Shown here: piece after piece, positions 1 to 40,231 of the stretch
How positions within the stretch are numbered: the first letter of the stretch is position 1
Layout of the letters: every line of letters starts with the position of its first letter
From: Candidatus Kapaibacterium sp.
Lineage (GTDB): Bacteria; Bacteroidota; Ignavibacteria; Kapaibacteriales; Kapaibacteriaceae
Assembly (NCBI GenBank): GCA_018882585.1
Contig: VFFB01000009.1
Coordinates: 1-40,231 of the forward strand
Reading direction: 5' to 3'
Length of the DNA stretch: 40,231 nt
Made by a program: the position numbers and the translations under genes
The notes under the pieces: model-generated
Told to the model about the DNA's origin: nothing
The model's input: only the letters and a program-made list of their open reading frames with translations
Databases searched by the model: none

Positions 1-2
1 GT

Positions 3-398
3 GCTGCTGCCTTGCAACGCATCAAAGGTTTGAATCTGGGGGGCTTGGGTTTTTCTTTCGGTGTGCAACTCGACAACCTGGGGGCTCCTGGCGGCACCAC
101 CCTGGCTCAAGCCTTGACGGAGCTGATTGACCAGGCGGGGATCAACGTCGTGCTGATCATCGATGAGGTTCAGCAAGCCTTGGTCACAGAGGACGGTTAC
201 AACCTCATGCACGCCCTGAAAGCGGCACGCGATGCCGTGAATGCCAGGCCCCAGACAAAGGGTTACTTTTTATTCCTGGGGACGGGCTCGCACAAATCCT
301 TGGTCACCGACATGGCCACGCGTCGGTCGCAGCCGTTCATGGGGGCCATGACGACCGCGTACGAACCACTGGCTGAAGACTTTGTGGAGTGGAAGTGA
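3..398 (+). pseudogene. Fragment of a foreign AAA-type ATPase gene (chimeric contig end)
   Basis: An open frame enters from the left edge and stops at a TGA at 396-398. The peptide has a Walker B-like stretch (VVLIIDEVQ), then a sensor-1-like FLGTGSHKS, which fits the middle of an AAA or archaeal-type ATPase; the Walker A part would lie off the window. The same frame reopens after the TGA and still reads like protein (LPSVSVTLAGFKTM...) up to the poly-T at 505. So the TGA may be a nonsense mutation or a read error at a low-quality contig end. This stretch is separated from the rest by an Illumina oligonucleotide and almost certainly comes from another organism, possibly a betaproteobacterium judging by protein style. 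It should not be used to describe this genome. The family assignment is tentative. Confidence 0.5.
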
Positions 399-504
399 AA
401 GCAACTGGCTTCAACGCCAGGACGCAAGCTGCCCAGCGTGTCGGTCACGTTGGCCGGTTTTAAAACGATGGATAACTGTCCGGAAGAACGGCTCAAGCTA
501 GTTG

Positions 505-539
505 TTTTTTTTTTTCAAGCAGAAGTCGGCATACGAGAT
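505..539 (+). other. Illumina P7 flow-cell oligonucleotide with poly-T spacer (assembly artefact)
   Basis: Eleven T residues (505-515) are followed by a 24-base match to the P7 oligonucleotide (516-539). The only mismatch is a T at 526 where P7 has A. Surface-grafted P7 oligonucleotides carry a T10 spacer, so both parts are explained. Translated in the purL frame it gives FFFFKQKSAYEI, very close to the FFFKQKTAYEI peptide that recurs in contaminated protein predictions. It marks the boundary between two unrelated DNA sources. Confidence 0.96.
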
Positions 540-540
540 C

Positions 541-1848
541 ATGCTGAGCGAGTCGCAAGAGCGCATGCTTGTTGTTGTTGCAAAGGGTATGGAAGCGAAG
601 GCCTCGGCGATCTGCGCGAAATGGGATGTGCCGTTCACGCTGATCGGCGAAGTCACCGACGATGGTGTCATCACGGTGTCGCGTCACGGGAACGTTGTTG
701 CCCAGCTGCCGGCAGCGTCGCTCGTATTGGGCGGTGGTGCGCCGGTCTATGTCCGCGGGCAGCAACGTCCGGCATACCTGGAAATGACATTGAGTCCGAT
801 CGACCACGGTCCGACGCTGCACGAGAACGAGTGTACCGAACTGCTTGAACGTCTGCTTGCCCAACCTACGATTGCAAGTAAACGTTGGATATTCGAGCAG
901 TACGATTCTCAGGTGATGACCAACACGGTGCAGCGCAGTGGCGGCGATGCCGCCGTGATCCGCATCAAAGAGCAGCCCGGCAAGGCCGTTGCTGTTACAA
1001 CGGACTGCAACAGCCGCTATGTGTACCTGAATCCTTACCGTGGTGCCATGATTGCCGTGGCCGAAGCCGCACGCAACTGTGCATGTGTCGGGGCCGTGCC
1101 GGTGGGCGTTACCAACTGTCTGAACTTTGGCAATCCGTACGATCCGGAGGTGTACTGGCAGTTTGCCGAGGCCATTCGTGGCATGGGCGATGCGTGCCGT
1201 GCATTCGATACGCCTGTTACCGGTGGCAACGTAAGCTTCCACAACGAGTCGCAGAATCATGCCGTCTTCCCGACGCCGACGATCGGCATGCTTGGCGTGA
1301 TCGACGATGTGCAACAAACGGTCGGCGCCGCCTTCACGGCCGAACATCAACCCGTATGGATGCTCGGTCCGCAGCGATCGGACCTTGGTGGCTCTGAATA
1401 CCTGAAGATGACCAAGGGAGTAATACGCGGCGACGCTCCGCAGTTTGATCTGGCCGAGGAGGTCGCGCTGCAGAAAGCCCTGATCGAAGGCATCCGCAAG
1501 GGCTATGTAAGCGCCGCCCACGACTGTGCCGAAGGCGGCTTGCTTGTTGCACTTGCCGAAATGACCTTCGCTCGTGGAGTGGGTGCTTCGGTATCGATTC
1601 CCTTCGAGCATCATGCCGGACATCTGTTCGGTGAAGGCCAAAGCCGTGTTGTTGTCGAGGTTCATCCGGAACATGTCGACGCGATGCGTTCGCTTTGTGC
1701 ATCACATGGCGTGCCGGTTACCGAGCTGGGCGTGACGCAGGACAGCTCGCTTGCTGTTGACGGTCTGGTTCATCGTGACGTTGCCGCTCTTCGGTCGATC
1801 TACGAATCGGCTCTGCCTACCGTACTTGCACGCGAGTATCACAGCTGA
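541..1848 (+). CDS. purL: Phosphoribosylformylglycinamidine synthase, PurL subunit, 5'-truncated
   Basis: PurL converts formylglycinamide ribonucleotide to the amidine using ATP and ammonia (fourth step of purine synthesis, cytosol). The 435 residues shown correspond to roughly the C-terminal 60% of a ~740-residue small-type PurL. Visible landmarks are LSESQERM at the very start, TNCLNFGNP, PVTGGNVSFHNES, PTPTIGMLGVI and AHDCAEGGL, in the usual family order. The N-terminal ~300 residues, including the first ATP-binding part, are missing because the contig is joined to P7 oligonucleotide sequence at about 540. The ATG at 541 is the internal Met of YEIMLSESQERM, not a true start. The frame running upstream through the T-run from a TTG at 502 is artificial. 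A DoxX gene follows after 29 bases. The gene is probably intact in the organism. Confidence 0.95.
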   Translation: MLSESQERMLVVVAKGMEAKASAICAKWDVPFTLIGEVTDDGVITVSRHGNVVAQLPAASLVLGGGAPVYVRGQQRPAYLEMTLSPIDHGPTLHENECTELLERLLAQPTIASKRWIFEQYDSQVMTNTVQRSGGDAAVIRIKEQPGKAVAVTTDCNSRYVYLNPYRGAMIAVAEAARNCACVGAVPVGVTNCLNFGNPYDPEVYWQFAEAIRGMGDACRAFDTPVTGGNVSFHNESQNHAVFPTPTIGMLGVIDDVQQTVGAAFTAEHQPVWMLGPQRSDLGGSEYLKMTKGVIRGDAPQFDLAEEVALQKALIEGIRKGYVSAAHDCAEGGLLVALAEMTFARGVGASVSIPFEHHAGHLFGEGQSRVVVEVHPEHVDAMRSLCASHGVPVTELGVTQDSSLAVDGLVHRDVAALRSIYESALPTVLAREYHS

Positions 1849-1877
1849 TCATTCACGGCCTCTATCGGAGCATCGTC

Positions 1878-2315
1878 ATGCAACGGGATACCTTGATCGC
1901 CCTGTTCACCCGACCCTGGTTGTCGGACCTTTCGCATCTGCTTCTGCGCGTGGTGCTGGGTGTGCTGCTCGTCTACCACGGAACGAGCAAGGTCTTCGAC
2001 GGCATGCAGGGGCTTGCGTCGAATCTTGCTGAACTTGGATGGCCCTGGCCGACGTTGCAGGCATTCGCTGCGAGTTACATCGAGTTTGCAGGCGGCATTC
2101 TCATCACCGTTGGACTGTTCACGCGTCCCGTGTCGCTCTTCATTGTTGCGCAGTTTACGATCATCACCTTCGTTTACCACGGTGCCGATCCGTTCAAGGT
2201 ACAGGAAAAGGCATTCATGTTCCTGGTGATGGCCAGCATGCTCACGCTGATGGGGCCAGGTCGCTGGAGCGTGGATGCGCGGCTGTTCTCTGCCGACGCG
2301 TCACGGGTGTCTTAG
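1878..2315 (+). CDS. DoxX family integral membrane protein
   Basis: A 145-residue protein with four hydrophobic segments at about residues 20-38, 64-82, 88-106 and 114-130. It has the DoxX-type arrangement: LLRVVLGVLLVYHGTSKVFDG near the N terminus and YIEFAGGILITVGLFTRP in the middle. DoxX-family proteins sit in the inner membrane; some are linked to quinone-dependent oxidation or redox stress, but the activity of this one cannot be told from sequence. It starts 29 bases after purL on the same strand. Its TAG stop overlaps the TAA stop of the convergent permease gene by three bases (shared TTAG at 2312-2315), so there is no room for a classical terminator. Confidence 0.85.
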   Translation: MQRDTLIALFTRPWLSDLSHLLLRVVLGVLLVYHGTSKVFDGMQGLASNLAELGWPWPTLQAFAASYIEFAGGILITVGLFTRPVSLFIVAQFTIITFVYHGADPFKVQEKAFMFLVMASMLTLMGPGRWSVDARLFSADASRVS

Positions 2316-3526
2316 CGGAATTGCAGAGCCCGAGCGGGCGCGAGCCTGGTAGCGATGATGACCGGGGCCACAGAGGCGACAAGACTTGTCAGCAGCGACG
2401 TTGCCGCTACAACAAGATACGGCGTAAGACTGATGGCCACCGGAAGCGACGAAACATAGTAGATGGAACCGTCAAGTCGGATGAACTGCCATGTCTGTTG
2501 TGCAAGGCAGAAGGCCAATGCAAGGGTCGACCCAATGGCCCACCCGGAGAGTCCAACCTGTAGTCCTCGCCACAGAAAGATCTTGGTGATGTCTGCCGTT
2601 GTCATGCCTAAGGTCTTGAGGACGGCCAGCTGACGTGTTTTTTCGACGACCGTGATCAGGAGTGTTGCGATCACCGTAAACACGGCCACAAGACTGATAA
2701 GGCCCAGGATGATAGGAATGGGTTCCTTCTGCAGCTCGATCCACGATTCAATGGCCTGAAAGCGCTCGCGATAGGTCTGAACGTACAGCGACGAACGGCC
2801 ATGCAGTGAGGTTCGCAGTCGGTCTGCAACGGCATTGATGTCCGTTGACGAATCCGGATAGACGGCAACATAGGATCCCATCGCATCTGTCTGCCGCAGA
2901 ATGCGACGAAGGTGGAGCTCATCCATGAAGACGGCCGTCTCGTCGTACTGCTGCATGCCTGACCGGAACAGACCGGAGATGCGCGTTGCAGCAATGATCG
3001 GCGCGGTACCTGCGGCGTCGGCCGTGTAGATCACCATGGTATCGCCAACGTGTAGCGAAAGCCTTCGGGCAAGTTCGACGCCGATGACCGACTGTGGCTG
3101 CCTGGCCGACGTAGCACCGAAGGTACGTCCCAGCGTTACCATGGGCGTGATCGTTGTGGCGGCCCAGTCTTGCCTGGCACCGATCAGCAGGATACCGTCA
3201 ACACCGTCACGACTGCGGCCCAACGCCTCGCGTGATGCCACGGCCTGCGCGTGGCTTACGCCGTCGATGGTCGACGCGTGCTCGGCGAGCGCTCCGGCAT
3301 CAACCATGACGGATGACGCTAGGGAACGGATCTCAATAGGCGCAGTAAAGCGCGTCATCGTTGAGCGCACGGCCGCTTCGTAGCCTTCAAGAATGCTCAT
3401 GGCGACCACGACGGCAACGCAGCCCAGCGCTACACTGGCATACGACACGACGGTGGTGAAACGTGCAAATCCGTCATTCCGCAGCGATGCGGTAAAGCGT
3501 CGTGCGATGTACGTGGTAAGCGACAC
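2312..3526 (-). CDS. FtsX-like ABC permease of the lipoprotein-release (LolC/E, MacB) type
   Basis: A 404-residue protein with the classical layout: one N-terminal transmembrane segment (about residues 28-50), a large periplasmic domain, and three C-terminal transmembrane segments (about 275-300, 320-345, 365-390). The FtsX domain contains TRQLAVLKTLGMTTADITKIF, a cytoplasmic coupling-helix region typical of LolC/LolE/MacB permeases. Such permeases work with a LolD-like ATPase; none is encoded in this window. The GTG at 3526 is preferred because the longer frame upstream is the antisense of the preceding gene, and because it sits one base after that gene's TAA stop, so the two are translationally close. 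It is the last gene of the kbl operon. Substrate unknown; lipoprotein export to the outer membrane is the family-based guess. Confidence 0.85.
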   Translation of the reverse strand: MSLTTYIARRFTASLRNDGFARFTTVVSYASVALGCVAVVVAMSILEGYEAAVRSTMTRFTAPIEIRSLASSVMVDAGALAEHASTIDGVSHAQAVASREALGRSRDGVDGILLIGARQDWAATTITPMVTLGRTFGATSARQPQSVIGVELARRLSLHVGDTMVIYTADAAGTAPIIAATRISGLFRSGMQQYDETAVFMDELHLRRILRQTDAMGSYVAVYPDSSTDINAVADRLRTSLHGRSSLYVQTYRERFQAIESWIELQKEPIPIILGLISLVAVFTVIATLLITVVEKTRQLAVLKTLGMTTADITKIFLWRGLQVGLSGWAIGSTLALAFCLAQQTWQFIRLDGSIYYVSSLPVAISLTPYLVVAATSLLTSLVASVAPVIIATRLAPARALQFR

Positions 3527-3527
3527 C

Positions 3528-4373
3528 TTACGATTCGTACGGATAGAAGCCACGGCCCGTCTTACGTCCGTGCAGACCGCCATGGACGATCTGTTGCTGC
3601 AGGAGCGAAGGCGTGAACCGCGGCTCGTAGAAGAACTGTCCCCACATCGACGTCGTGACGTCAAGGTTGACGTCCACACCGATCAGGTCCATCAGCTCGA
3701 AGGGGCCCATCTTGAAGCCAAGGGCTTTCATGCAGCGGTCGGTCTGTTCCACCGTGGCCGCACCTTCCATCACGATGCGTTGCGCCTCGTTGTAGAAGTT
3801 GCGGGCAACGCGATTGACGATGAAGCCCGGTGCATCCTTGGCCAACACCGTCGTCTTTCCAAGCCCCTTTGCAAACTCCGTCACCATATCAATGACATGG
3901 GGGGCGGTGAGCATACCGCTGACAACTTCTACCAGCTTCATGATGTGTGCGGGATTGAAGAAATGCAGGCCTACAAATCGCGACGGATCGGCAAGGCAGC
4001 GGGCAAGGGCAGAGATGGAGATCGACGATGTGTTGCTGCTAAGGATGCAGGTGGGGCGACAGATCGCCTCAAGCGTTTTGAACAGCTCGTGCTTGACGTC
4101 CAACCGCTCTACGATGGCCTCGATCACAAGGTCGGCGTCAGCAAGCTCGTGCAGATCTGTCGTGGTGCGCAGGCTGCCAAGCATAGCCGCCTGTTGCTCG
4201 GCAGTGATGCGGCCCTTTTCGACGGATGACTGCAGCTGCTTGCCGATATACGCCGATGCCTGGTCAAGAGCCGGACCATGCTGATCGGTAATGATGACGC
4301 TGTGATTGGCCAGCAACGAAGACAGGGCGATGCCCCGGCCCATGGTACCGGCACCGCAGATGGCTACCATCAT
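3528..4373 (-). CDS. hbd: 3-hydroxyacyl-CoA (3-hydroxybutyryl-CoA) dehydrogenase
   Basis: A 281-residue NAD-dependent dehydrogenase that interconverts 3-hydroxyacyl-CoA and 3-ketoacyl-CoA. The N terminus carries the Rossmann motif [16 protein letters not shown] supplies the conserved Ser and Asn, [17 protein letters not shown] the catalytic His, and PGFIVNRV leads to the helical C-terminal dimerisation domain with [13 protein letters not shown]. Length and motifs fit stand-alone Hbd/PaaH rather than the fused FadB. Its start overlaps the kbl stop (ATGA at 4373-4370); the Met one codon downstream is equally possible. Co-transcription with kbl is expected. The partner thiolase and enoyl-CoA hydratase are not in the window. 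Confidence 0.93.
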
Positions 4374-5569
4374 GAGATGACTCCAAGTTGTTTGCCGACC
4401 TTGCCGAAGGCTGCGATTGCGCGATCGAGATCTTCGATCGAGTGGGCAGCCGAAACCTGGACGCGGATACGTGCCTTGCCTTGGGGCACGACGGGGTAGA
4501 AGAAGCCGATCACATAGATGCCTTCATCAAGAAGCATATCTGCCATGCGCTGCGCCAGCGGCGCGTCATAAAGCATCACCGGCGTGATGGGATGCGTGCC
4601 GGGAACAATGTCAAATCCTAGTGCTGACAGTCCAGTGCGGAAATGCGCCGTATTCGATTCAAGCTTGTCACGCAGTTCCGTTGTCGAACTCAGCAGATCC
4701 ATCACGGCAATACCGGCACCAACGATGGCAGGGGGCAGCGAGTTACTGAACAGGTAGGGCCGCGAGCGCTGGCGGAGCATGTCGATGATCTCCTGACGGC
4801 CGGTGGTGAATCCTCCGATGCCGCCTCCAAGGGCCTTGCCAAGTGTGCCGGTGATGATGTCGACACGGCCTGTCACGCCGCAGTGTTCCACCACGCCGCG
4901 TCCGTGCGTTCCCATGAAGCCCATCGAGTGACACTCGTCAACCATGACAAGGGCTTCGTAACGGTCGGCCAGATCGCAGATCTTGTCAAGCGGAGCAATC
5001 GTACCGTCCATCGAAAACACGGCATCCGTTACGATGATCTTGTGTCGGGCGCCGTCGGCAACGGCCTGCTGCAACTGCTGCTCGAGTTCCTGCATGTTGC
5101 ACGAGGCGTAGCGATAGCGTTTTGCCTTGCAAAGGCGCACGCCGTCGATGATCGACGCGTGATTCAGGGAGTCACTAATGATGGCGTCCATTTCATCGAA
5201 CAACGGCTCGAACACGCCTCCGTTGGCATCAAAGCAGGCTGCGTAGAGAATTGTATCGTCGGTATGGCAGAAGGCAGCGATCTTCTGTTCGAGCTCCTTG
5301 TGGATGTCCTGCGTCCCGCAGATAAAGCGAACGCTGGACATGCCAAAGCCGTGGCTGTCAAGATAGCGCTTGGCTGCATCGATCACGTCGGGATGCGACG
5401 ACAGCCCCAGATAGTTGTTTGCGCAGAAGTTCAGCACCGGCTCCGAGCGTCCGGCTACCGTAATGGATGCGCCCTGTGGCGAGGTGATGATCCGCTCTGT
5501 TTTGTAGAGCCCCTTCTCGCGGATGGATGCAAGTTCTTGCTGGAGAAACGCCTGCAGTGTGCCGTACAT
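4370..5569 (-). CDS. kbl: Glycine C-acetyltransferase (2-amino-3-ketobutyrate CoA ligase)
   Basis: A PLP-dependent enzyme of the alpha-oxoamine synthase family that cleaves 2-amino-3-ketobutyrate with CoA into glycine and acetyl-CoA (threonine breakdown), or runs in reverse. The protein is very close to E. coli Kbl throughout: [47 protein letters not shown], the PLP-lysine region [10 protein letters not shown], and [17 protein letters not shown]. The ATG at 5569 gives 399 residues, matching the usual 398. The longer frame adds 12 residues without homology. The usual partner, threonine dehydrogenase (tdh), is absent; an acyl-CoA dehydrogenase-type gene follows with an ATGA overlap. It is divergent from the propeller-protein gene, with 194 bases between starts. 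Confidence 0.96.
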
Positions 5570-5689
5570 AGTAGTGTTGTCGTCGTGAATGGAATGACGA
5601 TGCAAATATCGGTGTCGCGGTCGACATCAGGTGCGTACGTATTTTTGTTGGCGAGCAACGAACCGTGAACGAACGGCCTGCGCTCTGCG

Positions 5690-5698
5690 TTATCCACA
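5690..5698 (+). other. Isolated perfect DnaA-box sequence
   Basis: TTATCCACA matches the consensus DnaA box exactly and lies in the intergenic space between the divergent kbl and propeller-protein genes. Only one weak second match (about 7/9, near 5725) is nearby. A single box could bind DnaA as a regulatory site or occur by chance; it does not make an origin. Confidence 0.3.
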
Positions 5699-5763
5699 CT
5701 GTGCAAAACCATTCGTGTCCGGTTCGCATATCCACCGTGACACATGAATTTCAGGGAACATTC

Positions 5764-8748
5764 ATGCTTCGCAGTCTTGTCATTGTCGGCTGTCTTGTCA
5801 CCATGTTGGTGCCTGCATCGGCTCAGCAAACCTTCGACGACATCCGTCGCCAGATGAAGTCGGCCTTCGAAGGGGTCAACCCAGACGGCTCAGTTCGCGT
5901 CAGCAAGCAACTGCGTCGCTGGGAATGGTACTGGGAGTCCCGCCTGAAGCAGGACGGCACGCTGCCCACACCTGCGGATTACGTGAAGGCCATTGACCAG
6001 GTCCGAACAAAGGGTGTCATTGATCAGGCACAATCTGTAAATGAATGGAAGGAACTCGGACCCGTAGGACCAACGAATCTCTCTGTGGCATCATCGTTCT
6101 ACGGCATCGGACGTGTCAACTGCGTTGCGTTTTCGCAGAACGACGCTAATCTCCTGTACCTTGGTTCGGCACAGGGAGGATTGTGGCGCAGCACCAACGG
6201 GGGCAGTTCATGGCAATGGGTGCAGATCGCCGGCATGCCGATCTTCGGTGTGAGCGACATCGCCATTGCGCCGAACAACGATAAGGTCATCTACGTGGCC
6301 ACAGGGGATGCGGCCACGGCCATAGCAGGAGACATCAACGGCTATCCGGGTTTCTCCTATGGCGTGATCAAGTCTACCGACGGAGGTGCCACATGGGCCA
6401 CGACTGGACTATCGTATCAGCCTGAGCAGAACTATGGTGTTGGTCGGCTATGGATCGATCCGACAAATTCGAACACACTGCTTGCAGCGACCACTCTCGG
6501 CATTCGTCGCACAACCGACGGTGGTGCCACGTGGCGACTGGTGTCGTCCAACGCCAATGTCCGGGATCTGGTCCAACATCCAACGATCGCGACAATTCTC
6601 TATGCCGGCACGTTCAATCAAGGGGGCAATGCTGCACTCTGGCGTTCGACGGATGCCGGACAAACATGGTCAGTGCAGCATACCGAACCTGCTGCGTGCC
6701 GCTGGCGTATCGCCGTCACAAAGGCATCGCCCAGTACTGTTTGGGCGGTAGCTTCGGCCACGTATCCGTATGCCCTCAACGGTGTGTTCAAATCGACAAA
6801 CGTTGGTGAGGACTATGAGAAGGTGTACTCTGCCAAGAATCTTCTTGGATGGTCTCGCAGCGGTAACGACTTCAACAGGGGCGGACAGGGCTGGTATGAC
6901 CTGGCCATGGCCGCCTCGCCGACGGATCCAACTCGTGTGTTCGTTGGTGGCGTCAACAACTGGCGCACGACAAACGGTGGAGCAACCTTTGAGTTGGCCA
7001 CCGAGCAAAACGGCGACGGCGCTCCGTGGGTTCATGCCGATCAGCATTTCTTGGCCTTTCATCCCATCAATGGCCGGCTGTTTGCATGTCACGATGGCGG
7101 CATCGCGCGTTCGACCGACGGCGGTCAGACGTGGTCAGACTGTTCTGTCGGCCTGTCGATCCAGCAGTACTATGCATTCGCCACCACCGACCGTGACCCG
7201 AACCTGATGATCGCAGGTGCACAGGACAACAGCACGACGATCTTCGAGGGAACGCGGTTCGCCCACCATATCGGTGGCGACGGTATGGAGTGCGCCATCG
7301 ATCCGAACAACTCGAGCATTCTGTACGGAAGCGTTTACTATGGCACGTTCTACCGCACCACCAATCGTGGCAACAGCTGGACGGTGATCTCTACGCAAGA
7401 CGTTCGAAACGAGCCCGGTGCCTGGGTCGCCCCATTGGCCGTGTCGCGGAAGACAGCAAATACCATCTTCGCTGGTTACAGCAACGTCTGGAGAAGCAGC
7501 AACAACGGATCGTCATGGTCCCGAATCTCGAGTTTTGGCTCTTCGGCAACATTGCGCACGCTTGCCGTGGCTCCGTCGGACGACAGATACATCTACGCGG
7601 CCTTCAGTCAGGCCATGTACGTGACGTCGGACGGAGGCGCGAACTGGAAGCAGTTGAGCGGATTGGGGGGCTTTATTACCGACATTGAAGTAGATCCAAC
7701 AAATCCGAAGCGCATCTGGGTTACCTACGGTGCATTCAACAGTGGGATCAAGGTTGCAGAGATCACCGACGGTGTCGTGAAGAACGTCTCTGGTAACGGT
7801 CTTCCGAATGTACCGGCCAACACGATCACCGTGGCCGAAGGCTCGCCGCGTCGTCTGTTCCTTGGTACTGATGCAGGCGTCTACGTCTGCGACATCGGCT
7901 CCACACTCTGGTCTCCGTATGGATCGGCCATGCCTACAACGGTGATCTCGGACCTAGAGGTGCTACCCTCGACGAAGAAGCTGCGTGCTGCAACCTACGG
8001 ACGGGGTATCTGGGAAGTCGACATCACGCAATGCACGGCCACGAAGCCGTCCGTCAAGGCGCTGACGTCAACAACGGTGTGCTCTGGTGACTCCGTTATC
8101 CTGGAGGTCGAAGGCTCGTATGCGCGTGTGCGCTGGTCCAACGGCGACACGACGCGCAGGGTCGTTCTCCGCTCTGTGACAGAGACAGGCGACTACTCGG
8201 CCGGTATCGAAGATGCCAACGGCTGCCGGGCAACGTCGGACGCGATCAGTATCGTGATCCAACGCACACCATCGAAGCCAAGCGTGCAGCGTCGCGGTGA
8301 TACGCTTCGTTCGACGACGCTTGGCGGGGTGACATCGTTCCAGTGGAAGCTCAACGACGTCGACATTGCCGGGGCGACGAACAGAGAGCACCTGCCATTG
8401 GTTGCCGGAGCCTACAGCGTCCTCGTGAAAAATGATGCCGGATGCTCAAATCTGTCAGACCCCGTCAACGTGACGCTCACGTCGGTTGCCGAGACCGAGC
8501 GCATGCCAGTCGTCAGTATCGCACCGAATCCCACGACTGATGCCGTCATGCTGATGTTTGGCGTAACAACCGTTTCGGAAGCAGCCATCACGATCACGAA
8601 CATCGACGGACAGAACGTGCTTGCAACGTTGATTCCACCCGGAGTCGCGACAACACGGATCGACCTGTCGCATGTGCCCGCAGGCGTCTACATGCTGCGT
8701 TGTTCGATGGGCGGCACTGTGGTGTCGATCCCGATCGTACGGCAGTAA
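5764..8748 (+). CDS. Secreted Asp-box beta-propeller protein with T9SS type A sorting domain
   Basis: A 994-residue exported protein. A signal peptide (residues 1-20, ending ASA) is followed by a ~100-residue linker. A long repeat region (about 100-760) carries at least eight Asp-box/BNR motifs of the S-x-D-G-G-x-T-W type, such as STNGGSSW, STDGGATW, TTDGGATW, STDGGQTW, SSNNGSSW and TSDGGANW. That is the pattern of sortilin/VPS10-like or sialidase-fold propellers. Two Ig/PKD-like domains follow (TVCSGDSVILEVEG...). The last ~80 residues form a Por-secretion sorting domain (VSIAPNPTTDAVMLMF ... HVPAGVYMLRC), which directs export through the type IX system and usually surface anchoring. The ATG at 5764 is chosen because it begins the signal peptide and follows an AGGGA sequence. 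Sialidase catalytic residues were not identified, so no enzyme activity is claimed. Confidence 0.88.
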   Translation: MLRSLVIVGCLVTMLVPASAQQTFDDIRRQMKSAFEGVNPDGSVRVSKQLRRWEWYWESRLKQDGTLPTPADYVKAIDQVRTKGVIDQAQSVNEWKELGPVGPTNLSVASSFYGIGRVNCVAFSQNDANLLYLGSAQGGLWRSTNGGSSWQWVQIAGMPIFGVSDIAIAPNNDKVIYVATGDAATAIAGDINGYPGFSYGVIKSTDGGATWATTGLSYQPEQNYGVGRLWIDPTNSNTLLAATTLGIRRTTDGGATWRLVSSNANVRDLVQHPTIATILYAGTFNQGGNAALWRSTDAGQTWSVQHTEPAACRWRIAVTKASPSTVWAVASATYPYALNGVFKSTNVGEDYEKVYSAKNLLGWSRSGNDFNRGGQGWYDLAMAASPTDPTRVFVGGVNNWRTTNGGATFELATEQNGDGAPWVHADQHFLAFHPINGRLFACHDGGIARSTDGGQTWSDCSVGLSIQQYYAFATTDRDPNLMIAGAQDNSTTIFEGTRFAHHIGGDGMECAIDPNNSSILYGSVYYGTFYRTTNRGNSWTVISTQDVRNEPGAWVAPLAVSRKTANTIFAGYSNVWRSSNNGSSWSRISSFGSSATLRTLAVAPSDDRYIYAAFSQAMYVTSDGGANWKQLSGLGGFITDIEVDPTNPKRIWVTYGAFNSGIKVAEITDGVVKNVSGNGLPNVPANTITVAEGSPRRLFLGTDAGVYVCDIGSTLWSPYGSAMPTTVISDLEVLPSTKKLRAATYGRGIWEVDITQCTATKPSVKALTSTTVCSGDSVILEVEGSYARVRWSNGDTTRRVVLRSVTETGDYSAGIEDANGCRATSDAISIVIQRTPSKPSVQRRGDTLRSTTLGGVTSFQWKLNDVDIAGATNREHLPLVAGAYSVLVKNDAGCSNLSDPVNVTLTSVAETERMPVVSIAPNPTTDAVMLMFGVTTVSEAAITITNIDGQNVLATLIPPGVATTRIDLSHVPAGVYMLRCSMGGTVVSIPIVRQ

Positions 8749-8752
8749 CAGC

Positions 8753-8766
8753 AGACGCGGGCGTCT
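8753..8766. terminator. Short hairpin between convergent genes
   Basis: AGACGC and GCGTCT form an inverted repeat separated by GG. It lies in the 16-base gap between the propeller-protein stop and the mnmA stop, reaching into the latter. There is no T-run on either side, so if it terminates transcription it would do so weakly in both directions. Confidence 0.3.
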
Positions 8767-9874
8767 ACTCGTCTAAGGATGCGGTGATGATGCCGCCGCC
8801 AACGACATCGTCGCCCTCGTAAAGCACCACGCTCTGTCCCTTGGTGATCGCGGGCCGCGGCTCGGCGAACTCTACGTGCAGCGTGCCATCCTCATCGGTA
8901 TGGCACGTAGCCATGCATCCTGCATCCTTGTAGCGGATCTTGACCATGAGCTGGCGGGGTTCCCGCAGGTTGGCATACTTCTGCAGGTTGACGTCGCCGG
9001 CGGTGAGTCGGCGGTGGTAAAGCTTTTCTTCTGTTCCGACGACAACAGCGTTTTCCTGCGGCAGCACGTTGAGCACGTAGAGCGGCTCGGCATGCGATAC
9101 GCCTAGCCCCTTACGCTGTCCCACGGTATAGAATGGATAACCCTCGTGCGTTCCTATGACCTTGCCATCAAGGATGATAGGGCCGCTGCCAACGCGGTCA
9201 TTGATGTCGTCGACGTTGTCCCGCAGGAATCGGCGGTAGTCATTGTCGGGGATAAAACAGATCTCGTATGATTCACCCTTGGCCGCGATGTCCAGACCAA
9301 GCCGCTCGGCTTCGGATCGGGATTCGGGTTTCGTGAAGCCTGCAAGAGGGAACATGGTGCGGCCAAGCAGCTCCTGTTCGACGCTCCAGAGCATGTATGA
9401 CTGATCTTTTGCTGCGTCGGGGCTTCGGCGGATCCAGCGACGTCCGCTCTGCTCGTCATGCATGATCATGGCATAATGGCCCGTGGCAATGTATTCGGCA
9501 CCAAGGGAATCCGCCTTCCTGAGCATCTCGCGCCACTTGATGGTACGGTTGCATCGTACGCATGGGTTGGGCGTATTGCCGGCCATGTAGTCATCAATGA
9601 AGTAGTCGATGACGTTCGCCCGGAAGGTCTCGGAGAAGTCGACCGTATAATGCGGGATGCCCAGCTGCATGCAGATGCGGCGTGCATCATTGATACCGTC
9701 CAGCGAGCAGCACGAGGAGTCGTTGCCGACATTTCCTCCTACGTCCTCATAGCGATACGTCTTGATCGTGATGCCGATGCAGGCATAGCCTTGTTCAACA
9801 AGGATGCCGGCTGCCACCGACGAGTCGACGCCGCCTGACATTCCAACGATCACGCGATTGGGGTCTGTTCTCAT
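8765..9874 (-). CDS. mnmA: tRNA-specific 2-thiouridylase MnmA
   Basis: MnmA adds sulfur to C2 of uridine 34 in the tRNAs for Lys, Glu and Gln, using ATP and a persulfide relay in the cytosol. The 369-residue protein has the PP-loop GMSGGVDSS near residue 12, the first catalytic Cys in TPNPCVRCNRTIKW, the second in YEICFIPDNDYRRFL, and a C-terminal beta-barrel (VGQRKGLGV ... PLYVLNV). The ATG at 9874 fits the family N terminus (RVIVGMSGG); the longer frame is antisense to the neighbouring gene. It is transcribed away from the acyltransferase gene with only 19 bases between start codons. The -33 element of that neighbour's promoter therefore lies inside the first codons of mnmA. Confidence 0.96.
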   Translation of the reverse strand: MRTDPNRVIVGMSGGVDSSVAAGILVEQGYACIGITIKTYRYEDVGGNVGNDSSCCSLDGINDARRICMQLGIPHYTVDFSETFRANVIDYFIDDYMAGNTPNPCVRCNRTIKWREMLRKADSLGAEYIATGHYAMIMHDEQSGRRWIRRSPDAAKDQSYMLWSVEQELLGRTMFPLAGFTKPESRSEAERLGLDIAAKGESYEICFIPDNDYRRFLRDNVDDINDRVGSGPIILDGKVIGTHEGYPFYTVGQRKGLGVSHAEPLYVLNVLPQENAVVVGTEEKLYHRRLTAGDVNLQKYANLREPRQLMVKIRYKDAGCMATCHTDEDGTLHVEFAEPRPAITKGQSVVLYEGDDVVGGGIITASLDE

Positions 9875-9888
9875 GCTGTCTATGTTTG
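9857..9888 (+). promoter_or_regulatory. Bacteroidota-type promoter of the acyltransferase gene
   Basis: ATTG (9857-9860), a 20-base spacer, then TATGTTTG (9881-9888). This matches the Bacteroidota housekeeping promoter, TTTG/TTG at -33 and TAnnTTTG at -7. Transcription should begin about five bases after the final G, which is at or next to the ATG at 9894, giving a leaderless mRNA. The -33 element lies inside the divergent mnmA coding sequence. Confidence 0.65.
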
Positions 9889-9893
9889 TAGCA

Positions 9894-10673
9894 ATGCAAG
9901 TTACAACGGCACCATCGTTCATTCCCGCCTCTCCGCATCCGCTTGGCATGGCGTTCTGGGGAATGTGGTTCCAACGCACGCTTCGGCGTCACTTCCATAC
10001 GGGACTGATGAAGGGGGCAGAGCAGGTACGCCCGTGGACGGGCGACGGACAAGGACGTATGACGCAGCCGTTGATTCTGTATGCAACGCATGGCTCATGG
10101 TGGGATGCAGCGCTGAGCATCGTACTCAGCGTCCCAGTCCTTGGGTTGCGATCGTATGGCATGATGGAGTATCGCCAGCTTGCTCGGTACAAATTCTTCC
10201 GACAGGTAGGGATGTTCAGCGTGATCCGCGAAGACGCCCGAAGTGCCATGCACTCCCTGCGTTATGCGGCGGACCTGTTGCGTGATACGGGGCGGTCGTT
10301 GTGGATGTTCCCACAGGGTACGCTTGTTCATCAGGAGCATCGACCTATCGTCTGCGAGCCAGGGATCGCGTTGCTGACGAAGTCCATTGGCGACGTGTGG
10401 TTGTGTCCCGTTGCCTATCGCTACGAAATGCTGCGTGAGCAGCGCGGCGAGATTCGCGTTCTCTTTGGTACACCACACCGTGAACAGTGGAGCCCGGACC
10501 GCTCCGTTCGCGCCTTGGTGCAGGACTGCACCCACCGGCTGACAGTCCTTGCCGACGAAGTCCGTCACGACGCCATGCATGAACAACGAGACGGCTACGA
10601 CGTTTTCCTGCGCGGTCCACTCTCCATGGAACAGCGATTCGACCGCATCTTGGGCCGCACTCCCTCGCGATGA
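9894..10673 (+). CDS. PlsC-like 1-acyl-glycerol-phosphate acyltransferase family protein
   Basis: A 259-residue protein of the glycerophosphate acyltransferase fold. The catalytic H-x4-D motif is seen as HGSWWD, and the substrate-binding motif as FPQGT, about 80 residues later. Members transfer an acyl group to lysophosphatidate or another lysolipid or glycolipid at the inner membrane; the acceptor here is unknown, and the C-terminal part is not typical of housekeeping PlsC. In-frame ATGs exist at 9873, 9882 and 9894. 9894 is chosen because a TATGTTTG -7 element ends five bases before it, so the upstream ATGs would not be transcribed. The tgt GTG follows 15 bases after its stop and has its own -7 sequence. 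Confidence 0.75.
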   Translation: MQVTTAPSFIPASPHPLGMAFWGMWFQRTLRRHFHTGLMKGAEQVRPWTGDGQGRMTQPLILYATHGSWWDAALSIVLSVPVLGLRSYGMMEYRQLARYKFFRQVGMFSVIREDARSAMHSLRYAADLLRDTGRSLWMFPQGTLVHQEHRPIVCEPGIALLTKSIGDVWLCPVAYRYEMLREQRGEIRVLFGTPHREQWSPDRSVRALVQDCTHRLTVLADEVRHDAMHEQRDGYDVFLRGPLSMEQRFDRILGRTPSR

Positions 10674-10676
10674 TGG

Positions 10677-10684
10677 TATCTTTG
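10677..10684 (+). promoter_or_regulatory. Candidate -7 element directly before tgt
   Basis: TATCTTTG fits TAnnTTTG exactly and ends four bases before the GTG start of tgt, so a transcript from it would be leaderless. No TTTG is found at the ideal 19-21 base distance; the nearest, CTTG at 10649, is 24 bases away, which makes the call less certain. Confidence 0.45.
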
Positions 10685-10688
10685 CGCC

Positions 10689-11831
10689 GTGAATTCGCAC
10701 CCATTCTTCACGTTGGACCATACCGACCAGGCAACAAAGGCCCGTGCCGGAACCATCATCACCGATCACGGTGTGATCCCAACGCCAATGTTCATGCCTG
10801 TGGGCACGCAAGGGGCTGTGAAGGCCATTGAGCAACGAACGCTGTCTGAGCTCGATGCGGCGATCATTCTCGGTAACACCTACCACCTGTACCTGCGCCC
10901 TGGCACCGAGACGCTGAAGACCATGGGGGGGCTGCATCGGTTTGCGTCGTGGACGCGTCCGATCCTCACCGACAGTGGCGGCTTTCAGGTGTTCTCGTTG
11001 CGGGAGCTCCGCAAGATGTCGGAAATCGGCGTCGAGTTTCGCTCACATATCGACGGTTCGCGCCATCTGTTCACACCCGAGAACGTGGTCGATACGCAAC
11101 GCGCCATTGGGTCCGACATCTTCATGGTGCTGGACGAATGCACGCCCTATCCAAGCACCTACACCGAAGCGCGAACCTCGATGGAGTTGACCGTACGCTG
11201 GGCGGAACGGTCGGCCCTCCGTCATCGCGATGCCCCCTTCCTGTACGGACATCGACAGTTCCAGTTCGCGATAGGGCAGGGAAGCACGTATCACGACCTG
11301 CGGCGGGACTGCATGCAACGGCTGGTCGATATGGACGTTGATGGCTACGCCATCGGTGGATTGTCGGTGGGCGAACCCGCCGACGATATGTATGCCATTA
11401 CCGAAACGAGCACGGCCGTGATGCCGGTGCATAAGCCGCGTTACCTTATGGGCGTGGGAACGCCCGAGAACATCCTCACGGCCATTGGCCTTGGTGTCGA
11501 TCTGTTCGATTGCGTGATGCCCACCCGAAACGCCCGCAATGGAACGATCTACACGACGCATGGCCGCGTCAACATCAAGAATGCTCGATACAAGCTGGTT
11601 GATGAGCCGATCGACGATGGTCTGGACTCCTATATCAGTCGGAACTATTCACTGGCGTATCTTCGTCATCTGTTCAACGCCGGCGAGATCCTTGGATTGA
11701 TGCTGGCCACGGCACAGAACTTGGCATTGTACCTATGGCTGACCAGAACTGCTCGCACGCATATTCTGGCCGGTACATACAAGGAGTGGGCCGCCGCGAC
11801 TGCACAGCGGCTCATGCAACATCGACCCTAA
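10689..11831 (+). CDS. tgt: Queuine/preQ1 tRNA-ribosyltransferase lacking the zinc ligands
   Basis: Tgt exchanges guanine 34 for preQ1 in tRNAs with GUN anticodons. The 380-residue protein keeps the family core: LGNTYHLYLRPG, TDSGGFQVFSL with the catalytic Asp95, and FDCVMPTRNARNG with the second active-site Asp274. The C-terminal zinc site is gone. In E. coli a CDCYTC block and an IHNL His bind zinc; here the aligned residues are L312, S314, S317 and Q343 (LDSYISRNYS; TAQNLALY). The surrounding helices are well conserved (SRNYSLAYLRHLF, GEILGLMLAT), so this is not decay. I recall similar cysteine loss in Bacteroidota Tgt, so it may be lineage-wide. Starts with GTG. yajC follows 30 bases later, an association common in bacteria. 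Confidence 0.93.
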   Translation: MNSHPFFTLDHTDQATKARAGTIITDHGVIPTPMFMPVGTQGAVKAIEQRTLSELDAAIILGNTYHLYLRPGTETLKTMGGLHRFASWTRPILTDSGGFQVFSLRELRKMSEIGVEFRSHIDGSRHLFTPENVVDTQRAIGSDIFMVLDECTPYPSTYTEARTSMELTVRWAERSALRHRDAPFLYGHRQFQFAIGQGSTYHDLRRDCMQRLVDMDVDGYAIGGLSVGEPADDMYAITETSTAVMPVHKPRYLMGVGTPENILTAIGLGVDLFDCVMPTRNARNGTIYTTHGRVNIKNARYKLVDEPIDDGLDSYISRNYSLAYLRHLFNAGEILGLMLATAQNLALYLWLTRTARTHILAGTYKEWAAATAQRLMQHRP

Positions 11832-11861
11832 CATCTTTCACGTTTCACTGGAATAACGACC

Positions 11862-12179
11862 ATGCTTGCAATGCTTCTTATGGCACCTCCGCCGCAGGGC
11901 CAAGGCGCCGATCCGACCGGACAGCTGATCTCGACACTCGTCATGTTCGGCTCGGTGATTCTGATCTTCTACTTCATGATGATCCGTCCGCAGCAGAAGC
12001 GTGCGAAGGAGCATCAGAAGATGCTGACCGGTCTGAAGAAGGGCGACAAAGTCGTGACGGCCTCCGGTATCCATGGAACGGTCTACGAGATCGAGGATGC
12101 CGTCGTGACCATCACCGTTGCCTCCAACTGCCACGTGCGCTTCGATAAGTCCGTGGTGACCACCATCGTGTCCAACTGA
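11862..12179 (+). CDS. yajC: Preprotein translocase accessory subunit YajC
   Basis: A 105-residue single-span inner-membrane protein that associates with SecDF and SecYEG. The N-terminal segment (about residues 22-42, [21 protein letters not shown]) is the transmembrane helix, followed by the family signature [13 protein letters not shown] and the soluble stretch [21 protein letters not shown]. Length and signature are standard. It lies between tgt and ribBA with gaps of 30 and 4 bases, so the three are probably one transcript. The usual downstream secD and secF genes are not here. Confidence 0.95.
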
Positions 12180-12183
12180 TCGC

Positions 12184-13383
12184 ATGCTTGACAGGATCGA
12201 AACAGCACTCGAATCGCTTCGAGCTGGCCGCTGCATCATCGTTGTCGACGACGAAGACCGCGAGAACGAGGGCGACCTGATCGCTTCGGCCGAACTCTGC
12301 TCGGAGGATGTGATCAACTTCATGGCGACCCAGGCACGCGGCCTGATATGCGTGTCGATCGACGGAGAGCGCGCCAGAGAGCTTGATCTGCCGTTGATGG
12401 TCAATGACAACACGGCGCTTCATGGTACGCGGTTCACTATCTCGGTCGACTACGTCCATGGCACAGCCTCGGGCATCAGCGTTGCCGACCGCACGGCTAC
12501 GGTCCGTGCCATGGCCGACCCGGCAACAAAGCCAAGCGACTTGGGGCGCCCCGGGCACATCTTTCCGCTGATCGCCGTGGACGGTGGCGTGCTGCGCCGC
12601 GCCGGACATACCGAGGCAGTGGTCGACCTGATGAAACTTGCCGGTCTACGCCCTACGGGCGTCCTGTGTGAGATCCTCAATTCCGACGGGTCGATGGCGC
12701 GCATGCCCGATTTGCGAGTGTTTGCCGAACAGCATGCACTGCCAATGATTACGGTTCAGGACCTGATAGCGTATCGCCGCCAAACGGAGTTGCTGGTGCG
12801 CATGGTTGCAGAGGCAAAACTGCCGAGCGATCACGGAGACTTTACGTTGAAGGTATACGAAAACGTGGTTGACGGAAAGGAACATGTTGCCATCGTCAAA
12901 GGCAACATCTCGGGCGACGAGCCCGTGCTGGTGCGAGTCCACAGTGAGTGCTTGACAGGTGACATCTTTGGATCTCGTCGTTGTGACTGTGGGCCGCAGC
13001 TGCATGCAGCCCTTGAACGCATCGAGGCAGCAGGGCAGGGCGTTGTCTTGTACATGCGTCAGGAAGGCCGTGGAATCGGCCTTGTCAACAAGATCAAGGC
13101 CTACGCCTTGCAGGAACAGGGGCTTGATACGGTCGAGGCGAATACGACACTCGGTTTTCAGGCTGACCCTCGCGACTATGGCATCGGAGCACAGATCCTG
13201 TTTGATCTAGGCGTGCGAAAGATGCGGCTGATGACCAACAATCCGAAGAAGCGCGTCGGCCTCCAATCGTACGGTTTGGAAGTCGTAGAACTTGTACCAC
13301 TTGAAATGGACGCGAACGAGGATAACCAACGGTATCTCGAAACAAAACGAGACAAAATGGGCCATCTGCTGCGCCACCTCTGA
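12184..13383 (+). CDS. ribBA: Bifunctional DHBP synthase / GTP cyclohydrolase II
   Basis: This 399-residue enzyme supplies both precursors of riboflavin. The N-terminal RibB domain (about 1-200) makes 3,4-dihydroxy-2-butanone 4-phosphate from ribulose 5-phosphate and has the acidic loop [12 protein letters not shown]. The C-terminal RibA domain (about 205-399) opens GTP and shows the zinc-binding cysteines in [18 protein letters not shown], and the catalytic [11 protein letters not shown]. Both active sites look complete. The gene begins four bases after yajC stops. The strong hairpin at 13443-13480 could end this transcript. Confidence 0.96.
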
Positions 13384-13395
13384 GGCCTGGGATTC

Positions 13396-13427
13396 CTTGC
13401 TTTTCGCCCCCTGCGGGTGTACATTTG
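13396..13427 (+). promoter_or_regulatory. Bacteroidota-type promoter upstream of greA
   Basis: CTTG (13396-13399), a 20-base spacer, then TACATTTG (13420-13427), a close fit to TTTG-N20-TAnnTTTG. Transcription would start near 13433, giving a greA leader of about 115 bases. It lies just after the ribBA stop, and the first terminator-like hairpin begins only about ten bases downstream of the predicted start. Confidence 0.55.
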
Positions 13428-13442
13428 TCCAAAGAAACACGT

Positions 13443-13480
13443 AGCAAAGCCGTTCGACTCCGCGACGGCTTTGCTTTTTT
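13443..13480 (+). terminator. Strong intrinsic terminator: end of ribBA and/or greA-leader attenuator
   Basis: An 11-base perfect stem (AGCAAAGCCGT at 13443-13453 with ACGGCTTTGCT at 13465-13475), an 11-base loop and a T-tract (13475-13480). This is textbook Rho-independent form. It may stop ribBA readthrough. Because a promoter-like sequence lies upstream, it may also stop transcription inside the greA leader. Confidence 0.8.
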
Positions 13481-13499
13481 ATCGACTGGTACGTAGCTG

Positions 13500-13536
13500 G
13501 CCGCCCTACAAGGTAACACTGGCGGCTTTTGCTTTT
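13500..13536 (+). terminator. Second terminator-like hairpin in the greA leader
   Basis: GCCGCC (13500-13505) pairs with GGCGGC (13521-13526) across a 15-base loop, followed by TTTTGCTTTT. The Shine-Dalgarno AGGAG of greA (13537-13541) comes immediately after. The segment CGGCTTTTGCT (13523-13533) could alternatively pair, with one bulged base, with the 5' arm of the first hairpin. Confidence 0.5.
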
Positions 13537-13547
13537 AGGAGTCCATC

Positions 13548-14024
13548 ATGCCCGGAGATGTCGTTTACGTTACGCGCGAACACCTGCTGACGATGCAGTC
13601 TGAACTGCATGACCTGAAATCACGTGGACGCAAGGAAATCGCCCAAAAAATCGCCGATGCACGCTCGCATGGCGATCTGTCCGAAAACGCTGATTACGAT
13701 GCCGCAAAGCACGAGCAGGAGCTGCTCGAGATACGCATCTCGCGCCTTGAAGGTGCATTGTCACGCGTACAGGTCATCGATCCCAAAGACTTTCCAGATG
13801 ACAAGGTCTACATCCTATCCAAGGTTCGACTTCTGAACAAGAAGAGCACCAAGGAAGTTGAGTACCAGCTGGTAAGCCCAGAAGAAGCTGACTTTGAGCA
13901 AAACAAACTGTCGGTCACAAGCCCTCTCGGTAAGGCTATGCTAGGCAAGGTTGTAGGCGACGTCATTGAAACAAAAGTCCCAGCTGGCGTGATCCAGTAC
14001 GAAGTGCTCTCGATCGGGAAGTGA
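13548..14024 (+). CDS. greA: Transcription elongation factor GreA
   Basis: GreA enters the secondary channel of RNA polymerase and stimulates cleavage of backtracked RNA. The 158-residue protein has the N-terminal coiled coil with the conserved tip (ARSHGDLSENADYDAAKHEQ, whose acidic residues position the catalytic metal) and the C-terminal FKBP-like domain (SPLGKAMLGKVVGDVIETKVPAG). Length is standard. ATG 13548 has AGGAG six bases upstream. The gene is preceded by a leader with two terminator-like hairpins, suggesting transcription attenuation. GreA acts on paused polymerase, so self-regulation is possible but unproven. Confidence 0.95.
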   Translation: MPGDVVYVTREHLLTMQSELHDLKSRGRKEIAQKIADARSHGDLSENADYDAAKHEQELLEIRISRLEGALSRVQVIDPKDFPDDKVYILSKVRLLNKKSTKEVEYQLVSPEEADFEQNKLSVTSPLGKAMLGKVVGDVIETKVPAGVIQYEVLSIGK

Positions 14025-14069
14025 TCGTAACAGGATCATTCGCTTGGACGTGCTGAAAGGAGATTGTGC

Positions 14070-16367
14070 ATGCGTGCTGCATTGATAGCATTGCTACTGG
14101 CTGGCGCGTCGGCATTTGCCGAGATTCCGCAGGCAGGTCTTGCCGTTTGGTGGCGGGCTGACAGAGGCGTCACGACGGTGGGCGATCTGGTGACATCGTG
14201 GGAAAGCGGTGATCGGATCGGAGGTCTGGCAACGGCTGTTGGTGAGTCGCAGCCGCGTCTGGTCGACGATGCCGTTAACGGACACGATGCGGTGCGATTT
14301 GACGCCGGAGCATCGACGTATCTTGATGGTCCCAGCCGATTTCCTGTGAATTCGGACTACACCATCTACGTGGTGCTCAGACTGAACAATACCGCCCCGG
14401 CAGGTAACATCATCGGAGGAACGTCACGGACGCTGTGGATGGGCAGCAGTGATAAGCCGCGCGTTCTGCATGCCGGCGACTTTGGGAATCAGGCAGTAAG
14501 CGACGTCGGAATCGGCGTTGGATCCTTTGCCGTAGTGCGGGTCGTGTACAAGCTAGCCGAGAATGTGGCGACGATCCACGTCAACAACGTCCTTGGGGCC
14601 GGCGAATCGTACGTTCCGGTCAACAATGACCCGAAGATTTTCCTCGGTGCATACCAGGCGTCGAACTTTCTGAGTGCCGACATTGCGGAGGTAGCCATCT
14701 ACGGTCGCGCCTTAGCACCACTCGAGGTGCAGGAGGCTGATATCGAGTTGCACAATCGATATGGCATCGTAAGAGCTCCGGATCCCGAGCCACCAGTGAT
14801 CGCGTTTGACGTGGTGCCGAAACCGCTTGCCCTGTACGCAGAAGGTCAGGACATGGTCTGCTCCGGTACCGTCGTCGACGGAGCCGTGCGAAAGCTATCT
14901 GTCGAACTGGACTCCGCAGGCAAGCGTGCAGGCTCGTGGCAGTTTGATGTGCGAACCACACCGCGATTTTCCTTTCAGCGCACGCTGCAGCCGGGTCTGC
15001 ACGCGTATACGCTGCGATTCATCACCGAGGACAACGTTGGGCGGGATACGGTGCACAGCGTCGACGAGATTGTGTGTGGCGAGGTGATTGCCATTGAAGG
15101 ACAGTCGAATTCGATCTTTCCGGACGCGACGCTGCCAGTATCGCCGTGGGCACGGACCTTTGGGTCGAACTTCGGGCAGGCAGCCTCGGACACCACCTTC
15201 AAGCGCAGTGTTGCAACTGATGGCGGCGGTGGTGCGAATGTGGGGGGCATCGGCATGTATCTGCAGAATGCCTTTGCGACAGAGTTCCAGCGTCCAACCT
15301 GCGTCATCAACGGCGGTGTAGGTGGCACCCGCATTGAACAGCATTTTCCGAATGGACAGAACAGACTAGATCGCACGACGATCTATGGCTCATGGGCGTA
15401 CCGACTCAAACAAAGCGGTCTTGCCCCATATGTGCGGCTGCTGATCTGGTACCAGGGCGAGTCCAACGGCGGTGGCGACCGTTATGGAGAGCTGTTCGAC
15501 AAGCTGTATCGCGAATGGCGGGAAGAGCTCCCGAACCTGGAACGCATCATTGTCATTCAGATCCGTCCGGGATGCGGTGGTACGCAACATGCCAAACTCA
15601 GACACGACCAGATGGAACTTGGTAACGGCCGCTACCCCGACGTCTACGTGCATGCCGCTGCGGGATTACCTGGACACGACGGATGTCACTACACCCCGGC
15701 AGGGTATCAGACGCTCGGACGTCAGCTCATGGACATCATCAAGGCCAATCGTGCGTCACTTGGCGACGGCTTCACGGGTACGGCACCGGTGATCCAGCAG
15801 GCAACAGCTGATGTGCGCTCCGATGGTACCGTCGTAACGCTGACATTCTCGCGCACATCTGCCCTTCGGTTCACGACCGATACGGCTGCGGGAGGAGAGA
15901 TCCGTTACTCGAAGGATGCGTTCTTCCTCAATGGTGAGCAAACCGAGCATCCTTCATCTGCCATTGCCAAAGGCAATACGGTTGAACTCCGTGTGCCGTC
16001 AGGAGTATCCGTCTCGTCGGTTTCGTACGTTCCCGACACGCAGTATCCCGGAACGGATGCCGTGTTTCAAGGTCCGTGGCTCGTCACCGATGCTGGCATC
16101 GGAGCGCTTACGTTTTACAACGTAGCTGTTACCACAACATCCGTCGCTGCCGACGCTCGCGTGAATACCAGCCACCCGCGGGTGATGCGTGCGGGCGACG
16201 AGCTTGCGGTCGACCCAACGGCGTCGCCATCGGCCATTTGGGATGTTCAGGGAAGTCTCGTGGCCCTTGTTCCGGCTACAGATGGTTCTATCCTCGTTCC
16301 GTCGCTGCCCCCTGGTGTCTATGTTGTCAGGGGAGGGAAGGGGCGTTGGTTCACGGTCGTGCCGTAG
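14070..16367 (+). CDS. Secreted LamG-domain / SGNH (sialate O-acetylesterase-like) hydrolase
   Basis: A 765-residue exported protein. A signal peptide (about 1-18, ending AFA) precedes a LamG/concanavalin-like domain (about 20-235, ending in the typical DIAEVAIYGRALAPLEVQE). A short Ig-like linker follows, then an SGNH hydrolase domain (about 335-560). The esterase blocks are visible: EGQSNS with the nucleophile Ser, NGGVGGT with the oxyanion Gly, WYQGESN, and DGCHYTPAGY carrying the Asp-x-x-His pair. These resemble the DUF303/sialate O-acetylesterase group acting on acetylated polysaccharides. The tail (SLPPGVYVVRGGKGRWFTVV) looks like a short or degenerate T9SS sorting domain. ATG 14070 is used, with GAAAGGAGA just upstream; a TTG two codons earlier is possible. 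Confidence 0.82.
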   Translation: MRAALIALLLAGASAFAEIPQAGLAVWWRADRGVTTVGDLVTSWESGDRIGGLATAVGESQPRLVDDAVNGHDAVRFDAGASTYLDGPSRFPVNSDYTIYVVLRLNNTAPAGNIIGGTSRTLWMGSSDKPRVLHAGDFGNQAVSDVGIGVGSFAVVRVVYKLAENVATIHVNNVLGAGESYVPVNNDPKIFLGAYQASNFLSADIAEVAIYGRALAPLEVQEADIELHNRYGIVRAPDPEPPVIAFDVVPKPLALYAEGQDMVCSGTVVDGAVRKLSVELDSAGKRAGSWQFDVRTTPRFSFQRTLQPGLHAYTLRFITEDNVGRDTVHSVDEIVCGEVIAIEGQSNSIFPDATLPVSPWARTFGSNFGQAASDTTFKRSVATDGGGGANVGGIGMYLQNAFATEFQRPTCVINGGVGGTRIEQHFPNGQNRLDRTTIYGSWAYRLKQSGLAPYVRLLIWYQGESNGGGDRYGELFDKLYREWREELPNLERIIVIQIRPGCGGTQHAKLRHDQMELGNGRYPDVYVHAAAGLPGHDGCHYTPAGYQTLGRQLMDIIKANRASLGDGFTGTAPVIQQATADVRSDGTVVTLTFSRTSALRFTTDTAAGGEIRYSKDAFFLNGEQTEHPSSAIAKGNTVELRVPSGVSVSSVSYVPDTQYPGTDAVFQGPWLVTDAGIGALTFYNVAVTTTSVAADARVNTSHPRVMRAGDELAVDPTASPSAIWDVQGSLVALVPATDGSILVPSLPPGVYVVRGGKGRWFTVVP

Positions 16368-16413
16368 CCGGCACTTCCGTACTTTAGCAGTCCCACCAAC
16401 CACGAATGGATGT

Positions 16414-17265
16414 ATGGCCTGGTTCTTACGAAAGACAAAAAACATTGCGGAGTCCCAGCAGCGCGAAATGCCTGACGGACTTTGGACGAAATGTCCGCAG
16501 TGCTCGGCCGTGCTGTATCGCAAGGAGCTTGAGGAGCATGCCTATACGTGCTCGTCGTGCAGCCAGCACTTCCGGATTGGAAGTACGAAGTATGCATCGC
16601 TGCTGTTCGATGCGGGGACGTGGCAGGAGACCGATCGACATATCCGCTCGGCTGATCCGTTGGACTTTGTGGATACACGCCCATACAAGGCGCGCTTGAA
16701 GGAAGCCTACGCTAAAAGCGATCTGCCGGATGCCGTCACAACGGGTACAGGCTCGATCGAAGGAATTCCAGTTTCGTTCGGCTGCATGAACTTCGGCTTC
16801 GTCGGCGGCTCGATGGGCAGTGTCGTCGGCGAAAAGTTTGTTCGTGCCGGTCGTCGTGCACTTGAGCAGCGTATGCCGTTCATCTTCATCTCGGCTTCGG
16901 GTGGAGCCCGTATGCAGGAGGCGGCCCTGTCGTTGATGCAGATGGCAAAGACGAGTGCGTTTCTGTCCGAGCTGGCAGAGGCCGGACTGCCCTATATCTC
17001 GATCCTGACCGACCCCACGACGGGCGGGGTGAGCGCCTCGTATGCCATGCTGGGCGATGTAATCATTGCCGAACCTAAGGCACTGATCGGCTTTGCCGGA
17101 CCGCGCGTCATTGAACAGACGATCCGAAAGAAGTTGCCCGAGGGCTTTCAGCGGTCAGAGTTCCTGCTTGAGCATGGGTTTGTCGACATGGTCGTACACC
17201 GTAGCGACCTGAAGGCGACACTGGCCCGTGTACTTCGTCACCTGGGTGGCAGCGTTCATGCATAA
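16414..17265 (+). CDS. accD: Acetyl-CoA carboxylase carboxyltransferase subunit beta
   Basis: The beta subunit of the cytosolic carboxyltransferase that makes malonyl-CoA, the committed step of fatty-acid synthesis. The 283 residues include the N-terminal zinc ribbon (CPQC, then CSSC 18 residues later), absent from propionyl-CoA carboxylase paralogues. The crotonase-fold domain has SASGGARMQEA, SILTDPTTGGVSASYAMLGD and IGFAGPRVIEQTI. ATG 16414 begins the usual MAWFLRK start. The alpha subunit accA is not in the window. Its last 8 bases overlap the start of the arginase gene. Confidence 0.96.
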   Translation: MAWFLRKTKNIAESQQREMPDGLWTKCPQCSAVLYRKELEEHAYTCSSCSQHFRIGSTKYASLLFDAGTWQETDRHIRSADPLDFVDTRPYKARLKEAYAKSDLPDAVTTGTGSIEGIPVSFGCMNFGFVGGSMGSVVGEKFVRAGRRALEQRMPFIFISASGGARMQEAALSLMQMAKTSAFLSELAEAGLPYISILTDPTTGGVSASYAMLGDVIIAEPKALIGFAGPRVIEQTIRKKLPEGFQRSEFLLEHGFVDMVVHRSDLKATLARVLRHLGGSVHA

Positions 17266-18175
17266 GCCTAGTCGCATCCGCATGATCGGGTTTCCGATCG
17301 ACCTTGGCGCCGACCGCCGAGGCGTCGATATGGGGCCTTCGGCTCTGCGTATCGCCGATATCGATAAGCGGTTGGAATCACTTGGCTATACCGTGATCGA
17401 CGAAGGTGATATCCCCGTGCGGAACATCGAAGTGCAGGACATCTATGACCCGCGTCTGAAGTACCTTCCCGAGATTGCCGAGATGAGCACGGTGCTGGCG
17501 CACCGCGTCAAGGCCGTGCTTGATGACGGTGACTTTCCGTTGATCCTCGGCGGAGATCACTCGATGAGCATAGGCTCCCTTGCCGGCATCCGCGCGCATT
17601 GTCACGAGCGGGGAAAGACACTTGGCGTGATCTGGATCGATGCACACGCTGACATGAATACGGCCGATACCACACCTTCGGGCAATATCCATGGTATGCC
17701 GCTCGCTGTTGCCATGGGCCACGGCCATCCTTCGCTGACCTCGCTGATGGGAAACGTCGCCCCCTTGGACCCGGCAAATGCGGCCATCATTGGACTTCGG
17801 AGCATTGATCCCGGAGAGCGCCTCCTGATCAAGGAACTTGGCGTGGCAGCCTATACGATGTTCGACATCGACCGGATGGGCGTGTTTGACGTGGCGCAAC
17901 GCATCCTTGAAGACATGGCACGCCGAGTCGACCATCTGCATATTTCGTTTGATTGTGATGGTGTGGATCCGTCGGTTGCGCCGGGTGTTGGAACGCCTGT
18001 GCCGGGTGGACTATCCTTTCGCGAGACGCATCTCGTCATGGAACTGGTCTCTGAACTCGAGGCGTTTGCCTCCTTCGAAGTTGCCGAAGTCAACCCCATT
18101 CTGGATAACCGCAATGCAACTGCGCAGTTCGCCGCCGACGTCGTGGCCTCGTCGATGGGGAAGCGTATTCTTTAG
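17258..18175 (+). CDS. rocF: Arginase
   Basis: Hydrolyses arginine to ornithine and urea with a binuclear manganese centre. The 305-residue protein carries all metal-binding blocks: GGDHS, DAHAD and SFDCDGVDP. The C-terminal stretch PVPGGLSFRETHLVMEL ... VAEVNPILDNRN is characteristic of arginases such as Bacillus RocF rather than agmatinases. Cys in place of the usual Val or Leu in SFDCDGVDP is a small variation next to a ligand. ATG 17258 overlaps the accD end by 8 bases, which implies coupled translation. No ornithine-using gene is adjacent. Confidence 0.92.
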   Translation: MHKPSRIRMIGFPIDLGADRRGVDMGPSALRIADIDKRLESLGYTVIDEGDIPVRNIEVQDIYDPRLKYLPEIAEMSTVLAHRVKAVLDDGDFPLILGGDHSMSIGSLAGIRAHCHERGKTLGVIWIDAHADMNTADTTPSGNIHGMPLAVAMGHGHPSLTSLMGNVAPLDPANAAIIGLRSIDPGERLLIKELGVAAYTMFDIDRMGVFDVAQRILEDMARRVDHLHISFDCDGVDPSVAPGVGTPVPGGLSFRETHLVMELVSELEAFASFEVAEVNPILDNRNATAQFAADVVASSMGKRIL

Positions 18176-18956
18176 GCTGGCCGTCGCTCTGTCGTCGTTG
18201 ACATTGCACGCATCTGCTCGGACAACTCAGCAAGACAGTATTCGCCCTGTTGGGCGTAAAGGGAAACCCGTTCGCGTGGCCGTCGATATCGGTTCCGTGA
18301 TGGGAATGCATGCCCCGGAGTTCTTCCGTGATTACAAGCTGTACCTGCAGGGCCCGTCCTCGACCTTCAATGCACCCGAGATCGTTCGTGTTGGCATCGC
18401 TAGCTATCAATTCACCGGCGTGGCCGTAGGTCTCACGTCGGGGTACTACCGCGGTGTCGTCCGTGAGACCTATCTCTATCGGTCTGAGCGGATTGACACT
18501 TCGTTGCGGCTTCCGACGCAGACGTTGTACCAGGAGATCACTGCAACGGCAATTCCCTCCATGCTTACCGTAGACTACGTTCCTAACGGAAGGCAGTTCA
18601 CCACCTACGCCGGTGCCGGCATAGGGATGACGGTGCTTCGGCTTTCGTGGAACGAAGAACTCACGGCATCGCAAGCGTCTGGAGCACGGCGATCCGGCGA
18701 ACGATACAACAAAACGCACCTCGTTCCAACATTCATGGCTCGTACCGGCGTTTCCCTCGGACTCGACAAGCATCTGACACAGAACGCCTCGGCTGCTATC
18801 CACATCGAAGTGTCATACACCTACGGTGTCGCATCGGCACCACTGTTTTCGCGTATTGCCAAAGACATTCCCACGGCGACACCTCTGGCTGCGCCATATC
18901 GAGTCGACGTCGGCGGTATCGGTATCCACGCCGGAATCAGCATCTTTCTTCGGTAG
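18114..18956 (+). CDS. Predicted exported outer-membrane beta-barrel-like protein, unknown function
   Basis: An unrecognised protein of up to 280 residues. After a hydrophobic stretch (VFFRLAVALSSLTLHASA, a likely signal peptide) the chain alternates polar and apolar residues with many aromatics and glycines (YQFTGVAVGLTSGYYRGVV, TTYAGAGIGMTVLRLSW, AAIHIEVSYTYGVA). It ends in GIGIHAGISIFLR, as small outer-membrane barrels often do. The only in-frame ATG near the signal peptide is 18114, which overlaps the arginase end by 62 bases and gives a ~17-residue n-region. That start is uncertain; a frameshift error here would also explain it. No stop interrupts the frame. It precedes hpf by 105 bases. 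Confidence 0.6.
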   Translation: MQLRSSPPTSWPRRWGSVFFRLAVALSSLTLHASARTTQQDSIRPVGRKGKPVRVAVDIGSVMGMHAPEFFRDYKLYLQGPSSTFNAPEIVRVGIASYQFTGVAVGLTSGYYRGVVRETYLYRSERIDTSLRLPTQTLYQEITATAIPSMLTVDYVPNGRQFTTYAGAGIGMTVLRLSWNEELTASQASGARRSGERYNKTHLVPTFMARTGVSLGLDKHLTQNASAAIHIEVSYTYGVASAPLFSRIAKDIPTATPLAAPYRVDVGGIGIHAGISIFLR

Positions 18957-19061
18957 TGTATTGCTACCCGTTGAATTACACGAGAAAATATCCGTTCTTG
19001 CTGTTGCGTCTACAACGGCCCACACATTCTGTTCCACGTTTGTACAGCAAGGAGTAACCAT

Positions 19062-19376
19062 ATGGACTATCACGTCACCCATCGCCACTGCGAGTTGTCA
19101 TCCGAAGAACATGAGGCAGCCAAGAAAGCTGCCGAGCACTTCCAAAAATTCCATGGGAATATCTTGCGCGTAGATGCGATTTTTGACGGGCACCTGAATG
19201 CAACGAGCATGTTCTCCTGCGAGTACACCGTGCACATTCAGGGACATACCATCGTGGCGAAAGACACGGCTGATACGTTCCTGAAAGCTATTCATGAGGC
19301 CGCAGCAAAGATTGAGCGACAGCTCGTTAAACTCAAGGGACGTTCCGAGCCGGCTCGCACCACCATTCGCGGATAA
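19062..19376 (+). CDS. hpf: Ribosome hibernation promoting factor, short form
   Basis: A 104-residue protein of the HPF/RaiA (YfiA) family that binds the 30S decoding region and keeps idle ribosomes inactive. The fold shows as alternating strand and helix: MDYHVTHRHCELSSEEHEAAKKAAEHF, ILRVDAIFDGHLNATSMFSCEYTVHIQGHTIVAKDTADTFLKAIHEAAAKIERQL. It lacks the C-terminal dimerisation domain of long HPF. ATG 19062 follows AAGGAG at a good distance. hprK starts eight bases after its stop, recalling the hpf-ptsN-hprK clusters of other Gram-negatives, but without ptsN. Confidence 0.88.
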   Translation: MDYHVTHRHCELSSEEHEAAKKAAEHFQKFHGNILRVDAIFDGHLNATSMFSCEYTVHIQGHTIVAKDTADTFLKAIHEAAAKIERQLVKLKGRSEPARTTIRG

Positions 19377-19384
19377 ACGCGACT

Positions 19385-20401
19385 ATGCCCTCCATCCGGA
19401 CGATCACTCCACATCAGAAAGACCACATAACGGTACGTGACGTGCTTGCCGGTCCGTTGCGATTGCGATCGCTGACGGATGACGTGGGCATGGACAACAA
19501 GATCACCGATAAGAGCATGCATAGGCCTCAGCTGGCCCTGGCAGGCTACACGGAGTTCTTCACGTTTTACCGTGTTCAGCTGTTCGGGAACACAGAGTTC
19601 TACTACCTGAACAGTCTGACGCATGCCGACCGGGTGAAGGCATTCCGCAACATCTGCATGTTCAATGTTCCGTGCATCATTCTTGCCAACGGCCATCTAC
19701 TCGAAAACGAACTCATCGACCTCGCCCGAGAGCACAATGTTGCCGTTCTGGCAACGGACTACGACACGACCAAGGCGATCCAGCAGCTGAGCGATTTTCT
19801 TGACGATCAGTTTGCGCCTCAGTTGAACGTGCACGGGTCGTTTGTCGATGTCTACGGCGTGGGGATGCTGTTCAGTGGAGCCAGCGGCATTGGCAAAAGC
19901 GAGATCGCGCTCGATCTGGTTGAGCGAGGACACCGACTCGTTGCCGACGACATCGTTGTCTTTACGCAAAAACGCGAGTCCATCTTGATGGGCACTGGGA
20001 CGAGTCTGGTCAAGCATTTCATGGAGATCCGCGGCCTTGGCGTCATTGACGTACGGCAGATGTTCGGCGTCCGTGCCATCCGCTTCCAGAAACGGCTGGA
20101 GATCATCGTCGAGCTTGAAGTGTTCGATCCCGACAGGGAATATAACCGCACGGGTCTGGACGAGTCGCTGACATCGTTGATGGGTGTCGAGATCCCAACG
20201 ATCAAACTTCCGATCATCCCCGGCAAGAACATCACGGTTATTTCCGAAGTGATCGCCTTGGACTACCTGCTGAAGACCTACGGCTATCATGCTTCGAAGG
20301 TGATGGCCGAGCGTCTGCACGACGAGATCACCAAACGTCGCTCGTCGCGTGCGAGCACCGACCAGCGACATATCACGTATTTCATGGGTGACGATGAATA
20401 A
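19385..20401 (+). CDS. hprK: HPr kinase/phosphorylase
   Basis: HprK phosphorylates, and dephosphorylates, a serine of HPr and links carbon status to regulation. The 338-residue protein has the N-terminal domain (about 1-140) and the C-terminal kinase domain with the P-loop GASGIGKSE, the adjacent RGHRLVADD, the family signature MEIRGLGVIDVRQMFG, and the conserved VHG His before the P-loop. The P-loop reads GASG where many homologues have GDSG; other lineages also vary here. Neither HPr nor other PTS genes are in the window. The stop overlaps the start of the next lipoprotein gene by 8 bases. Confidence 0.92.
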   Translation: MPSIRTITPHQKDHITVRDVLAGPLRLRSLTDDVGMDNKITDKSMHRPQLALAGYTEFFTFYRVQLFGNTEFYYLNSLTHADRVKAFRNICMFNVPCIILANGHLLENELIDLAREHNVAVLATDYDTTKAIQQLSDFLDDQFAPQLNVHGSFVDVYGVGMLFSGASGIGKSEIALDLVERGHRLVADDIVVFTQKRESILMGTGTSLVKHFMEIRGLGVIDVRQMFGVRAIRFQKRLEIIVELEVFDPDREYNRTGLDESLTSLMGVEIPTIKLPIIPGKNITVISEVIALDYLLKTYGYHASKVMAERLHDEITKRRSSRASTDQRHITYFMGDDE

Positions 20402-22097
20402 GCCTACGCATATCCTGTTGGTCCTGACCTTGTTCCTTGGCTTTGGCACTGCATGCACGGTCGACAAGGGAGACGGCGTGTTGCTGCACGAGCTTTCGGA
20501 CATCGAGGGGCTGAATCCGTGGATCACCAATGATGCCTCCGGTGCAGACATTCAATGGCTCGTGTTTGAGTCGCTGAACATGCAGGACTTCGAGACGTCG
20601 CAGCTGATCCCAATGCTCGCTGATTCATTGCCACGCATCAGCACCGATCATCTCACCTACGAGTATCGGTTGCGAGAAGGCATCAGGTTCTCTGATGGCA
20701 GTCCAATGACGTCAGCGGACATTGTCTTTGCATTCAAGACCGTGAAGAATCCCTTGATCATCGATGCTGCTGCATTGCGTAACTACTACGACGACGTCAA
20801 GAATGTTGAAGCGCTTGATGACCGGCGAATCTGCATCACGATGTCCAAGCCGTACTTCCTTGCCGAGTTCTTTCTTGGCTCGCTCAAGATCCTTTCGAAG
20901 CGCAGGCTGGACCCGCAGGGGCTGACAGACAAGTACACCTTTGCCGAGACCAATAACCCGGATAACGCCGCTGCCAATGCTGCGATGAAGGCATTTGCCG
21001 AGCGCATGAATACGCCCGAAGCAAAGCGCGATCCTGCCTTGAACATCGGCAGTGGGCCATACGTCTACGACGAGTGGCGGACGCAGGAACTGCTGCGTCT
21101 GCGGAAGAGCCGTCGGTACTGGGGGCAGGACGTGAATCCGTGGATGCGAGCCAGTCCGCCGGAACTGCTGTATCGAACGATTCCGGATCGATCTTCGGCC
21201 GTGACGGCACTGAAGAACAACGAGCTGGATTTCATGAGCTTCGTTCCTGCGACGATGTACGACGAAGAGGTCGATACGTCCCGTATGACGCACCTGGCCA
21301 AGCGTACGTACATCATGCCGACGTACATGTACATTGGCTGGAATACGCGTCGCACGGTGCTGAGCGACAAGCGCGTTCGCAAAGCGTTCTCGCATCTGGT
21401 CGACCGTGATCAGCTTATGAAGCAGATCGCACGGGGTTATGCCTCGCCAACAAACACGCCGGTCTATCCCATGCGGCCGGAATACGACACAACGATACCG
21501 GCCATCGAGTATGATCCTGCTAAGGCTGCGGCCATACTAGCCGAGGCCGGGTGGGTTGATACTGACGGCGATGGTACGCGCGACAAGGTTATCAACGGTC
21601 AGAAGCAGGACCTTAGTTTCAGTTTCTTGCTCAATGCCGGCAATGAGTCTCGCGAACGCATCGCTCTGTTTCTTGTCGATGAGTTCAAGCGTGTCGGTGT
21701 CGATGTCAAGGTGCAAAAGCTTGAGTGGTCAGTCTTCCTTGAGAACCTCAGGACGCACAAGTTTGACTGCTATATCGGTGCGTGGGTCAATGACGACATC
21801 CCAAGCGACCCCTATCAGCTGTGGCATTCATCGCAATCACGCGTGAAGGGTTCAAACTATGTTGGCTTTGTGAACAAGCGTGCCGACGAGATCATGGAGG
21901 CCAATCGGGTCGAGTTTGATCCCGTCCGTCGCGAAGCGCTGATGCATGAGTTTCAGCGCATCGTCGTCGACGAGCAGCCCTACACCTTCTTATGGCTTCA
22001 GCACTATCCTTCGGTCTACAACAAGCGCCTTGGCAACCTGCGCTTCTTCACGATCCGTCCAGGATATCATCCGCCCTCGTGGAGCATTGCCCCCTAA
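20394..22097 (+). CDS. Peptide/nickel-type ABC transporter substrate-binding lipoprotein
   Basis: A 567-residue protein of the SBP_bac_5 (OppA/DppA) family. A lipoprotein signal ends in GTAC with the lipidated Cys21. The typical features follow: LNPWITNDASG, YEYRLREGIRFSDGSPMTSADIVFAFK near residues 95-120, the mid-domain NIGSGPYVYDEW, and NPDRDQL-like VDRDQLMKQIARGYA with late YDPAKAAAILAEAGWVDTDGDGTRD. It would capture an oligopeptide or similar ligand at the cell envelope. No permease or ATPase gene is adjacent, so it either serves a transporter elsewhere or has a non-transport role. ATG 20394 overlaps the hprK stop by 8 bases; an AlbA_2 regulator follows after 13 bases. Confidence 0.9.
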   Translation: MNKPTHILLVLTLFLGFGTACTVDKGDGVLLHELSDIEGLNPWITNDASGADIQWLVFESLNMQDFETSQLIPMLADSLPRISTDHLTYEYRLREGIRFSDGSPMTSADIVFAFKTVKNPLIIDAAALRNYYDDVKNVEALDDRRICITMSKPYFLAEFFLGSLKILSKRRLDPQGLTDKYTFAETNNPDNAAANAAMKAFAERMNTPEAKRDPALNIGSGPYVYDEWRTQELLRLRKSRRYWGQDVNPWMRASPPELLYRTIPDRSSAVTALKNNELDFMSFVPATMYDEEVDTSRMTHLAKRTYIMPTYMYIGWNTRRTVLSDKRVRKAFSHLVDRDQLMKQIARGYASPTNTPVYPMRPEYDTTIPAIEYDPAKAAAILAEAGWVDTDGDGTRDKVINGQKQDLSFSFLLNAGNESRERIALFLVDEFKRVGVDVKVQKLEWSVFLENLRTHKFDCYIGAWVNDDIPSDPYQLWHSSQSRVKGSNYVGFVNKRADEIMEANRVEFDPVRREALMHEFQRIVVDEQPYTFLWLQHYPSVYNKRLGNLRFFTIRPGYHPPSWSIAP

Positions 22098-22110
22098 CCA
22101 CAACAACAGA

Positions 22111-22758
22111 ATGAAGCGCCACGAACTCAGAGACCTGATCTCTGGCGGCGAATCAAGTACAGTCGAATTCAAACGCAAGTTCACGTCAGGCGATAAGATC
22201 GCCCGTGAGCTTATTGCGTTTGCGAATACATCCGGAGGATTCCTGCTGATTGGCGTTGACGACGACGGAAAGATCGTTGGCGTCGATAGCGAGAAGCACG
22301 AACTGGCGCTGGTCGCGGTAGCGGCAAGTCTGATTGAGCCTCCCATCGAGATGACGACGGAGATCGTCGAGATCGAATGGAAGGACGTCATCGTGATCCG
22401 TGTACCGAATAGTGCGCACAAACCACATCGTCTGCGAAGCGAGTCCGACGACGAACGGCTGCACGACAGGAAGGCCTTCATCAGGCAAGGAGAAAGCAGC
22501 GTGGCTGCCGGCCGTGAAATGGTACGTTTCCTTGCGGCGCAGCGGGCCGATGCTCCGCCCATGACGCTCAGCATTGGCGATCGCGAGCGTCGGCTGTTCC
22601 TGTATCTTGAACGGCACGGCAGAGTCAGCGTATCAGATTTCGCCAAACTGGTCAATATCAGCCGTCGGCGCGCCTCGCAGATCCTGGTCAAACTCGTCCG
22701 TGCGGGTATTCTGCATATCCATACGGACGGTGGGCATGACCACTTCACTCTTGTGTGA
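22111..22758 (+). CDS. AlbA_2 (Schlafen-like) domain transcriptional regulator with C-terminal winged helix
   Basis: A 215-residue predicted regulator. The AlbA_2/divergent AAA-4 domain covers about residues 8-130, with ESSTVEFKRKF, ARELIAFANTSGGFLLIGVDDDG and KAFIRQGESSV, the usual three blocks. A winged-helix-type segment follows (about 155-215: RRLFLYLERHGRVSVSDFAKLVNISRRRASQILVKLVRAG). Proteins with this pair are annotated as ATP-dependent or DNA-binding regulators, though targets are seldom known. It is the last gene of the hpf-hprK run, 13 bases after the binding lipoprotein, so it may control this cluster. ATG 22111 is the first start consistent with the domain. Confidence 0.8.
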   Translation: MKRHELRDLISGGESSTVEFKRKFTSGDKIARELIAFANTSGGFLLIGVDDDGKIVGVDSEKHELALVAVAASLIEPPIEMTTEIVEIEWKDVIVIRVPNSAHKPHRLRSESDDERLHDRKAFIRQGESSVAAGREMVRFLAAQRADAPPMTLSIGDRERRLFLYLERHGRVSVSDFAKLVNISRRRASQILVKLVRAGILHIHTDGGHDHFTLV

Positions 22759-22769
22759 CGAAGCGACCA

Positions 22770-22790
22770 TGCCCACCGAAATGTTGGGCA
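22770..22790. terminator. Hairpin between convergent genes
   Basis: TGCCCA (22770-22775) and TGGGCA (22785-22790) form an inverted repeat with a nine-base loop in the 47-base space between the convergent AlbA_2 and CAP-protein genes. No T-run follows on either strand, so intrinsic termination is uncertain. Confidence 0.35.
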
Positions 22791-22805
22791 CCTATTCGGG
22801 GTCCG

Positions 22806-24572
22806 TTAGCGGACGATGGCAACCTGACGTGAGATAACACCGGCGGCGGTACGCATACTGAGCGTAACGACTCCTGACGGCATTACATCAACAGGGGCGA
22901 TGGATGACATCGGAATCGCGTTTAGGCCGGCATCAAGCATCGTCTCGAAGCGTCCGAGTTCACGTCCCGTCACATCGGTAATGAACAACAATGCCTGCGC
23001 TGACTGAGCGGTGGTAACGTAGATCATTGCCGAGGCGTCTGCGGGGTTGGGGCGTACGTCGATCGCCGAGGCCGTGCCGAGCGTATTCTGATCTTCGTCG
23101 ACACTCGTAATGGTCAGGGTAAATGGCGTGAGTGACGTCCACGAGTGCCATCCGCACGCATTCTTTGGACGAACTCGCCACTCGTACGAACCAGCCTCTG
23201 TAAAGCCGGGAACATTTACGACCGTATCTGTGATCGCAGAATCGGTGTAGAACCGTGATCCACTCTTGATGACATGCAGCTCGTAGGCGATGGGGTCATT
23301 GGTACCTGCCTTCCACGTAAAGCGGAGCGTCCCGTCTGTTGTTGCGGGACCGTTGGGTCCGATCACACCGGCAATGGCCGACGTCGTGCGAGCGGGTGTG
23401 AAGCTCCAAGCTGATGACCACGGGCCGCTGCCATTGTCGTTCGAAGCACGTACGCGCCAGTATGTGCGCGTTGCGCATGGTGCATACACGCGGCGCAGAA
23501 CTGTGTCGGTCAGGGTCGTATCAAGGAGCATCCCGGTGGTAAAGCCTTGGCTCGTCGAGACCTGTACCTGATAGCCTGTGGCACCATTGACGCGCTTCCA
23601 TCCAAGGTTTGCCGGCAACTGCGTGTTGTTTGCACTGTTGGCAGGATAGGCAAGTGTAGGAGCGCTCGGCACAGATCCGCCTGGCATGAAGTCAACCTTC
23701 ACGTTGTCGCCTGTGAGCTGCACGGTCTGCTTCATCTCGCTCGGGAGTCCACCACCCGAGGCTGTAACGGTAATGGATGATGTCCCAGAGTAGGGGAAGG
23801 CATACCCGCCTGATGTCGATGTCACGGCATGATACATACCACTGGAGGGCTGGATTCGCACGCCGGGAATGCCTTCACCCGGGTCGTATTCCTGATTCTT
23901 GTTCTTGTCGTCATACACCACGCCCACCACGTAGCGTTGGCCACGCATTCCAAAGTTCTGCGTGATCACGTACGGGCCAACGTTTGGAATAGCGCCACCC
24001 GTATAGGTTATTGCAATGCCGATCTCGGTGTAGTTATAGCCTTCGAAGTTCATGATGTTTTTGCGGTGGCCAAGATCGATCTGGTTTTGCGGACCCCAGT
24101 CCACATTCAGTCCGCAGTGACCATACCACACACTATTGCTATAGGCCGCGACATTTTCGCCGTACATGCCCTGTGACTGGTATCCGCCACGGTTGTATCG
24201 ATCCGACATTGACGATCCGTCGCTTCCGGTATGCCCCTGAAAGTTCTTGGCCACCATATCTGCCGTATGTCCACGAGAGATCTGGATCAAACTTGGATGG
24301 AAAGCCAGCGGGGGACGTTGTGGATACTTCGTGAAGGCTGCCTTCGTGGCCGTACGGTCGATCTGCCAGTACGTATACGCTTGTTGTACGGCCCCATCCT
24401 TCGTATCCATCAACCGAATTCCCTCGGCAGTTGGATTCGCGCGGGCACGGTTGACCATCTCGAGCATCTGCTGCTCTTCGGGGGTTGGATCGCCATGGCT
24501 GTACGCCGTGGTTTGTGCCTGTACCGATGACATAAGCAGCAGCAAGGCGAAGAATAGGGTAATGTACGACAT
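22806..24572 (-). CDS. Secreted CAP/SCP-domain protein with T9SS sorting domain
   Basis: A 588-residue exported protein. The signal peptide (about 1-19, ending VQA) is followed by a CAP/SCP domain (about 28-215): EEQQMLEMVNRARANP, RGHTADMVAKNFQGHTG, YGENVAAYSN and LGHRKNIMNFEGYNYTEIGIAITY, with the typical His and Glu residues. An SdrD/Cna-B-like module follows (VGVVYDDKNKNQEYDPGEGIPGVRI), then two fibronectin-III-like domains (about 300-490). The ~80-residue tail (IDVRPNPADASAMIYV ... SRQVAIVR) is a T9SS type A sorting domain. Bacterial CAP proteins have mostly unknown function. It is the last gene of the pyrG operon, 30 bases after the SDR gene, which is odd company for a surface protein. 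Confidence 0.88.
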   Translation of the reverse strand: MSYITLFFALLLLMSSVQAQTTAYSHGDPTPEEQQMLEMVNRARANPTAEGIRLMDTKDGAVQQAYTYWQIDRTATKAAFTKYPQRPPLAFHPSLIQISRGHTADMVAKNFQGHTGSDGSSMSDRYNRGGYQSQGMYGENVAAYSNSVWYGHCGLNVDWGPQNQIDLGHRKNIMNFEGYNYTEIGIAITYTGGAIPNVGPYVITQNFGMRGQRYVVGVVYDDKNKNQEYDPGEGIPGVRIQPSSGMYHAVTSTSGGYAFPYSGTSSITVTASGGGLPSEMKQTVQLTGDNVKVDFMPGGSVPSAPTLAYPANSANNTQLPANLGWKRVNGATGYQVQVSTSQGFTTGMLLDTTLTDTVLRRVYAPCATRTYWRVRASNDNGSGPWSSAWSFTPARTTSAIAGVIGPNGPATTDGTLRFTWKAGTNDPIAYELHVIKSGSRFYTDSAITDTVVNVPGFTEAGSYEWRVRPKNACGWHSWTSLTPFTLTITSVDEDQNTLGTASAIDVRPNPADASAMIYVTTAQSAQALLFITDVTGRELGRFETMLDAGLNAIPMSSIAPVDVMPSGVVTLSMRTAAGVISRQVAIVR

Positions 24573-24602
24573 GGGGGAGAGCTTGTGTTGTTTGTTGAAT
24601 GT

Positions 24603-25322
24603 TCAGAGATCGCCGCGTTGCGGACGAAGAATGAGTTCTTCAATATGCGTACGCGGATGGAAAAAGTCTGCGACAAGATCCTTCACGACGGCGGCGACGT
24701 CATCCGGGCGCATCATTCGATGACCAAACTCATCGCGTGCCGTGTCAGGCCAGATGTCCGTTGCCGTTGCGCCAACCAAGAGATCGTGCACCTTGATGCC
24801 GGCATCGCGTACCTCGTTCCGGAGCGAACGGGTAAGTGCAAGCGCACCGCTTTTTGAAGCCCCGTAGGCGGTACTGCTGGTGTAGGCGGTAACGGCAGCA
24901 ATGGAGTTCACGGTGACGATCTGGCCTCGCTGCCTCTCGAGCATTGATGGCAGGACGGCCTTGATGCACAGGAAGACGCCTCGGAGGTTGACTGCGATCT
25001 GTTCGTCGAATTCATCGACGGTAAGGTCGAACAGCGGACGAAAGGTGCCGATACCGGCATTATTGATAAGCACGTCGACAGGGCCATTGGAAGCCACGAA
25101 AACATCGTGTGCTTCGCGGACGGACGCTTCAGAGCGGACGTCACAGGCATGCGCGGTGATACTTGCTCCCGAGGGGGCATGCGCAACCACCTCGGCCAGC
25201 CTTGCCGTGTCTCTGCCGGAGATCGAGAGAACATGATCTGCGGCGAGTGCTTGGGCGACGGCATGACCAATACCGCGGCCTGCGCCAGTGATCCATACGT
25301 GGAGTCTATCAGGCATCGCCAT
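24603..25322 (-). CDS. Short-chain dehydrogenase/reductase
   Basis: A 239-residue classical SDR (237 if the second ATG at 25316 is used). It has the cofactor motif TGAGRGIG, the NNAG motif, the catalytic Ser in VNSIAAVTAY, and the Y-x3-K pair in YGASK. SGRD after the second strand suggests NADPH preference, as Arg follows strand 2. Substrate cannot be told: FabG-like, sepiapterin-reductase-like and general ketoreductases all fit. The start overlaps the end of the GlmU-like gene, so the two are translated from one message. Confidence 0.88.
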   Translation of the reverse strand: MAMPDRLHVWITGAGRGIGHAVAQALAADHVLSISGRDTARLAEVVAHAPSGASITAHACDVRSEASVREAHDVFVASNGPVDVLINNAGIGTFRPLFDLTVDEFDEQIAVNLRGVFLCIKAVLPSMLERQRGQIVTVNSIAAVTAYTSSTAYGASKSGALALTRSLRNEVRDAGIKVHDLLVGATATDIWPDTARDEFGHRMMRPDDVAAVVKDLVADFFHPRTHIEELILRPQRGDL

Positions 25323-26469
25323 CTACATAAATGGAGGTGAGCAGCTTCGTCATCGCCGGACCAAGTTCTTGCTGCCGGCGTTGCATTACCAGACGCGCCG
25401 TGGCAAGGTACTTCGCAAGCGCGGGGCGCGGGGTTGACGGATCCTTCCAGACGAAGGATCGAATGAGTTGCGGCGGAAACGAGGATACCACGATGTTGGC
25501 ACCGACGCCGACCAATGTACCAGTCGTAAAGAGGGTGCCGATTGCCGTCTTCGAATGATCACCCATCATCAGGCCTACGAACATCCGTTCCGTACTTAGT
25601 CTGCCCCATGGAGTGTTGACGATGACGTTACCGTAGGTGTTGAGCAGGTTTGAGGCGATCGTTCCGGCACCGAGATTGGTCCATTCGCCCAGGTACGCGT
25701 TGCCCAGAAAACCATCATGCTGCTTGCTTGCGTATCCCTGCAACACCACGGTATCTATCTCGCCGGCAACCTTACACACGGGGCCAAGCGCAACCGTGCG
25801 AAGCGAACTGTGGGCCTTTACCAAACAGCCTCGACCGATAGAGGCCGGCCCGTAGATGACAGCCAGTGGTTCCACGACAGCCTCGGCGTCGATGAGTACT
25901 GGACCGTTACGCGTGTCGATCACGGCCATTTGATGGACTCGCGCTGTGGGATGAATGTGCTTGTCCAGATAGCCGGCATCGTCTCTGATCAACTTCGCCA
26001 TAACATCATGGACTTGCCACATCGACGAGATAACTGTTCCTTCGACATCAACTGATGCCACCGATTCCACATCCAGACCGTCGATCGCCGCTTGCATTGC
26101 ATCAAGTGTTTTGAATGCCGTTGGCAGGTAGACGCCGACTGTGACACCATTACACGTGATGCAACAGGCTGTCTGACCAAGAAAGCCGATGATGCGACGC
26201 ATCTCGGTAGTCGTCAGCGCGACGTCGGCCGATATTGCCAAGGTAGGCCGTTCGGCAAACGCAGCGCAAGTACCGGGCTGACGTTCGTGAAAGCCAGCTT
26301 CGACAAGAGGTCTCGTAGACGTGACCACGACAGGATGTCCCTGAAGGACACGTTGCCAGCGCTCCAGAATCGTACCATGTCCGACGCGGAGTTCCCATGC
26401 ACCGTGTGTGGCCGAGAACGGCCATAGTCCACGAACGTCATCGGGTTCGATAAGAACGAGCTGCATCAT
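25309..26469 (-). CDS. GlmU-like putative sugar nucleotidyltransferase with left-handed beta-helix
   Basis: A 386-residue protein of the GlmU-like family found widely in Bacteroidota and Chlorobi. The C-terminal half (about 170-350) shows hexapeptide-repeat character: [71 protein letters not shown]. The N-terminal part ([26 protein letters not shown]) looks like a nucleotidyltransferase without the G-x-G-T-R-M loop of true GlmU, so uridylyltransferase activity is doubtful. The exact reaction is unknown. Its start overlaps the pyrG stop (ATGA at 26469-26466). Confidence 0.8.
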
Positions 26470-28085
26470 GCGTCGATCGATTCAAGATGATGAGCAAGCG
26501 AGGCCTTGACAAATGCAATGAACAATGGATGTCCCGTTACCGCCCGACTCTTGAGTTCCGGATGGAACTGAACTCCTACAAACCAGCGATGGTGCGGCAA
26601 CTCGACAATCTCGACCAAGCGTCCGTCTGGTGATGTTCCGCTGATGACCAGACCCTTTGCTGTGAGCGTGTCGCGGAAATCATTGTTGAATTCGTAGCGG
26701 TGTCGGTGTCGCTCGCTGATATGCTCGTTGCGATAGGCCTTATAAGCCTGCGTCCGCTTGCTTGCGATATGGCATGGATATGCTCCGAGTCGCATCGTGC
26801 CGCCCTTGTCCGTGATGTGCTTCTGTTCGGGCAGAAGATCGATAACATTCTGGTCGTTCTTTTTGAACTCAGATGACGTCGCCTTGGTCAGACCAACAAC
26901 GTTGCGCGCGAACTCGATGACGGCACATTGCATGCCAAGGCAGATACCGAAGAACGGAATGTTCTGCTCGCGGACATACTGAATGGCCAGGAGTTTGCCT
27001 TCGATGCCGCGTGAGCCAAAGCCAGGAGCAACGAGTAGACCATCGATTCCGTCGAGCTGCTCTGCTACGGTAGCCTGGGTTATCTCCTCGGAGTCGATCC
27101 AGCGTACGTTCACACGTGTGTTGTTCACGGCTCCGGCATGAATGAAGGCCTCAAGGATCGACTTATAACTGTCCTTGTACTGAATGTACTTTCCGGCAAG
27201 TCCAATGGTGATCGAGTGTTTAGGCGATCGAACCCGATGTGTGAACCGAGACCACGTGTCAAGTTCCGGTACGCGCTTTCGTACGTTCAGCTTTTCGCAG
27301 ATGATGTCGTCAAGATTTCGCTTCGCAAACATCTGTGGTACATCGTAGATCGTTTCGGCATCAAGCGCTTCAATCACCGATCGTTCCTCGACATTGCAGA
27401 AGAGCGCAATCTTCTGCCGCATCTCTCGGCCAAGCTTCATCTCGGACCTGCACAGAAGAATATCCGGCATGATGCCGAATTCCATCAACGTCTTGACGCT
27501 GTGCTGCGTTGGTTTCGTCTTGAGTTCGCCCGCACTTCGGATGTAGGGAACGTAGGTGAGGTGAATGTTCAACGCGCGGCGACGTCCAAGCTCGAGCGTC
27601 AGCTGCCGTGATGCTTCCATGAACGGAAGCGATTCGATATCACCGACAGTGCCACCGATCTCGATGATGACGAAGTCGAACTTTCCATCGAATGCAAGCA
27701 TGCGACGTTTGAGTTCGTCCGTGATGTGGGGAATGACCTGCACGGTCTTGCCAAGGTACTCTCCGCGACGCTCGCGTTGGATCACCTCGAAGTATACCTG
27801 TCCTGCCGTGGCATTGTTAGCCTTGGTCATGTTTACGTCAAGGAAACGCTCGTAGTGACCAAGATCAAGGTCTGACTCCGCCCCGTCATCCGTAACATAG
27901 ACCTCGCCATGCTGGTACGGATTCATCGTACCAGGGTCAACATTGATGTAGGGGTCGAACTTGAGGACTGTGACGCTGTGACCGCGTTGTTTGAGGAGGA
28001 GGCCAATCGAGGCCGAGGCGATCCCCTTGCCAAGGGACGACAGAACACCGCCCGTGATAAATAGGTACTTCGACGTTTTCGGCAC
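26466..28085 (-). CDS. pyrG: CTP synthase
   Basis: Makes CTP from UTP using ATP and glutamine. The 539-residue protein has the N-terminal synthetase domain ([44 protein letters not shown]) and the class I glutamine amidotransferase domain, with the nucleophile Cys in FFGICLGMQ and the His-Glu pair in VQFHPELKS. Length is standard. It starts with GTG (28085). A near-perfect Bacteroidota promoter lies 87 bases upstream. It heads an operon with the GlmU-like protein, an SDR and the CAP protein. Confidence 0.97.
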
Positions 28086-28171
28086 GGTGTCCCCGTTCTA
28101 GATAGAGTGGTAATGACATTTCCTGCATGCCCGCCAGAACAATTGATTTGGTCTGACGTCTAGGACGGGCT

Positions 28172-28203
28172 CAAAAATAGCCATGTTTGGTCGCACCGAC
28201 AAA
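28172..28203 (-). promoter_or_regulatory. Bacteroidota-type promoter of the pyrG operon
   Basis: On the minus strand TTTG (28203-28200), a 20-base spacer and TATTTTTG (28179-28172) match the Bacteroidota sigma-A consensus exactly in both elements and spacing. Transcription would start near 28167, giving a leader of about 80 bases. In that leader a GCCCG (from 28170) can pair with CGGGC (28133-28129), an untested hairpin without a T-run. Confidence 0.7.
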
Positions 28204-28247
28204 AGCGTCCTTCGTGCTAGCTTCGCAGAGCATATCGAGGAGATACA

Positions 28248-29507
28248 ATGAGGTCGATGACCGGTCTACTGCTGTCCGGATTTTTCATAGCTGCGTTCCT
28301 GTTTGGCGGATGTTCCGGTAATGAAGCCAACGAGGTCCGCAACGTCCGAACCATACGCTTCTGGCAGTTTTGGAGCGACGCTCCGCAACGTGCTGCCCTG
28401 GATTCACTTCTTCGGGAGTTCGAGCAAGCAAATGACTGTACCGTCGAGGTCACCAACCTGCTCTGGAACGACGGCAAGGCAAAGCTTCAGGCAGCCTTCA
28501 ACTCGGGAGCTCCGCCTGATGTTATTGAGCTTGGGTCGGACTGGATCGCGCAGTTTTCGAGTGCCGGCGTCTTGCAGGAGCTGCCATCTGATTCTGCCGG
28601 TATCGCGCGATTCGTTCCGTATGCCATGGCTCCGGCCACGTGGAATCGACGCGTGTTCGCATACCCGTGGACGCTCGACACACGAGTGATGTACGCAAAC
28701 GCAGGCGTACTGGAACGGATAGGGCAGCGGACATCTGCATCCGGCGCAACAACGTCAGCACTGACGTTCGATGACGTGCTAGCCATGGCGCGTTCCGCAC
28801 GCGCGCAGGGTGTTGCCGGAATAGGTATCAACGGTGCAGATCGTCATCGTTTGTACAAGAAGCTGCTGCCGATGTTCTGGACATATGGCGGTGACATCTT
28901 CGATCAGTCAGGAAAGCCCGTCCTGAATTCACCCGAAAACATCAGGGCCCTGACGATGTATGCGGACCTGAGCAGAGCCGGAACCGTCGAAACGCAGCGT
29001 CAACTTGATGCTGCCTTCATGCAGGGGCAACTTGCTTTCTGGAACAGCGGGTCGTGGCTGCTACCGAAGCTTGCCGGCGCCAAGTCCGTCAGGTATACCA
29101 TCATGCCGTATCCCGGTGTTACGGCAGCTCAACCAGGGATTTCCTTCGCCGGTGGCGAGTATCTCGCCGTGAGTGCAAAGGCAGGCAATAAAGACCTTGC
29201 ACGAAAGCTTGTGAACTTTCTTACCAACGGCGAGCAGTCCGTCCGTTTCTGTTCCAAGGTTGCCGAGGCAGGCTTTCCTGCCGATAAGTTGTTCACCGGG
29301 CATGCATCGATCGTTTCCAATCCGGATCGTGCTGCCTTTGCAACGCAGCTCCGCGCAGCAAGGATGACGCCCGTTCATCCACGGTGGCTCGACATCGAGG
29401 AGATCATTGAAGATGCGGCAGTACGAGTGCTGTATGGTGAACAAACTCCGCAGCAGGCACTTGCTGCGGCTCAACAAGAGGTCGAGCAGATCGTCAACAC
29501 GCCGTGA
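28248..29507 (+). CDS. Sugar-type ABC transporter substrate-binding lipoprotein
   Basis: A 419-residue protein of the SBP_bac_1 (MalE-like) family. The lipoprotein signal ends in FGGC with Cys22 as the lipid site. Family features include FEQANDCTVEV, AKLQAAFNSGAPPDVIELGSDWIAQFSSAGVLQEL (about 75-110), the ligand-cleft segment FAYPWTLDTRVMYAN, and a late GGEYLAVSAKAGNKDLARKLVNFL. It probably binds a carbohydrate or similar solute. No MalF/G-type permease or ATPase is near; instead a DUF5686 barrel protein overlaps its stop (TGATG at 29505-29509). An AGGAG lies about six bases before ATG 28248. Confidence 0.9.
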   Translation: MRSMTGLLLSGFFIAAFLFGGCSGNEANEVRNVRTIRFWQFWSDAPQRAALDSLLREFEQANDCTVEVTNLLWNDGKAKLQAAFNSGAPPDVIELGSDWIAQFSSAGVLQELPSDSAGIARFVPYAMAPATWNRRVFAYPWTLDTRVMYANAGVLERIGQRTSASGATTSALTFDDVLAMARSARAQGVAGIGINGADRHRLYKKLLPMFWTYGGDIFDQSGKPVLNSPENIRALTMYADLSRAGTVETQRQLDAAFMQGQLAFWNSGSWLLPKLAGAKSVRYTIMPYPGVTAAQPGISFAGGEYLAVSAKAGNKDLARKLVNFLTNGEQSVRFCSKVAEAGFPADKLFTGHASIVSNPDRAAFATQLRAARMTPVHPRWLDIEEIIEDAAVRVLYGEQTPQQALAAAQQEVEQIVNTP

Positions 29508-31909
29508 TGCGTATTCTCTTGTTGGTGCTTGCCGGTCTAATGTGCATGCATCCATTGTTGGCGCAGCATCGGATCACGATTCGTGGAACCGTGATCGATT
29601 CGACCACAAAGCTGCCAATCCGATTTGCGACCGTTAGGATTGACGGAACGACGACGGGCACGTTCTCGTCGCGTGACGGCGGCTACCTGTTGCGGGGCAT
29701 TGCCGTACCTGACACGATCCGCATTGTGGCGTCAATGGTCGGCTATGATCCGCTGACCATCGTTTTGCCGGCACGTGATACAACAGTCGATCTGCTGCTC
29801 TCGGAACGTCAACTTCGGACTGCTCCTATCGTCGTCCGTGCCGAAGACCCCGCCGTTGGCATCATGCGTCAGGTGCTTGCTCGGAAGTCCCGCCAAACGG
29901 ACTCGCTGAAGCGCTACACATACATGCTCTATTCGAAGTTTGTTGCGATCACCGATACCCTGACAGCCTCTCGAAGCACAAGTACGAGTGATTCGACGGT
30001 TTTCAGCATCCTTGAATCGTTTTCGAAAGGGTATGTGGCCGTTCCAGACAAGTACTTCAATGAGATCATCCAGCGCCGGCAGACCGCCAATATTCCTCCG
30101 CAGGCAAACTTTGTCGCATTCGGCACAAATCTCAATGCCTACGACGAAGTCGTTACCATCATCGGTCAAGAGATTCCGACGCCGTTCGCGCAAGATGCTC
30201 TCGATAACTATCGATTTCGATTGGATAGTGACGAACGCGACAGTCTTGTTCGCATTGAAATAGAGCCTTCTTCATCGCTTCGTCGAGGCTTCACTGGGCA
30301 GATCTTCATCGACACGAAAACGATGACTCCCCTCGAGGTCAGACTGCGTCCAAACCGTGCTGTCAACCTTCCATTTGATGCCAAGCTTTCGTATCGTCAA
30401 ACATTCCGTCTTGTCGACGGCTGGGCCGTCATGCCCGAGACCATGCACATCGCCAGTTCGCTCACGGCCGACGTCCTGTTCGTGTTGTCGCCAAGACTTG
30501 ACATTTCGATCGAGACCTATTGCTACGATTACGATCTGGGAGCTGCATTTGATGATGGCGTGTTCGATCAGCGCAGGGTCGAGATCACACGTCAGGCAGA
30601 ACGTTTTGACGAATCATACTGGCAGCAGAATGCCAAGGTAGCACTCCGACCGGAGGAGGCAGCCGCATACGAAGAGATCCGTATAGCCCTTGAGAATCCC
30701 GATAGTCTGCTGACCAACACGCTGTTTGATCGATACTTTGGCGAAGTCAACAGAGTACTTCGACGGCTGAACCGACGCCCCTTTACCGGATTCGAGGACA
30801 TTGTGCGATACAACCGCGTACATGGACTATACACGGGACTGGGAATGCGTTTCCGTCCGGACACGGCGCTCGAGCTTGCACCAACACTTGGATACGGATT
30901 TGCCGATCGTCGTGCATACGGCTCGCTTTCGGCAACCGTCTTCATGGGGGAGTTTCAGCAATGGACAATTGATGCAACGCTCAGGCATTCTCTAGCCCGA
31001 CGTGACGATCCGTATTCGGTCCGTACAGCACTTATTACGGCAACCTCGTTCATGAGCGGCATCGATTACGGCGACTATTATTACGCAACCGGTTGGGAAG
31101 GGGGCATCGGATATTCGTGGGGTCAGCTGCGGTTCATCCGCAACGACGTGTATGAGCGTCCTTCGAGACTTCGCCTGTTCGTTCGAGATGAGAGACAGAC
31201 GACGGCAAGACAACACGATGTGTTTTCCGTGTTTCGACCCGACCAGCCGCGTATCAATCCATCCATCATTGATGCATCAGTGCGTTCGATTGGTGGCGAA
31301 CTGTTCCTTAGCTACAATCCCCAACGCCTGGTGGCCCGAACCGGGATCGGTGTACGCGCCGAAATGAGCGATCCCGCGATTCTACCAACAGACCTTTCGT
31401 TTCGTCGATTCGATGTACATGCGCGATTGAGAACGCCAACACTGCCACTCTGGACCCTTGATGTCGACCTCAGAGCAGGGCTTGCTGATGGCAACGTGCC
31501 TCCGCAGAAATTCTTCAGTCTGGAGTCATCAATCGCCGGATTAGCCACACCTGGTACGTTTCGAGGAATGCGTGTGAAGGAGTTCTATGGTGACCGGTTC
31601 GTGGCCCTGACGCTTGCGCATAATTTTGGAGAGGTCGTGCCCGGAGTTCTTCGTATTCCGAATATCGCGAGTTTGGGACTTGAGTTCATTTTGACGTCAA
31701 GCCTCGCATGGACCGCGTTCTCGGAAAAGACGAGATCGTACACAGCAACCATGCTACCTGCATTGGATGTAACAGCCGGGGGCTTTTATGCTGAGTATGG
31801 ATTGGCAATCAACAGGATTCTGTTGTTTCTTCGCCTGGATGTTACGGCCAGGGTTACACAGCGGACGTCGCCACAGTTCTACGTGACGCTCTCCACGGCT
31901 ACCTTCTAA
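29507..31909 (+). CDS. DUF5686 / carboxypeptidase-regulatory-like domain outer-membrane protein
   Basis: An 800-residue predicted outer-membrane protein. A signal peptide (about 1-20, ending LLAQ) is followed by a CarboxypepD_reg-like beta-sandwich (about 22-100: ITIRGTVIDSTTKLPIRFATVRIDG, SRDGGYLLRGI), a domain common at the N terminus of SusC-type and DUF5686 proteins. The rest is the DUF5686 region: LARKSRQTDSLKRYTYMLYSKF, a mid-domain of ~350 residues, and a C-terminal half with barrel-like strands (ELAPTLGYGFADRRAYGSLSATVF) ending QFYVTLSTATF. Function of the family is unknown. Translation is probably coupled to the upstream binding lipoprotein through TGATG, with a GTG at 29504 as alternative start. 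The TAA overlaps the stop of the convergent gene. Confidence 0.82.
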   Translation: MRILLLVLAGLMCMHPLLAQHRITIRGTVIDSTTKLPIRFATVRIDGTTTGTFSSRDGGYLLRGIAVPDTIRIVASMVGYDPLTIVLPARDTTVDLLLSERQLRTAPIVVRAEDPAVGIMRQVLARKSRQTDSLKRYTYMLYSKFVAITDTLTASRSTSTSDSTVFSILESFSKGYVAVPDKYFNEIIQRRQTANIPPQANFVAFGTNLNAYDEVVTIIGQEIPTPFAQDALDNYRFRLDSDERDSLVRIEIEPSSSLRRGFTGQIFIDTKTMTPLEVRLRPNRAVNLPFDAKLSYRQTFRLVDGWAVMPETMHIASSLTADVLFVLSPRLDISIETYCYDYDLGAAFDDGVFDQRRVEITRQAERFDESYWQQNAKVALRPEEAAAYEEIRIALENPDSLLTNTLFDRYFGEVNRVLRRLNRRPFTGFEDIVRYNRVHGLYTGLGMRFRPDTALELAPTLGYGFADRRAYGSLSATVFMGEFQQWTIDATLRHSLARRDDPYSVRTALITATSFMSGIDYGDYYYATGWEGGIGYSWGQLRFIRNDVYERPSRLRLFVRDERQTTARQHDVFSVFRPDQPRINPSIIDASVRSIGGELFLSYNPQRLVARTGIGVRAEMSDPAILPTDLSFRRFDVHARLRTPTLPLWTLDVDLRAGLADGNVPPQKFFSLESSIAGLATPGTFRGMRVKEFYGDRFVALTLAHNFGEVVPGVLRIPNIASLGLEFILTSSLAWTAFSEKTRSYTATMLPALDVTAGGFYAEYGLAINRILLFLRLDVTARVTQRTSPQFYVTLSTATF

Positions 31910-33441
31910 TAGTAGTGGTCATTCCGTGATTCATTGCGAGACATTGCATTTAGCAGGTGCTCGAAGAGCTCTTCGAATGGTATGACTTCTGCGATCAGCG
32001 AAGGTAGCGGATCTTGTGCCAGCATCGAAAGTTGTTGAAGGTGTGGTCCCGCAGCATCACGGATGCTGTTGACATCAAAACGCTTGTTGTAGATGAGGCG
32101 GATCAGCTGCCAAAACATCATGAAGCGGCGGTACTCGTACGCATGCGAAATGCGTACAAGCGCGATGTTTCCGGCTTCTATGCGACGAGATGCCAGGTCA
32201 TAGTCATCCTTCGTGATTGCATGGGCAATCTCAAGGATCAGGTAGGGCAGACCTGCACGCAAGTCCTGCTGAAGTGGATTCGGAAGCGAGTTCACGAAGG
32301 ACGACATCCGAAACGGTCGATCACGACGCTCAGATCCGGCCAGGCCCAATGTCTCGAGCAGTGCAATGTATCCACCGATCAATCTCCACGGAGTATCTGC
32401 AGAGGCTCGTGCCTCGAAGTGACGATTGTGGATCGCGTCGGCAGCATTCCAACGTCGAACGGCCTCATCGATCTGCCCAAGATGCACACACGCTATGATC
32501 CCAGATGCATGCCACGTGAACCACACGGAGGAATCAGGACGAAGGTCAGTACTATGTTGGCAATCGACCGACAGGACGTCTTGCATCATACGTAACTGTA
32601 CAAGGCCCAATGCACGATCCGCAGCAACTGCTGCTTGGTCTTCACCCGACGCCTGTGAATGCTCTTCGAGAAGGGTATCCGTCTGTTTCGCGTATTGCCG
32701 GAACATTACCGTATTGCCTTTGGCAGCGCTCAAGCGTGTCATGATGCGCAAATACCCCAACTGCGCTTCGAACGGAATAAGTTCGTGATTGATTGTTGTG
32801 ATGCGCTCGCGTACACGCTGCAGTGTGTCTTCACGTGTCAAAGGACATGCGCGATCGCCACGAATCATAATGTCGTCCCGTAGCACGGCTTCGGCTACGA
32901 TGAGCTCGCTTTGCCAACGACGCAGGTAGGTGCCCATCAACTTCGAATACAGAGACTGTTCACTTCGCACATCGAGTGAGCGACTCAGTTCGGAGAGTAA
33001 ACTTGTGTACAAATAAAGGATGTCCGAGAAATCCGACGTCAACGCAAGGTCCAGTCCTTTTTGGAGTACGCGCACAGCCAGTAACTTGCGTCCGGTCCAA
33101 CCAAGAACAACCGCAGCTAAGTAGTAAAGTCGAAGCCTGTACCGCGTAAAGGCAGAACTCGAACGCACGGGATCATCGGCCTCGACGGTCAGGTAGCAGC
33201 TGAGAACATCTTCGGCGAACCTGGACTTGAATGTCCGGAAGACGTACCGCCGAGCCGATTCGCCATAAAGATGACGAATAGCGTCTGCATCTGAATCCAT
33301 GGTTGCGTTGCGGATCCCATCTGCATAACGCGCATTAGTGCCACGTCTCGATGCGCTTAGAAACGCCTGTTGAAACGAGCGTATCGGGGACGACTCCTCT
33401 AACACGATACTGAGCTCACGTAACAACTGATATCTCCACAT
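31906..33441 (-). CDS. Unrecognised large helical protein, paralogue A of a tandem pair
   Basis: A 511-residue protein I cannot assign. No signal peptide or transmembrane segment is evident, so it is probably cytosolic. It is almost all predicted helix with repeated leucine- and alanine-rich pairs (LRLYYLAAVVLGWTGRKLLAVRVLQKGLDLAL; WHASGIIACVHLGQIDEAVRRW), which suggests a TPR-like alpha-solenoid. It is clearly related to the gene just upstream: matching N-terminal layout, a shared WFT block in the middle, and near-identical tails (IPFEELFEHLLNAM against IPYERLYSYLLASI). It starts three bases after that gene's stop, so they are co-transcribed. No catalytic motif is seen. It is convergent with the DUF5686 gene, their stops overlapping. 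Confidence 0.75.
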   Translation of the reverse strand: MWRYQLLRELSIVLEESSPIRSFQQAFLSASRRGTNARYADGIRNATMDSDADAIRHLYGESARRYVFRTFKSRFAEDVLSCYLTVEADDPVRSSSAFTRYRLRLYYLAAVVLGWTGRKLLAVRVLQKGLDLALTSDFSDILYLYTSLLSELSRSLDVRSEQSLYSKLMGTYLRRWQSELIVAEAVLRDDIMIRGDRACPLTREDTLQRVRERITTINHELIPFEAQLGYLRIMTRLSAAKGNTVMFRQYAKQTDTLLEEHSQASGEDQAAVAADRALGLVQLRMMQDVLSVDCQHSTDLRPDSSVWFTWHASGIIACVHLGQIDEAVRRWNAADAIHNRHFEARASADTPWRLIGGYIALLETLGLAGSERRDRPFRMSSFVNSLPNPLQQDLRAGLPYLILEIAHAITKDDYDLASRRIEAGNIALVRISHAYEYRRFMMFWQLIRLIYNKRFDVNSIRDAAGPHLQQLSMLAQDPLPSLIAEVIPFEELFEHLLNAMSRNESRNDHYY

Positions 33442-33444
33442 TGG

Positions 33445-34962
33445 CTACGATTCCTTCTGTTGCCATGATGACTGCGACCGAATCGAAGCAAGGAGATACG
33501 AGTACAATCGTTCGTAGGGGATTGGTTCGCTCTGCCAGTTCTCAAAGCTTCGTGACGTGGACGGTGCAATTCGTTGGACCGATGGACTTTCAGCTTCTTC
33601 TCCACAAGCTGTTGGCGTTGAGGTACGTACGAGCTCCACAAGAAGTAGCACGAAGTGCTGCGCACGTTGTACCAACGAATCGTTTCGAAGAGATTTCGAG
33701 GTTGATTCGAGTGATTCTATCATCCGCAGTGCTTCTTCATTCCGAGCAAGGATAATGTGCGTACAGGTGCGTGCAATGATCAGGTCAAGATCGCTGAACG
33801 TGATTCCATTGTCGCTGTTGTGATGCAGAAGCGCTTGAAGGTCTGCACGTGTTTCATCTGAAAGGGACACCATTCCCATGAGATGAAGTAACTGGAGGTA
33901 TGCTGCCTGTGTTGCAAATAGTTCTACGACATTGGCACCATCGCGCTGAAAGCCCTCATGTTTGACTGCCATCAGTAGCAATGCTGGAACATCTTCATAG
34001 CATCCCGAACGAAAAAGAGCGACAACTTGGCCGAGAATGCACGTGAACCAGTCAGTACTCCCCTGGTGGAAACACTGCAGTACGCGAACATGTTCGTTTC
34101 GGACCTGCATTTCATTGCCAGTTGCGAGAAGCGCCTTCAAGCGAAACATCTCAAACTCACCGTGCAATGACGTGGGTATGAGTGATCGATTTGTATGCAG
34201 ATACTGCAGTGCTTGTTCGCACGACCTGATGATGCCCGCCGGACGACTAAGTGCCACGCAGGAAAGAACCTCCAGCCGAAACTGATTGACCTTGACATGA
34301 TGACTGCTTTGCACTTGAAGCAGGCGTGCATGCTCACGTAGGATCAGATCCAGTGTTTGCTCGTAGTCGGCCACTTCGGTCGGATGATTCAAGATGAGCA
34401 TGCGTATGCTATCTAGAAAGTCATCACTTTGATATTGCGCTAACAGCTGCTCGATGCAGGTGTTGCATAGTCGTACGCACTTTTCGAACAAGGCCTCGTC
34501 TGCGCTCGTTGCATACACGTCGCGAAGCAACGTCGCCGTCGAAAGCGTGATCTCAACGAATTGATACTTCCTTGCGATGCCGAGTATCTTATTGGCAATG
34601 TGAACGGCGGCTGTCCGAGCACCTATGAGGAGCAGGAGTTGTGCGGCAAGCAGATTCCGAGTACAGCGATGATAGGCCAGCTGATACTCTGAGTAATCAG
34701 ATCGTCGACTTTCCAGGAACAGGAACGCCTGTAGGAGTCTATCGAATGCCCTCGTTTTGATTTCACGATAACGATTGTCGTTAGAATTCGGCATGAAGAG
34801 CGTCTGCGCAGCTTGCTCATCCGACGTGTATCGCGTCTCGAGAAGCCCCTCAAGGTAGGTCGTGTAGGTTGAATCCCGACTTGCCGTCACGAAACTCTGG
34901 CGAAGCTTTTTGGGCGAAAGTCGTGACCGAACGATCCGAGCAATCTCCGTCAGTGTATCCAT
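33445..34962 (-). CDS. Unrecognised large helical protein, paralogue B of a tandem pair
   Basis: A 505-residue protein I cannot assign, apparently soluble and almost entirely helical. N-terminal blocks (LTEIARIVRSRLSPKKLRQS; HRCTRNLLAAQLLLLIGARTAAVHIANKILGIA) align in spacing with paralogue A, as do the central STDWFTCILGQVVALFRSG and the terminal IPYERLYSYLLASI. Overall identity by eye is low, so the duplication is old. ATG 34962 is chosen because AGGAGG lies upstream at 34977-34972. It is the first gene of the pair, preceded by a 767-base gene-free gap in which I found no consensus promoter. A scaffold or regulatory role is only a guess from the solenoid-like repeats. Confidence 0.75.
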   Translation of the reverse strand: MDTLTEIARIVRSRLSPKKLRQSFVTASRDSTYTTYLEGLLETRYTSDEQAAQTLFMPNSNDNRYREIKTRAFDRLLQAFLFLESRRSDYSEYQLAYHRCTRNLLAAQLLLLIGARTAAVHIANKILGIARKYQFVEITLSTATLLRDVYATSADEALFEKCVRLCNTCIEQLLAQYQSDDFLDSIRMLILNHPTEVADYEQTLDLILREHARLLQVQSSHHVKVNQFRLEVLSCVALSRPAGIIRSCEQALQYLHTNRSLIPTSLHGEFEMFRLKALLATGNEMQVRNEHVRVLQCFHQGSTDWFTCILGQVVALFRSGCYEDVPALLLMAVKHEGFQRDGANVVELFATQAAYLQLLHLMGMVSLSDETRADLQALLHHNSDNGITFSDLDLIIARTCTHIILARNEEALRMIESLESTSKSLRNDSLVQRAQHFVLLLVELVRTSTPTACGEEAESPSVQRIAPSTSRSFENWQSEPIPYERLYSYLLASIRSQSSWQQKES

Positions 34963-35729
34963 ATACGTCCGCCTCCTGGAATTGCCTGTGTGAATCCGCT
35001 GCGGCAATGCATTTCATTTTCGGATGTTGTACGTACGGATAGTGTGCCCGTGGCGGATTTCAACTTCCGCTTTGACACATCACCACGAACCGAAGGTCCA
35101 TACCATTGCCGTGCGCTGGAAAGCGTACCGAGAGTCGATGGAGCCGTATTCAACGATAATCCAGGAAGACGAGAAGGTAACAGCTGCCTTCCATCGACAT
35201 GAAATCTATTCCAGGTGTTGGTTTGCGACTCAACAGCATGCACATGCTGCGCTGATCCATACGTGGTGTGGACGCCTGGAAGCGCTGTTGAGCGGGATGC
35301 ATGATTCAGAAGTGACATATCAATGACCAGCCAGATAGACCGGGAACCCATTCAAACCGTACTGACGCGTTTCAGACTTGGCATCAAGTTTACGATGACC
35401 GCTGTGAAAAGGGCACCCATGCTGTGTGTGACCAGGCCTAATCTACAATGGTTGGTCAACTTTTGGAATGCACGAATCCAGTAAAATCAAACTTTATACA
35501 ACAAATCTTGGACTAGACTTTGTAAAGGCGTGGTTGTGACTGCATGAAGCGAGGCCGCGCTCACAGCGTGCGGTACGTTAGAAAGCAGCCAACTGCAGCG
35601 AGCATGTCGATCTCTCCCGAAAGGTACGCCCAATACGTAGAACGCGAACGCGATTAGCAAACGTGTTCTGCTGCGTTATCCGTGTGTGAGACAACGCATA
35701 CGACGAGCTTGTACTGCTGTAAAACCAGC
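34963..35729. other. Gene-free gap of 767 bases, partly AT-rich
   Basis: No open frame here looks like a real protein; those present are short and mostly low-complexity shadows. The part 35461-35520 is about 32% GC, far below the rest of the window. The gap lies upstream of the paralogous pair and downstream of nuoE, all on the minus strand, so it should contain the promoter of the pair. I found no perfect TAnnTTTG on that strand, no tRNA, and no long repeat. It could hold an untranslated RNA, a regulatory region or a decayed gene. Confidence 0.5.
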
Positions 35730-36209
35730 TTAGGAGACGGAGGCAGCCGATAGAAGACGGTCCAATTCTTCGATCGTGGCGTTCTCGTAGAACGTCTCGT
35801 TGATAGCGATCATAGGAGCGCCGCCACAGGCTCCCATGCATTCCACCTCTTCGATGGAGAAGAGTCCGTCGGCTGTCGCCTCGTTGTTTCCAATCCCAAG
35901 GCGCTGCGTGACGTGATCAAGGAGCTTCTCACCGCCACGAAGCATGCACGAAACGTTTGTGCAAACTTGAACGTGATGACGGCCCATGGGCTTCTTGAAA
36001 TACATCGTGTAAAAGGTCGCAACGCCTTTTACATGCGCGTAGGGTAGATTCATGACGTCGCCGACATGACGCATCACGTCTTCTGAAAGCCATCCCCATT
36101 TGTGTTGCGCCATCCAAAGCACAGGCATAATGGCCGCCTTGCTGTCAGGGTAGCGTGACTTGAGTTCGTCGATCTTGCGAAGTTCTTCGGCTGTAAACGA
36201 GATGGACAT
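35730..36209 (-). CDS. nuoE: NADH-quinone oxidoreductase 24-kDa [2Fe-2S] subunit (NuoE-like)
   Basis: A 159-residue thioredoxin-like ferredoxin subunit. The four cysteines that hold the 2Fe-2S cluster are present as CTNVSC (C-x4-C) and, about 36 residues on, CMGACGG (C-x3-C). KAAIMPVLWMAQHKWGWLSEDVMRHV and VKGVATFYTMYFKKPMGRHHVQVC are typical of NuoE/HoxE. In complex I it works with NuoF at the NADH-oxidising arm in the cytoplasm. Neither nuoF nor any other nuo gene adjoins it, so HoxE- or formate-dehydrogenase-gamma-like roles cannot be excluded. ATG 36209 is chosen because the longer frame is antisense to hpnD. A TATCTTTG -7 element lies about 33 bases upstream, so it may be transcribed separately. 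Confidence 0.88.
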   Translation of the reverse strand: MSISFTAEELRKIDELKSRYPDSKAAIMPVLWMAQHKWGWLSEDVMRHVGDVMNLPYAHVKGVATFYTMYFKKPMGRHHVQVCTNVSCMLRGGEKLLDHVTQRLGIGNNEATADGLFSIEEVECMGACGGAPMIAINETFYENATIEELDRLLSAASVS

Positions 36210-36241
36210 GGAAGCAACCTTTTGTTGTAGGGTCTGCAGTG

Positions 36242-36249
36242 CAAAGATA
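36242..36249 (-). promoter_or_regulatory. Candidate -7 element of nuoE
   Basis: On the minus strand TATCTTTG fits TAnnTTTG exactly and lies in the 64-base gap between the hpnD stop and the nuoE start. Transcription would begin near 36237, leaving a ~28-base leader. No clear TTTG is seen at the expected -33 distance. Confidence 0.45.
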
Positions 36250-36273
36250 GCAACAGGCACGGTACATGCGGCG

Positions 36274-37161
36274 CTATCTCGTCGGCTTGATACGCTGTAC
36301 AAAGAGTCGGTTCGAAAGCCACACCCGCAGTGCCGTGAGCAGCTTGTGTGATGTGCGTACCGAGATACGCCGATCGTAGATCCGATAGTCATGCAGTTCG
36401 ATCTTTTCGAGAAGCCTGTAGTAGATGGCATCCATGATTTGGGCCGCAACCATGGTGCGCCGTTCGTCGCTACGAAGCATTGTGCGAGCCCTATGGTAGT
36501 GATCCCTGGCTCGCTGAACCTGGAAGGCCATCAGAGCGACAAAGTTCTCATTGTAGACCTCGCCAACAAGATCCTGCTCGCTGTACTTGAACCGCTCCAG
36601 ATCTTCGAGAGGAATGTAGATGTACCCTCGGTCCTTATCCTGCTTGATGTCACGAAGGATGTTGGTCAACTGAAGGGCATAGCCCAGGTTTATCGCATAC
36701 TGCTTTGTTTCTTCATGTCGATAGCCAAAGACCTCAATCGAGATGAGACCGACAATGGCCGCGACTCCGTAGCAGTATTCTTTGAGTTCGGCAAAGGTTT
36801 GATATCGTCGGCGTGTCAGGTCCCGCTCACAGCCGTCGATGACGGTCAGCAGATACTGCTTGGGAAGGTTGTAGCGCTCAACGACACGTGCGATGGGCTG
36901 CGCAATGGCGGGCACTGCTCTTCCGGCATACATCGACTCTATGTTTGAGCGCCAGACATTCAACGCCGCACGCTTATGTTCCACATCACGTTCCTGGTCT
37001 GTCGCTGGCAGATCGACGATATCATCGATCATCCGACAGAATGCATACACATCGTTGATGGCATTTCGCTCGGCGCGCGGAAGGAACGAAAACGAATAGT
37101 AGAAATTCGTTGTGCGCTCTTGGGGTCGGGCTGCTTCCAATTGTGCGTCGGTCGTCGTCAT
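36274..37161 (-). CDS. hpnD: Squalene/phytoene synthase family protein, HpnD-like
   Basis: A 295-residue trans-isoprenyl diphosphate synthase of the head-to-head class. It has both aspartate-rich motifs, DDIVD (about residue 46) and NILRDIKQDKDRGYIYIP, plus YCYGVAAIVGLISIEVFG. In the three-enzyme squalene route HpnD joins two farnesyl diphosphates to presqualene diphosphate; HpnC then forms hydroxysqualene and HpnE reduces it to squalene. The adjacent HpnC-like gene supports HpnD rather than phytoene synthase, but a C30 or C40 carotenoid role cannot be excluded. The start overlaps the hpnC stop (ATGA at 37161-37158). hpnE is not next to it. Confidence 0.82.
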   Translation of the reverse strand: MTTTDAQLEAARPQERTTNFYYSFSFLPRAERNAINDVYAFCRMIDDIVDLPATDQERDVEHKRAALNVWRSNIESMYAGRAVPAIAQPIARVVERYNLPKQYLLTVIDGCERDLTRRRYQTFAELKEYCYGVAAIVGLISIEVFGYRHEETKQYAINLGYALQLTNILRDIKQDKDRGYIYIPLEDLERFKYSEQDLVGEVYNENFVALMAFQVQRARDHYHRARTMLRSDERRTMVAAQIMDAIYYRLLEKIELHDYRIYDRRISVRTSHKLLTALRVWLSNRLFVQRIKPTR

Positions 37162-38075
37162 GCCAATTCAGATTTCCTATCATGTATGCATAGATCCGCT
37201 GCAACGCGCCATGCAATCGAAAAATAGTCAGCCTTGCGCAGAATCGGGCGTTTTGTCCATAGTTCGTCACCAAGATCACGGCAGAGACCAAGCATGCGCT
37301 CGCCTCCGTGGATGATGGCATGCAGTTCCGTACGCAGTCGTATTGAGGGGACTAACAACGCGACAATTCTACCACGATCAAAGAGCGTTTGCGTGCGTCG
37401 CAGTGCCTCGAGCAATGCACCATGCTGGCCAAAACTATCGACAAGTTCAAGTGGAAGGTACCAGCGCCCTCGTGGGATGTCGATCGAGAGATCCTGCCAA
37501 AAGTTCACCAGCTGTAGTGCGGTGCAGATATCATCGGATGCCTCGGTAGCGCGGATGTCACGCACGCCGGCAATTGCCAATACAATGCGTCCAACGGGAT
37601 TTGCACTGCAACGGCAGTACTGCATGACATCCTCCCACGTCGCAGGCCGTTTGAAATCTACGTCCTGTCGAAAGGCCAGCAATAGGTCATGCAAAGGGGC
37701 AGTGGGAATAGCCTTGTTGGCGATAGACTGGGAAAGTGCTACGGCAATCGGATGTCCTTGTTCCAGAGGATGCACCGAGGCTGCCTCGACAAGCTGCTGC
37801 ATCGTCTGTAGGGCGGCATGTCGTTCGGTCTGATCATGTGTCCAGTCTTCATCAGCGATATCATCGGCCAACCGCGCATATGCGTACACCGCCGTCACAT
37901 GCGGACGCATGGACGCAGGAAGAAGCTTTGATGCAACGGGGAAGTTCTCGTAGTGGCTCACGGCCAACCGGCTGCACCATGCGTATGCATCGGTGACCGA
38001 CGAAACGGCATACGTTCCACCGTCACTCTGGAGAAGCTCTGTCAAGACCGAACGCTGTGACGTTGAAGTTGCCAT
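37158..38075 (-). CDS. hpnC: Squalene/phytoene synthase family protein, HpnC-like
   Basis: A 305-residue protein with HpnC hallmarks: HYENFPVASKLLPASMRPHVTAVYAYAR, ADDIADE, YCRCSANPVGRIVL and LQLVNFWQDLSIDIPRGRWYLP. Both aspartate motifs are complete. HpnC converts presqualene diphosphate to hydroxysqualene in the squalene/hopanoid pathway. ATG 38075 is preferred; a longer form from 38114 (MNDEPPCGG...) would place a perfect 10-bp inverted repeat inside the coding sequence and has no better ribosome site. It overlaps hpnD by four bases, and lies 62 bases after the foldase gene. Confidence 0.85.
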   Translation of the reverse strand: MATSTSQRSVLTELLQSDGGTYAVSSVTDAYAWCSRLAVSHYENFPVASKLLPASMRPHVTAVYAYARLADDIADEDWTHDQTERHAALQTMQQLVEAASVHPLEQGHPIAVALSQSIANKAIPTAPLHDLLLAFRQDVDFKRPATWEDVMQYCRCSANPVGRIVLAIAGVRDIRATEASDDICTALQLVNFWQDLSIDIPRGRWYLPLELVDSFGQHGALLEALRRTQTLFDRGRIVALLVPSIRLRTELHAIIHGGERMLGLCRDLGDELWTKRPILRKADYFSIAWRVAADLCIHDRKSELA

Positions 38076-38083
38076 GTTACAGA

Positions 38084-38107
38084 ACGAGCCTCCGCATGGA
38101 GGCTCGT
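38084..38107 (-). terminator. Perfect hairpin between the foldase gene and hpnC
   Basis: ACGAGCCTCC and GGAGGCTCGT form a 10-bp perfect stem with a four-base loop. On the minus strand it follows the foldase stop by about 30 bases and ends eight bases before the hpnC ATG. There is only a weak U-rich tail (TTCTGT). It could be a terminator, or a structure holding the GGAGG (38093-38089) that precedes hpnC; the 13-base spacing from GGAGG to ATG is long for a ribosome site. Confidence 0.5.
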
Positions 38108-38137
38108 CGTTCATTCATTGGTGAGACCGCAGTACGA

Positions 38138-40231
38138 TCACTCCTGGTTGTATCGAAGGTCTTCGATCTCGGCGTGTTCACGGAGTTTCTGCAGCCATAC
38201 ATTGTAGGAGCTGCTGCGAGCAGCGCTCGACAACATTTGTGCCGTAACGAGTTTCTCGGATCCGAAACGACCCATGTCGGCCGGCTGACGCGTTATCGTT
38301 TGCAGGATGAACCAGCCGCGATTGCCACGGATAGGTTTCGAAACACTGCCAATAGGCATCGTGAAGACCGCATTTGTAGCGTCATATTCGTTACTGTAGC
38401 CTTGAAGCTGACCGTTGTTACGAACCTGCGGCATGGTGCGAACCTCAAGGGTGGGGTCGACCGTCGGGGCTGCATCCATGCCCTGCGTTTGCAGCGCGGA
38501 AGCAATCTCGGCAGCTCGTGCCTTGACGCGTTCAACTTTCTTGTCCATCAAAAGTTTGGCGCGAAGGCTTTCCTTGATATCCTCCAGCATCTGGACCCCA
38601 GCCTCGCGAATGTCCGCAATCTGAGCAACGACGATGTTCTGGCCGCGAAGGTCAAACGACTTTACGTCACCCTTTGATCCGGTGAAAGCAAAACGGGTTA
38701 CCTGACGTGATCCAAACATCGGCGTCTCGTCCTGGAAGAACGGCGTCTGGCTTGACTGCCGCTTCAGCTTCTTGGCGATGGAGTCGAGTACCTGGCCGGC
38801 TTCGACCTGCTTTACAGCTGTCGAGGCGTCGGCAAGAGCACGCTGGCGGGTACCTGTCGAGATCAACGGCTTGATCACGATCTCGGAATACTTCAGTTCG
38901 GTCGACTGCTTGTCGGTGACCTTGATGATGTGATAGCCAAACTGTGACTCCACGGGGCCGACGATCTGTCCGACGCTAGCAGTAAACGCAGCGTCCTCGA
39001 ACGGCTTTACCATACGCCCCTTACCAAAGAAACCAAGGTCGCCACCGTTGACTGCGGAGCCTGGATCTTTGGAGTTATCACGGGCCAGCGCTGCAAAATC
39101 TTCGCCTTTCTTTGCACGAGCAAACAGTTTGTCTGCCTCGGCCTTGGCCGCTTCCTTGTCAGAACCGAAATCGATCAGGATGTGGCTGGCCTTGACCTGA
39201 ACATTCTCGCCTTCACGGCGTCCATCCAGACGAACATACTTGATTCCCTCTGGCGTGGTGAGAGGTCCAAACACTTCCCGTTCCGTCATGGACGAAAGAA
39301 TCGTTGCCATGCTCGGGTCGACCTCGCCGATCTGACGGAAATCAACGGTAGAGCCGCTCTTGGCTGCCATTTCAATCGTGAAAATCGAATCCTTGGCCGC
39401 AGGGGTCGGAGCCTGCGCCAGAGCCATCTGAAGGTTCATTGATCGTTCGGCGGCCTGCTGGGTGTCCTTGGCCGAGGGAACAAGCGGAATCATCATATAG
39501 TTGAGCTTCCGTGACTTCTTCTGCTCGAAGTACTGCTTGTTCGCTTCGTAGTAGGTGTTGATCTCCGCATCGGAAACAGACACTTCCTTGTCGGGGATAC
39601 GAGTGGCATCGACAGCCACAAATTTGACATCGGCTATCGAGTTATTCGTGATGTATTCGCGTTCGGCAAACAGCGTGGGGATCACGCCTGCCGAAGCACC
39701 AACAGTGGCTCGCAGCGCCTCGTCGAGCTTTTGGGTCCGCAGAAAGTCTTCGATCTTGAGAAGGTCGTTCTTGAACTGGGCCACCATCCGCGCCTTGTCT
39801 TCTTCGCCACCTTGGATGAACTCGCCGAGCTTATCGGGATTGCTTACAACTTCGCGGTACAGCTGCATGTTCACGCGTCCGGTGCTGTCTTTGAAGCCGG
39901 CCGTAAGGTAGTCCGGCGGACTGACGAAGAATGCATCAAGCAGTTCTTGCTTCGTAACGACGAGTCCGAGCTTTGTGGCCTGCTGCTTGCGAAGGACCTG
40001 ATTGACCATCTCGTCCCACACCTGCTGGCGCACAGACTCGTCGTCAAACTCGGCCTTAGGGTTTTGCTGCTTCTGTTGATCCATGTACTCCTTGACGCGT
40101 GCTTCGAAGTCAGCAAGGTAGATCTCTTCACCGTTGACAGTTCCTACAACAACCGTGGCTGGGTTGCGCGGACCTTGATTCAACGAGGTAAAGGTCTGGT
40201 CTTGGATGACCATAAAGGCGATGAAGAGCAC
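38138..40231 (-). CDS. PpiD/SurA-like peptidyl-prolyl isomerase (foldase), 5' end off the window
   Basis: The 697 residues shown lack the true start: the frame is open to the window edge, and the first visible residues (VLFIAFMVIQDQTF) are probably the end of an N-terminal membrane anchor. A SurA_N-like chaperone domain follows (about 25-190: GEEIYLADFEARVKEYMDQQKQQNPK). A parvulin rotamase domain lies at about 335-445 (VKASHILIDFGSDKEAAKAEADKLFARAKKGEDFAALARDNS ... GGDLGFFGKGRMVKPFEDAAF ... FGYHIIKV), and a second degenerate parvulin-like segment later. This is the PpiD layout: a periplasmic foldase tethered to the inner membrane near the Sec exit, assisting outer-membrane and T9SS proteins. 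hpnC and hpnD follow downstream. Confidence 0.88.
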   Translation of the reverse strand: MLFIAFMVIQDQTFTSLNQGPRNPATVVVGTVNGEEIYLADFEARVKEYMDQQKQQNPKAEFDDESVRQQVWDEMVNQVLRKQQATKLGLVVTKQELLDAFFVSPPDYLTAGFKDSTGRVNMQLYREVVSNPDKLGEFIQGGEEDKARMVAQFKNDLLKIEDFLRTQKLDEALRATVGASAGVIPTLFAEREYITNNSIADVKFVAVDATRIPDKEVSVSDAEINTYYEANKQYFEQKKSRKLNYMMIPLVPSAKDTQQAAERSMNLQMALAQAPTPAAKDSIFTIEMAAKSGSTVDFRQIGEVDPSMATILSSMTEREVFGPLTTPEGIKYVRLDGRREGENVQVKASHILIDFGSDKEAAKAEADKLFARAKKGEDFAALARDNSKDPGSAVNGGDLGFFGKGRMVKPFEDAAFTASVGQIVGPVESQFGYHIIKVTDKQSTELKYSEIVIKPLISTGTRQRALADASTAVKQVEAGQVLDSIAKKLKRQSSQTPFFQDETPMFGSRQVTRFAFTGSKGDVKSFDLRGQNIVVAQIADIREAGVQMLEDIKESLRAKLLMDKKVERVKARAAEIASALQTQGMDAAPTVDPTLEVRTMPQVRNNGQLQGYSNEYDATNAVFTMPIGSVSKPIRGNRGWFILQTITRQPADMGRFGSEKLVTAQMLSSAARSSSYNVWLQKLREHAEIEDLRYNQE

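Follow-up and report, generated by a model that had tools for sequence, protein, structure and literature searches.

Public microbial genomes contain Illumina adapter contamination, which is concentrated at contig ends and lowers contiguity (Moeller et al. 2024, PMC11536531). The adapter screened in that study was AGATCGGAAGAG (PMC11536531), a sequence that the present assembly lacks. Here we examined a 40,231-nucleotide stretch of DNA from a Candidatus Kapaibacterium sp. assembly (the window, contig VFFB01000009.1), where, as in the published cases, a sequencer oligonucleotide near a contig end blocks the merging of true neighbours, in this instance the contig C95 and the window contig. Unlike those cases, the window carries only the P7 oligonucleotide with its T spacer, situated 504 bases inside the contig and with foreign DNA beyond it. 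The junction is a less common form of documented adapter contamination.

A T run and P7 within the contig

Read directly on the forward strand, the window contains eleven consecutive Ts at positions 505-515, followed at 516-539 by CAAGCAGAAGTCGGCATACGAGAT, which is identical to P7 in 23 of 24 bases with the sole mismatch at 526. No P7-like match was obtained in 100 shuffled sequences when three mismatches were allowed, and the site is the sole P7-like place in the whole assembly (2.79 Mb, 200 contigs). No T run longer than T11 occurred in the 1.56 Mb of the assembly examined. A preliminary description of this DNA had proposed that P7 with a T spacer was embedded in the contig, and these results bear it out; translation of the junction gave FFFKQKSAYEIMLSESQERM, confirming the peptide described there.

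Oligonucleotides grafted to the flow cell carry a spacer of ten Ts. The run at 505-515 (+ strand), directly 5' of P7, corresponds to this spacer with one extra T, ten being the modal length beside P7 in other records. The T run favours an oligonucleotide grafted to the flow-cell surface over a primer used in library PCR. Downstream of P7 there is neither an index nor a read-2 adapter, and the oligonucleotide runs straight into purL, which speaks against plain adapter read-through but not against the presence of the oligonucleotide. The TruSeq adapter core AGATCGGAAGAGC was absent from the assembly, and a search for the peptide KQKTAYEI and the T10-P7 string found none among the papers searched.

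Comparison of P7 with C95 separated the oligonucleotide from the genomic sequence. The 5' part of P7, CAAGCAGAAG (516-525, + strand), is not common to native purL except for its last G, such that bases 516-524 are attributable to P7 alone while 525 is G in both. Fourteen of the matched P7 bases are native, and the part belonging only to the oligonucleotide consists of CAAGCAGAAG together with T11.

A native purL joined to foreign DNA

Positions 526-1848 (+ strand) encode the C-terminal part of purL, a phosphoribosylformylglycinamidine synthase subunit, assigned as native from its reading frame and from family and homology searches. When this part of PurL was searched against its own assembly, a match was also obtained on C95, to the homologous domain in the N-terminal portion of the protein. 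This contig is 4116 bases long and carries purL codons 1-311 from a start at 3184; its 3' end reads exactly ...GAGCACGACATGTCGGCATACGAGATC (also given as ...GACATGTCGGCATACGAGATC). Its final 16 bases (GTCGGCATACGAGATC) are identical to window positions 525-540 (+ strand), and C95 followed by window positions 541-1848 yields an intact PurL of 746 amino acids with no internal stop. The joined protein aligns without gaps over 40 residues on each side of the seam with six relatives, which read ...MSAYEIMLSESQERM... at this point, as the joined PurL does. The native sequence is found elsewhere in the assembly without the oligonucleotide, continuing from the end of C95 into window position 541 onward.

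The end of C95 (L050) also defines the bases at the seam. Positions 526-539 (+ strand) read as native purL, TCGGCATACGAGAT; base 526 is T in purL and A in P7, and 527-539 match the terminal 13 bases at the P7 3' end exactly. As T526 belongs to native purL, the seam falls at 525/526; for the same reason the peptide reads KQKSAYEI in place of KQKTAYEI. The mismatch at 526 had been recognised before, but the C95 end shows that it is not an error in the oligonucleotide. Likewise, the proposal that joining occurred where native DNA resembles the 3' end of P7 was upheld, with the resemblance corrected from 8 nt (TACGAGAT) to 13 nt (CGGCATACGAGAT, 527-539). Across the 1.56 Mb examined this 13-mer was seen at one site only, the one present in C95 and the window, and a given 13-mer is expected to occur by chance 0.08 times in this genome; its rarity indicates that the sequences were joined where native DNA happens to match the P7 3' end exceptionally well. 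The view that any protein predicted across 502-600 is an artefact needs narrowing. The predicted start codon at 502 is false, but the artificial residues of the predicted protein are the first eight only, MFFFFKQK (502-525), and the genuine PurL frame begins at the serine encoded by 526-528.

The left flank (1-504, + strand) is a foreign gene fragment of Burkholderiales type, represented by an open reading frame at 3-398 and by homology that continues in frame. Bases 3-395 encode 131 amino acids, and the closest proteins in a named collection belong to Burkholderiales MAGs (75% protein identity). No family for the protein was found in Pfam or NCBIfam, no relative of the gene in a search of 21 related genomes, 13 belonging to the same family, and no second copy of the 504 bases in the assembly itself. 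The frame runs past an in-frame TGA (396-398) and tracks the relatives to about 498, where it is followed by the T run; a frameshift was considered and rejected, as the frame carries on beyond 398 with one in-frame stop. Relatives of the right side were present in 20 of the 21 related genomes, and the two sides of the junction come from different organisms. The earlier interpretation of an artefactual junction between two unrelated DNA sources thus holds, with the left side foreign and the right side a native purL whose upstream part is on C95.

The left-flank protein departs from residues invariant in 14 relatives at 1 of 40 such positions over the first 131 codons; over the last 36 codons the count is 4 of 10. 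When the gap-sensitive last column is omitted, the latter count becomes 3 of 9 (Fisher p = 0.016). The departures bunch in the last ~110 bases ahead of T11, which is what would be expected of a low-quality read beside the junction, the numbers being small.

T runs adjoining P7 in other records

A T run followed by P7 was detected in 2 of the 99 near-set genomes and in 6 of the 395 phylum-set genomes, the genome under study being counted in both, and in at least 120 stretches of viral contigs in IMG/VR (L201-L320). Among the matches listed, 115 of 122 IMG/VR instances have an index and adapter after P7. In the same listed matches 65 of the 122 start no more than two bases from a contig end, the modal run is T10 (range 9 to 22), and most of the remaining instances have fewer than 200 bases upstream, about a read tail. 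The T10 mode, the starts at contig ends and the short upstream tails together indicate that the T run belongs to the oligonucleotide; the bases beyond it plausibly come from base calling past the end of the strand. Several of the listed IMG/VR stretches share samples (e.g. 3300011254, 3300008517 and 3300007871).

Full read-through is illustrated by two assemblies. In a genome of the same family (L002, 1461-1563, at the end of G020:C110) the insert is followed by TruSeq adapter, index TATAAT, a reverse-complemented P7 that has a single mismatch, then A10 and an extended poly-G run. Five contigs of a 4.9 Mb assembly (G160; L194, L197-L200) begin or end with T10-P7-ATATCAGT-TruSeq adapter carrying one index; this is untrimmed adapter. 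The window resembles these records in that T10/A10 adjoins P7 in the same orientation to the insert, but it differs from them in lacking an index or adapter between P7 and the insert and in having unrelated DNA past the T run.

A rarer, embedded form without adapter was found among the matches listed in genomes (L192, L195 and L196) and in viral contigs (L203, L209, L231 and L248). As in the window, P7 abuts the insert directly and real-looking DNA lies past the T run. In L196 (region 1469-1536; G126:C1, about 911248-911280), T11 and an exact P7 stand beside an N in the interior of a 4.5 Mb contig, flanked upstream by ...ASMIVRTASKF and downstream by NGKSIIGVMTLAAEQGARL; judged by eye, these belong to an HPr-like gene, part of which is replaced by P7 and the N. 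There the same gene is present on both sides and the oligonucleotide fills a gap, whereas the two sides of the window derive from different organisms. We tentatively suggest that embedded T10/11-P7 joins without adapter might constitute a recurrent and under-screened class of artefact, in which chance matches to the 3' end of P7 meet the surface oligonucleotide, neighbouring sequence is spliced past the strand end, and the resulting cross-species joins are missed by adapter-core screens.

Possible routes to the join

The assembler split purL where 13 bases match the 3' end of P7, and the C-terminal contig was falsely joined to P7, T11 and 504 unrelated bases. We are almost certain that this represents a sequencing and assembly artefact, in which purL was cut and its second part linked through P7 and T11 to unrelated DNA. 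A sequence of events on the flow cell can be proposed. A purL strand without index or adapter, most likely from a truncated or misprimed molecule, would pair with a surface-grafted T10-P7 oligonucleotide, and copying across the latter would generate reads that exit purL into the reverse complement of P7 and A10-11. A native strand with its 3' end at 526 was probably extended on the oligonucleotide template, or else the consensus took the native base; either event would leave T at 526 rather than the A of the oligonucleotide. The Burkholderiales sequence may have come from a mixed or adjacent cluster, in bases called after the strand had ended, and the assembler would then have taken this path over the one leading to C95.

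Support for the flow-cell reading comes from the uniqueness of P7 in the assembly, the 16-nt overlap with C95, the foreign left flank, the rare 13-mer, the occurrence of T10-P7 elsewhere and the clustered departures. The missing index and adapter, both present in nearly all of the listed IMG/VR instances, weigh against it, and a run of T11 instead of T10 calls for phasing or an added base. Furthermore, nothing is expected beyond the T run of a strand attached through its 5' end, so the left join requires base calling to have continued past the strand as an additional step, for which the evidence is indirect and the numbers are small.

All of the candidate mechanisms, whether oligonucleotide extension or a merge over a short overlap, are artefacts. 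That the site is instead a natural locus whose likeness to P7 is accidental and whose left flank arrived by horizontal transfer is scarcely credible: bases 527-539 are native and single foreign genes do occur, but T11 plus CAAGCAGAAG is exactly the remainder of the oligonucleotide, the true upstream purL lies on C95 with an exact overlap at the seam, and the same T-P7 string recurs in unrelated records together with index and adapter. A real chimeric molecule from library preparation, in which Burkholderiales DNA was ligated to an A-tailed fragment with P7-T10 at its end (A10 and the tailing A making A11), would account for both T11 and the real DNA on either side, and L192 and L196 likewise have T11 with DNA beyond. 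We nevertheless consider such a chimera unlikely, given that T runs in the listed matches elsewhere vary from 9 to 22 and that the flow cell, rather than the library tube, is where T10-P7 is expected.

It is possible, if short of probable, that the join was purely computational, with an adapter-bearing end (P7 and the index base C) merged over ~15 bases and one mismatch with a contig starting GTCGGCATACGAGATC, and that no purL-P7 molecule ever existed. In a check that covered 142 of the 200 contigs (27 of the 142 at the first end only), the ends of adjoining contigs often shared exact overlaps of 9-20 nt, at a rate far above chance; a merged consensus could yield the native base at 526; and P7 beside an N in L196 appears as if from scaffolding or gap filling. 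However, the flank to the left of T11 would demand a second accidental merge over Ts alone, and embedded cases without adapter recur in unrelated assemblies.

The junction holds no biological finding; its value lies in database cleaning, as a worked example of how a contig can be cleaned. Positions 1-525 are best regarded as foreign or artificial sequence. Left uncleaned, the record credits a Burkholderiales gene fragment to this genome and could invite the inference of a horizontal transfer that never took place; it also makes purL look cut short, when C95 and the window contig together hold the intact gene. A screen for a T run followed by CAAGCAGAAG catches such joins, whereas the usual adapter-core screen does not.

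The frequency of the 9-20 nt end overlaps indicates that C95 and the window contig are ordinary cut neighbours. A fixed assembly k-mer behind their 16-nt overlap was unsupported, end overlaps among the contigs checked ranging from 9 to 76 nt. The 76-base exact terminal overlap is found between the end of C1 and the start of C120 (G000; L052 and L170), includes a G10 run, and represents an unmerged repeat end.
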